Shown here piece after piece: positions 1 to 64,000 of a DNA stretch of 64,000 bases. This DNA comes from Marchantia polymorpha subsp. ruderalis. Taxonomy: Eukaryota > Streptophyta > Marchantiopsida > Marchantiales > Marchantiaceae. The notes beneath the pieces are model-generated. The model did no database searches. It was not told the DNA's origin and worked only from the letters and a program-made list of their open reading frames with translations. A program made the translations under genes and the position numbers. Positions within the stretch are counted from its first letter, which is position 1. Each line of letters opens with the position of its first letter. The DNA is taken from positions 23,476,001-23,540,000 of the forward strand of contig AP031354.1 of NCBI GenBank assembly GCA_037833965.1, given 5' to 3'.

Positions 1-532
1 TCCGGTCTCAGCTATCTTTGAACGCAAAACGTAAAGCCTTGTATGACGAAGAGTTCGTCATTGCTGCAAATAATACGTGATAATCCCTTTTGAATCCTTT
101 ATTCATTGGTTTCTTGTTCCATTCCTTTTCACATGAATGTCTTTACCGATGCTAGACCCAGAGATGTTGTCACTTCAGATCCTAGCCCGTAGGAAATAAG
201 ATGAAATTTAAAACAAAAGCGAGAATCGAGTAATTTCCAGAGTAAGTTGCTAAATAATCTTAACTTGAGAAGTTAAATAATAGCCCTAGGGTTATGTGGA
301 TGTATGCTTGTTCAAGTGAGGAATAATCATCTTAATCTTCTGAATCGAATTTCAATGATCATACCATTGCGATAATTCCTTCCTGCTAATTAAGAGACGG
401 TTAATCTTCCTTAGTTTATAATCTTACGAAGATTAAATCTACAGTACTGTTGCCAGAAGTGGTGAAGGATATAACTCTGTGGACGCTCATGTTCCCAAGG
501 ATTACGGCCATACTTTTAGCTTTTCTCTGCTT
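1..532. other. Left edge, no gene assigned
   Basis: No complete ORF is present. The first 80 bases can be read on the plus strand as a short coding-like stretch (ALYDEEFVIAANN) followed by a GT. A second short open stretch near 450-530 encodes a hydrophobic run (LWTLMFPRITAILLAFLCF) ending in TAA. They could be exons of the gene whose last exon is at 1550-1790, but I could not link them in frame, so this is inference only. Confidence 0.2.
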
Positions 533-739
533 TTAAGGAACTTTCAACACACACAGGAGGGATAGCGTTGTCCTGAAAAAAACACATGACCAACAAATGA
601 TTCTCATGACAATTAGTAACACCCGAGAAAGAGGAAACACTCGAGCAATTAGGAAAATACCAGCTGCAACCATAGTTGCAGCATTGATAAGGGCTACGTG
701 CACTGCTGCTATGATAAAATTTGTGCTTCGACGATTCAC
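533..739 (-). pseudogene. Organellar NADH dehydrogenase (ndhF/nad5-type) fragment
   Basis: The minus strand encodes ALINAATMVAAGIFLIAR followed by VFPL. This is very close to the conserved proton-channel segment of plastid NdhF and mitochondrial Nad5 (known pattern: ALIHAATMVAAGIFLVAR). The match is strongest at about 631-709. Beyond it, downstream residues are only loosely similar and the rest of the roughly 700-residue protein is absent. There is no start and no flanking organellar gene. The simplest reading is a short, old transfer of organelle DNA into the nucleus that is now non-functional. I cannot firmly separate plastid from mitochondrial origin; the residues after VFPL look slightly more NdhF-like. 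A plus-strand ORF overlaps it (598-771) but has no recognisable motif. Confidence 0.6.
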
Positions 740-1549
740 AGCATTGGGGATTCCGCCTCGGTGTTCACTTTAAGACTTTCCAGGTCCAACTTGTCATGAA
801 AACTATCATTCCCGGATGCATTCGACGCGACAACAACTTCTGAGGATTCTTTTCTTTTCACCACATGCAGGTCAACTGGACAGTCCGGATTTGTATCATA
901 TCCCTTTGAAATCGATTGTGATAATGGAAATTTGTGACGATTGCGTCAGGACAATTGTGGTCACTCCAATCCCTCTGAGACAGTTATGAAAGAAGAAGCT
1001 AAGTTGACTACGTTGTGTGTTTCAGACATGTGTTTATGATTTTGCAGCTAACTAGGTGAATCATTACCTGGTCTGCCACAAGTCGACGTTCATGGGCATC
1101 GTGAATGACGACTACGTAGATGCTGATAATTGCACGAGCAAGATAGCGGGGATGTGAATCTGACAGAGTAGATTATAAAGAGATTGTGCAGGAAGAACGA
1201 ATTCTTTCAAAATCAAGAGGAAAAAAAATGGTTCTTTTGTACAGTGCGGTCAGTGCACAGCACAGAATGCTGCAGAGCATAGATATATCATTAGCGAATG
1301 AATGCAAGTTCTTTCTCGGATCCTGCATTTTTTGGAAGAAGTTCAGATTCCAAGATAGAACAACATCAACCAGGCCTGGAGTTTAGCAGGAATAAAATTT
1401 TGTGGGATTACAGATCAGTTCTTTTGCCTACAGTCGTCAGGAAACCTTCAATGAATACAAAATTCGGTGGTGAAACATCTTAGCAGGAAGATTGAGTATT
1501 TAATTTGAGGGTTAAGAATATTATATATTTTCCACCTTACGACCTTCAG
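740..1549. other. No gene recognised
   Basis: Short open stretches occur at about 1186-1483 on the plus strand in two overlapping frames. They may be upstream exons of the gene ending at 1790, but splice sites and frames do not join convincingly. No RNA gene or repeat was seen. Confidence 0.2.
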
Positions 1550-1790
1550 ATCCATCCGTGCCCGAAGGAACCGATCGATTCCCAATGCAGGAGAGTATGA
1601 CATCACGCAGCCTAGATTCTCTTTTGAGGGAAACATCAACAATGGCATCTGCCCATTGCAAACGCTGATAAAAATGCACCAACAATTTGGGGCGAGTTTG
1701 GAGAAATATCTAGCCAAAAGCGATTTGGACGAAAAGTGGCAAATTAGAAGGAATGAGCTCTGTCCCGACAAAAAGTGGTGCCTTAAATAG
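1550..1790 (+). CDS. Probable last exon of an unrecognised gene
   Basis: An acceptor-like TTCAG ends at 1549 and is followed by an open frame of 79 codons that ends in TAG at 1788-1790. The product is charged, soluble-looking and coding-like. It contains PNAGEYDITQPRFSFEG, then KMHQQFGASLEKYLAK, and ends CPDKKWCLK. I do not recognise the family. There are two Cys near the C-terminus and no membrane segment. The first codon is split (phase 1), so at least one upstream exon is required; it may lie within 1-1500 or outside the window. An antisense ORF covers the same bases but reads as low-quality sequence. A pseudogene remnant is equally possible. Confidence 0.35.
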
Positions 1791-2166
1791 AATCTCCAAG
1801 GGGTGTGTCATCCGCAATGGAGTGCTTGATGTTTTCGCTAATGACCCCATGAAACTATCAAAAATATCTGTACATACAAGGTTTGCCTATCTTGCAATTA
1901 TCACACTCCCTCCTACTGGCCAACTCCAAAGATTTGCAGAGAGCAGAGGGTAGAAACCATGTAGCATTATACTTACAATCTACCAGAAGTCCACAAACAT
2001 GCAAACGTACACCAGGTTCTAGGGAAACGAGGAATAATTCAATGCCAAACGGTCTGTATCAATCTGCCATGATAATTAAGACTTCCATGATCCCCTAGTA
2101 TATACCAGTCTTCTAGGTACGCTTCGGTCAGCGTCCATTGTGATTTACATGTGCAATCACAACTGT

Positions 2167-2560
2167 TCAGATGTCATCGTCCTCAACATCCTTCTCTTCA
2201 CGAATATAGGAGAATACGTAAAGCGCCATCCCCAGAAATCCAGTAATATTGTGGAAAAGCTGGCCGGCTCTCCCGACCTTCTCCTGGAAGATGTAGGCGA
2301 GGTGGACCTCTGCTGTCATTAGAAAATTATCAGATCCGTGATTGCAAACCCAGAAAGGAGCCGGCTCAAATGGGACCTGACGGGGGTGCACACGAGCATC
2401 AACAGGTCCACACGCCAGAGTTAGGTTAGATGATTCCAACAGCAATGGCAGCCAAGAGACCGAAGCTCCACTCGTCTCGTCTGCAGGAATGTGAAGTCGA
2501 GTCCTCATCATCGGCGACCAGGCGAGCAAGCGCCCAATTCGCTTCGTCGGAAACGGACAT
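2167..2560 (-). CDS. Possible small membrane protein (weak)
   Basis: An ATG at 2558-2560 (minus strand) opens a frame reading MSVSDEANWALARL, then a polar stretch and a hydrophobic run FGLLAAIAVGII before a stop. A second frame, behind a good acceptor (CTAATGACAG, ending at about 2312), reads AYIFQEKVGRAGQLF, then a hydrophobic GFLGMALYVFSYI and an acidic tail ending at 2167. Together they look like a short protein with two membrane segments. I found no donor that joins the two in phase, so the model is incomplete and may be wrong. It would diverge from the Fe-ADH gene across a shared promoter interval of about 440 bases. Confidence 0.2.
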
Positions 2561-2771
2561 TCTCGAGTTATACGCCCGATTCACGGGCCCCGTCACCGCG
2601 GGGTCCACTGTCGTGCTGACGAGGCCCACGCTGACAGCGCAATGAGGCCCTGCAGAAGCGCCACGTATGGGCCGTGGACGATCCCTGCTGACGAGACAGA
2701 GCTCCGACCACTTGGAGAACAGTCTCGCTGAGAAATCCCCTCTACCTCACGCCCTCCTCCGCCACCGCGAC

Positions 2772-2779
2772 CTTATAAG
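2772..2779 (+). promoter_or_regulatory. TATA-like element upstream of Fe-ADH
   Basis: CTTATAAG lies about 225 bases before the ATG at 3002, followed by a moderately pyrimidine-rich leader. The motif is its own reverse complement, so it could also serve a minus-strand transcript. This is inferred from sequence and position only. Confidence 0.35.
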
Positions 2780-3001
2780 CCAACGGGCCCTGCGACTTTC
2801 AACGCATCGAGCTGTTGTTTGTGTTCATTAAGAGAGCAACTGGGATCTTCTGATCGTGAAAAAAGTCGAGTGCGGATCGACATTTCTCTTTTCATCTTTG
2901 AGCTCTGATCGCTGTGTGTCTTGATTCGAGAGATTTCTGTTTTACTGCAATTCAAGCGAAGCCGTGTCGTGAATCCCTTCAGGCATATTGCGCTGGGAAT
3001 C

Positions 3002-5792
3002 ATGGCGGCTTGCATGCCTCTCGCCTGCAGTGTGCCTTCCGTTCGCGTGGGGGCCCTTTCACAGGTCATTCCCAATGGCCCCTCGGAGGTTCGGATTCCC
3101 AGTGGAGCTTCAAAGTTTGCACAACTCGTCGATTGCTCGGGTCGAGGGCGAAAATCGCACCGCACCGTTACATCGTACTCCTCGATCGGCATGCGCATCA
3201 GCGCCACATTGGCGCAGGAATCCCAGCAGACCGAGGTTCGATTCTCTCCTTTGTACGCAAGCTCGAGTACTTTCCTCGCAGGCTCATTGAAGAACAGTCG
3301 GTCGTGAATTGAGGGGAACAACTGATGAAGAAACGAACTTGTGCTCTGGCTGCTCTGCTATATTCCATTGACTTTCTGCTGTTTCGCTCTCAGTGTCTTA
3401 GACCTACTTAGAGAAATGCTTAAAGGGCCACACTTGATGGTTTTGTAGTTACAGCGGGAGGTTCTACATGACAGTCTCACTAGCACTTTGATGGATGATC
3501 CCACACAAGCCTCGCATGGAGTCAATTACCACCATCCCGATGCAGGAACAAACGGCTACGCGTTCTTCATGCCCACATGTAAGTCCTCCAAAGAGCAAAA
3601 TTGAGTCCATTCGGCAATCGATCTGAAAGTCCAGCCGGCATACGCTTATTCTATTCCCTAATCCAGTAGCGACGATGAGCTCCACAAATTACTTTTCTTT
3701 CTTCTGGGGCTTGCGATTGTTCTCACCCGAAACCTGTCTTCATTGACTCTTCAGTAAATCTTATCGGTGTGGGTGCTTTGAACGGAGCCGGAGCACAAAT
3801 CGCTGAGCTGGGATTCAAGAAGGCTCTCATTGTCACGGACAAAGTACGATCATATTGTCTCAATGTTTCTAATCTCTCCGAGACCAAGGTTTAGTTTTTC
3901 ACAGTCCATAGAAAAAAAACAAAAAAAACAGAGGTTTAGGTCTAGTTCGGTCTAGTTCGGTCTTCAGTTTTTTTTTTGGCGGGTAATAATCGACGGGACT
4001 CCAATTGCAGGTCTTGGTGAAGGTAGGGGCTGTTAACGCCATCATCAAGGTGCTGGACGAGATCAATGTGAAGTACTCAATTTACGATGGCACGGAACCC
4101 AATCCCACCGATAAGCAGGTCGATGAAGGAGTGGCAATGTTGAAGAAAGAAGAGTGCGATTTCATCGTTTCATTCGGGGGCGGATCACCTCACGACTGCG
4201 CCAAGGCTATCGGCGTCTTAGCCACCAATGGAGGTGAGAAATTTGGCGTGAGCTGAGGAATCGGTGCATGTAGACAGCGAGGTCGGTTGTTTTGGTCCGG
4301 AATTTGTCGGGCTCGATGAGGAGAATTAGACGAGGTTCCAACTGCTTCGTTGTTGTCTATGCAGGGAGAATCCATGATTACGAGGGTCTCAACAAGACCA
4401 AAAACGCCATGCTTCCTCTAGTCGCCGTGAACACCACGGCTGGAACCGCTGCTGAGCTGACTCGCTTCGCCATCATCACAGACACCAAGCGACACGTGAA
4501 AATGGCAATTATCGACTGGAAAGTAACTCCCACTATTGCCGTGGACGATCCTACGCTCATGGTAGGCCGCACAACGATGTAGCTTAATTCGCTTACTTGC
4601 GGAGCTCAATCTTTCGTGTGCTCTCGGTTAAATTTTACTGACGAGCAGCGAATCCAATTTCTTCTCAGCGTACCTCCAAATTCATTCGAGTTGTGTACTC
4701 ATCCTTCTTCTCGGATTTTGGCGCTCGGTCTGTAGGTCGGAATGCCCAAGTCTCTGACTGCTGCCACGGGCATGGATGCGTTGACCCATGCGATCGAAGC
4801 GTATGTATCCACTATCTCGAATCCTGTCACCGATGCATCTGCACTCCACGCCATGAAGCTCATCAAAACCTACCTGCGGGACGCAGTCACGGACGGCAAG
4901 AACTTGAAAGCTCGGGACATGATGTCGTATGCCGAGTTTCTGGCCGGGATGGCTTTCAACAGCGCCAGTTTGGGATACGTTCACGCCATGGCTCATCAGC
5001 TCGGTGGCATGTACAACTTGCCTCACGGAGTTTGCAATGCTGTGCTTCTGCCCGTCGTTCAGGTACTGATCAGGGTTTAATCATTATATGGGTTTAGCTC
5101 CTCTCATGTCGATCCAGAAATTGACTCCGAAAGTCTGTGAGCATGCATGTTGTTACTGCTTGTACATTCCAGATTCTGGATGTGTTCTTTGCTCTGATTG
5201 GTCATTTCTCCTAAGGTTCTCTACTCACCGAGCAATGCACTGGGCTGCAGGAGTTCAATGCCAAGAAAGTACCGATTTTGTTTATAGACATTGCTGAAGC
5301 TTTCGGGTATCGTGATATTGGCGAGAACGCCGATTTGGCAGTGAAGGTGGTTCTGGAAGAGATCAGGTCAGTCACCCGCTAAAGCTTTCGAACGCGTGGG
5401 ATACATACATCTCAATTGAGCTCTACCGATCGACCGAAACTTTCAAGGCAATAACATATTCGTATGCTATACTTGCAGATCCTTGAGCAAAGATGTTGGT
5501 ATTCCCAAGAATTTGGCGGAGCTTGGAGTCAAACCCGAAGACTTTGAAGAGCTGGCAGAGAATGCTATGAAGGTAAACTCTGCTCTGGCTTTCGGAGCCT
5601 AATCTCCAGGACCAGTGGCATGCTGAAGCCTCTGACAATGAGATGCTGACCCTTGTCCTGACTCCTGTTCTCAACACTTATTATGGCTTTCCGTGCATGG
5701 ACTGTGTGCAGGATGCGTGTGGCTTTACCAATCCCCGTGCTCCGACCAAGCAGGAAGTCGTGGAACTTTTCCGTCTTGCTCACGAGCAGTAG
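3002..5792 (+). CDS. Iron-containing alcohol dehydrogenase, nine exons, N-terminal extension
   Basis: NAD(P)-dependent oxidoreductase of the Fe-ADH (group III) family, interconverting alcohols and aldehydes. Exons: 3002-3235, 3455-3578, 3755-3843, 4011-4233, 4365-4561, 4736-5062, 5251-5366, 5479-5572 and 5712-5792. All introns are GT-AG and all phases agree, giving 494 aa. The core starts near residue 114 ([15 protein letters not shown]). The cofactor motif GGGSPHD is at 205-211. The metal ligands are Asp303 and His307 ([13 protein letters not shown]), His372 (LGYVHAMAH) and His386 ([13 protein letters not shown]). The C-terminus is [19 protein letters not shown]. The ATG at 3002 has a strong context (ATCATGGCGGC); the open frame continues upstream but without another ATG. 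Residues 1 to about 100 are rich in Ser, Ala and Arg and poor in acids, which suggests a plastid or mitochondrial transit peptide (inference). After LLP the usual His is Val. Flowering plants generally lack this class, as far as I recall. Confidence 0.93.
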
Positions 5793-7951
5793 TGAATGAG
5801 CAGCTGTTACAATGTCCGATCCGGCGAGCATTCAAGTCAAGCTAACCTTTCTCAAGCACAGACACAATGGCCAAAAGAAGAAGAAACTCTCTAGCTCTGA
5901 CAGAAGCTTATTGAGAGGCACTCTCTAAGGTATAGACTGAACACGATACAAAATGACAGAGGCAGTGCAGAAACGACACGACGGTGGAAACATCGCTTGT
6001 AGATAATGAGGGGTGGTGACCAATGCCTGAATTAGAATGGGTGTCATATATCCAATAATCCAAATTCTGAAACTTCATAAATTGTAGAATGTAAAAACAG
6101 AGCTTTTTCCACATCTCTAATGCAGATGGTTTTTTGACAACAAACCGAAGACTCCTTAACCTTGACTATCGATTCACCCTCGTCTTGGAGTTCAGGCTCA
6201 TGGTATAGGAAGCTCAGAGGAAGCTATGATCGAGGATTTAGTCGCATCGCCTCATCCAAAACAGCGTTAGAGTTATGTGAGAGAGACAGCAAAATATTTA
6301 GCTAGAAGCGCTTCGAAGCTGAGAGCATTCAGCAACGTGGACTGAAATACACAAGCCAATCTCTTGTGCATTTCCAATTCATTAATACGAACGAGAGCTG
6401 CTTGAATTTTGTATGATATTTGGACAGGCATCATGGTTATATACTTTTCTTTGATGGCTCTTGCAAAGGGCACGTCTGAATTTCTTCTAACATTTCTGAG
6501 TTATTGAACTGCTCTTTAAATAAGAATTTGAATGAGCGAATTTCCAGGGTGGACTGACTGAACACTTCCTGAGGTTGTTTTTATTTGCCCTCAAGAATTT
6601 GAAAGTTGCTTTCTCTCAAAAATTGTCATGAATTTGTTATATCTCTAGAAAAATGGGAATTGAGCAAAATTAGAAAGATTGGCCCGTTGACATTTTATCA
6701 AAGGCCATCGGTCTCCTCATGAAGGTGAAATGTGCTATCTTGTCGAAACAGTCAGAATTGTATTTGCACAGGTTTTACATCTTGTCCGTGGTTCCCTGGA
6801 TGTAATGAGTTGTTCCTTGTATTCTAAAGACTGCAGTGTGTATCCGGTATTCTAATGCTCATCTAATGTTAAGGTAGACTCTCTACTTCGCTTATTCGGT
6901 GTTTTATACAAAAACAACTCTCTGCTACCATATGCGATTGATTCTTAGAAGAACCTGAGTTACAAAAAATTGAGTATGAAGCGATATGCTCTTTTACTCT
7001 TCATTACAGGTTATATTTGTCATGTGACAACCTCTGGATATTACCAAGCGATGACATCTTTTTGTTTGAAATATTTATTTTTTGAGTTAGAAAGTAAAGG
7101 ACACTTTAGACGCGGTGGCATTCTTCGCTTGATCTTGAAATTCAGAAGATGACCTAAATGACGATATTTGACAATATGTACATTTTTCACAATAGCTCGT
7201 TGTTTGAAGTTGAAGCTTGTACCATCAAGTATGACATAGTACGTAGGAGGGCTTGTCACTCATGCTATGATGCAAGGAGCCGAATCAAGAAAATCTGCTA
7301 AAGTCTTAATACCTGCTGACTAGCCAGGACATGCAATAGAAAATTACCCATCTGCAGCTGGCCATTAATTTGTTAGTTTGTAATTTATTCTCCAAACATG
7401 AAAAAACTGCTTCAAATGATTAAGCACCCTGCCTGTTAACTTTCAAGCTTAAAATGTATTACTTGTTTTTTAGTTTGAGAGATTATGTTTCCAAAAATAT
7501 ATACTTTTAGTCAATATTTTCTCTTACATTTTCTTGATATCCTATATATTTGTTCAACGTGACAATTGAAAATAGAAAAACTAAATCAATTTTGAGAAAA
7601 TATGAATTTCAATTATATTTTTTGTTTTTTTCGTTTTTATTTTTTTATAGTTCTTTTTTGCTTACATAGCTATCAATTGACTTGAACAAGATTTTACTTT
7701 GGTTTTTTTCTAACAGGTATTGAATCATTTATATACACAAACATCCATTGCTTTTCAAGATTTACTTAAAGCTAAATTGGATTGAAAAATAAACATATGA
7801 ATCACTATATTTATAAACTCAAGATGTTACATTTGATTCAAGTATGTTTTAAAGTAGCTAGTTTTAAACCTTGTTAGGTTTTCTATAAAAGCAAGCTAGC
7901 CAAAGTTCTCAATGAACACTTTAGAGCTTTTAATCTATAAAGTTATCTGAA
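5793..7951. other. Intergenic, no gene seen
   Basis: This is the 3' flank of the Fe-ADH gene followed by increasingly AT-rich DNA (strongest at about 7380-7900). ORFs on either strand are short and without recognisable motifs. No RNA gene or clear repeat was found. Confidence 0.5.
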
Positions 7952-8371
7952 GTGAATGCACCCCAAACGAACCAACTGTCATTTTCACCCACATCAATAT
8001 CTTCGTCAACGTTACTAGCGTGGTCGCCGACATATCCATATGCTGATCTTGGTCCAAGGCTCAACCCTAGTTGTCAAACCAAAGGACTCCCTCAATTTTT
8101 GCGGTATAAATATCATGTACCGAATCACACTTTCCTCAACATAATGGAGACATCACAACCTACTGATGATCAACATTCATTAGCTGAAGTTTTCAAGAAT
8201 TCTTTGTAACTTGTCAAGCTTCCAAAAGTCAAGCAAGCTCTGTCGTCTAAATGGATTTTCAAGGCCACATCTCAACTTGATGCTATAACTCAAAGATTAA
8301 AAGTGTGTCTAGTAGCTAGAGGATTCAAACAAAAGCATGGCATTGACTACAATGAAACGTTTGCTGCAAGG
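7952..8371 (+). pseudogene. Ty1/copia reverse transcriptase, N-terminal fragment
   Basis: From 8210 the plus strand reads LVKLPKVKQALSSKWIFKA, then LVARGFKQKHGIDYNETFAA. This is the conserved start of the Ty1/copia reverse transcriptase domain (known pattern: LP.GK..I..KWVFK...RLVARGF.Q..GIDY.ETFAP). An in-frame TAA at 8207-8209 lies immediately before LVKLP, where the family usually has a Trp, so the ORF from 7952 is broken. The domain stops abruptly after ETFAAR at 8371, ten bases before the LTR that starts at 8381. The rest of the polymerase and the RNase H are missing here. This is a dead transposon scrap. Confidence 0.85.
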
Positions 8372-8380
8372 AAAAAAAAT

Positions 8381-9259
8381 TGTTGGAAGTGATGCAAAGT
8401 TTCATTTGTGAAACGCATGAACCAGATACATGTAGAACGGATGTAATAATTAATGAACGTTAGCAAGTACTTAAACTCGATCTTTGCTTAAATTGGTCTG
8501 CATAGATCTGTGAGACCGAATGTTGCACATGTGTATTAAGTTGTAGAAGTAGCCAAGTGATTAATGATATTTAGCCAATACATAGCTAAGTCTAGCTAGT
8601 TATGACTAAACTAGTTAATTATAACTAAGTTTATCTAGTCATGACTAAGTTTAGCTATAATATATACATTTGATGGAATAATTAGCGACGTTCTAGAAGA
8701 TTGGTATGAGCACTTCTATTTTGTCTTTTATAAAGGTCTAGATTTCGAGGGATTGAACTTTTGACTATAAACTTAGATTTGATTGGTTTGACTAAATGTA
8801 TGAAAGATGATTGGTTACACTAAATTTATGAAAGATAAGTGTCTAGACTAAGTCTAATGTTGACTTAGTGGCTAGGAAGCTTCTAGAAGTTATAAAGATT
8901 TCAATGACATGTCGTCACTTCACACTCAAATTCCGGAAACTTCTAGAATGTTTAGATAGGCCAATGGCATGTTGCCACGTATAGTGGATTAGTCAAACTT
9001 ACCTATAGAAAAGTGAGTTAGAAGAAATTACCACATGTTATTATGGTAATATTTCAAGTAGTATAAATAGAGAAGTAGACTAGTAACTCTTAAGCAAGTT
9101 TGGAGAGTTCATGTGTAAAGACTTGTTTCATATATAAAAGAGATACAATTTTCAGTACCTTATAGTGTCGATGTGTGTGTGAATTGGAGTGATACTTTGA
9201 AGTATTGTGTGAGTGGGTGTTTGGGCTATGAGTATGAGGAGTAATCCTAGTTTTCTACA
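8381..9259 (+). mobile_element. Probable solo or nested copia-type LTR
   Basis: The segment starts TGTTGGAAGTGATGC and ends TTTTCTACA, the TG...CA ends typical of plant copia LTRs. A TATA box (TATAAATAG) lies at about 9062-9070. Short sub-repeats of the form AACTAAGTTTAGCTA or close variants fill 8585-8660. The sequence after the end (ATCATAATGAGCTAC) weakly resembles a degraded initiator-Met primer site. It is squeezed between a plus-strand reverse transcriptase scrap and a minus-strand pol scrap, and no partner LTR was found in the window. Exact ends are uncertain. Confidence 0.5.
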
Positions 9260-9364
9260 ATCATAATGAGCTACCGCAAAGCCATCTTAGGTAAACCTGA
9301 CTGAGCATCAGCTCGAAGGTTGCAAATCGCTGTGATCTAACTATAGTGGTCAAGTCGTTTTCTT

Positions 9365-11190
9365 AACTACAAGTTTTGACTTTTTTGAACGATGCTGCTT
9401 TGCAAGATCACATGTCTCACAACGTTTATCTCTACCAACCTAGAGACAAAGAAGTACATGCACAAGCTGTTTGGAAGCCATATGATGTGTTGTTTGATGA
9501 CAAATTTGACACAATCTTTTGTGACACAAATCAGTGAGGTCAGAATTGCTTGAAAGTTATTGTTTAATGATCTCAACAAAGATAGATGATCCAACCGGGT
9601 TAGATTGCTTATGTGTCGGATCAAATTATTGAAGCATGTGAGAAAGATAATGAGCATTGAACTGTTGCATCTTAGGAAGAAGTCAATATAATTTACTTCA
9701 AGTATCACGTTGGCTAAAGAGAAACAACCATTGAAGATTGGTCTTGTTGAGTAAAAAATAGTAGGCAAAAACAAACACCATAAGTACACTTGAATCTGAT
9801 AGTTTTCTTACACATAGTAGGTTTTTAGTAAGAACTAGCATGTAAAGAATTGGATTGATCTCTTTTACTTTAATCAACTTACAAAGTTCCTTTGTCAATA
9901 ATAGCTAAACAAGTTTCACTAGCAATAGAAATCCCAAAGTGAGAAGAATATGATTGATATGAGCTAAGCGTTGACCTATTACTTGTCACATGGCTACTAG
10001 CTCCAGAGTCTAGCAAGTATTTTTTGGATTCATGTAAAGGCAAGACTTCTAGCTCTATTGACTCACTATCTAAATCCTCTTCTAGATCGTTATTGCATTT
10101 GTATTCTAAGTTGGCTTGTAGTTTAACTCAACGCATGTTAGAAGCACGGAGTTATAACTGCGTTATCTGCTCATTGAGTTTCTTCGAGTCACAATCAGAT
10201 TTTCAGTGATTCAGACGACCACAATAATTACAACTGATATTTTGTCAAGTTGACCAGGTGCCATTTTTTCCTCTTGCTCGATAAGCAGAAGACTATGAGA
10301 AGTTCGACTAAGAAAACTAGGAACAATCACGCTAAGAGGGATGTTTGCAAAAGTTGAACTGTGTGATTGCATTAGCAGTGTCATACCCAAGTATTTTTCG
10401 ACTAAAGACGCTGTATTAGATCTGTGAAGTTAGTTGGAGGATCTCGAGAAAGGTTGCTACTAAAGGTGGAGACAAACGGTGCCCACGAGAGTCTAATGAA
10501 TAAATCGTTGTCAGAAGATCAATGATTAATGTCAGAATGTTGGGTCTTAAGAGACTAAATAGTCTAAAGGTACTATTTGACTGTGATAGGAGCACGCAGC
10601 TTAAGAGTAGCAAGCTTTTCACTTATCATTAGCTGATGCTGAGCATTATCATTAGCTGATGCTGAGCATTGTTAAATTGATATATAATGAGCAAATACGT
10701 ATCGTATTTGACAAAACTGGCAATATACAACGTATTTGTCTTTAAACCTGGAAATGGACAAAAAAATGTAAAAAAAGACACTAGCATATATCATGACAAT
10801 TTCTTTCATGCGACAGTGGCGAATAGTAACGTCATCATCAGCACCAAGAGGAACAGGTATGAGTACGGTTTTGCTCGTAGATTTCTCTGTTGCGAGGCAT
10901 GATCTTAAGTCTCACAGACCAATTCATGTATTCTATTGGATTTAGCACCATGCATTGCGACAAAGTGATCTACGAGTGAACGGTACTTGACCTAGTATCT
11001 TTTGACCCGTGAGCTTTTCCTCATGACGAAACAGAAAAGTAGAGTTGTAAATTTTGTCATCTACGGCGGGTATGGAAGTACTAGACTATGTAGCGTGAGA
11101 GAGAGAACACTGCTCTTGGTGTAAAACTTGAGAGAACTAGTCAAGATTAGTCAACCACAAAAGATCGGAGCACTCACTTTGATACCATGT
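9365..11190 (-). mobile_element. Decayed Ty1/copia element, 5' half (primer site, gag, protease, pre-integrase)
   Basis: Read on the minus strand in element order. A primer-binding site TGGTATCAAAGTGAGTG (plus 11171-11187) matches the plant initiator-Met tRNA type. A degenerate gag follows, then a CCHC zinc knuckle (CNYCGRLNH-stop-KSDC) at about 10190-10235 with an in-frame stop between His and the last Cys. The protease active site LLDSGASSHVTSN is at about 9975-10025. After it comes VLTKNLLCVRKLSD (about 9780-9830), the usual segment between protease and integrase, then the pre-integrase end KRCETCDLAKQHRSKKSKL at about 9370-9430. Stops and frameshifts occur throughout. Integrase, reverse transcriptase and the 3' LTR are missing on this strand. 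The 5' LTR would lie above 11190, but its far end was not found. Confidence 0.8.
10624..10669. repeat. Exact 23-bp tandem duplication
   Basis: A 23-base unit beginning TATCATTAGCTGATGC occurs twice, perfectly, within the decayed gag region, so it is a recent event relative to the surrounding decay. Confidence 0.9.
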
Positions 11191-13300
11191 TGTGAAAGAA
11201 TTATAACTTGATATGAAGTATGCAACACAACACTTAAGTAGTTATTCACTCAGACACAACATTTGATCTAAACCTAGAGCCTTGGACAACATCAAACTGT
11301 TCTTCTCACTAAAGATATATTAACTCATAACACTATGTTCTTGTAAGAGAACATAACCGGTCATTGAGGAGAAAATGCAATAGAAATATGTACAACTTTC
11401 GCCTCCTCAATTGGCTGATACCTTGTAATGGTAGTGAATGTTCAAAATTAGCAGATTGATTCTAAGATTTTTTTATGGTTGTTTGAGGGTATCTTCAATA
11501 GAAGTGCAATTCAAAATAACATTGTTCACTAAAAGAGTTATGCTGAATATGACAGGCAATTCCATACACTTCGTCAATATGTGGACAACTTTGAGGTAAT
11601 AAGATCAAAAATCTGTAACAAATTAGCTTGGAAGTGTCCCTTGAGAAGTAGAATGGGCGAAGCAATTTTCCACTGCAAGGAGCCAAACAATCTGCAACAC
11701 GATTCTCATGGCCATTATTTGGCACAATTGGTGAGCTTTTGTGGTAAACATGGTATTTTTTACTTGTAAGCTATTTAAATTTCATTAGTACTATTTATTA
11801 TGACTCAATAAACACTTAGATGCCTTACCTAATCATGAAATCCTTATCAAACTTTGATTAGCTTTTGAATCTAAGTAGATGTCATTGTTACTATTAAGTA
11901 TCATTCAATGAAAATTTACATATGTAATTTCATGATGAAATTGGAATGATATTTTGATTCAAAGTTAAAAACATATATTTTAAATTTCAAAAGAATAATT
12001 TTTTTATTATTTAAATCAACAATTTCAATCAGATGTTATTGAGAATATAAATTTTATTTCATATTAATTTAAGAAAAGTAACCTAGTAATAAATTTGAAA
12101 TTCAAACTTTTTGTACACTATTTTTAGTAAAACAATTGAACATTTTGTATGAAACTGTTAATGATTCACATACTTATTAAGAGTTTGGGGTTTAAATATC
12201 CATATTAATATAAAAAATTTTTATAAAATTTTATATATTTTTATAAAATTTTATTGAAGCTGTAAATATTATATTTATATATATAATGCCTAATGTAAAG
12301 AATAATATGTTTCAATTCTATATACTTCTATGTTTTTATTGGAAATAATTTGTAATTTAGATGTTAATGAAAATAAATTCTCAATGAAAAATTGCTACTG
12401 GACCAAATGTGTGCAATAATCAAGAAGAAACAATGTATATCTTACTATTTATTTGTTGATAATCTGAGTTAGCTGGGTGTTAACTGCTATTCTACCTAAA
12501 TTTGCATATATCTACTAAGGATGGTATTATTTACTATTATTTAAATCGTCACAGAACAAACAATGGAATGGATATAACTACACCAATAATTTTCAACTAA
12601 GACCTAAACTTCTCAATAATCTAGAGATTAATGTTTCTCTTGGCATTTCATCAATAAAAATAGAACTTATTGTTAGAACTTATTAGCCTTACACGGACTA
12701 ACACAAGCAGCAATTTTGTTCAACATCTTCCTGTTCCACATTTTACTCTCTGTTTCACTTCCTTTTTTGATCTTAAACACGTATTTAATAACCCTTTTCT
12801 TGGTGGAATGTTCCTCTACCATACAATAATTTTGAACCTAGCTCATAAGAAATATGTGCGTACAAACAGTGAAATTGAAGAGATCACACGCACAAGAATT
12901 TGCAATATAGGGACAAGACGATAACGTCACACGAAACTCTGCCTGGGGAGTCAGTGAATCTTTTTAGTTCAGACGGATGATATGTTCCTCAGGTAATGTG
13001 AGGCAATTCTCTTCGAATAATCCGAACGCTGGCTCATCTGAGGATGTCATGCGTGGCTCTTGAAAGAGTGAGCTTCATTCACATGTCATCTGAAAAATCT
13101 GACATTGCTTTCGGGTGATCTGAACAACTGCAATGTTGCGGTGAACGTAGTTGTTTCAGAAATGTGTGAAGTGGGAGAAAGTTGATTCCAGGGAACTGTT
13201 AGGAACCTGAACCCGACGGTCACATTCAGAACATGATCGGACATGCTATCTACAAATTTACAAACATTTTCCGATGATGCCGTAGTCTAAAATTTCGACA
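11191..13300. other. LTR remnant, then AT-rich DNA without genes
   Basis: The first few hundred bases probably belong to the LTR of the minus-strand copia element, since TGTGAAAG directly abuts its primer site. From about 11750 to 12900 the DNA is very AT-rich with no credible ORF. Short ORFs at 11495-11769 and 12670-12924 have no recognisable motif. Confidence 0.45.
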
Positions 13301-13305
13301 TCGGC

Positions 13306-13340
13306 ATTATACCACGCGTATTTTGCGGATGTGGTATAAT
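13306..13340. repeat. Short inverted repeat (10-bp arms)
   Basis: ATTATACCAC and its reverse complement GTGGTATAAT are separated by 15 bases. The left arm with its flank (ATCGGCATTATACCACG) recurs near 18382-18400, so this may be part of a dispersed element. Confidence 0.6.
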
Positions 13341-13447
13341 AGTGTGAACCAAAATTGACGACCAACCAATACGGAATACTGATATTCCTTAAAGCTCACC
13401 CCACCATGAAACACAAAAAGATCCGATACATTCTTCATTGAGGCATT

Positions 13448-13559
13448 GTAGCTCCCCATTGGTCCTTCAACGCTAAACTGGAATGAACATGCGTTCATTC
13501 CAGTTTCCAGACCACTAATATCGCTACTAAATAGTAGCTCCCATTTTGTCCTTCAAACG
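13448..13559. repeat. Perfect 14-bp palindrome flanked by a direct repeat
   Basis: Arms AAACTGGAATGAAC and GTTCATTCCAGTTT (13475-13506) form a perfect hairpin with the loop ATGC. Near-identical direct repeats lie on either side, beginning GTAGCTCCC and ending CCTTCAACG or CCTTCAAACG (13448-13472 and 13534-13559). The arrangement resembles a small mobile or foldback element, but no target duplication could be proved. Confidence 0.6.
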
Positions 13560-13827
13560 AGGATACATTTGAAGGCCGCTCTCCATCACCACCGTGGACG
13601 TAATACGAAATTTGGGAAGACAATTGAAGGAACTGTTATAACAGAATCTAAACCGATAAAGACAAAGAATAACACACAGATTTACGTGGTTCATCAAATT
13701 GGCTACATCCACGGGCAGACAGAGTTACAGATTACAAAGACGGCTAAGGTTTACATAGCTACTACTCTACCAGAATTGAGCTGCAAGACATCGGCCTAAT
13801 ATACAAAATAGACGAATCATTAACGGC

Positions 13828-13874
13828 CCGGGGCGAAGTCCCCTTGGACTGGGGACGGGGGACTTCGCGCCCCG
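13828..13874. repeat. GC-rich hairpin in the P450 3' part
   Basis: CCGGGGCGAAGTCCCC and, downstream, GGGGACTTCGCGCCCCGG are inverted copies that differ by a two-base insertion. It lies in the tail of the P450 C-terminal ORF. It may be a foldback insertion or terminator-like structure; its role is unknown. Confidence 0.65.
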
Positions 13875-14932
13875 GCAGCGAGACCCCAGTACTACGTGTC
13901 AAAGTGTGTGATTCAGACTTTGGATTTAAGTCATCACAACAGGGACACGCGCGGATAAATTCAAAAAACCGAACCAGAATAGTTGCTACTACCTTGCAAC
14001 TCTGGTAAGTCAAGTCTTTCACAGCTCCAGTATAAAGACCCGCATGCACATATATCACAAAGTTCTTCAGAGAAAGCCCTCAGGTCTAACCTCATCTCAC
14101 ATTTTCTAGCTCGAACAGACTAAACCAATAGCGAGAAAGGATGATTCTAGCCTACACCTTGTCGAGCCAGCAATCCCTAACGGTGAAGGTAGGCAGTCTC
14201 TCTGACTCCCTACCATAACTCAAACTGAATGCGTTTGGTGATAAAAATCAGGGAACCCACCTGGAACGTCACGAACTTGTTGTCAGATGCTGGCTCCAGT
14301 TTATCACTCTGCAGCCAACGATCTGGGTTGAACAGTGCAGCATCCAGACCCCAGATAGACGTCATTCGAGCCATAGAATATGGTGCAAAGAAGACGTTCC
14401 CTTTCTGGCTGCTTATGAAGACGTCTCCTGCTGGAAGTGTGTCGTCTTCTTCTATGTCCCTCCCGTCCTGCACGAGGGGCAAGCACAGCTGGTTACAACA
14501 CCTTACCAATCTATATGAATCAGATTCATGTTGTGGCAATTGGGCACCATATAATCTGTTGAAAGGTCGAGTCTCCTCGTTATGTGGTCCTTTGTCTAGC
14601 CATGTTATGATATTCAGGGCAATATCTATTCAGGGCAAATCGAGGTCTACAAAGATGAAGATGAAAATCACGTTCCAAAACCAACGATGAAGGAAGACCT
14701 GGCTCATGAGACATACAAGAGGCACCGCAGGGTGAAGTCGAAGTGTCTCCTGAAGGCAAGCATGCAAGAAAGGCAGCTCGTCTAGAGACTCAAGGTGAGA
14801 AGCGCAGCAAATTCACGAATTCGTGAGTCCATCAAGCGAACGTAGTCCTCGTCTTGCATGTCGACATCCCAATACTGCTCCACCGAACATTCACATTCGA
14901 ATTGTCTCCGGATCTCATAGTCTCTGAGCTCT

Positions 14933-15134
14933 AAGTACAGTCTGTGTGACGCATCTGAGTGCATACTCAGCTCGTAGACAAGCCATGTGAGTGTCACCCC
15001 ATTAACATCCCGACTGGCGATCACGAAGTTGATAAGTACAGTCTGTGTGACCCATCCGAGTGCATACTCAGCTCGTAGACAAGCCACGTGAGTGTCACCC
15101 CATTAACATCCCGACTGGCGATCACGAAGTTGAT
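14933..15134. repeat. 101-bp tandem duplication in the P450 I-helix exon
   Basis: Two copies (14933-15033 and 15034-15134) begin AAGTACAGTCTGTGTGAC and end CGAAGTTGAT, with three differences in 101 bases. Because 101 is not a multiple of three, the second copy is read in a different frame. The first copy runs into TGA shortly after the junction, so this duplication alone disables the gene unless it is spliced around. Confidence 0.9.
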
Positions 15135-15154
15135 GACAATATGCCGCAGTAATT

Positions 15155-15230
15155 CGTCTGTCTGGGTGTTGTCTGCGTTGTCGTCTCTCATCGTGAGAGA
15201 CGACAACGCAGACAATCACCCAGACAGACG
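15155..15230. repeat. Long hairpin (about 37-bp arms, 3-base loop) inside the P450
   Basis: CGTCTGTCTGGGTG opens the left arm, the loop is TCG at about 15191-15193, and CACCCAGACAGACG closes the right arm. The arms are complementary apart from one inserted base. Read on the minus strand, the interior starts GTCTGTCTGG and ends CCCAGACAG, so it has intron-like GT and AG ends. Removing it would join the frame ...LTLTMMT to HELLRHIVINF in phase. Confidence 0.85.
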
Positions 15231-16705
15231 AGTCATCATCGTCAGGGTGAGAAATTTGGAAACGAGATCTCTCGCATATGGGGTCTGCAGGCATGACCAC
15301 AACAACTGAGCTCGAATCTATATCTCAGATTATCATCCATTGCACGAGGACCACGATCTGTGCACCTGTGACTGACTACGCTGGTGCCACCAGCTGCAGC
15401 AATTCAGAGAGCAAGATGTGAGATGAGTGAAACATACTCCTTCGACGTGAGCCAGGTAAGCTTGAGTCAGATCGTAAACTTGCCCATGAAGATGCTTGAG
15501 CTCGGCTTTTCTGTCAGCAATCAGGCTAAAGGTAAACCCATCCACTACTTGCATTTGCTCCGAAAACACGCGCTCTGTACCGATGTTCAAGTACCGTTTG
15601 AGCTCCCAGAAAGGATCACTGAAGCGCTTGACCGCGATGGTGGTGGCCAAGTCCAAAGATGAAGCGAACGCGATGTGTGGCCATGGCTTTGGAAGAGCAG
15701 ATGGCAGAGAGGCAAAGTCTACTCCAAACGCCACTTTTCCGATCACATCCAATGTCGCCCTTTGAAATAAATCCTGTCATCGTCGACAAGGCAAACACAT
15801 GTCAGGTCAGTTTGGTCTTGCCCAAAGTAATAATCGGCATCCGAGACTCTCTTTTCTAAATTGTTCCAGGAGTGCGAAATGTTTTGTGCCCATCCCTTTT
15901 CTTCGTCGACCTCAACCCAAAGGCTGTAGTCGGATCTGCAGAGGTTGGCGATGGGCAGCTCAGACCAGGAACCTCCTTGGACAACATAAGTGGTATTACT
16001 TACTTGGATGTCCACGGTGGTGCCTTTTCCAGCTACTTCAGCCAGAGGCCGAGCGATTGTACAAGTTTTCTTCTTCATTACAGCAGCAGTAAGGTCGCAG
16101 ACCGAAGGTTTGCAGAACTCCGAGGCCACCCACTTCCTCATAATCCACGACTCATGAAGCTCTTTCTGGCCCAGCAATACTTCCATGCGCTTGAAGAAGC
16201 CTTTGCCCTGTCAATCCAAGCCCATTACGACAGCACATCAGAGACACAGCCCATCACAAACTATGGTCTGCATGGAAGACGAGACGAGATCCGAAGGCGA
16301 ATTGGGCTGACGGGACAGACAGACCTTGCGGAAGTTGACGGAGTTCGTTTCGAGCAAGTACTGGACATTGATTGGATCCACGGTGCAGTAGAAAACTCGG
16401 CCCCAGGGCATGCGGACGTGAATGGTTTTGGCGAAGAGGAAGAACCCCAAGAGCCAATCGTGTAGATGACAGTAATGCGCCGAGATGTCGCGGACGCTGC
16501 CCAGCAAGGGCCAATATCTCGGCCCCAGACGAGCATTCTGCTTCAACCTGTAGAAGCAGACGCAAAGCACCAGAAGCACGATGACACAACCCAGCTGTAG
16601 AATGTAGCTGCTGGACTCGTAAGCCGTTCTCACCATGGCCTGGTACGTCTGGAAGTAATTCTGATACTCCTTCTCCGAGTACGAGAGGGCCATTTGCTCC
16701 ACCAT

Positions 16706-17381
16706 GTTCAGAATCTCCGAATCTTCGTAAGCCTTTGGTGTTTTGAGAAGCAGTTTGCTCTTCACCGTGCAGAATCACGAATTTGTGTGCGCGTGTCTAG
16801 AGCATCTACATGTTGCAGACGAGGGCTTAGTAAAGTGCCTTGCACCCGGCGATTTCCACAACCACGAAGGGATTGATTGTAAGCTTAGCGACTGCTGGCC
16901 ACATGCTGCCTTCAAGACTTTCTCTGATCCAACAACTTCACTGGGCATGCAAACGCTCCATGGCTCCGAATTGAGATTCAAAAGTGGTGTGGCCGTTGAA
17001 TGGCATCTGCTTTCTGGTCGGTCTTTACGGGCTACTTGAGTGTACAAGAGCATCCATAGCAAGGCCCAAACTTCAAATTATGGCACCGTTGAAACAGACA
17101 CGCGTTGTGAATTTCGAGCTTTGAACACGCGGGATGACGATGACGCTCGATGACGCTCGAATTCGTGCACGTTGGGAGCGATTTGATTTGAAATTCAACT
17201 GTTATGAAGGCCGCGGCACGAGGCTCGATGCCGAATTGGAAGGGGCGCGGGGCTCGATCGGGGAGAGGCTTCTTGCATTCTGAAGGAGCAGCAGCAGGAC
17301 GAGGAGGACGAGGCCCTGGCATGAGATGAGGTTGCGGAAGCGATGGTCGGTCTTTACGGGCTAGTTGCATATATATACATA
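16706..17381. other. No gene; short direct repeat
   Basis: This is the 5' flank of the P450 pseudogene. The string TGGTCGGTCTTTACGGGCTA occurs near 17016 and again near 17344. A 10-base unit (GATGACGCTC) is doubled at about 17139-17158. No coding feature is recognised. Confidence 0.4.
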
Positions 17382-17593
17382 TGCTTTGCATTCCTCGTAA
17401 ATTAGATTGCTTCGAACAGACATCTTGGGAACCAACCAAAAGACTCTAGACACCCTCAGTGGCACTTGAATGGTTTCAACTTGGTGAGATACGTTTTCTG
17501 TTGGTTCCCAAGGCTAACGAAAGCTTATCAAATTCTTAAGAAGATTTCAAGATGTCTGTTCGAAGCCATCTAATTTACAAGTAATGCAAAGCA
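17382..17593. repeat. Foldback element with 45-bp arms
   Basis: The left arm 17382-17426 and right arm 17549-17593 are reverse complements with three mismatches in 45. The pairing continues with GGGAACCAAC on the left against GTTGGTTCCC at about 17502-17511, interrupted by about 40 extra bases on the right side. The RNA of either strand could fold into a long stem. A MITE-like foldback transposon or a young hairpin RNA locus are both possible. Confidence 0.7.
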
Positions 17594-18734
17594 ATTGGGA
17601 AATTTATCTGATTTTCCCTCATACCCAGTACAGGCTTTGGATAGCGCCGAAGAGATTCACACGTCAATGTCTCAGGTCTATGGTTCATTTATCATCTTCA
17701 TAATTTTGTTTGTTTCAGTGTCTGCATGGCGCATATTTCATATGCTGAACAACATACTCCATTCACTCTTGAGAGTTAATAGAATTTTTTCTCCCCGGTC
17801 ACGACTTAGGCGGAACAAAACAGCCCACTACTCCAATGGAAAAGTGTAGGGAGTACCGAAGGCAGAAGAGACCTTTTGACATGGTACCTCTCTCGAAACT
17901 AAAGCTTCATTAATGTGTTATGATCCAAAACATTACGGACACAATTCGTTTGCATTTGAAGTGGGAATGTAAACTAATTTGGTATTGCAAGTAACTAATA
18001 ACGTAGCTCACAGCTACCAACACGTAAGAAAATACAGAAATTAAGACTCTGCTCGAGCTGGAAGAGAAACGCATTTGTAAAGTACCAATCTCACAGGTGA
18101 TGAAGCTTGTGATGCAAAAATGAAAATACGGAGCCTTTTCAATGAGAGGCCACCAAATTTCCAACACGTAGTCAATCAGGTATGAGATCTTATGGACCCA
18201 TCTTTGCTAAAGATTTATAGTTTTCAAATATACAATGAATATTCGCGTCTGAGTTTCCGAGAAATGACAATACAAATTCTGAGTTATGTCTCTAGGAGAC
18301 ATGTCTCAGGCAGATTCTGCGCAGGTTGTTGGGACTTTACTCTTTTCACGGGAAAAACGCTTCGAGTCCTTTTAGAATACCCATCGGCATTATACCACGT
18401 CCGCGACACATTTCACTACCAGCTGCCCTGGTCTCATCAGTGACCAGACTGGGATCCAAAATCGAGGTCGAGCGACCGCAAGCTTGTCCCGAGCGCTACC
18501 AGAGTTCGACGCTTTCTTGGCCACGAATTTCGTAAGGCTCCCAAGAGGGAAATCTACTGACGACATCTCCCAATCTCCAGAGGCGGGAAGAGGAGCAATT
18601 CCTTCGTGCAGTGCCTGATTACCAGTCCCGATTTCGACGAACTCCAGATTATACCGCCTCTTGTAGTCCCAATTACATGTCAAGATTCCAACATTATCGA
18701 GGACCTCAAGCACGTAGCAACTTTGATTCAAGCG
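17594..18734. other. No gene assigned
   Basis: A plus-strand open stretch (about 17595-17849, no ATG) contains one hydrophobic segment (FIIFIILFVSVSAW). A minus-strand open stretch (18390-18731) has no recognisable motif. Neither has enough support to call a gene. Confidence 0.3.
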
Positions 18735-18935
18735 GATTTGCCCCTCTTATATTACAATCAAGATGTTGTAAACCTTGCTTTTAATCTTGTTTTTCATGCT
18801 AAAATGAAACACATCAAGGTCAAGCATCACTTTGCAAGGAAACAAGTTTTAGATGAGGATATTGCACTTGATTACATACACATAGATTACAATCTACCTG
18901 ATCTTCTGATGAAGCATTTGCCGACACAAGTTTAA
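18735..18935 (+). pseudogene. Ty1/copia RNase H C-terminal fragment
   Basis: The plus strand reads LPLLYYNQDVVNLAFNLVFH, then AKMKHIKVKHHFARKQVL and LLMKHLPTQV. This matches the end of copia RNase H (known pattern: NP.FH.R.KHI...YHF.R..V, then AD..TK.LP). The active-site Asp of the usual CDNQ motif is replaced (YYNQ), and only the last 65 or so residues remain, with a stop after THLP-like PTQV. A polymerase fragment of the same type occurs at 7952-8371 but is 10 kb away and cannot be shown to be the same insertion. Confidence 0.75.
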
Positions 18936-19916
18936 CAAACATTGTCATTTTATTGGTATGTGATCACTGGCGGAATTACAAAAGTTTTGCTAGCCGATAT
19001 TCTAGCTTGATCGTTGCCTATTGCTGCCAACCAATCTTTATAATTGGGCTTGATCTTCCAACGTTCCTTGCTTACCATCTCAACAATTGCTAACAATCTA
19101 ACATAAAAAGACCAAGATATCCGCAAGCACAGAATTACAAGCCACTAATATCTTCAGCGCCGTGTGAGAATACATTTCGATTAGCGTGTTGACTCCAACC
19201 TTGATGCTTGCAGCACCAGCATCTAGTTCAGATACAATTATCTAAAGAAAATTCATGAAAACATCATCCAACTTCAAAACGCACATCACAGCACAAAGAC
19301 TCGACATCGACTTATAACATGGATCAAAGATCGGCTCGCTGTGCTTGCCGCCAGCGAGCCGTCTTCATCGTGAGCATTCGTTAGTGGCGATGGCAACGCT
19401 CACATAAAACATCAAGTCTCAACGCTCTTAATCAAAGTTGCTATTTTCTCTAGAAGCTGTGATTGTGTACGAGTCCTAATCTCAAGATCTGTTGAATGTG
19501 TTGATAACGAGGAGAATGTTTGTCACCTACGCATTACGATGGTGCAGGGTTCAGCAGAATGGGCAATTCCTCTGGTATCACTTCAGAATGGCTCAAAGAT
19601 CAACGGTTCATATCATACTTCAGAGTCAAAGTCATATTTTATTTTTTTAATTTTTTTAATTTTTTAATTTTTATTTTTATTTAAAGGAAAGACATGTGAT
19701 TGACTGACTGAGGGAAGACATGTAATCTTCTCAGCTTCCACAGAGGTCTTTACTTCACGCGCTCCCTCCTCCCTCAATCGACTCTCTGCACAAAGCTTTT
19801 TCCTGCTTCCGTGCACACTCAAACTCAGCAGAAGTATACTGTGTAACAGAATCTTTCATAGGAGGTTTCTTATGAAACCTCTTTGGTTTCTTATCATGGT
19901 TTTGGTTCCCTGTATT
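18936..19916. other. No gene; A/T-rich simple run
   Basis: Around 19636-19682 there is an impure run of T-rich units (TTTTTTAAT-like). Otherwise no coding, RNA or repeat feature is recognised. Confidence 0.4.
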
Positions 19917-22900
19917 TTAAAGTGAGTGCCCAGGATCAAGACATTCGTCTACCAACTGCGAATTAGCGAAAGGTATACTCTCCTCTTGTGGGCAAGTCAT
20001 GGAAATCTTGTTTTGAGGCCTTGCGAACTTTGTCTTGTCAAGTTTGAGTGCAGGACTGATCGAATGTTCCAGTCCTCTGTTGAGAGAGCTAGAACGCTGA
20101 TCATTTTCATACTCTACAGACTTCGCCTTTCTATGCATATCCTTTGCGTGCTGCGGAAACAGCGACGTATGTAATGCTTGAGACTTTGAAACGTGTCTCA
20201 CTTTCTCCTTTCTCAGAATTACCTTCCTCTGTTGAGAAGTAATCGTTTCCCTCGTCAAAGTTCCATATAGTTCCAGCTTCAATGCTTCCAGTTCCTCCTT
20301 GCTGAAGACCACCTTTGTGCGATCTTCTGACTATCGAGGTTGCTCCTTGCAGTACCAGTCAGTTTCTCTCAATGTGTTTAAACTCCCCAAAGTCTCAATC
20401 CTGAATGGTACGGTCTTCCTGGTTGGAGACGACTCTTGCAAACGTTCATCAAGTTGTTTGGTTCTGGGCGTCATAACTGAACTGAAGCATAACTGAAGGG
20501 CAACAATCGATTAACAGCTTCATGATTACACCACAATATCTATCAGACATGACTCCGTTAGGTGAGTCCTTTTGTACAAAATCTCACCTACGTATGGGAA
20601 GTAGTCCTGACGAAGAAATGTGGATGTCGTCGTGTCGAATACTTGTTAAGCTTTATCAACATTTCGATCTCCCTGTTCACAGCCAAGATCGATTGCAAAA
20701 TGGCAGGCGCAAAATGCATGAGCATCGAAGGTTCACTTCACTTCACTGCACAGAAGTCTCAAAAGTCAAGAAATCGCGTTGGGGATGCACTCGTTCCTGA
20801 TACCGGAACGACATCTTCTCGGACGAGACTGTTTTCCTAGAAACGAGGGCTCGGGCGATAGACACGCACGCAGCACACAAAGCAATCCTGGTGAAGAAAT
20901 GACAGCAATTTCCTTGATTGATGCTGATTATATCCCCCAAATTTCCGTGGACTCGAACTGGAATGACGAGTCAAAATTCAAACCATCGAACCACTCATGC
21001 ACAATCGCAGTCAATCCAGAGGTTTACAGGCACAGTTGAGTTACCAGGGCGAGTGGACGAACATAACCACAGCGCTCTCAGGTCGGAGATCAGAGGAAAA
21101 TTGCTCACGTGAACCATTTTCTCAGAGGTTAATGGCTCACAATAGCGGACGGACTGCCTCACCTCCGTCATCAGAATCATCTACGTTAGAATCATTCTCA
21201 GAACAATTGCATATCCGTCAGATTCTGAGTGTTTATCCGCTCAACTCGATCGTATAGTGACAGGGTGGACTTGAGATCAATAGGTTTCAGGTTCCAGCAG
21301 TTGGATGGAAGTCTGAGAGAAGAGGGGAATGATGTGAATGGCCCTGACCTTGTGGGTCGCCAAGCACATGTGATGCTCGGCATGTGACCCTGTGTGCATG
21401 AAGATCAGATGGCACCACACCCTTGTGACTTGATAAGGCCGAGCACGTTCTGGGCGTGCGAGGCATTCCTTCTCGCGCACAGAAGCGGTTCTGTGTTCAG
21501 CAAGCCAATCGTTTCTCCATGATCGCGTCGTGCATCCCATTCTTCGCTCCACCGAAGCAGGTTGTGATCTACCGAGCGACTTCAACAGTTACCAAAATGA
21601 TTGCCATAGTGAACGAAGAACTAGGTGAGTGCTCAAATTCATTCTCTATGGCAGATCTTGTTTTACATGTGCGGTGCACCTCTGGGGAGAAAACATATTT
21701 CTGTCAGGGATCAACTCGGCAACATCTATCTTGCCAGTTCATCATTTTGGTCTGAAACTAGGATGCTGCCCTGTTTGCAGAATCCAAGCGTGTGGTGAGA
21801 AACATCTCTCAACATACAGCGAGGCTGGATCAAATGGAGATATTCTGCTTCCTTCTCAAGGTAAGTCATAGCACAGGAGGAGAATGACATCAGCCTATTG
21901 CACAGAGCCCCACTTCTTTCTTCATGTTCACAGCAAGCATAAAAATAGATATGTTACACATGTTTTGCGAATTGAATTTCTCACCCAGGAATCTTCTTAT
22001 CGGACAAAACTGCCGCTGACCACAGTGCAGCAGCAGTGGGGTTGCAATAATTTTCTCATTTATTGAAACTAGGATGCGTAAGATTCGTAGAAAGGAAAAT
22101 GTCAATCTCGAATCGAATTATGTGCAGCGTTTCCAGGCACATCGACGGGAGAAAAAGTGACCATCTGTGAGCACAGTGTGCGCGCTGGTGTGTGAAGCTG
22201 TTGAGGGATGCGGCTCGACGTGCGAAGAAGAAGACAAGCAAAGTAGTCGGGAGTGGATCAGATTTCTGCCATATGTGCTCCAGGGAGCACAACGACTGTG
22301 TTCTCCTGCGCACCCGATATCTTCAATGGTCGCGCTGGGCACAACACATGCCATGCCGATCACTCTTCGATTCTGAAGATGTTTGGACCCTATGTACAGC
22401 TGTAGCACGTCCCTGAGCTTCTCTAGTGCTGGTTCGACAACCATATCAGGATCCACTCCTGAGCGTTGGGCTCAATACAGAGCAAAATGTTGCTCACGGT
22501 GTTTAGCAAGGTCTTAATACTCGGGAAATGTCTGAAATCGGTCGTCTTCTCGTGCATCCGATGCCTAATTTGGAGCTCAAGTTTTTGCTTCCCTGAAGAG
22601 AGCAGCAGCAGACACATCAGATACATCAGACACAGAAGACACCGCAGGCGCAGATCTAATGCTCTATGCCCTAGCCAGAGACAGAGCAATGTAGGCAGCA
22701 CCTCTGAAATTACATGCGCATGACTTCTTCATCATGGTGAGTACTCTTGCCTGTCATGAGCATTCTCCACTTTCTACTGATGTTGGATCGACACCGTTGG
22801 GAATGAAACTTCTCATTTCCGCGATTCCTGAAGACATTGCAAGATGTACAGAAAGAAAAAGACAAGAGATTTCATCTCAAGCCGTCTGCATCGAACTGGC

Positions 22901-25900
22901 CAGTTCGATAAAAATCCCTAATATCTGATGTGCACTAACCTGCACTGCACTGACTAGTACGTTCGTTCTCAGTAGAATTCGGTTTTTAAGGTTTGAGGTT
23001 CAAACTTGCTCTCACGTGCTTAGCAGCGGAGTCGCGGTGCATCAGTTCTTCGGGACTCTGCTCCCTCCACAGGAAACGATGAAGTCCAGAATCACTCTTT
23101 CAAAGCCTACGAGGCAACGACTGCTGTTACGGCGGCATTAAACTGATCAGCAGAAGTACGTCTTTGTTGCTCAAATCGTTCGTTTTCCTACAACTGCTTT
23201 TAATGATGACGCTATCCTGCTGCTCGACAAGACGAGCATCATGCTTTTCTTTCTCGTTGTTTCTATCCCCATGAGAACTCTATCATTCTAGCACTCTAGA
23301 GTTTATGAAGTGAGCTGTGTAGAAAGATAAGAGGGCATTAGTGCTAATCCAAGCGACTTCAAGCGGATTTTGTGTATAATGAGTTCTCTTTACAGATTGA
23401 CCAAGACATGATTGCAGATGTTCTCGACTCAACCAACATTGTTTCTGGAAACACGAGAAGGAAGCAATCATTGTAGTTTCCAACTTTGGATGCTGCCAAT
23501 GCAGATCATGTGACGAGGCAATATTCATCTGGTGTCGTGGACAAATTGTTGCAAGGAATCTTACTCATGGTGAGGAAACCTTTGCAAGCAAGTTCGATCA
23601 GAATCCAACGGGAGAAAGTAACTTCATTACGGCTTCCTGTTTTCTGATATCGTCGCTACTTTGTCTCCTCCAGCGCCTTACACAATCCTCCGTAGAATTT
23701 CTTAAGTCCACGGATTAATCTTGTATGGATTTTGTTTTAATACAGATACTAGAAAAAACAGTCTGGAAGATAGCACTTGCATGGAGCAATCCATATCAGT
23801 AGAAAGTGATGAACTGAAAAGATCCGGGGCATCATTCTGGTGTCTATTGTTTGGGATGCACCTCGAAGCCGGCTATAGCGTGATGATATGGTCCACCTGG
23901 TTTAGTGCAGACTATTTCCTCTGGGGAATCTTGGCCTAAGTAAGTGGACATAAAGGACATTTTTGATGCAGTCAAAGTCCATGGTTTCAACAATATTAGT
24001 TCAACCCCACCATGCTGTCAGAGCTCTTCATACTCAAGAATGATAACGAGAATCCTTTGATCGTAAGGACCATAAGAAAGGCTGTTCATTCAGTTAACTG
24101 TGAAGGAACAGACCGTTGAAAGCAAGTTGCTTCAACATTCTTATGTACTTGTATTTGTAGATATCATCATGATCACGCTCTAGGATGATCTACGAGAGAT
24201 CAAAACTGACTCGAGAAACTCTTGTTGCCTTTACCTGCTTCTTTTCATTTTGTAAGAAACTTGAATAGTCTGAGAAACCATCTCTGTTTGCATCCGGGTC
24301 CTCAGATTTGAGGATGGGAGGGCATTCTCTAATATCCGAAAAAAGGATGTATACAGTTTCAATGAACATTGTCACGATGTGCTCACTGAATGCAAGATAT
24401 CTTACTACTTTCTTCGTTTATTGACAGCACCTTTTGACTTGATAATGAATATTTGGTACTGTATATGGAAATAGTTTTCAACCAGCAATTGACTCGTCTC
24501 GGTTTCACCTCACTAACTGCGTCATTGCCCCAAAGATGTATGCTCTTGTATCTACTCTGCAGATGCCCTTGGATTGAAGTGTAGTGTTATCACACAATCA
24601 ATCATAGCAGTCTCCGAGCGCACAAATGTCACACAGTAGTTAGTTCGTGACTGGCACTTTCTGTATGACTGCTATTAAAAAATCTTCGACAATCTCAGTC
24701 CTACCTTATAAACTAAGATTCCCGAGGAGGCATAATTTCAAACTCGATATGATAAAATGTATTATGGTGGTGGAAGACCTCATTCTCGTGTATGTATGAA
24801 ACTTCTGCCTTGCCTCGGATTGGTCTGACGAATTGAAGTCCTCCGAGTGTCATGATCATCCACCAGTATGCTAACAAATGCAAATGTGCCAGTCTGTTTT
24901 ATATTATCTAGAAAACAGTGCACGGGACATGTCACTTTACTGAACAATTCTTAGACATGTAAGAGATCGTAGTCATTGATACTCTACCAGAGTCGCAAAA
25001 GTAGCCGGAACCCGCCGTCAGATCACACAAACCCGAATGGGAGAGACTTGCAATACATGGTCGTATGCTATCCTCTAGAATGGAACTGATTGGCTGAAAC
25101 CTGCCGTCAGATGTTCCACAAAATTTCAGTAGAAAAGATGGCATAAGACATAGCTTGTTTGTTTTCACTTAAATGATCTGTACATGTATATATCACCAAA
25201 TGCTACTACAGTTATGGAAGAACACGGCACAGATATTTTCCTTCAAGTTTGTGGGTGGGTGGTGTATGCATGGGCACACAGGGCGCAAGTCAAGAGGTTT
25301 TGAGTCAAAGTCTGAGAATATTATGGAAAGATTTGACCGGGTCTTGAGAGAACTTGACACAGAAAAAATCATTTCTTGAGCGTAGAGTGGGTACACAAGA
25401 TCGCTTTGCAGTATGTCCAAAGAAGCTGGGTGGAATCATGGGCCTAATATGGGATTCTCGCCTGATATGGAATCATGGGCCGGATTATTTTCTAGCGGAA
25501 AGCTTCAATACAAACCTCGGCATGATACTCAAAGATGTGAGCATCTGCTTTATGACTTGTTACGATTTGAAACAGTCACTTCGAAACTAGAATGGATTAT
25601 GCTCCTGTAACATTTAGAGACTGCTACAAGGCTGCACTTCTGTAAGCAAGATAAATGACCGTCATTTAAATTCAGCACCAATAAGCTTCGAAACATAATT
25701 GTTACAATTTCAGAATCTCCAAGTGCTTCAAATACTTCCACCGGCCTAATATGTGATGTGAGATGTTTCATTTCAAGAGTGAACAAAGAGTTGTTATGTT
25801 TCGACAGCTCGATCCACATGCTCGGCAGAACTTCAGGACACATGACACTGCTCAAGTAGCTGGAGTGGATTAGACGCTCATCAATGTTTCAAGATATTCG

Positions 25901-26100
25901 ACCGACACATTGAGATAAGAGTTCAGTTCAGTTCTTTCCAAGTGCCAATGTGCACTCAGACTCTTGTGGAAAGGACCGCACAATCAGAACTCCTTGCAGT
26001 CCTTGTGACAGACACATGAGCGCACAACGGTACTCACAAAAATGCTTGCTTCGAGCAGCAAGCTCTAGGCTATGGTGTGTTCGAATGTCACATGTCCTGT
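19917..26100 (-). CDS. Unrecognised multi-exon minus-strand gene, probably broken
   Basis: Several minus-strand segments look coding and have splice-like edges. About 26036-26100 contains RTHHSLELAARSKHF. The segment 25706-25847 (VLPSMWIELSKHN, HIRPVEVFEALGDSE) ends at a GTAACA donor. The segment 24235-24328 (CPPILKSEDPDANRDGFSD) ends at GTAAAG. About 22370-22456 has DPDMVVEPALEKLRDVLQL. About 21165-21300 has DLKSTLSLYDRVERINTQN and then, shifted one frame, ENDSNVDDSDDGG before GTGAGG. The segment 20588-20725 has AILQSILAVNREIEMLIK before GTGAGA. The ORF 20474 to 19917 starts MTPRTKQLDERLQESSP, contains VFSKEELEALKLELYGTLT, and has one in-frame TAG at 20331-20333. I do not recognise the protein. 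The stop and the frameshift suggest a pseudogene, but undetected splicing is possible. It may be more than one gene. Confidence 0.35.
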
Positions 26101-28912
26101 TAAAGGCCTCCGCATAGAACTGGTATCATGCGACGACGGAGACATCGTCGAGGACAGAACAAGATCTTACTTTGAAAGAACAATTCTTTACAGTCGGTGA
26201 AAACAAAACAAGTGGGAAAACTCCTCCACTATCCCGGGACACACTATACGGAAGTCAAAGATGGAAGGACGCTTTGTCTGTGAATGAACTTTCTTACAGT
26301 CAGGGGTCAACGTTTCAATGTGGACCATTTCTATATTATCAAGCCAAGTGGAAAGGAGGAACACCATGTGGACGCTGAGGGCGAAATCAGACCTGAGATA
26401 TACAATTCGGTATGATCAACTTGTAGAGCCCGAACAATTCTATTCGATTAATCGGGAGCGAGGTTCGAGTGGAAAATTTTAAAAGCTGTTCATATGCGCA
26501 TTTCATATCATCTGCTAGATTCGAGCAGTTGAGACAGCATGCCAACTAGCGTTGCCGAAGAGCACGGCTCCCCTCGTGCCCGAAACGCCAACTGCATCGA
26601 AGCAGTTCAGTACAAGTGTGATCTCATCAACGCCTTCTCTTGAGAAAGAGCAGTTGGTGCCATCTAAGCGCTGACTCGGATATGTTTGACCAATTTCAGC
26701 GTCGAAGCTTCAGATATCTGATAAACACTTCCAGGCAGAAATCGAAAATCCAGGAGCGAAATAACTCAAAGTCAACCCCCGAACTAAAACAGGCAATCGG
26801 TGGTGAAAACAGCCAAGGCCAGTCGCCCAACATTCGGAGTCCAGAAACTCGAGCTGAGCGTCGTCTCACGATGCAGTTGGCAGCCAGTTTTAGTCGAAGC
26901 TCAGCGTACGTGCAAACGGGGGGTGTACGTGAGAGAGACCAGAAAACAGCCCCAAGTTGCTTCCGTTCTCCATGATTTTATGCAGCGCACGAGCTGGATT
27001 CACACAACCCAGTCGTCAGTGAATCCTACCTCGGAGATGTCCGCGCAGCTCACAGTCCAAAATAAACCATCCCATCCGCAGAGCTCCCTTCGAGATCCTC
27101 CCCGACCCCGACCCGCAGAAGTCTCACACCTCAACTGCGCAACTCGGCGCAGTTGAGGTGAAAGAGATTTTACCGCCGGACGTGGTAAACTGAGGGCGGA
27201 CGTGGTGGGGTCCGCAGTCGGCTCTTTGTACTTTAGTTTCAAAAGCGAGTTTTGTCGCGACTAGCTTCCCACAATTCCGGCTTCGGAATTGATAGTGGCT
27301 CTTACGCCTCGGCACCGGGTCGAACCGGTGACTTCCGGTGCACCAGCGGGCGTTGCCGCAACCTTATCGCTACCTATCGCCGCCAGATTCCGGAAGTGGA
27401 GACTGTCTGTCGTGAGGTCGGAGATTCGAGTTGCTGAAGATGCAATCGCCATGCAGAAGAGGAAGGGGAGGAGCACGAGGACGAGGAGCTGGGAGTCGGT
27501 GTACTCTACAGAGCGACGAGGTGTTGGTTGGAAGGCGGAGGCGCATGCACGAGGGGCGTGATCGAGCTCTCGTTACGAGAAAAGATGTTGGTGCAGCAGG
27601 GCGGCGACTGAGAAAGGAAGAGATGAGAACAGAAGAGATTAGGAGAGAAGGTAGAAGGCGTAAATGCGCATTCGCTAAGGTCGAATTAGAGCGAGCTCAA
27701 TTGGGCGATGGGTGTGGGCAAATCGTCACGACTGCCAAGGAAGAGAGGAGGGGGGAGGCGATTGATTGTGAGCGGGAGGGGTGGAAGAGGAGCACCACGA
27801 TGTATTGTGATCGAACAGACGACGACGAGAGATTTGAGACAGTCGAAACGCAGATGGTAAATAAGGCGAATGAAAAGCACATGGCGGGATGCATTGCTGT
27901 CAGAAGCACTGAGTAGAAGCAACAGCAGCAGCTGCAGCCGGACCCGTTCGCTCGCTCGCTCGTTCGATCGATCATGAGCAGCTTTGGAAATTGTTCACAG
28001 GCTCGAATCCCCACCTGTAGCCCCGAGGGTGGATCTGGACCCACAAGTCTGTGCACCCGCCACTGTGTCGGTCCAATGAAACCGAAATTCTTTACAATGG
28101 TACCGGTGCTGTCGATCGTTAGACATCTTCGCTTCGAAGGCTGTCAAATACTAACGCCATGGACCGACCCGCCACGGATCTGGACCCACACGTCCAACCC
28201 TTCGAAATGTCGGTCCAATGGGAAAAAAATCCAAGATATAAAAGAAAAAAAAGAAAAGGCCAAGTCTTAAGGGCTCGATCGCCCCATTAGCTTCGAAAGC
28301 CGAACTGATTTACAGAACTTAATGATATTATACTCGCACAGACAAACAGCAGCGGAATTTGCCGAGAACAACTCCAGGATTTGTCACACAATGACGAGGA
28401 GAAGTAGTAGCAGTAGTGGTATAAATATAAGAAGCTCGAGCCAGTCCAATCGAGAAAAAAGTTGGAATATCGTGTCTCGAAATCTATAAAACTGCAAAAA
28501 TTGGTAATGCTTAAGTGTCTGACTATTCAGTCATTCGACGAAAAAGATGAACGGATCCAGAGATATTATGGCATGACTTTCATCCGAGGGGCCATAAAAA
28601 CATCTGCAGGACACATGATGCGCTGAACAAAGCCGTTTGTCGAAAGGCTAAAAGTTGTTGATCGAGAAAACTGGTGGATGATACAGTACAGTAGGGCCTT
28701 ATGTACATATGGCGCCATCCAAATTCACCTGAAAAACTGCAACTCATGCATCTGCTAGGGCACCTTTTGTCAGTTAACAAATGCATGCAGCTGCCATGCG
28801 AGATGAGTCACCAATGCAACTTAAGGCACTGAAATCTAGCTCGAGAAGAAGAGGGCCCCCAAGTGCGTGCCGTGATGCGTCTGTCTGATGTTTCGCCAGC
28901 AACTAACTACCT
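26101..28912. other. Intergenic; purine-rich tract and direct repeat
   Basis: Positions 27430-27790 on the plus strand are strongly purine-rich, which creates a long Arg/Glu/Gly-rich ORF with no family features. Two related segments of about 57 bases (about 28033-28090 and 28172-28228, both containing ATCTGGACCCACA and TGTCGGTCCAATG) form a divergent direct repeat. The left edge may still hold 5' exons of the unrecognised gene. The end is 3' flank of the ERF gene. Confidence 0.4.
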
Positions 28913-31905
28913 TCAGGCGGGTGGATGATCGTGATGCTGCGCGTCCTGATCATAATTCCAGAAGAGTCCCGAGCTGAAGTTGCGTTCGGCTGTCATGTAT
29001 TGGGAAGTGGGTATGTGGTCGCTCAGAGGGCGTTGCACAGCTTCCTCGATGAAATTCTCCAGATCGAACGAGGCGTCGGCAGCCGCTGCGGCTGCTACCG
29101 CAGCTGGCAGCAGATCACTCGCCTGATTCGGTGCCAATGGCGACGCTTGGACGTGTACAGTGAGATTTTGAAATCTCGAGTCGATGCTCGGATTGTCCAG
29201 CACCGAACGTCGCTGCTGCTGCTGCAGCTGTTGCGCCAGGATGAGATCGAGCGCATTCTGAGCTAATCCTGCTCCTCCGGCCCCCGCCGCCTGCTGCCAT
29301 TCGGGTCGCGTAAGTTGCATGGCTGCTGAAGCTACCACGGGAATCATGGATGTCGAAGCCTTTTCCAGCGTACCTTCCTCTGCCAGGGTCCTCCAGCTGC
29401 TGGTGGCGACGGATGGTACTTCCGAGCCTCGCCAATCGCAATTCACGTCCAAGGTCAGAGATGGCCACTGGCTTCCTCCTGAGATCATGTCGTTCTCGTC
29501 CCGCGACCATACGTCGGTATTTATCGAAAATTGCGAAGAGTAGACAATCTGCTGCTGCTGCTGATGCTGCTGCACCTGTTGTGGAGGCATCGGTACCGAG
29601 ACAGCGGCAGCTGCTGCGATGACAGTGGCTGTTGCGGCATGTGGCGGGGCCGCAGCAGCAGACTTGGGCGCAGCGGGCGAGGAGATGGAGTCTTTTCGAG
29701 CGTCCGAGGGAAGCGAGGGGACTCGTCGGGGCACATTTGCAGCTTGAGCTGCTGCAGCAGAGCCGGGCACCGGGCCGACGGAATCCGGGAAATTGAGCTT
29801 CGCACGCTGACCTCGGAAGTCGATGGCAGCTTTGTCGTAAGCTCTAGCAGCCTCCTCGGGAGTGTCGTAGGTGCCGAGCCACACGCGCGTTGCTTTCTTC
29901 GGGTGGCGAATTTCGGCAGCCCATTTTCCCCAGGCCCTCTGGCGCACCCCTCGGAATTTCTTTCTTTTCGCGGCACTGGCGGATTCTTCGACTGCGGAGG
30001 ATTTTTCCTCTGCAAACACCACGCAATCAAGCACACAGAAGCCTCCGATCAATACTCATGGATATGGCCCGACCTCCCAAGTCTCACATATGATTTCTGT
30101 ACCTCAACCTAGATCGAACGATACGAGACGATACGGGATGAGATGAGACGAGACGATGCGATGGAAGTCGCTCTTTTTTCTTCGACCTCGTCTGCAACCA
30201 CTGCACCCACAGAACAGATAAGAACTCCACCACGGCTCGTTATCAGCTCCCCTCACCAGAATCACAGCTTCAATCAGAATCACCTCAACATCGTCACGAC
30301 TTACTTACCTCGGCAGCGGACTCCGGGACCCTCTACAAACAATGGGTCACCACACCACACCACACCTCGGGGCAAAACTCCTAACGAACTCACACGACGA
30401 AGCAATGAAAGCACAATGAGGGGACGATCGAACGAATGGTCGATGCGGAGAATCCAGTCCATGCCATGTGCCATGCCCGTCCCACACGGTCCCGAAATAG
30501 AGTGCTCACTACTACTTCCCCTAGAACCACCACCACTAGTTCTACTACTACGACAACTACTGAGGAGGAGTAAGTAACCAAGTACATACCTCGAGATTCG
30601 TCTACCTAGAAGCTAAGTTAGTTGAATACTTGCCTTTTTCGGTGGTGATGCGATTGCCTCTTTTATGGAGTAGACAAGCACCTTTGTAATCATTCTAGCA
30701 GCGCTAGCCGCATGCGCACCTTCTGGCACTCACCCTTTCATGCATGCTAGCCACGGAACCTCCGGAGTACTGTACTTCATCATCCCGAGTTCAGTCTCAG
30801 TGTCGGCCTAAAGCACTGTTCCATTGTCCTGTATTCAAATCCTCCGAACTCTGATACTGAACTTGGAACTCGTATTTGTCAGGCCATCCGAATTCACTCA
30901 CTTCTCGGAAAATGCAGTCCCTGAAATTTGCGAAGTTCGGTATCTCACTCACTCACAGTCTCTCTCACATCAAACCAACCGACCAACCGACCGACCATAC
31001 GGTAGATCCCAATAATGCTCATCATACGACAGCGTTGATCTCTTCCAATTCCAACATCATCATCATCAACAACAACAACTTCACTTTTTCACTTCTTTCC
31101 ATCTGATCATCTGCATGTGCGTGCGAGAACTATTAGTGTGTGTGCGTGTGTGTGTGGGTGGGTGTTGGAGTTGAACGGACTCGAAGAGAAGGTCGGGAAA
31201 GAGTAGTGTACCGAAATTGTGCAGAAGAGGTCTGAGAATTTTGCTTTTCTGCCGTAAGGACCGAGAGAGAAAGACTCTACGGAAATGCAGACAAGACTGG
31301 AGGACGGTTAGAAGGAGAGTACCTTCGCCGGGCCCAGAGGGAGCTTGGAGCTCGGAGGTGGAATCTGCCGAACTGTAAGAACTCATGGAATCGGCTCTTC
31401 CCACTCTCCGTGCCGAGTTGCGTGCATCGCTGGCCGTGCTCTCTTCAGGAGCAGCTCCGGCCTGATGCAAACCACCGAATGTCCATCCGCCGCCGCTAAT
31501 TCGATTCTGGTCGCCCGAATTGGCCGCGCTCCAGTTCGAAAAGCCTTGGATCGTCTGGAGGTCCGAGAGGTTGTCGTCCCCGGCACCGAGATTCGAAGTC
31601 GCCCCGGCGAACCTCGGAAGCGGTGCAGCTGCAGCTGCCGCCCGAATGACCATCGTCGACGAGACGCCCTCGATCGTCTCCAGCCCCGAAACCGCATTCA
31701 GCGTCGGGGCGTAATTCAGGAACTCCGGATCGCCGAGGCTGTTCCACTGGCCCATGCTCGCGGCGCATCCCTCGTACAGCGTCTGCATTGGCGCCTGCTG
31801 CGCTGGCCTCGCCCACTGTCGGTTCCCTTTCTGCTGCTGCTGCGCCTGCTGCAAATGCGCTTCGGGTGCTGCGGATTCGGCGTCCTCCAGCAGACTGTCC
31901 TCCAT
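28913..31905 (-). CDS. AP2/ERF-domain transcription factor, two exons
   Basis: DNA-binding transcription factor of the ERF subfamily, expected in the nucleus at GCC-box-like sites. Exon 1 is 31323-31905 and starts [17 protein letters not shown]. Its frame stays open upstream but has no earlier ATG. Exon 2 is 28913-30009. The 1.3-kb intron is GT-AG and splits a Glu codon in phase 1 (...[14 protein letters not shown]). The product is 559 aa. The single AP2 domain lies at about 213-268: [19 protein letters not shown], then [19 protein letters not shown] and GQRAKLNFP. The WAAEIR and Asp residues place it in ERF rather than DREB. The usual RQRPW is RQRAW. By eye the domain is closest to ERF group X (ABR1-like), which is tentative. 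The rest is low-complexity: Ala runs, Gln runs ([17 protein letters not shown]) and acidic patches, as in activation domains. No EAR repression motif was seen. Confidence 0.93.
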
Positions 31906-32090
31906 ATCCCTCCCAGCTCCCTCGCCTTCGAACGGAATCTTCCGATTCTCCCTCAATTCAAACCGCAGATCCCTGTAGACAAGTCCTATTTCCTGTACAA
32001 GCCACGGCTCAGGATTTACATGCTTCCTCACCTCGACCTCGACCTCGAGCGAATGCTCTACGTTCCTAACATTCCAAATCTCCTTCTGTC

Positions 32091-32098
32091 CTTATATA
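32091..32098 (-). promoter_or_regulatory. TATA box candidate for the ERF gene
   Basis: On the minus strand this reads TATATAAG, 186 bases upstream of the ERF ATG, giving a plausible 5' leader of about 150 bases. A second identical octamer on the same strand lies at 32708-32715 and would give a leader of nearly 800 bases containing the microsatellite. Which one is used cannot be told from sequence. Confidence 0.4.
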
Positions 32099-32206
32099 TC
32101 GCCCTCTGGGTGAGAATTGAGCAGTAAATTCTATATGCTGCTCGATCCTGCTGTACATCTGTGAGCAAGTGCTGTGGACTGACTGCCACGACCGCGACCG
32201 AGAGTG

Positions 32207-32290
32207 CTACCACTACTACTATTACTACTACTTCTTCTTCTCCTCCTTCTCCTCCTCCTCCTTCTCTCCTACTACTACTACTACAACTAC
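32207..32290. repeat. Trinucleotide microsatellite (CTA/CTT/CTC)
   Basis: Consecutive ACT, CTT and CTC triplets run for about 80 bases between the two candidate TATA boxes of the ERF gene. On the minus strand this is a GAG/AAG/TAG run, a type common in plant promoters and 5' leaders. Confidence 0.85.
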
Positions 32291-35200
32291 GTCCAGACGG
32301 ACAGACTCCTGAGGCTGGCCAGGTCGAATATCGGTCGAGCTCGATCTCACCCAAAAGAGAGAGCTGTAATCGGAATTCTATCCGGCCCTCGGACACGGGC
32401 TCATTAGTTACTGCAGACAAGTGGGATGCAGTTACAGCAAGTGCCTAAGCTCTCTCCTACAGCTGGGGAGCTAGAGCAGCTGCTGTAAACACTTTGGGAA
32501 TCTTGGCAATTTGCATGAGTGTTCGCCCAGCTGCTTCGCGGGGAAGAGTGGGGTGCACTGAGTCCAGCCGCAGCTCTCGTGTGGCAAGGATCGCAGGCCT
32601 TGACTCGCTCGCTAGCTGCCCACCCGAACGGGAATGCTCGCATCGTCCGTCGGCTGCTGCTGTCTGCAGCTGCAACTGGAACTGGAGGCTCACTGAAGAT
32701 GGGGGCACTTATATACTGGAAGCGTGCTGCAAAGGATCGTCCGTCCTTACGTCAGACGCTGACATATCAACGAACTGAAACTGAAGGCAAATGCAATGCG
32801 CTATTTCTGACATTCATTTTACGTGAACTCCACTCCAGGCTCCATGGCACGCTACAAATCGGACTGCATCTCATTTGAATTATGCACCGGATGGTACAGC
32901 TGATTATATTGGGACTGTGATATTACGGCGAAGCCAGGAGCGCTGGGGCGAGCGAAGGCAAGCAGGCAGATGGGCTCGGGGCCACGATTTCCTGGCAGGC
33001 GACGGGGTTTGTTTTTTACTGTCACGAAAAGTAACAAGGCGTCAGATAGAGCCTGCCTGTGCTGGGCCGAGGGCTCTAATTTTTGCCACGTTTCTCGAGA
33101 GAACTCGAACAACAGGTTACAGGTGGTACGAGATATGGCTTAACCGCGTTAACGAACATCATCAGCTTCGGCGCGTGGACGGGGTAATGCCGCCATTGCC
33201 GAAGCTCCACGTTATGAGGGCCGAACCGCCACGAGAGAGGCGACTACCTGTCTCTGCTGCGATCGAGGAGACACGACGACACAGTCGGATGGGCCGTCAT
33301 AGGCCCAGCGGTTTTGCCAATTGCGAAGTCCAGTAAACGCTCCATACATGGACAGTCCCCCTCGCTCCCTCCCTCTCAAACTCTCACTGCGGGAGCCTGT
33401 CCTGGTTTAGCTGTACACCATGGCAATGACTGGATCCCAGAGGGGACGACGACGACGACTAGCTGGATGGATGGATGGATGGCTGGATAGACGGACAGAG
33501 ATGGGCCGTGAGGAGGGAGTGTCGTGAGCGCGACTGCGATCATGCAGATCTGTTGGTCGTTCGGAAACTAGGAAACTATCCCGGGGGGAACAGACTCGAC
33601 TGTGATTGGGGCCAGAGGTTGAGTCACAAAGTTGTTAGACATGAGATGGGAAGCCGATACAGTAAGTTCCAGGGCCCGGGTACGTGGTGGGTTTTCATTC
33701 CCCTCTCTGCCACCACTTGCCAGACTCGCAGATGCTTTTGGGTCAAGTTTGCTCTACTACTTCCAACTGTAAAGACTGGGCGCTCCCGATGTCATTGGCG
33801 ACACAGTCCGCTGCTCCGCTGTTCCAGTCAACGACCGCATCTCGATGCTAGTCGACAATATTTCCGTTATAAATTGCATGAAACGAGGAGACACCCCAAT
33901 CTACGTTTCCTCTCCTGAAAGATATGCACAATCCGCATTCGAACTGGATTTCATGCCCCGCTTCACCTGCTTCGCGATCGCCCTTACCTGGATCCTCAAA
34001 AATACCTGATTTGCGATTTTGCATGGATACGCTCGCGAGCTAAAGGTTCAGCACCCGCCCCGCGAGGATATCTGAAAAATCATTGCGGCTTATGCCATTC
34101 CAGACGCCTCCTTCGAAAGCAAGATTCTCACATATTCTGTCCCGGACGAGGCCAATCGAGCCGTCCGGATTTGGATACTGCGTAGGCATATGATGAGCCG
34201 TGGCTATAGTTAGGCACCGGGGTTTCCATGGCCATCGTTGAGCTACGAAGCTCGCTTCCTAGACAGACTTCGCGGACTTTCATCAGACTGTAGTAGCCGG
34301 CTCCGGACGACGTTGACTTCCGAGCGGGGAAACTAATTTTAATGGCACACCGAAGGGTGGGGTGGGGGAAGGACTTGTGACATGCAAATGCGCTCGTCGA
34401 AATTTTAATGGGCGAACGAATGGCAGTCGATCCGTTCACTCGCGCAGCGATCCTTATCTGCAGTTAGTTAGTTACTGCCCATGTTCTCAAGTTGAGCAAG
34501 TTGGAGCGTATGTTTCGGATCGCTAGCAGGGAAAACCTCAAGTTGCCTCGTCTCGGCCTTCATTACATGTGTCCAAGCCTGTGACTGCCAATTTCCGGCC
34601 AGGCCGATGTATGTCTTCGACATAAATCGACCTCGCTCACATACTCCACTCAATTTGGAAAGTACTGGATCAATGATTGGCAACTGCTACGCACAGGGTT
34701 TGAGGCATGTCTGGGTAGAGCTACCTGATGTAGCTGCCGGTCAAACCACTGCGGATAGACAGAAACATACTTTTCCCGGCCGATCCATCATCCATGCAAT
34801 GGTTCGATGGTTCCTGTTATTTTTGGCTCAGAATCTATATCTAGAGACATTCTTGTCTGCCCAGCGAGCTCGTTTATGCATTTTCCCAATTTTAAACTCC
34901 GCTTGGAGGTTGAATCCTCAGAGAATTTTCACCCTCTGGCTACATCTCGCACAGGTTTCTTTGCGGCAGCAGCTGCTGCTGGTGGAATTATTATGTTGTG
35001 TATGTGTGATGGAGCGCGAGCGCTAGGGGGGAAGATGCTCCCAGGAGCTTCTTCTCAGTACCTACCAACGTCAACTTGCAGATACCGTTAAGAAGAAGCC
35101 ACTTTGACCTTCGGCCCGAGCTCGCATGGCTTTCCAGACTCTAGAGCTGTTACGTTACACGCGCCGATTTCTCAATGCCTCGCACCGGCGGTGGTGAACT

Positions 35201-37900
35201 GTAAGTTTTCAGAGGCCTGGAAATGCCTGCTGTAAACTGCTGGTTGCGACCAGGATTAACTCACCTTTTTGTCGGTTGGAATTGCTTCCATTCCTCCGTC
35301 CCTCCCTCACCTCGCTACTCCTGTTTTTCCGAGTTTCAATGGTGTGGGGCAGTCCCTAGAATGCTAGATGTTTGTCATACCGGCGGCTTTGACATCGTGT
35401 ACTCTTATCCCATCGCCGGACCCGGTGACGTCAGATCCAGTCGACACACTCACTCCCTCACTCACGCACTCAAATTCTGAAAACTAGTTTTTTCTGAACT
35501 CTGGAGTGCGAACGCCCAGCTCTTCCCCCTTCTCTTCTGCTGCGCTGCGCTGTGCTCTGCTCTGCTATCGGCCTCGTTGGCAATTCAAAGCATCTATCCA
35601 TCCATCCACCCACCAGAGGAAGCGAAAAGGAAAAGAAAGGAAGAGAAAAAGGAGAAAGGAGAAAGGAACAACTGCCGAAAAGGCGTCTATCCAATCGCCC
35701 GGCAGCTGGTGCCGGTGTCGGCCAATGGAATGGGGAGGGCCCCGGAGGCCCCAAGTTTCCCGCTTCCCGGCACGATATCTTTCCAGACAGAACCTCATGG
35801 AAGCATAACAGAGCCTTTTGCTGTCCAGTCCGCGAACGGGGAAACGACGAGTTTGATTCCCGAGTCAGGGAAGAATCTCCGGCGTTGCACCGCGTTATCC
35901 ACTTCGAATCTGAGTTGATGCGACTTGGCTTCGAGGGTACCAGAAGTCATGCCATAAGACTTACCCTTTCCGGACATAGAAGTCAGCTCACGAGCTGCTC
36001 CAGTTGATGCCGGGTGACCAGCAAGCTGGTTTCTCGAATGCGCATTCGATACTTTCGGTTTTTATGTTGCGCATCAGATCCTCTCCAATATCTTTATATT
36101 CTTCGTGTCTGCCTTCCATTGAGATTGCAGAAATTATTGCTCCCCATCAAGGAGTCGAATCGAGTAGCAGGAATGAGTGAAAAAGTTGGGAGCCACGAAC
36201 TGTTCTTATCCGCTTTCCCGAGATCCTAACAGACCCGGACATTGGCGAGGAGTCAATCACTTTATGGAGAACGGGACGGGACGGGAGGAGAGCATCAGTT
36301 TATACGAGTGAGCGAAAGATTCACTCGGAAGCCTTCATTCTCTTCGGCAGCATGGGGATCATGGGGGGTCAAGGGGTTCATGGGGGCCATGGCGAGGCCG
36401 GGGGCTGTTGAATGCCCCGAACCTTGATACAGTACAACAAAATCTACTCTCTAGTGACGAATGAAAAACTTGACAGTTTTCACTTCTTCCCTACGACGAC
36501 GTTCCTCTTTCCCTTTGACTTCGACCATTCCAGGTCTCCAGGCCTCAGACGACTTTCTTCCTAATCTGATCGCACGATCAAACACGTTTTTGTTTCAATA
36601 CTTTGACGTCACATCACATTTCCCCTCGACCTTTATACGCCGTCTAATGAATCAAATATCCTGCTCGACGGCTCTCCATCAGTCTTCGAGCCAATGACTC
36701 CTTTTGCCGCCGAATGATACCCAAGACAACCTCTCAAACTCATAGACTTAGCAAGAAAGGAAGCTCTAGTTCACCGAGCGAGCTTTCATTCCTCTCTTCC
36801 AGAAATATCTCCCAAGGAGTGAGTTGGTCAATCTGTGGGCAAATATTCGACCGGGTGACGATATTCATCGAGGTGCGGCATACGAATTCTGGCGTGTAAA
36901 GGTAGGACTCACCATCCCAATAGACTTTTCAACATATTTCCCGTACTCTCAAGTTTCAGTCCGTGAGGTCGAGTGACTGAATCGATCAGTCGGTTGGTCA
37001 GTCGGCTGTTCGGTCAATGACTGAAGAGGCCGAGTCTTGACTCAACGGCGTCAATCGCAGTCATACGATTGAGAGGTGACGTAGGAGCCACAAATGTCCA
37101 ATAAAGGGTCTCCCTGGAGGCGGGGACGAGGAGGCAGACCGGAAAGAGAGGAAAAGGGAAAGCGAAAGGACGGCCGGGCTGAGCACAGGTCTGAATGTTG
37201 ACTTGATTCTAAGCCCTCCCGGGGGCGATGAAGTGAGGAGGAGCAAGTTTCGTGGAAATTTCGCTTATTCCGTTTCGGGATCGGTCGGTACCGGGCCTCT
37301 CTGAGCGGCCGCAGCCCCGCCGGACAACAAGTACGGCTCGTTGTCACAACCGTGTTCGAAAGTCAGAGCCATTGCTTCTATATCGAGCTGTGACGAGGCG
37401 ACCGAGGAGCGAACTTAGGGGCTGTCCTTCTTACGTCACCACGCCCGAAGCAGACAAGCCGGCCCGAATTCTTCCCGTCCTGCTGCTTCCCCGACCGCTT
37501 CCCCACCTCCCGGTCACCCCTGCGGGTCCACCATTTCCCACCCCGTCGAAATCCCTTCCGCTCCGACTTCGTAGATTTCTGTTGAAGTAACACCGAGTCT
37601 ACTTGCATTGCATCCTATGTTCTCTACGACATTCTACAATTTCTTATTGTTTCCTTGTCTTTGTATATGCAAGGGTCTTGGGAAATTATCAGCACTCCTT
37701 TTATTTTGCACCCAATTCTGGTCGAAGGAAACTTTGGCTACAAATTGTATCCATAATTTTGTTTTGGACAAAATCCAAGAGTTGTTTAACTCTTGGAGCT
37801 CGAAATAATACTTTTCTGTGTACTCTGCATCGGCCTTCGCATGTGAAAAGACGATTGAATCCTATGAATTGCCTGTAAAGCTCGTCTGTCCATCTGTAAA
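32291..37900. other. Gene-free stretch of ordinary GC
   Basis: Six-frame reading shows many short overlapping ORFs without motifs, splice-consistent structure or homology that I recognise. Simple repeats include GGAT units near 33460-33485 and purine-rich AAAGG/GAGAA units at about 35620-35670. The first kilobase is probably the upstream regulatory region of the ERF gene. Confidence 0.45.
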
Positions 37901-39374
37901 CACAAATCGTTGGAAATTGTTATAAGAAAGATAATGTGTTATTAAAATAGGAAATATATTAAAAAAAACTATAATCTATTCAAAATAAAAATCCAAAACT
38001 AATCTCTATAAAATTTGTTGCAATTTTTCTTTGATCTCAAGAAGGGTTGTCTACAAACCATGGGGCTTATCATTCAGCAGTTTAATGGAAAAAAATAGTT
38101 TATCAATACTATTGTCAATGAATTTAAGAAAATTATTCTTAATCTATTCCAAATGAGGAGAATGATGAGGTTGGATATGTATATGTGTAGATTTGCGGAA
38201 TTTCTAGATATCATCATATTCTTTTAAATAAAATTGATACTTACTATCACTTGTGGAAAAATCAACTCAATTTTTCTCAATATAATAAAATACTAATGAT
38301 AATTTGTAAAAACTATAAAAATTATTTCAAAAAAGTTTCTAGATGTCGAGAACTATTTAGAATATTGATATTATTATGCATAGATGTTCTATCATCAAAA
38401 ATCAAGTCCAGTTGTTAGTGAAATATATCCATTAGAATACAAGACGTATAACTCATGAAGTTGCTTGTTCAATGCTTGAGATAGTCAAGGAGATCAAAAT
38501 ACATATTAAAATTTTTGAAATATCAGTAGACAAGTACATGTAAATAAGTCATAATAAGAAGAAAAAACAAACCATGTCCAATAGCATTGAAGACATTTAT
38601 AATATCTAAGTCAAATGTTATATATATATATATATATATATTACAAGCGCCCAAACAATGTTGAGTTAGATAATATCTCTCTTAGTTTAAACATATGCTC
38701 TAAATTCTCACTGCCATAGCAGATACTAATAATGAATGTCATCATAAATATTTAAATTTTTTGAACTCAAAACACAACTATCATATAAACACATGCTATA
38801 TCAAAAGCGATTTTACACATCTTCTATCTTCATGTCCTAGATTGAGCAAATCAAAGCAAAACATCATCGTTACATACCAAAATTTCCAAATAATAATAAT
38901 GCTAAGAATGTCTATATTTCTATAATAAACTTAGGAATAAGTATTCATTTACATTAAATATTTATTTATTTATTTATTTATTTAAATTACAATCTAATTG
39001 ATAAATTCTCATAATTTCATATTAAAATTCCTTGCATACCTTCAAAATGAATATATCTTTTATTACAAATCGAAATCATTAGAAAATTTTTTGGTTGCAA
39101 GAAATTTGGATTCACCTCCAACGAATTTGTAACATTTTTTAAATACATATATTTTGAATATTGATAGATTAACTAGCTTGATTCATATAAATATAGAATA
39201 TTTAATAAAATAATCAATGCGTTAGAATCAATCTGAGTGATGAAGAGAAAAGATTATTATGAAAATTCTCTTTGGTCATATATCCTACATATTAAACAAA
39301 ATAACATTATTTATTGGATACATGATATATTTGTCACACACACACACATAGATAGATGTATGTATGTATGTATG

Positions 39375-39417
<43 letters not shown>

Positions 39418-42300
39418 CACTAATGAGCATTGATCAAGTTTTCACAAGTGTTATTCATAATATCTCTTTCATCAATCACAACTATTCTACATGAATGCAG
39501 CCAAAATGTTACTTATTTTAGATAGAGATTGAACACTTCATAACAATAATAAGTCACAGTTTCATCAAGAATGTGGTTTTTAAATGCTTATGAGATATTT
39601 TCATCATTTTAAAAGATCAAAATTTTTACACACTATACCATATAGTTGATTTTCAAGAATTTAAACTAGTCATTTTATTACTTGTATTGATAAAATGAAT
39701 CCATGAATATTTTAAGTTTTAAATATTCTACAATTTTCACATTGAATTCGTACGTTTTTAATAATTACAATCATTGATTTACTTAACATATGATCTGTGA
39801 ACTTTTAGGATAAATTTTTCAAATTTACATTCTTGTTGTTTACATTTTACAAATACGATTCTTATCATTTATTATGATTATGATTTCATGACTATCTTTG
39901 CAGAGGCTATATTCATACCTCTTTCAAAATAATGCAAAGTGATTAATAAATTAAATCAAAATTTATCTAAAAATAAATTTGGATGTACAAAATAAACTTG
40001 CAATCCATTCTGATTTCAAAATGATATGATTTTCTATATTTTAGCAATGAAGAATAAAAATATGATATGAGACCATGAACATTATAGATATAGAAAATAA
40101 TATTTTTGCTGTTGAAATATTTAAAAATTATTATTATTATTATCATCTGAATAAAATTTAGATGTCAAAATAATCTAAATTTTTTTTCAGCTTATATTGT
40201 CTTTAGCTTTTTCACATGCATATTCTTGATATCAAATGTTTTTTATTTTGTAAAAAATATTATATATGCTGATAAATTAACTCTATTAATAGATATTGAA
40301 CAGAAATTTATAAAATTATAAATTCAACTTTTTTTATTTTTTTCATTATTTACATTTATGATATAAATGTAAAACTTTCAAAAATCACTGCATTTGATAA
40401 TTTAAGATAGCTATTTTTCTCATATTGCTGAAATGACTCAAAATAAAAAATGGATACATGAATTAATTTATTATTATTTTAGTACGTATTTCAAATTTTT
40501 TTTATTCTTTTTTTGATGATAAATCTTTATTAATTCATATGTCATTAAACTCAAAAACAAATTACAAGCTTCTACAATGATTTCATATAAAATTTATCAT
40601 GAGGTTCTAAAATTCGGATGATTTTTTTAAAAACTTTCTGTTTTTTGAAACTTTCTGTTACTTCTACATTGCACATGCTAAAATGATAATAACAAGTTAG
40701 GAACTTAAAAAATAGGGACAAGAATGTCAAAAATAATAATATAATAATCTTGTTAAAATATTATTCTTGTCAGTGGATTAAAATTGAAGTAGTATAAATA
40801 GTAGTAATATTGCAAATTGAGGAAAAATTCTCTTCCAGTTTATTTTAAACTGCCTTAAACCTCTACTTTGTTTAAACTGGATTTCTAAAAAGATATCTTT
40901 GTTGAAACTATTATAGTATGTCATACATTGATTAGTACATTACAAATGTCCAAGAATCATAAGTCAAACTGACGTGACACTTGGATAAACTTTATAGATA
41001 TCGATTTTTCACATGCATATTTTGTTTTGAACCTTGCTGTTATTATGAGCTAACTCAAGTATTGATAAACCATGGTTACTTCAACCATGGTTGAGAATGT
41101 CAATTAGTCTACACTTTATAGCATAGCCTGTAGTAGCTCTCACTTGTACAATCAGGGCTTTTTAAAAAGTGACTCTTTGTGTTCCGCTTATCCACGGCGA
41201 GCCACGAATTTTATGTGTCAAATCTTCAGTGTGAATGTTGATTAACTTTGATCAACTTTCGAAAGGATACGTCATATAATACACAGCCTGATTTTGAAAT
41301 TTTTCTTCATATAATTACAGTGAATCTCAATAACAAGAAATGACTCAATTTTCATGATGATATGACTATAAAGTTGAAGTAAGTTTAGAAAGAACATTCA
41401 AAGGATGTTTTTATTGATAAAATGGTCTAATTTAACTGAAAAATTAAAGTTTTTTTAATTCAAAAAAGGCAGAATATTAATTTAATTTTTGTGTGATATT
41501 ATTTCAATATGTAATAAATTGAAAAAAAAATACATCACCAATCAAGAAAAAAACTCACATGACATTCGGATAAAATTTTTAGCAATAAAATTTTCAAATA
41601 GATTTTGTATTTTGAACCTTGCTGATGTTAGGAGTTAACTCAGGTCTTTGTCACTCTAGATATTTCAACCATGAATTTTTAGACGAGTTAAAAATACTAC
41701 TAGATAAGAAAGCTGATCTTTACTCTTACTGTCATAATTTAGAATCTGAATAAATAACTCTTTGTGTCAAGTAGACGTATACTAACTGGGACTATTCAAG
41801 TATTTATTATGTCAAAAATTTGGAATCGCATATCATTGTGAATGTCTATCTTGACCAAAAATTGCTTGCAAAACGATGCTTCACATTATATATATATATA
41901 TATATATATATACAAATGCCAATTCTTTATGCCTGTGGAATAATTCTATCAAGCAAATGATAGAAATGACTCAATTTTTTGTGAAATATGACTTCTCTCT
42001 TGAGATAATCTTTTCAAAATGTATCCGATGATGTTTCCATTGTTCAAAAATATTTTTTAAACTTATTGATTTCTATACTTACAGATATGTCACATCGCGA
42101 AGGGAGACTAAAACAATGAAACATATGAAACACATTTTTCATGTTCAGAAGCAAAAAAAAAGTTACAATTGGACCTGGGTCATGTTCCTACGTGGCCTCT
42201 AAGTGGAGCCTACATAACAACAATTAATGCGCAACTTGTTTTTTATATCACTTTTGTAGCTATTACTAAATGAGGGTGTCAGTGGCCCATGTCAAAATTG
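37901..42300. other. AT-rich block with worn repeats and TA microsatellites
   Basis: Composition changes sharply near 37.9 kb. (TA)n runs lie at about 38619-38642, 39379-39416 and 41887-41911. The run at 39338-39416 has CA, GATA, TATG and TA units in series. No coding feature is recognised. The block ends near 42.3 kb, where GC rises again. Confidence 0.7.
40965..42070. repeat. Divergent tandem repeat, period about 580-620 bp
   Basis: Order-conserved matches link two copies. TTTTGAACCTTGCTG plus GTTAACTCA-like text occurs at about 41026 and 41613. TACTTCAACCATGG and TATTTCAACCATGA are at about 41083 and 41662. GACTCTTTGTGT and AACTCTTTGTGT are at about 41170 and 41757. GAAATGACTCAATTTT occurs at about 41336 and 41965. 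The spacing drifts from 582 to about 630, as expected for an old duplicated unit. Confidence 0.55.
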
Positions 42301-42889
42301 CAAATCGAGTACCCTTGAGGCACTCTGGAATTTTAGATCGGGAGATGCCTCGGAACTCCCCCGAGGATTAGGTCAGGTCAGGTCAGGTCGGTGATGTGAG
42401 GGTGAGGTGAGGTGAAGAACGGGAGGGCTGAAAGATGCGTGAGGAGTTCAAGGAAAGAGAGAGCACGAAGAGGGGGCCTTGAGCGAGCAAGACGAGGCAG
42501 ACAACACAGGGGAGGGGACTGAATGACCAGTACGTACTGGAAGGGGCCGGGGCCGGGAGACAGGAAGTGAGTTGGTGTGCAGTTGGGAAAGCTGGCGGCG
42601 AACTTTCGTTCTGGTGGTTTCGACCGCAACAAGCTTGACTTTATAGGAGCTGCAAAAGCAAGCGAAGCATGCATGGAGTGCTAGAGTTAAAAACTTGGAA
42701 AGGAGAGAGGAGTAACATGGCAAAGTTGGATTCTTCTCTGGCGGGATTCGTCCGTTCAATCAGGGGCACTTTATGTGCACTTACTCTGCTCCTATGGAGG
42801 AACAAGTTGTGCACCAGCTGGAAACTTGAGACCTGGAGTGTGAAAAACGTGAGGCAGTGGTAGAGTGAAAGACGTTATAGAAGTCGCGA
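42301..42889. other. GC-rich flank with GGTCA tandem units
   Basis: GGTCA is repeated four times at about 42370-42389, followed by GGTGA units to about 42416. Two short ATG ORFs exist (one at 42669-42863 on the plus strand) with no recognised motif. Confidence 0.4.
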
Positions 42890-43192
42890 ATGAAATCCAA
42901 TTTGCTAGAGGTAGTTCTTGGGAAAGACAATCAGATCGGTTTCGAAGCATTACACAATAGCAAAGTTGGTTTTTGCACTATCTGGAGGTCACGGACACGA
43001 AATCATCATAAAGCAGTAAAGCAGATGCCCTTCAGGATCACGAGGGCTTCAGATGATAAGCCACCCTTGTTTCAGACAACACCTTACCAGATATTAACAG
43101 ACTTTGTGGCTCCAAACGAAAGCATGTACATTAGATCCAATATGCAAGTGGAAGAAACTGCCATTTCAACATCCTCAGCCTCAGCCTCATGA
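42890..43192 (+). CDS. Hypothetical 100-aa ORF
   Basis: A true ATG opens a 100-codon frame starting MKSNLLEVVLGKDNQIGF, with a middle part FQTTPYQILTDFVAPNES and a Thr/Ser/Ala-rich tail ending SSASAS. There is no signal peptide, membrane segment or known domain. Residue use is coding-like but the length is within chance for this GC content. It could be an exon, a lineage-specific gene, or nothing. Confidence 0.22.
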   Translation: MKSNLLEVVLGKDNQIGFEALHNSKVGFCTIWRSRTRNHHKAVKQMPFRITRASDDKPPLFQTTPYQILTDFVAPNESMYIRSNMQVEETAISTSSASAS

Positions 43193-45470
43193 ACCAGTTG
43201 ATTTTTCAAAATGCAGGAATCTTTGTGAGGTTCGAGGTGCAGTAGAGAATTCATCGTTTGCAGGTCCATCTGGACTCCTCCTGCTTAGAACCAACTGGCG
43301 CTCTATTACTTACCGTGCACCAATAAACTTCCATCCTCTTCTTCTTCTTCTCCCTCATTCATATTTCTGCCCCCCATGTTCTCTTGGCCTATCGAATGAA
43401 AATATGAATTTCGTGCCTGGGGCGTCATGGAACACTTTGCACCGAGCAGAAAGCATGCTTGTTGAAAGCCAACAAGTTACCAGGTCTCGTCCAATACGTG
43501 ACTCGTCAATTTATGACGTTTCTACGTTCCAGGGACTGATGTAGTCTCACTAGTAGCCAAACGAGAGTAGTACTGCAAGTGCGCGTCGGGACACGTACTT
43601 GCGCCACACTAAACTTAGATCGAACTTTTCCAGACACGTACTTACATAACTAAACTTGTAACGAACTTGTTGTATTGTGGGGTATCCGATCTAAAGATAC
43701 GATATGCACCACTGAACAAGCGAGCGAGAAGCTCTGAAGCAGACAAAGACATCCGGGAATCGCAAGCAGTCGGTATTTTCACCTTTGCAACTGATTAACC
43801 GTCTGCATTTCCCGGATGTCGTCCAAGTGCAGGAACTTCGTTTAGTCCACCACTTCCAAAGATAAACGTGCACTGTTCCTAGAGCCACCGGCTGAGCTCC
43901 GATGAAAACGGAGGAAATCTGTTTGGAATACAGCAAAGTCCCTCTGCTCTGTTGCCTCAGGTGAGCATCTCCTTTGTGATATGCATATTAATTCTTCGTC
44001 TCTCTAATTTGTAAATGCGTCGCCGATTCGCTTCCACAAGCTACACATGCTGAGAGGCCAAAGACAAGGGAAGTATATCACATCAGCAAAACTGACACCT
44101 TGTAATCAATCACCGGCAGCTGTCTTCAGATGTCCAACGATGGGTAGCTGTCCCTTCATTACCTGAAAAGGAAAAGGAAAAGTAAATGTCTCTGTGGAGC
44201 ACCTAAGGCCCTCCTCTCCACTCCTTTCCCGAGCAGTCGTACTTTGGGCAAGAAACTTTCGCACTGTTGGCATCTTGGCACATTCGACTCCCATCGTCAA
44301 GTTCTATTTCTCCCAAAGACAGCAACGAGTGGCAAGCCATGTTACTACCCTCTTCAGAGCGTACAGCACCCAAATTTCGAGAATGCTAGAAGTGTAGACT
44401 GTCGTCGACCCTCCAGATAAAAGTTTCAGGCTTCTGTGCCAGACAAGTTCCTAAGTCAGATAAATATATACAACAAATGAATTCCGGATGCCGATCGGTT
44501 TATGAGAAATCACAACAAAAGTAGTATCCGGTCTGGGAGGTGGAGTGGAAGGGGATGGGAGAGGAGGCAGGGAAAGGTGTCGAGTCTGTGATTAGTCGGA
44601 GCTCAGATAGTTACGCTACAGTACTTTACAGGTATGTACGGCCTACGAAGTTTTATCCTCATTACTTTGTCACTCATGTTCACCAACTGCTGCTACATAT
44701 CCAGTTTCCTGATACGGCCTCAATTCCGTCCATGTCCCTGCAACGATTCGTTTCTCAATACCTTCGCTTCCCATTTCGTTGCTGCTGTGGCCGTTATGGT
44801 TCCCTAAGATATTTTATTAGGCCGGGCGTTCGTCTAGCTTTATCTGCTGGGCCCCAGTTGTACATTCTTTCTGTTTGTCTTATCCCATTGGCTCGCTGGA
44901 TCGTTAACATTCCGATGAATCTCGCTTTTCATATGCTCACTGTTTGTCCTATCCACAGTCATCTATTTCGCCTGGCTGGGCCCACGAGCAACCACCCTCG
45001 CTCACCTTCGCTCTCAATGTCTCACTCGCCTGATTGTGAAATCCACATTATTCTCCCTTCACCATTGCTTTGGAGCTCCCTCTCCCTCCTTCTATGACTT
45101 ATGCGTGAGGTGTTCTGTCCATGCATGTCCAGGCACTTCGGAAGATCAAATAAAGTCATGATTGCAGAATCTAACCTTCTAACTGTTCTCCGGTTTGAGG
45201 CTGCTGCTGTGCTGCATGCTTTGGCGTCAAGATCGGAGCTGAGCGTGAGAAGAACGCCTCTCCTTCTCTCTCAAATCAAATCGGCTCAAATTCCCCGACA
45301 AATCTTCACTTTCCATTCTTGAGAAATCGGCCATCTGAGGCTCACATATGCTCTCGTCGCTTCCCTATACTTCGGTTCCGCTGCCTCGCCCTTACATTAA
45401 CTCGCACTAACCACGCAGTCTAGGAAACACGATGGCCAGCCCCCATCGAGGTTGAAACCGGACTTGTAAA
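43193..45470. other. Gene-free stretch
   Basis: A short direct repeat (ACACGTACTT followed by ACTAAACTT, about 43589 and 43634) is the only structure noted. A 185-codon plus-strand frame at 44540-45097 has a low-quality composition and no recognised motif, so it is not called as a gene. Confidence 0.4.
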
Positions 45471-48400
45471 TGAGTCTAGTCGCTTGTGTATATTCTTTGA
45501 ATATAATATTCTCCATGTATCAAATGGTCTAGAACATACAAAAGTACAGGCTAGCGGAGCATCTAAACAGAGACTGTTATGCTATGTGTAACAATACATA
45601 GTATTTTTAATTTAGGATTCAGGGTTTGAGATTAATTATAGGTTATATATGAAAAAATTGTATACAATGTAGTTTGCTAGGTCTCATGTATTTTTTCCTA
45701 GACATGTGAAAGTGTTAGTCTATAACTCCACAAAACTGCAAGGTTAAGAAAACTAAATGTGATCTATTTTCGTATCATTGTACTTAGGGATCTTGACTAC
45801 CTTTGTTACGTTTGTCATACATCCAAAAATATACTCCATCTGTCCTGAATAATTATTTCACATATAATATTAAGAGCCTTCTTTATACTCAAAGATTTGG
45901 CCATTATCGCTAGATTTGCCACTGATTTATTCAAAAATGTCACTGTAGTATCAAATTTGAGATGATGCTTTCAAAACAAATATAGATATGCACTAACGTT
46001 ACTCAATTTCCATATAAATGACTGTTTTCTTCCTATGAAGCATCAGGCTAAAAACATCATACATAATCATCCATGATAAGTTCGTATAAAGACATGTGTG
46101 ATACATAGAATGGTTAAGATATAGATTTTTGAACACATCAAAACCAGTTAAAAATGTTAGTGGAAATATAAAGATGTGAATTGTGATAAGAGATCTATTT
46201 TTTCTACTTTTAAATTTGTTCTAATAGAATGAGCTTAAGATTGGAAAGAATGAAAAAATCACTAAGACTGGATAAAATTTTCTACAATTTTTGGTACATC
46301 AATCTACATTATGGTTCTCAATTGAAATCAATGGAGTAATATAAACGCTAGGCAGTAATTTATATTGAATCTCAAAGTGTATAAACTTTTCACATTGTGT
46401 TTTGAGAATGGTCATATGACAAGAGGATAAAAGGTTTGATTTTTGATATTGTTGATGAGAATATGTTGTTGAAAAATGAATATTTGTGTCACAACTCTCA
46501 TTTTTCATCTAGAAAACACATGCATTCTTGACGTGGCAATTATATATAGTCTATTTTAAATCAAGTTTATCTTCATATTGAGTAACTTAACATTAACCAA
46601 AAATTGTTATAAAAGATTAGTAAGTAAAATTGGATGTCTTATGCAATCATTTTGAGATTTATTAGATATTTTTCTTCAAAATTAATTTTGTTCAATGAAT
46701 GATGAGATTTTAAAATCCAATTTTTTTATCATTCAATTTTTATAAATTCATATTTTTAGACATCAAGTTATGTATTATATAGAATCTACTATCAATCATC
46801 TTCTTTACAATGATTGATTTATTGAAAATAATTTACATTGTAGTTTTTTAATAAAAAATTTCTGATATTAAAAAATTATTTATGTATATGCAAATTTACA
46901 ACTTGAGATTTTGATAAATTTTAATTAGGTTTAAAATATACTTTTTTTGAAGATTAAATTTTTTATTTGTGAAGTTTAGAAAAAAAATGTTGTGAAGTTT
47001 GAATGTAATCTATTGTCTAAAAATTTTATGCTTACAAAATTACAAGATTTATTAATGGCTTGATATATGCTCTAATATGTTACTCCTTGTAATCACATAG
47101 TTTTCAAGAATTTAAATATATATATAATGAGAGATATTTTTGAAACTCAAAAGTAATCTAAATGATGTAGTGAAATACTTAATAAAGATAGAATTCCAGA
47201 ATCTATACAAAGTTTGAAGATGCGCTATTATTTTCATAATTGCATTTTAATTCAAATATAATTGATTTTTTTACAAGTATGACAATATATAACCCCAAAA
47301 CATAGAAAAGAGATATATCACAACTAGTTTATTTAAAAATAAATCTAAAGAAGCATTAATGAATAATATCACTATTTTTATACATAAAAAAGATCAAACA
47401 TGTAGGATTTATCTTATTATTAGTATGGACATCTTCAACTTTCTCATGATAAAAGATTTCACGTTTGCAAGCATACTATAAAGATACTTGTTAATTTACA
47501 AAAAAAATTAATGTATGAATTTATTCCTCCAAAATGATACATACAAATTGTTGTCATCATGCATAAATTTTATTTTTTCGTCGAATTGTTAACATTTTTT
47601 AAAATGGTCAAATTATGTATATCAAATTGAAAAAATATAAGCAATGAAAATGAAAAAAAAAGTCTCATAAAAGAATTTTGTTTCTTTTTTCAAATTTTTT
47701 AGATGTATTGACATAAGAATGCACATTATATAAATAAATCCAGTGATTATGTGAATCTATATAAGAATTGAAGGTTACTTCAACAATATGTTCTTATATG
47801 AAATTTCTACATAAAATATTGATATTTTTTTCCTTCTCACTGAAAATTTATGATTTGAAAGTTTGCATAATATGCAGATATATATTCAGTATATATATTT
47901 AGGTTGTCATCAACTCTATTACATTGAAACACGTGTAATTTTATTGTCAATTGATGGTTTGATCCATATCATTAAATGTGCAAATCTATGTAAAACCAAT
48001 ATATTTGAATTTTTAAAAAATTTACATAATAAAGACGTTTGCATTTTGATCTAGTCTTCACATCATTTAAGTTGGACAGAAGAAATATTTTCTATTTGAA
48101 CAATAATTAGAATATTTACTCAGCATACTACTTAAAAAAAGAAACCCATCTTCATTACTTTTCAACATTATTATATCTATTCAAATTTAAAATTATGTAT
48201 CATTTTAATTTTTTTTTTAAATTGCACATTTTGATAGGAAAAAATAGATTGAATCTCAAAGTATGTAGAAATGAATTGTAGGAACTTGATTTTATATTAA
48301 ATATAAATTTGTAGTAATAATTTAGAAAATATTATTGTAGTCAAGATATTTTGATTGTAATATAAAATTACAATCAAAATTTTTAATATACTATTTAATT

Positions 48401-48930
48401 TTTCTTTGTTAATAATTCTCAATCTTTATTTAAAATAGATTTATTAGATTTTGGTATTTTGTCATAAATTTATACAAGAATTAATTTTGAACTTTAGTTT
48501 GGTGCAGATATAGATATATAATGTTGAAAAGAGGATGGGATTATTCTATGAAGGATGAAACCAAGCAGGTAACACATGTCTAGCTTTGAGATTTTTTGTT
48601 TTGTTTTTTCATTTCTGATGGAAATACTTAATTCATATTGAAATGACCAAGAGTCACTTGCAAATATTACTATACATGGGAAGAACCGAACTGAAGGAAC
48701 AGAACCCGATGCAAGATTTTCTTTTAAAGACAAAGATTTAGTTTGTGATATTGGTATAGCTACAAGTAGTCGACCTTTCCTCAACACCTATTGTGACATC
48801 TCATTTCAACTTCCAGCTCAAGCCTAAGTTCTCCATATCACTAAGATATCCATCTAGGTCCAAATACTATTGGTCCTAGCTGAAATAAGTCGAGATCAAG
48901 CACACATAACATAGAAGTATCTGACATCGA
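45471..48930. other. Second AT-rich block
   Basis: Very AT-rich with no credible coding sequence. The minus-strand frame at 48494-48787 has a mixed hydrophobic and polar composition without a motif that I can name. No RNA gene was found. Confidence 0.6.
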
Positions 48931-49985
48931 TCAATCATTGCGTTGCCACTTTCGAACCCCCTTCGAGTATGCTATGCATTACGTTTCTTCTCAGATTAAT
49001 ATCTCTCTCGTTCTGAATTCTCACTCGCTCACTCTCCTCCACTCTCAAGCATTTGCAGGTCAAGAAGAAAGAGCAGCAGCAGCATCGTCGTATTTTTCCC
49101 AGAGCCAGCCTTCCGGGTCAAGGAACCAAGTGAGCCATTACACTCAAGTGCACAATGGCAGACACACGTTGGCAGTCCAAGGACTTCAAAGCAAGCATAC
49201 TTCTCATAGGAGCAGGGAAAAGCCTGAGCCGAAGTACGCTCCCATAGGCAGCGATGTACGAAAACAGCAAGGATCCATCCGGCGTCGTACTCACAACAGG
49301 TACACCCGTCGGCTACGAGTGGCGGAGCAATGGCGTCCGTCTCGGAAGGCGTAAAGTAAAGCGTAAAGCAAAGAGGCGAACGCCGCAGTATCTTAAACCA
49401 GAAGCTTTGTTCAGCCCGCCCGTCGCTCAGCCACGCTAGGGGACGGTCCAGAAAAATGGACGGGATGGACGGATTGTTTCCGCTGCCGCATCTTCTATCC
49501 GGATCCGGATCGGTTCGTCTTCAATCTGGAAAGCGTGACCGCGTGACGGCGTCCCCAAAGAGTCCGACTAAAACCTCCCTGCGTCCGCATGGCGAACACA
49601 GCACCGCGAGGAGGAGGAGAGGACGGTCAATGTCTTAAAATGGCGCGGACCAAAAGCGAGGCAGGCCGAGGACAGGACAGCTCGTCGTACAGAGGATAGG
49701 TACGAAGAGAGCTATGGAGGCGGCGAGTAGAGAACTAGGGGCTTTCCTAACATAACCATGACCATCTGCGGAAATAGGTATCCCCACGCTAAGTGTCGCG
49801 CTTGAATTAATAGCTTGAATTTATAGCACAACTGAAGCCAAGAATGTCCTTTTCCCAGTTCGCCAGGAAGGGGGAAGAGGACGCAGTTTTGTCTTCCGGG
49901 ATTCTTCGGAGGACCTTTTCGGTCGCCCCGTTAGAAACCTCATGGAAGTTGGGACGGGGTTTTGTGAGAGTTGTTTTCATCCCGA
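48931..49985. other. Small GC-rich island, coding status unclear
   Basis: A true ATG at 49254 opens 61 codons starting MYENSKDPSGVVLTTGTPVG, followed by a very basic stretch (RRKVKRKAKRR). The beginning reads like real protein. A second frame across the same bases is also open from 48938. I do not recognise either, so no gene is called. Confidence 0.25.
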
Positions 49986-51750
49986 CATCTTAGTGATGGG
50001 TAGAGTCTCTACATTGGGCATTTTAAAAATAGATGCATAATATTATTAATTTCAAATTTTTTAGTGACTAATATCAACATTATTTTTTGAGTAGTTTTAG
50101 AATTTTTTTTTTCCAAATGACAGAATAGCAAAATGATAGAACGAAAAACTTTTATGTGGCTGAACAACAAAACGATTTAATTTATTAGTAGATTTCGTTG
50201 GTGGACTGGGTTCATTGTTTCCACGTACAACACTTGTTGAGTGTGACTTCTCAATGTTGAAATTGAAAAATAACCTTTTTAATATGTCACTGATTGATTT
50301 TTCTTTTGAAATAATTTTTCCAATGTAAAAAATATGATATGTTGCGCACCTTGAAGCAATAAAACAGAGATATTATGTTTTTCATGTTTAAATACAAGCA
50401 AGAATCATTCGCTTGATTGTAAGTAATCTCACCAATCTGCTGTTTGTTACATTAAATCATTGAGAAATCAAGAATCATTAAGATAATGGCAAGATACATA
50501 TCAGAAGAATTGCTTCAATGGATCAAGGACTTGGGATTTAGGCAAATCGGAACAAAATAGATACCCTCGCCTGATTTTATCAAGAGTAACGGGTTGAGAG
50601 AAATTTATTTAAATCTGAAATTTTTTATGTCGAGTTATTTTTATGAAAAGTTGTCCGGTTGAATCTGATCGAATAAACTTCGCATAATACTCTTTTTCTA
50701 TAAGATTTCGTTGAAATTGAATCATTACTATATAAAATTGATTACAATCTATACAGTGTCAGTCTTGGACTTTTTTTAAACGATGATGCCCAAGCCTCTG
50801 CTAAATTGGCATTTGCCAAATTTGTCATAACTTAGTCTATTATGGCATCAGCCAATTTTTATTTATGACACTAATTTTAATTTGCTTGAATTGCTTATAA
50901 TGTATGCTTACTAGAGTGACAATATCATTAAAGAAGATATATACTCATCATTCTCTTAGGTAATCATGGAGAAATCACCCTCCACACACATAGTTTCAGG
51001 ATTCACAATTTGGAAAATCTAAGTTCAAAAGTAATCCATGTTTCATCAAATTTCACGGATTCTGGCATTTGATCCACTGTTTTGCAAAGTATATTTTCTC
51101 TTTCTCATTCTATCAATGAATACATTCTCAATTTTGAGATCAAATAAAAGGTAGTAGAATTGTGTCAACTATGTTTACGTTATTATCCAAACACAATTGA
51201 TATAGGACGCAGCAAAATGAGTAGGATAGTATTCAAAGAAAGTTCGTTTGACGTGTAATTACAGAGCATGATATTCACTCCATATTTGCTTTAAAGTGTA
51301 GACTTTCAAGATGTTTTGATTCCAGCTCTAGTCAATGTGGAACCTTAAAGTATTTTGTGATTCTAGCCGGACCTTCGCTTCTGTTCGATTATTTTTTTTC
51401 ACCTCTCATACTTGGCAAAAAGCTACAAAACCCGATGTAACGACACAGAAAATCTTCGGCCCATAGTCAAGTATGTGAGAGAGAGATTAAATGGCTTTCT
51501 TTGAAGACATTTCATCAACGTCAACAGCGAAGAAGAGAGAACAAAAACGTTTTAATAATGACCAAGAACGAAAGGAGACTTGGATTTCCATTCTTATTTA
51601 TGGCATCACGCCAAAATTATTTTTGACAAATATGGCATAGCACCCCCAAATGCCATATTTGAAGAGTCCGGATGATGCCTGATTTCATTAGGGATATGTG
51701 CTAATATGGTTAGATTAGGCACAAATAGGCATATGCCTAATCTACAGAGT
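49986..51750. other. Third AT-rich block with a palindrome
   Basis: A perfect 11-bp inverted repeat (TAGATTAGGCA and TGCCTAATCTA, 51711-51744) sits in a patch rich in GGCAT/ATGCC words. Similar words recur at about 50790-50860. Around 50360-50395 the text (AATAAAACAGAGATATTATG, TTTTTCATGTTT) resembles the end of the 41-42 kb repeat (about 42110-42150), suggesting a dispersed family. Confidence 0.45.
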
Positions 51751-53775
51751 CTATTCCTCATGTCCTGCTGAGGACTTGAGGAATTCCGGCTCTATACGGC
51801 TGCCGCCTGCAGGGAGGAGGGAGGGATAGAGAGAGAGGGTGCATGATGAGCCTGAGCCGGAAACTTGAGCCTGACTTATGCACATGTTTAACAGGTCGAC
51901 TTAGTTCGAATAATTAGAGGCGACAGGAGTATGAATCGGCGGATCAGTCGAGAGCCGACACCGGGACGTAAGAAGTTTGCCGGATCGAGCGAGCGACATT
52001 CGTCGTCGGAGAGGTGAAACTTCTCGCCGAAGCTGGAGGAGAGGGAGGGACGGTGTGGTTAGGGAGCGAGTGTGTGAGTCAAAGGGGGAGGGAGAGACCA
52101 CGGGTGCGCTTTTGGCAGGGGGGTGTAGGATTGCGTCGGATGATCCGGACAGAAGGGAACCCACTTGTTGTGGGCGAGGGGCGGAGTTTTAATATTAGGG
52201 ATCGCGGCTGGCCATGTGTCCGGAGCAGCTCGGTCCTCAATGTGCGCGATGACGGTGTTCTAGCTGGCCTAAAACATTCACCTCTGCTTTCTGTTGATTC
52301 CGGAAAGTGGATGAGGTATGGGGCTCATCATTGTTTCGGTGATCATAAAGGAAACGAAAAGCAGTTGGAGAATCTTCCGAAATAGTCAGACGAGCTCGCT
52401 CGCGAGGCGCAGAGTTCGAGTCGTCTAGAGCCTCGGGCAATTTTGACTTCTTTGACGACCGGAATTTTCTGCCAAATGTGTTAATATTCTAATAGCTGGA
52501 TATTGAATTCGGAACCTGGAACCCGGTTGTCGGGCATGTGATTTCCTTTTTGTTCCCATTGTATTCTTCCACTTTCGCCTGCTGATATTTTAGTGCAGAT
52601 TTTCGGGGGACCAACCACCGAAGAAAGCCTGTGCCCGCGACCACGTCTGAAATATCGGACGCAAAGTCGCAATCCAGCCAACCAACGGAAGTAGTCGCAG
52701 GCGCAGGAGAATTCGAACGAGTGGTACCCCTCGTACTTTCCAGCGGATGAGCAACGGCGTCCAGAGCAGAACAGCGAATGAGGCATGGAGTTCCGAATTT
52801 TTAACATAATTTGCTGGGACGCCGGTGCAACTGGGACGACTGCGGACTCAGAATTAGGGCTCGCGAGGGGCCCGCCTGTTGGTTTGGGAAAGATGCCCCT
52901 GCAGCTCGATAGGACGGATGACAGATCTGGAAACTGTTGTGGCAGTGTAATACAGCCAGGTGCTTACTCCTGCTTGAAATCGTGTTGCATGGCTATGCGT
53001 GCAATTATGCGTAAACCCCTCGTCGTGCAAGTGGCAAGCTTTTGGTAATGTTTCCTAATATTTAGCTGTGACTGCCATGAAACACATTTAGACGGAACTG
53101 TTCTGTCTTAAATCCTCAATCCCTAGGACGCCACTTTATGAGAGCTGTTCTTCCAAGTGGATCCTGGAGCGAGAGCATACCATTGGGGAATGTTCTGTAA
53201 ACCCGGTACAGAAGCCTCGCTTTGTGTGCACAGGCCTTTCAACTGGATCCCAGCGATCAGCAAGTGGCTAAACTTTGTCGATCGTCGTAGTTCATTCGCA
53301 TAACCGAGTCATTGCTTCCGTAGCAGAGCATGTTTTATTTAACGCCAGTCCTGGTCTTCCCCGGAGAAGACTCTTCTTATTCCGCATAAGCACGAGGTAT
53401 CATCTTCCTCGTGTGCGTTTTATTCTTTTCCCTTTGAGCAGTTCCTGTGAACTGGATCTAATGGCACCACTTGACAAAAGTGAGATCTTGCACAGGAACT
53501 TGCTATCTGCCAAGAGAATCATATGTGCTTAAAATATCATTTTCGATACTTGAGCAACTACTTTTCTCCTGCTGTTTGAGCTTGGCTACCAGCTTCATGA
53601 CCGAGAGTCTGTGGTCAGTGAGTCATTCGTACCAAATCACAAGGCCTTGATCCAGGTGAGCATGCCAGGAGTAGGTTAAAGGTGATTGTGCTTTTCGACA
53701 CTAAAACGTGCTCGCTGAGTAGTTGGGTCCTGCTGGAGATCTCAAGCATTGTTCTAATGCACTTCTGGCATCAAG
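51751..53775. other. Gene-free stretch
   Basis: Short ORFs on both strands (for example plus 52785-53048, ATG-initiated, Cys-rich C-terminal part) show no recognised motif. No RNA gene or repeat was seen. Confidence 0.4.
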
Positions 53776-55715
53776 TTAAGAACCACATTCGGCTGGAGCA
53801 AATCCCAAACGTTTCTGCTGGCGATCATACAGCACATGGGCGTTCTTCGTTTGATAATTTCTGGTGATGGTTATTGCGTCATCGTTGATCATGGCCAAGC
53901 AGAGGTGCCCCGCTTCGTCGACCTTCACAAACAGGTTATCTGGCGGAATTTTCGTAAGCAGCATCGATGAAGTGGAAGGTTGCATTGGGCAACTTTGGGT
54001 TTTGAACACCAGAAAGGTTGTAACAAAGTTCAAATTCAAAGTCAGGGTCACAAGATGGGTTGACTTGAGGATAATCCATCACCTCTGCTACAGCTTGAAC
54101 TACTGTTCTTAAAAAGTCCACAACCCATGAAGAGTGTATGTTGTACCAGAGTCGATCATTGTTCCGGGGTTCTGAAGTGCCTCACTTGGTATGTCCCAAC
54201 TTTTTTCCTTCGACATTCATCCCTGTGAGGTGCAGCAGGTAGGGAGGGAGTCATGCTGAAGCTCTCCTTGTAGGTGGCATATACGAAGTGAGTGTAGCGC
54301 ATTCTGCTCGGACAAACACCAGAGGGCATCATGTCAGTCCAGCAATTTTGGGCTTCTTAGACCTTTTGAGTGAGGGTTTATCGTTAGATTTGTGTTCGGG
54401 TGATGACTCTGTAGACGATGCAGAATTTTATGTCTTGCGTTTTTTTTCCTAATGCTGTGATTCTCCAAATCCTATGTGCAAGAAAAACCTAATCTCATCT
54501 ACAGAACATGGACCGTGTGAATGATGCAGTTGTCTAGTCACTCTGCCGTGAATTTTGCAAACCCTTTCAGAAAGGGTCTGGTCTTCCTCTGTGTTCAAAG
54601 ACTGATCAGGCTGGACATTATTTTCTTCTTGGATAGACAAGGAAACCAAGTCAGATGCATCCATTCTCAGAAGTTTCTTCTTGACCTCGAAAGGAAAGGT
54701 AGGTGGAGCTCTGAACTGCGAAATGGTAGAAAGAATACTAACTCTCTGTAGCGGGCAACAGCTCCTTCTCCAAAAATTATTTCACTAGCTTTGGATCCTC
54801 TTTCGGTGAAAGGCACAAAACAGGTGGAGAACTTATTGCTCAGGGCTGAAACCTAGCTGGTTTGGAGATTACTCCGGTCCCTGTACCAGGCCCACGAGTC
54901 CATCTGGCTCTTCTAAGGTGCCCTAATTTCTGTGTCCACAGCCGAAAGTAACCGAAAGCGAAGTTGTTGAACTTTGACTGAGATCCGATGCTGATGGTAA
55001 GAGTGATGATCTCCAGAGATACACTACCTCTGGTCTTCAAAGAATGCCCACAGCTCATGTTGTATTGGCAGTCCCCTTCCGATGAATCCTCACAGGGAAA
55101 ACTGTTAATCAAGTCCCGGCATCGTTTATGGTCACACTTGAGAGTGTGGTAGGACGACGATGTAGACGGATTGAACAAAGCAGTCGGCTGCTTGAAGCAC
55201 GGATCCTCGGCACATGATTTGCACTGCACCCAGGTGAGGTCGCTTCCTGTACCCACAATGGCTATGAACTTCTGAGGAGGGCTTCCTAACGTACTCGTAA
55301 AATGCTGTACTCACTTTCTGTGCGCCATTGGTGACTCGTGTGTTGTTTGAGCTGACAATAACGAGTCTGAAACTACTCTGTTTTCCATTTTTGAAGGCGT
55401 TGTGCTGCTCTATGGAACTTCCCAAACTCAGAGAAATTCTCTGCCAACGATTAGTCGGCCTTGTGGAGTGTGCAAGATGGATTATCTCGAATCGGACATA
55501 CGGATAATCTCGAATCTTACTCCAGGTTCAAGAGCTACAAGTAAATGGACTTCCCCGGGCACGAAGGCAGCGACGAGGAAGACAGCTGCTTGAACCCAAC
55601 GAGAATAATTCGAATGCGCTAGGGTTTTACGATCTGCTGCTATTAGAAACGGGGAATGTCGAACACCTGAAGCCAGCCAGACAGGCCGTTTTGCACAAGG
55701 TTTGAAGACTTTCAA
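53776..55715 (-). pseudogene. Plant A1-family aspartyl protease (CND41/nepenthesin-like), decayed
   Basis: Secreted or plastid-type pepsin-fold protease family. Read downstream on the minus strand: a hydrophobic leader (VQAAVFLVAAFV) and LEPGVRFEIIRM (55482-55715); a propeptide-like stretch with a stop; then LGSPPQKFIAIVGTGSDLTW and VQCKSC (about 55210-55290). The first active-site motif is GTGS instead of DTGS, so the catalytic Asp is lost. Next come FNPSTSSSYHTLKCDHKRC and FNNFAFG. A frameshift and two stops interrupt FGCGHRN and DGLVGLVQGPE. ALSNKFSTCFVPFTERGSK and IIFGEGAV lie near 54720-54845, and LLHLTGMNVEGKKL near 54200. The second active-site motif IDSGTT is intact near 54160. After another shift come FELCYNLSGVQNPKLPNATF, then PPDNLFVKVDEAGHLCLAMI and HVLYDRQQKRLGFAPAECGS at the end. 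At least four lesions make function very unlikely. Confidence 0.88.
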
Positions 55716-56894
55716 AGTTGGATTGTAGTGTACTTATCGGCCGAATGAGTTTATTTAAGTCCAAGGTGTTCACTTGGTGGCCGACAGAAGGCCATCGAAG
55801 GTCATACGGGCGTACACTTCACCTAATTCACTGGTGTAGATTACCTTACGGTTCTCAAAAGGTTGCAGAAGACGGCGACATTCTCATCGAAGGAAACAAG
55901 TCTGTAGTGCATCGCTGGCACGTGAGACTAGACACCGGAGGAGATTCTAACACGGACTTGCGTTTTGTAACCTCCACCAAACACAGGGAGTGATTCACCA
56001 GGACGTTTATGAACGATTTCCAAATCAGAGGCCCTAGTCAGAAGTACTCCAGATCTCCACATTTGCAAGTTTCAACCTCACCATCTACTTTCTTCACGTG
56101 TGGAAAGTTGGTTAATCTCTGCTGGTTCTCACTTGCGTGCCCGATCATCTATCAATAAAGATCGACAAGCAAATATCCAGTCTGCGATGCTGCCGAACTT
56201 CTGGACCTGAAAATACGAAGCGTATTTATCTGCATAAGATAAACTGAGGACTCTTCAGAATATAAGTTTTTTCGTCGGTATATATAAACGATGAATATGT
56301 ATAAAGTCGATGCATATAAACGATCAAATCAAATGATCTGATCGTTTTGCTTCTTGTCACTAGCAGGGTCTATGCACAATATAGATATTAAAGGCTTGGT
56401 GGAGGTGCTGCAAGAGGAGAGTGTTGAAAACAGTGATTATTCCCTTGTCATTCGGTAGGGTATGTTCGCAGGATTTTGCTGATTAGGGTGGGACATTCAT
56501 ATTTAAGCCCATGAGGATAATAATCCGGTGTTACTTCGTAGGCCGGAGACAGTTATATGTAGAAGCGCAAGGATCATATCTCTAAGTATCAGCGCATCAC
56601 TTTGCAAATAGCATCTCATGAGAAGGATAACCCTGTAAAGTGTTGGGATGCAATTTGCAAATGGCCATCTTTATAAGAAAGTGTAGTTATGCTCGGCATC
56701 GACTAAGAATTTGACTAGAACATTGTGGAGAAACTATTGGACTCCTTATCTAGATGCCTGGCAATGAGGCCCAAAACATATGCAGGCGGGAGGAAACTTA
56801 GGTACCAGTTGTGATACACAACTGACGATATGACGATGCATTTTACCTCGAAGCTTTCCTTTACCAACAGTTGGTATCATAAGGATGCTGCTCG
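55716..56894. other. Intergenic, no gene seen
   Basis: This is the flank between the protease pseudogene and the secreted-protein gene. CGATCAAATCAAATGATC (about 56320-56338) is a small inverted-looking motif within an AT-rich patch (56270-56350). No coding feature was found. Confidence 0.4.
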
Positions 56895-57524
56895 CTACTT
56901 AACAGTGAAACGAATGCAATCATCTTGAGGACCACGCTGAGCAACTGGCAAGACGAGGCTGTTGTGGCTGAAGGAAGCGGCCGTGCTGCAAAGCCTGTAC
57001 TTTCCAGGAGACAGGCCTTCGTCAACGGAAGCGAACAGCCTTTCGTCGCCATCGGCAGCCGTATTAAGTCCTTTGAAGAAGTCGAAATCCGTGGCGGAAG
57101 GCACTAAATCTCTGCCCCGTAATTTCTGGACGACGATGTGAGCGTGGCCTTTGATGAGGCCATCTTTGTTGAGCTGCTGAGAGGATGTGTAGTACTGAGT
57201 CTCGGGATCACTGAAGAAGCCCGTGTCCAAGTTCATCATCTTGACAATCACTTGAAACGCCGTCCTCGCTGGAATTGTGGCACCACTCTGGGGCTCGAGA
57301 ATCAGAGTGGAGGTCATGTGATCTCTGGACGGGATTTCTCCGAGCTGCGTGGTGCTGCAAGTGCCTTGATCGGACTGCAGGTTCTGCTTGCCATCTGCCC
57401 TCTTCAGCGAGCTTTTCTTGCACACTTGACCATCTGGCGATCCGGACAGTGAGTTGTCCGCGAAGGCGGCGTCCACCGTCAACCCCAGAGTCAACACAAC
57501 TACGAGAACTGCGTCCAGCCTCAT
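56895..57524 (-). CDS. Small secreted protein resembling a fungal family, intronless
   Basis: A 209-aa ORF with ATG at 57524 and stop at 56895-56897; the frame is open further upstream but without ATG. Residues 1-22 form a classic signal peptide (LDAVLVVVLTLGLTVDAAFA), so export is expected. The mature part has four Cys (35, 56, 179, 203), likely two disulfides. The core begins near 64 (IPSRDHMTSTLILEP), followed by NLDTGFFSDPETQYY (99-112), GHAHIVVQKL (126-135), FFKGLN (149-154), GLSPGKYRLCS (170-180) and PVAQRGPQDDCIRF (193-206). From memory these motifs, in this order, are typical of small secreted proteins of ascomycetes and basidiomycetes with no assigned enzymatic role. I know of no flowering-plant counterpart. 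The coding region shows no intron or lesion. Transfer from a fungus is inference and needs a search. Contamination is unlikely in the middle of a contiguous plant sequence. Confidence 0.85.
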   Translation of the reverse strand: MRLDAVLVVVLTLGLTVDAAFADNSLSGSPDGQVCKKSSLKRADGKQNLQSDQGTCSTTQLGEIPSRDHMTSTLILEPQSGATIPARTAFQVIVKMMNLDTGFFSDPETQYYTSSQQLNKDGLIKGHAHIVVQKLRGRDLVPSATDFDFFKGLNTAADGDERLFASVDEGLSPGKYRLCSTAASFSHNSLVLPVAQRGPQDDCIRFTVK

Positions 57525-57980
57525 GATGCTGCCGCCTCGAGCTCGCAACACCCAATGAACTTTCGGAGGAGCCTCTGAGTTCCTGCAAGTCAAGCAGTTC
57601 ACAGGCGAGTGAGTTCATCACTATTCTATGACACGAGAGACTGAATCTTGACTTTTGATTTTGAAATTATTTGAAGCTGTTGGGATTGATCTATGGAATT
57701 CAGCAAGCCGTTCAAGGAGTGGTTACCTGCTGCAGCACTACGGACGAGATTGAGTCCACCGTTGAAAAGCAAGTCCGTGGAGATGAACAATTACGAACCG
57801 GAATTCCAATCAGGAGGCAGCTGAAGATCGATCTCTGAGGAGATATTGGAGACTCAAAAGAGACTTCCGATAACGCTTCACTTCCCGATAACGCTTCGAC
57901 TCGTTTCGTCTGCTCGATCGTCAATCACAGTTGTCGGATGATGATGAAGTCAGAAGATCGACCTCGCAACTTATACTCCA
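57525..57980 (-). promoter_or_regulatory. Upstream region of the secreted-protein gene
   Basis: On the minus strand a TATA-like GTATAAGT lies at about 57970-57977. Between it and the ATG there is a donor-like CAGGTAACC (about 57720-57728) and an acceptor-like CTTGACTTGCAG ending near 57583, so the 5' leader may carry one intron of about 140 bases. This is suggestive only. Confidence 0.25.
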
Positions 57981-60680
57981 GCTGGTGACGATCAGGGACG
58001 CGCAGGTGATGTTGCTCCACCACCGTTCGGACACGCCCATCGCTGAGGACGAAGGAAGTTGAGTGGAGAGAGTGGGGCAGTGGAGTCAAGGCGATTCAGA
58101 TCTGTAGGGTTGAAGTTGTAATCTTCTTTTGAAGCATTTGGACCGTACTGATGATTGAGGCCTCATGGGCTCATACTTCGCCTTCAAATGAGAGCTGGAC
58201 TCGGTTCGAGCCTTTCACTTCCGCGGAGTGGGAGGGAGGCTGGGTGACGACATGGCCGAGAAGAGATACTGGAAAGAGTTATGAGCGTAGCTTATTTGGA
58301 CTCACACGGTCATAATTGTGGACTCGAGGTGAAAGGTGTGCTGAGTGGAGAATGTAGCAGCCGCAATTTCGCTGTCATAGATTTTAAATTTTGATTACCT
58401 GTCATTAAATCCCAGATCGTGTTCAGAACTCACACATGTACGACAGGATCCTCGGACGACATTCTTCTGAATGGCAGACTGTGGTGACGCTCGTGAGGTC
58501 AGCTCCGATAAAGCCTAGTGAGTGTGTCGGTACAGCTGAAACCGGCGTGACGTTCTGGCGCCCAGTACTCGAAAATAAGGAAGCAGTCATTTGGATCCAG
58601 ATGCTGGATCTTAGTAGGCTCTTTGATACATCGATCAATGGTCCTTACAGATGAGCTTGAAGTGAAGCAAGATGGTTTACTTCTCTGGGCCGACAGACAG
58701 ACAGCCTGATGAACGGAAATGCTGCAATTTGAGCAGATGCTGAATGCGCAATGTCCGACAATACTCTTGACTGGCCTATCAAACTGGTTTCATTCCCGTG
58801 ATCCATAAACAAGACCTAAATCGAGGATCGACTTCTTGCTCGTCATCTGAACTTCTGCTTCAGTTTCGAGAGCCAGATTACCTCAAACAACATTCCATTC
58901 TGTCGATGGTGAACTCCCGAAGCAAAACGCTTACAGCTGTGGACTTGTATCGAACCTTCTGTTCGCCCTCAGCTCCTGTATTCTGATGTACAGGCTAGGA
59001 TTACAACCTTCAGGAGTAGGAATGTGAGGGAGGATGCTCAAGTCCACAAAGAAGATAAGGGGACAGAAATATGTTTGCGTCTGGCGCATATGTTTGAGAT
59101 CAGGAAACCAACCAGGGGATGCCATTGACAGGAATGCAATGTCCTATGGCAATCACACGTCTGAATGTAAAGAACACAACTTGTTGGGCATCTGAGCAAT
59201 GTTACGATATATTCGAGTCTTTGGGATCTATCATATGTTGCTACAAACAATTGAAAGCTACACATTCACGATTTCATCGGACAGCTGCAGCTTTTGCTTA
59301 TTCTCGTAATGATAGTCTCTTCTCTCAACCCCGATTCAAGTATTTGTGAGCTTGACAAACTAGTTAGAGATTCAGATTGCAGGTCGAAAAATTCACAACA
59401 CTCAGAGTTACAATGCAAATCTTTAAGCAACTCTGATCCTAATCAAGTACGTTCCTGTTCGAGCCAATGACGCCGAATTTAGCTGAGTTATCTAGAAGAC
59501 ATTACTTCCTCAAAGTCGATTTCTCTCAACATTTACAGCTTTTATCAATGTAGTCCAGCGGGGAGTTCATAATATTAGGCTCTCAGATAAACTTCCATTA
59601 CGTCGGAGGGTGGTGTTTCAAGCACCACTGTCCCGTCAGCAAAAGAGGGATTGGCCTTTTATATATGCGTATAGACTTCGTTGTTTCGTGAACAACTGTC
59701 TCCTGATGTACTGGTGAATTCCGTTTAAGTTTTAGATGCTATGTGAAAATTATGTTCTATCCCATTCAATATGTTCTGGTCATGGGTTTTTCTTTTACCG
59801 ATGAATCTAATCTCATACCAGAATGTAGCAATTTATACTCAGTGTGACTGTGACTACATCACTGCAGTAAGCCTAACAAGACTTCGTAAACAGATCTGAT
59901 GTTCCAAGATTAAATTTCACCCAGGAGTTTACAGTACCTCCTCATCACAAACTATTGAGGATGACCAAACCATTAGTTCTGGTGTAATGGACGACTCGAC
60001 AGAAGCAAACTTACTACAAGAGGAATTTTTTAAGATGGCGGATGGTGGTAGTCTAGCCCAGAGAATCAGCTATATGCCTACTCACAACATGAACACCAGA
60101 CTAGCATGATATGCTGTAAGTACTCATCATCAACTCTCCCATCATCTTCAAAATCAGCTTCCGCATACACGTAGTAGCTCCTAAGTAGATCCAATCATAG
60201 ATCCTGAATATTCACTTGACACGATCAGGTTTCAAGCTCTTACAATCTGATGAAGCAATGGAATGGAATGAAAATAATGGATCAAATTTTGCATTCTCAT
60301 GACAGATAAATGACGCCCGGTTCTTCGAAGCGTTAACTAAATTTAGTTTACAGAAACTTTGTTTTCATCTCTAGTGTTGGAGGTCACTGTGAATTCATTT
60401 GCTGAGATCCCACATGCCACAACAAGATCCTACGAATTTTCGACTTGTACAAATGATGGGACACACATTCAAGCACACAGTCTATTGTCATGGAATATTT
60501 AGTGGTTACGTAAGTATTTAAATAATCAGACCGGTAGAGGGAATTAACTTGTTAAGGCTCCTCGCACATAAGTTTCGCTAAGTATGGGGATTGTTGTTAG
60601 GAGATCCAGGGTTATGGAGTTCGAGTTAGTGCCCATGACTTCAACTAAAGAACTGCGAATATCATGGAGAGTAGTTAATG
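57981..60680. other. Gene-free stretch
   Basis: Open frames are short. Two opposing frames cover 58423-58654, neither with a recognised motif. No RNA genes or repeats were noted. Confidence 0.4.
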
Positions 60681-62994
60681 CGATAATTTATCAATTTTAA
60701 ATTACAGAGTGAATTTGGTACAATTACAATATGATTTTTTAATATAATTTTTCTGAAGAAAGTTAATCATTTTTTATACACTTGAATTCATATATAGTGT
60801 TTTTTAATTTGATCTAATCAGCGTTTATGTTGTGATATAATATGTATGTATATAAAAAAAATGAAAGTCATGAAAGTCTGGCTGATTATGACCTTGTGAG
60901 AACAAAAAGGGAAGGAGCGATAATTAGTAATGAAAGAACCGATAGGTTTTACTTCAATCATGCATAACACGATCAATCAAGAATAAAGTACCTATTGTGA
61001 GGTTCCTAGTAACCTAGTAGCTCCACGTTGAACATAAAAAACCGGTTAACTTAAACCGCAGTCGATATCCGGTTTAGGGCTCTCTTGCTTCAGAAGATAG
61101 CAAGAGTTGGCAGTGGTAGTCAGTATAGACGATAGTGAGGCTTTTGTTAACCAGGTACTGCTCCGCAGTTGATTGATCCAATGATGTTGACCTGACAAAC
61201 TTATACCGCGTTAGCCGCCCTTCTGTGAACCGGGTAACTAACCAGCAGTCGATCTCCGTTTTCATCCTACGTGTGTCCACCTGATTCTACCGCGTTCACA
61301 GGTGCCCATCTTTTGAGCCGGAACGTAGTAGCTGCCCGTTGAAACGAGTGATTAAGGTCCAGTAATGGGAGATCTTTCGCTTACAGTAGGGAAATTATTA
61401 ATAACATCACGACCCACATCGTGCAGTTTGGCTAAGACCTTGCCTCCTTGATGATGATGATATTATGATATTATATTGATATATGATGATGACAACTTGG
61501 TCGTATGAGTCACAAGCGCTACCACCGCTATGCCAGAAAAGTTTCCCAACTAGGTTACCAAAATCAAAGATGACGCATACTTTGGACATGAACATGATAG
61601 AAGAACCAACTTGAATTCAAAGATTTCACTAGCAACTTGCGTTTATTGTAGTTTTCAATAGTTCACCGCCCTTCGTCTAGTTTGTATGAAAGACGAAACC
61701 TTACAGTAATTTCATTTTTCAATGAACTAAGTTGAGGAGAGAAAGAACAATATAATGATCAATGCAAATTTATCTAAGTCTCTGGCTGTGAATTTTTCTA
61801 TATTGTTGTTGGTCTTGTAATTGAATACTGAGAGAAGTGGAATTCTCATGCAACATAATGTTTACACAAAAGTTATCATTCCTTGTTGAGGTTATTGAAT
61901 CCACATACACAAAACACAGAGAATTTTATGGCATACATCTTGTTGTAACTACAAAGCAAAACTATGTTATGACATGGAGATTACAAAAAGATGATGTTCA
62001 GTTTAGTCTTTCGAGCTATTGTAATGAAGATGATATTTGAAGATAAGGTATGTATATCAGTTGAAACGTTTCAAATAACTCAAACTTGTATTGACTTTTT
62101 AGGATGAGAAAGTTGATACGGCCTAAAGGAATATGTATAATCTAAAGTTGGAATTTGATGCAAAGAATTTTTGAGAATTCTAAATTGCTTTGTTGGCACA
62201 TGAATTTTTTGGTTGAAATAAAATCAAAAAAATTCATGAATGAAGTGAAATCCTCAATGGTAAATCCATTTTCAATCTATTTTCATCGCAATGAGTTTTA
62301 AATATCATAAAATTAAATATAATAAAATTTATGAAAAAATTTATAAATTTTTAATTTTGATAAATGAAATTTGATATTTGATAACTTACACAATAATGCA
62401 GATAAATGAGCACTTTGATGATTGCTTTCGTAATCAAAAAATTTCCATCAGTGAAGTGTTACTTATTTTTTTTTAAAGTTTTGAAACTGACTGCATCCAA
62501 GGCTTGGCATTTGTGGTGAACTTTATACAAAGAAAGAAAGAAAGAAAGAAAGAAAATTATATATATATATATTACATGAAAAAAAATTCATAAAAAAGAA
62601 AAATTGTAAGCTAATTATTTGTTAAAAAAGAATTGATGACATAAACGTGCCAATAGTCTATATGCCGGGGGTTTGACCCACTCCAATAAATCTGAGTGTA
62701 CATTGGAATGGCCAGAATAAGAATATTGTAGGTTACAAAAATGTCTAAAAGATTCTCAACAACCAAACATTCAAAGTTTTATATTTTCGAAGCTAATCCT
62801 TGCAACACTAGTGCTAGTTTTGAGTTGTTTAACTTGACACAACAACTTCTAGGAGGTTTGGAAAAATCACTCATGATACTGAGTTGGGGTGCTTTAGTTG
62901 CATAGTTTATTGCCATTTCATTGATTAGTCCAAGTCAATGCTCGACTATAAGTCTCTTAAATTTTCACTACTTAAGGTTTAAACGATTGAGAGT
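60681..62994. other. AT-rich block with GAAA and TA microsatellites
   Basis: AAAG units repeat about seven times at 62529-62556, directly followed by a (TA)n run to about 62572. Degenerate related words (GCAGTCGATATCCGG and GCAGTCGATCTCCG) occur at about 61057 and 61244. No gene was seen. Confidence 0.6.
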
Positions 62995-63543
62995 CTAGTT
63001 ATCACTCACTTTGGGCTAATTATCATACTGTATCACATACCTCTAATCAATCACACGTTATTCACCTAGCTATTCTTACAAGCGGGTTAGCACTACATCG
63101 CGGGCGCTCGTGACCCGTGCTCTCGCGTCCATGTTAGAGGGAAAGAAAATAGCTTGAAAGGTTCCCTCGTAATCGGCGGACCTATGGATTTATTACATCG
63201 CGTAGTTTCTTTCGAATTTGGGTTCAATTCCATGGCGAAAGTGCATGAACGAGGCCAAGCCTTTCAATTCACTCTTTTACTTTGTATTCTCATCAACAAA
63301 TTGCATTGACGAAGGAACAAGGTACTTCTAAATGGAAAGCTCATATCTCCACGACGAATCCAAAACAAAACCAAACCTCGGTACATCTTGATTATGTTTT
63401 CACGATTTTATCTCATGTTGCTGCTCACACGAGGACTTCGACTACGATCATCTTCTGGCACCTAGGAACGATGACGTTTCCCATTCAACGGTCTCTTTGG
63501 TACTCTACCCGATGTTGTTACTATTGTTTACAAATTTGCCGTA

Positions 63544-63609
63544 GTGGGTGCATTCCACCTGGAGAGAGTTTTGTAAGTGGGTGCATTCCACCTTGAGGGA
63601 GTTTTGTAA
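63544..63609. repeat. 33-bp tandem duplication
   Basis: Two adjacent copies beginning GTGGGTGCATTCCACC and ending GTTTTGTAA, with a couple of differences, lie inside the inverted-repeat element. Confidence 0.9.
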
Positions 63610-63873
63610 GTTGTCCAATCATAGCTCCATAAAAGTTTCTGGTCAGGTATACCTTCTTGGGATGAGGTGAGAGTTTTTGATCTTCCTCTATCCATCAATT
63701 CCTTCCCTTTCTATCCTCTTCCATAGGTGCATAGTATTTGCAATGTAGGTCTCAATGGCTAGAGCATGGCCACTATTTCATGTGGCGTACCCTCGTAACA
63801 TATAAAAAGTACAAGAACATGGACGCGAGAGCATTTTCCGCTTCCATGTTTAATAGGTAGTTGAATAACGTAT

Positions 63874-63939
63874 GATTAGTGAGAGTAATGAGATACAAAA
63901 GGGTGAGATTAGTGAGAGTAATGAGATACAAGAGGGTGA
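63874..63939. repeat. Second 33-bp tandem duplication
   Basis: Two adjacent copies beginning GATTAGTGAGAGTAATGAG differ by one base and lie in the right arm of the inverted-repeat element. The period matches the other duplication, but the sequence is unrelated. Confidence 0.9.
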
Positions 63940-64000
63940 GGTATAACTAGCCGCTACCTTGAACTAGTATGATTACCATGCCACGAGTAATTTAAAAACT

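Follow-up and report, generated by a model that had tools for sequence, protein, structure and literature searches.

Locus and encoded protein

The analyzed window is a 64 kb stretch of Marchantia polymorpha subsp. ruderalis DNA (C5:23476001-23540000), in which the gene for a predicted secreted protein, henceforth referred to as P0001, is embedded within a 33-Mb contig (C5) of the plant assembly. The features discussed below are listed with their window coordinates and, in brackets, the evidence for each.

28913..30052, minus strand: open reading frame with an AP2 domain, a host-type gene of the same window (Pfam)
54840..55256, minus strand: aspartic-protease-like pseudogene fragment (Pfam TAXi_N), neighbor of P0001 (Pfam and frame comparison)
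56895..57524, minus strand: intact coding sequence of the 209-residue secreted-type protein P0001, stop codon included (open reading frame and composition)
57126..57149, minus strand: GHAHIVVQ, a GHxH motif with His127 and His129 (sequence, compared with DUF4399)
57459..57524, minus strand: signal-peptide-like N terminus, P0001 residues 1-22 (sequence and hydrophobicity peak; cleavage by eye)
57406..59064, strand unassigned: segment duplicated in three partial copies, comprising the first ~40 codons, the 5' leader and the upstream flank (DNA alignments)
57605..57735, plus strand: 131-nt stretch that all three copies lack at one shared junction (alignments of three copies, junction letters seen for two)

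The P0001 reading frame runs from 57524 to 56895 on the minus strand and consists of an ATG start, 209 codons and a TAG stop, with no internal stops. Its GC content by codon position is 0.55/0.43/0.64, compared to 0.42 for the window, which is a coding-like pattern. Among 60 sequences of 64 kb generated by a first-order Markov model, 1 reached an ATG frame of 209 residues, and the longest ATG frame of the window is a different one of 274 residues. Length alone is thus an event of about 2%, so that the case for a real gene rests jointly on length, composition and signal peptide.

Hydrophobicity of P0001, taken as the 11-residue Kyte-Doolittle mean, peaks at 2.97 from residue 5 and reaches a maximum of 1.29 past residue 30. 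The signal peptide would be cleaved at residue 22, between A-F-A and D-N, a site that was read by eye. The mature part contains the motifs NLDTGFFSDP (residues 98-107), GHAHIVVQ (126-133), FFKGLN (149-154) and GKYRLCS (174-180), followed by PVAQRGPQDDCIRF at residues 193-206. Four cysteines (residues 35, 56, 179 and 203) and four histidines (residues 69, 127, 129 and 187) are present, while tryptophan and the N-glycosylation sequon are both absent from all 209 residues. A complete reading frame, a signal peptide, four cysteines and this set of motifs had been described in the first-pass annotation, and all of them were seen, the signal peptide by hydrophobicity and by eye. The coding part had also been described as free of introns and lesions, which agrees with the uninterrupted frame of 209 codons. 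The missing intron is not diagnostic, since 34 plant aspartic-protease relatives likewise consist of one long open frame each.

The aspartic-protease-like neighbor is a relic, and the P0001 reading frame is intact. The open frame of the TAXi_N fragment is 156 residues long, compared to 391-635 residues for the 34 other genomic matches scored (E <= 1e-5). The description of the neighbors of P0001 as pseudogenes therefore holds for this fragment, the sole neighbor checked, and the proposed maintenance of the gene stands only in the sense of an intact frame beside a decayed neighbor. No Pfam match was obtained for five other open reading frames scanned in the window. Open reading frames at 15333-16765 on the minus strand resemble pieces of a plant cytochrome P450 by eye; the three pieces scanned gave no Pfam match at E <= 0.001.

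Searches of the plant's own genome covered 241,466,482 bases in 9 contigs. A six-frame search returned one full copy of P0001, together with matches of 91% to residues 1-45 at C6:10.576 Mb and C7:5.365 Mb. Apart from the N-terminal partial copies, no paralogue was found in this genome at E <= 10.

Partial copies of the 5' segment

DNA alignments identified three partial copies on two contigs (C6 and C7), with identities of 95-99% and with codons of P0001 in two of the three. The copy at C7:5.365 Mb aligns with 57406-57604 at 99% and with 57733-59064 at 98%, differing at 27 of 1528 positions (K2P 0.018). The copy at C6:10.576 Mb aligns with 57406-57604 at 99% and onward to 58148 at 95%, and the copy at C6:23.356 Mb, which is without codons, aligns with 57556-57604 and onward to 58823, both at 98%. 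A repeat of ~294 bp with TG...CA ends adjoins all three copies, lying on their upstream side as read on the plus strand and sharing their orientation, and occurs at dozens of genomic places. The extents of the repeat together with the copied 5' part of the P0001 locus are as follows, in local coordinates.

C7:5360001-5370000 (L006): 3712-6417
C6:10570001-10580000 (L005): 6156-7927
C6:23350001-23360000 (L051): 4258-6929

The alignments of all three copies are interrupted at one common point, with 3 bases overlapping. In plus-strand orientation, the missing 131 nt start with GCGAGT directly after CAG and end with CTGCAG. By eye, this stretch is interpreted as a GC-AG intron spliced out of an RNA of the plus strand, which would run antisense to the P0001 gene. 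A minus-strand intron was also considered and dropped, as no GT-AG or GC-AG boundary fits that strand by eye. The simplest reading of the copies is that an LTR-type element captured the P0001 5' segment and passed it through the element's own spliced RNA. The LTR class is a reading of the TG...CA ends, the direct repeats and their orientation, as target-site duplications were not seen by eye at the repeats on C7 and C2.

Additional sequence is associated with some of the copies. A second genomic segment, of 468 bp and 98.5% identical between L006 (4409-4876) and L053 (C6:9120001-9126000; 2604-3071), adjoins the captured piece in both L006 and L005. Two or more host fragments may thus have been taken up by the composite element. 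In two copies (L002 1366-1674 and L003 1465-1773), the captured signal peptide and ~40 codons continue into foreign sequence, giving an open frame of 102 residues.

The arrangement of the copies suggests that the P0001 locus was resident before they arose. The copy pattern has no bearing on the function of P0001.

Searches for relatives and comparison with DUF4399

Relatives of P0001 were sought in prokaryotic, phage, plasmid and viral collections, Pfam, NCBIfam, PHROGs and the PDB; none of these collections is fungal or plant, so they cannot decide the fungal claim. No profile in Pfam, NCBIfam or PHROGs matched at E <= 10, and tblastn found no relative in phages or plasmids at E <= 1. Contig scans, which demand an exact match to short back-translated patterns and thus make only close relatives visible, confirmed no relative in viral contigs, and among the 53 pattern stretches matched in GTDB contigs none belonged to a relative of P0001. 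Literature searches of the open subset of PMC, made without the locus name of the gene, gave nothing that could be linked to it and may have missed a mention.

Several candidates were rejected. The only contig match to VAQRGxQDDC, in a gammaproteobacterial MAG (locus L007), is a chance match of 10 residues (tblastn E 0.18) facing a 161-codon reading frame on the other strand, and the genome to which L007 belongs gave no match to P0001. Among the 38 viral loci fitting a looser motif, tblastn recognized no relative (best E 0.56). Two sets of PDB matches, of 2 (best E 0.00057) and 19 (best E 1.5e-05), consist almost entirely of designed armadillo repeats and were also attributed to chance. The two PDB alignments inspected add up individual matches of 3.9-4.8 bits, and the sole ribosomal chain has an E value of 0.84.

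The motif order P..GA, GHxH and L.PG....H is collinear between P0001 and DUF4399 (PF14347) in a forced global alignment, the family having been chosen post hoc. Using a DUF4399 profile built from 23 of 28 fetched bacterial loci, hhalign aligned 113 columns at 25% identity with a score of 12.69 and a probability of 1.3%. The score was matched by 1 of 600 shuffled sequences (mean 2.90, s.d. 1.91, maximum 14.07), and the reversed P0001 sequence scored 9.52 over 14 columns. An hmmsearch comparison gave an E value of 3.6, and its whole-sequence score was surpassed by 3 of 2000 shuffles; the best single-domain score was 1.6 bits, exceeded by at least 11 of 2000 shuffles. P0001 does not qualify as a DUF4399 member, as hmmscan returned no Pfam family at E <= 10 and the gathering cut-off of the family is 28 bits. 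The only DUF4399 match in the plant's own genome is on another contig and, at 17.7 bits, is also below this cut-off.

P0001 and the DUF4399 proteins both have a hydrophobic start and, in this post hoc alignment, may share the motif order around the GHxH core and a later histidine after the L.PG turn. As differences, the stretch that precedes GHxH is aligned as longer in P0001, P0001 has four cysteines, and its profile match is not significant. As a lead drawn from this weak resemblance, P0001 may be a secreted beta domain whose histidine site is metal-binding or structural.

Origin and possible role

The motif chain of P0001 may be that of a family of secreted proteins of fungi which frequently carry the misleading label 'ribosomal protein s17' and contain the motifs GHxHVV, FFKGxN and VAQxG..DD. 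This likeness is a lead and not an independent test of fungal type. Of the features of this family, small size and an N-terminal signal peptide, P0001 shows a length of 209 residues and a hydrophobic peak at residues 5-15. P0001 would resemble the fungal proteins carrying this label in being of secreted type, in having an unnamed function and in its motif chain, whereas it differs from them in being encoded in a plant nuclear genome.

PMC7441637 describes RL4_JR_05948 of Raffaelea lauricola as a predicted secreted protein with homology to 'ribosomal protein s17' that is 'highly conserved within fungi'. By its label, this protein would be a putative member of the family that P0001 may resemble. 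In PMC11503967 and PMC6921078, 'ribosomal protein S17' is an annotation of the 40S ribosomal protein S17.

We lean towards the view that P0001 is a single-copy nuclear gene, probably functional, with ancestry in a fungal secreted protein by horizontal transfer and an extracellular, non-enzymatic role in metal or wall binding. Transfer from a fungus to the liverwort is plausible. The presence of a single intact full copy in a 33-Mb plant contig, with an AP2-domain reading frame and a plant aspartic-protease relic in the window and no relative in the collections searched, agrees with transfer without proving it. A fungal secreted protein gene would have been acquired horizontally somewhere in the ancestry of Marchantia polymorpha. 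Its product, of ~20 kDa, with four cysteines that perhaps form two disulfides and with the GHxH motif, would leave the cell by way of the ER and function extracellularly as a non-enzymatic protein with a predicted beta-rich fold and putative metal- or wall-binding properties. A more specific role, in which a fungal effector-like apoplastic protein has been domesticated and is secreted by the liverwort itself, for example to serve as a decoy or to modify walls where plant and fungus meet, is conceivable on a rather speculative footing.

The most serious competitor to fungal ancestry, though itself unlikely, is vertical descent of an ancient secreted protein, of plants or of eukaryotes at large, that would be shared with other green plants or algae, and with fungi by common ancestry. 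No Pfam model matches P0001, so its distribution cannot be read from a family page, which leaves room for such descent; against it, the motifs are not known from organisms other than fungi, and the genome holds no paralogue at E <= 10 beyond copies of the N-terminal part. It is doubtful that P0001 is instead specific to the liverwort lineage and its fungal resemblance spurious. In favor of this, no credible match was obtained in any database searched; against it, a chain of several specific motifs would be shared in order with the fungal family, and with no fungal collection among those searched the missing matches say little.

Descent from a bacterial periplasmic protein of the DUF4399 type is suggested by the collinear motifs and by an hhalign score that 1 of 600 shuffles attained, yet it is very improbable: the hmmscan and hmmsearch results are below thresholds, the reversed sequence reached an hhalign score of 9.52 over 14 columns, and a match to P0001 was found in none of 299 genomes (E <= 0.01) sampled from one bacterial phylum, that of L007, without an internal positive control, whereas DUF4399 is carried by 27 of 100 genomes sampled from that phylum. 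A possibly fungus-like protein such as this one could also reflect contamination of the assembly by fungal DNA. This explanation is scarcely credible, because the gene lies within the 33-Mb contig and because copies of its 5' flank, 95-99% identical, occur at three more sites, on two other contigs. Embedding in a host chromosome is additionally indicated by the AP2 reading frame and the aspartic-protease relic in the same window.

Fungal ancestry of P0001 would have precedents in bryophytes. For Marchantia, PMC12890914 and PMC12448838 report two horizontally acquired groups, terpene synthases, for which a fungal source is stated explicitly, and fungal fruit body lectins. P0001 is similar to these in that horizontal acquisition is reported for them and proposed here; it differs in belonging to another protein family, and trees back the terpene synthase transfer whereas that of P0001 is a proposal. 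Other sources describe five fungal families acquired by a hornwort (PMC7027989), a likely Mucoromycota origin of the bryophyte macro2 gene (PMC7181705) and, as a mention, KP4 of mosses as an acquired gene (PMC11228847). Fungus-derived plant genes comprise about 20 well-supported events according to PMC12448838, and fungal infection assays exist for Marchantia, as stated in PMC12890914.

If the gene is of vertical descent or is unexpressed, P0001 would be an ordinary single-copy gene. If fungal ancestry is confirmed by a tree, a secreted protein of an uncharacterised family would join the short list of fungus-derived plant genes, and, if this reading is true, the reuse of fungal extracellular proteins by plants would become testable in a model liverwort.
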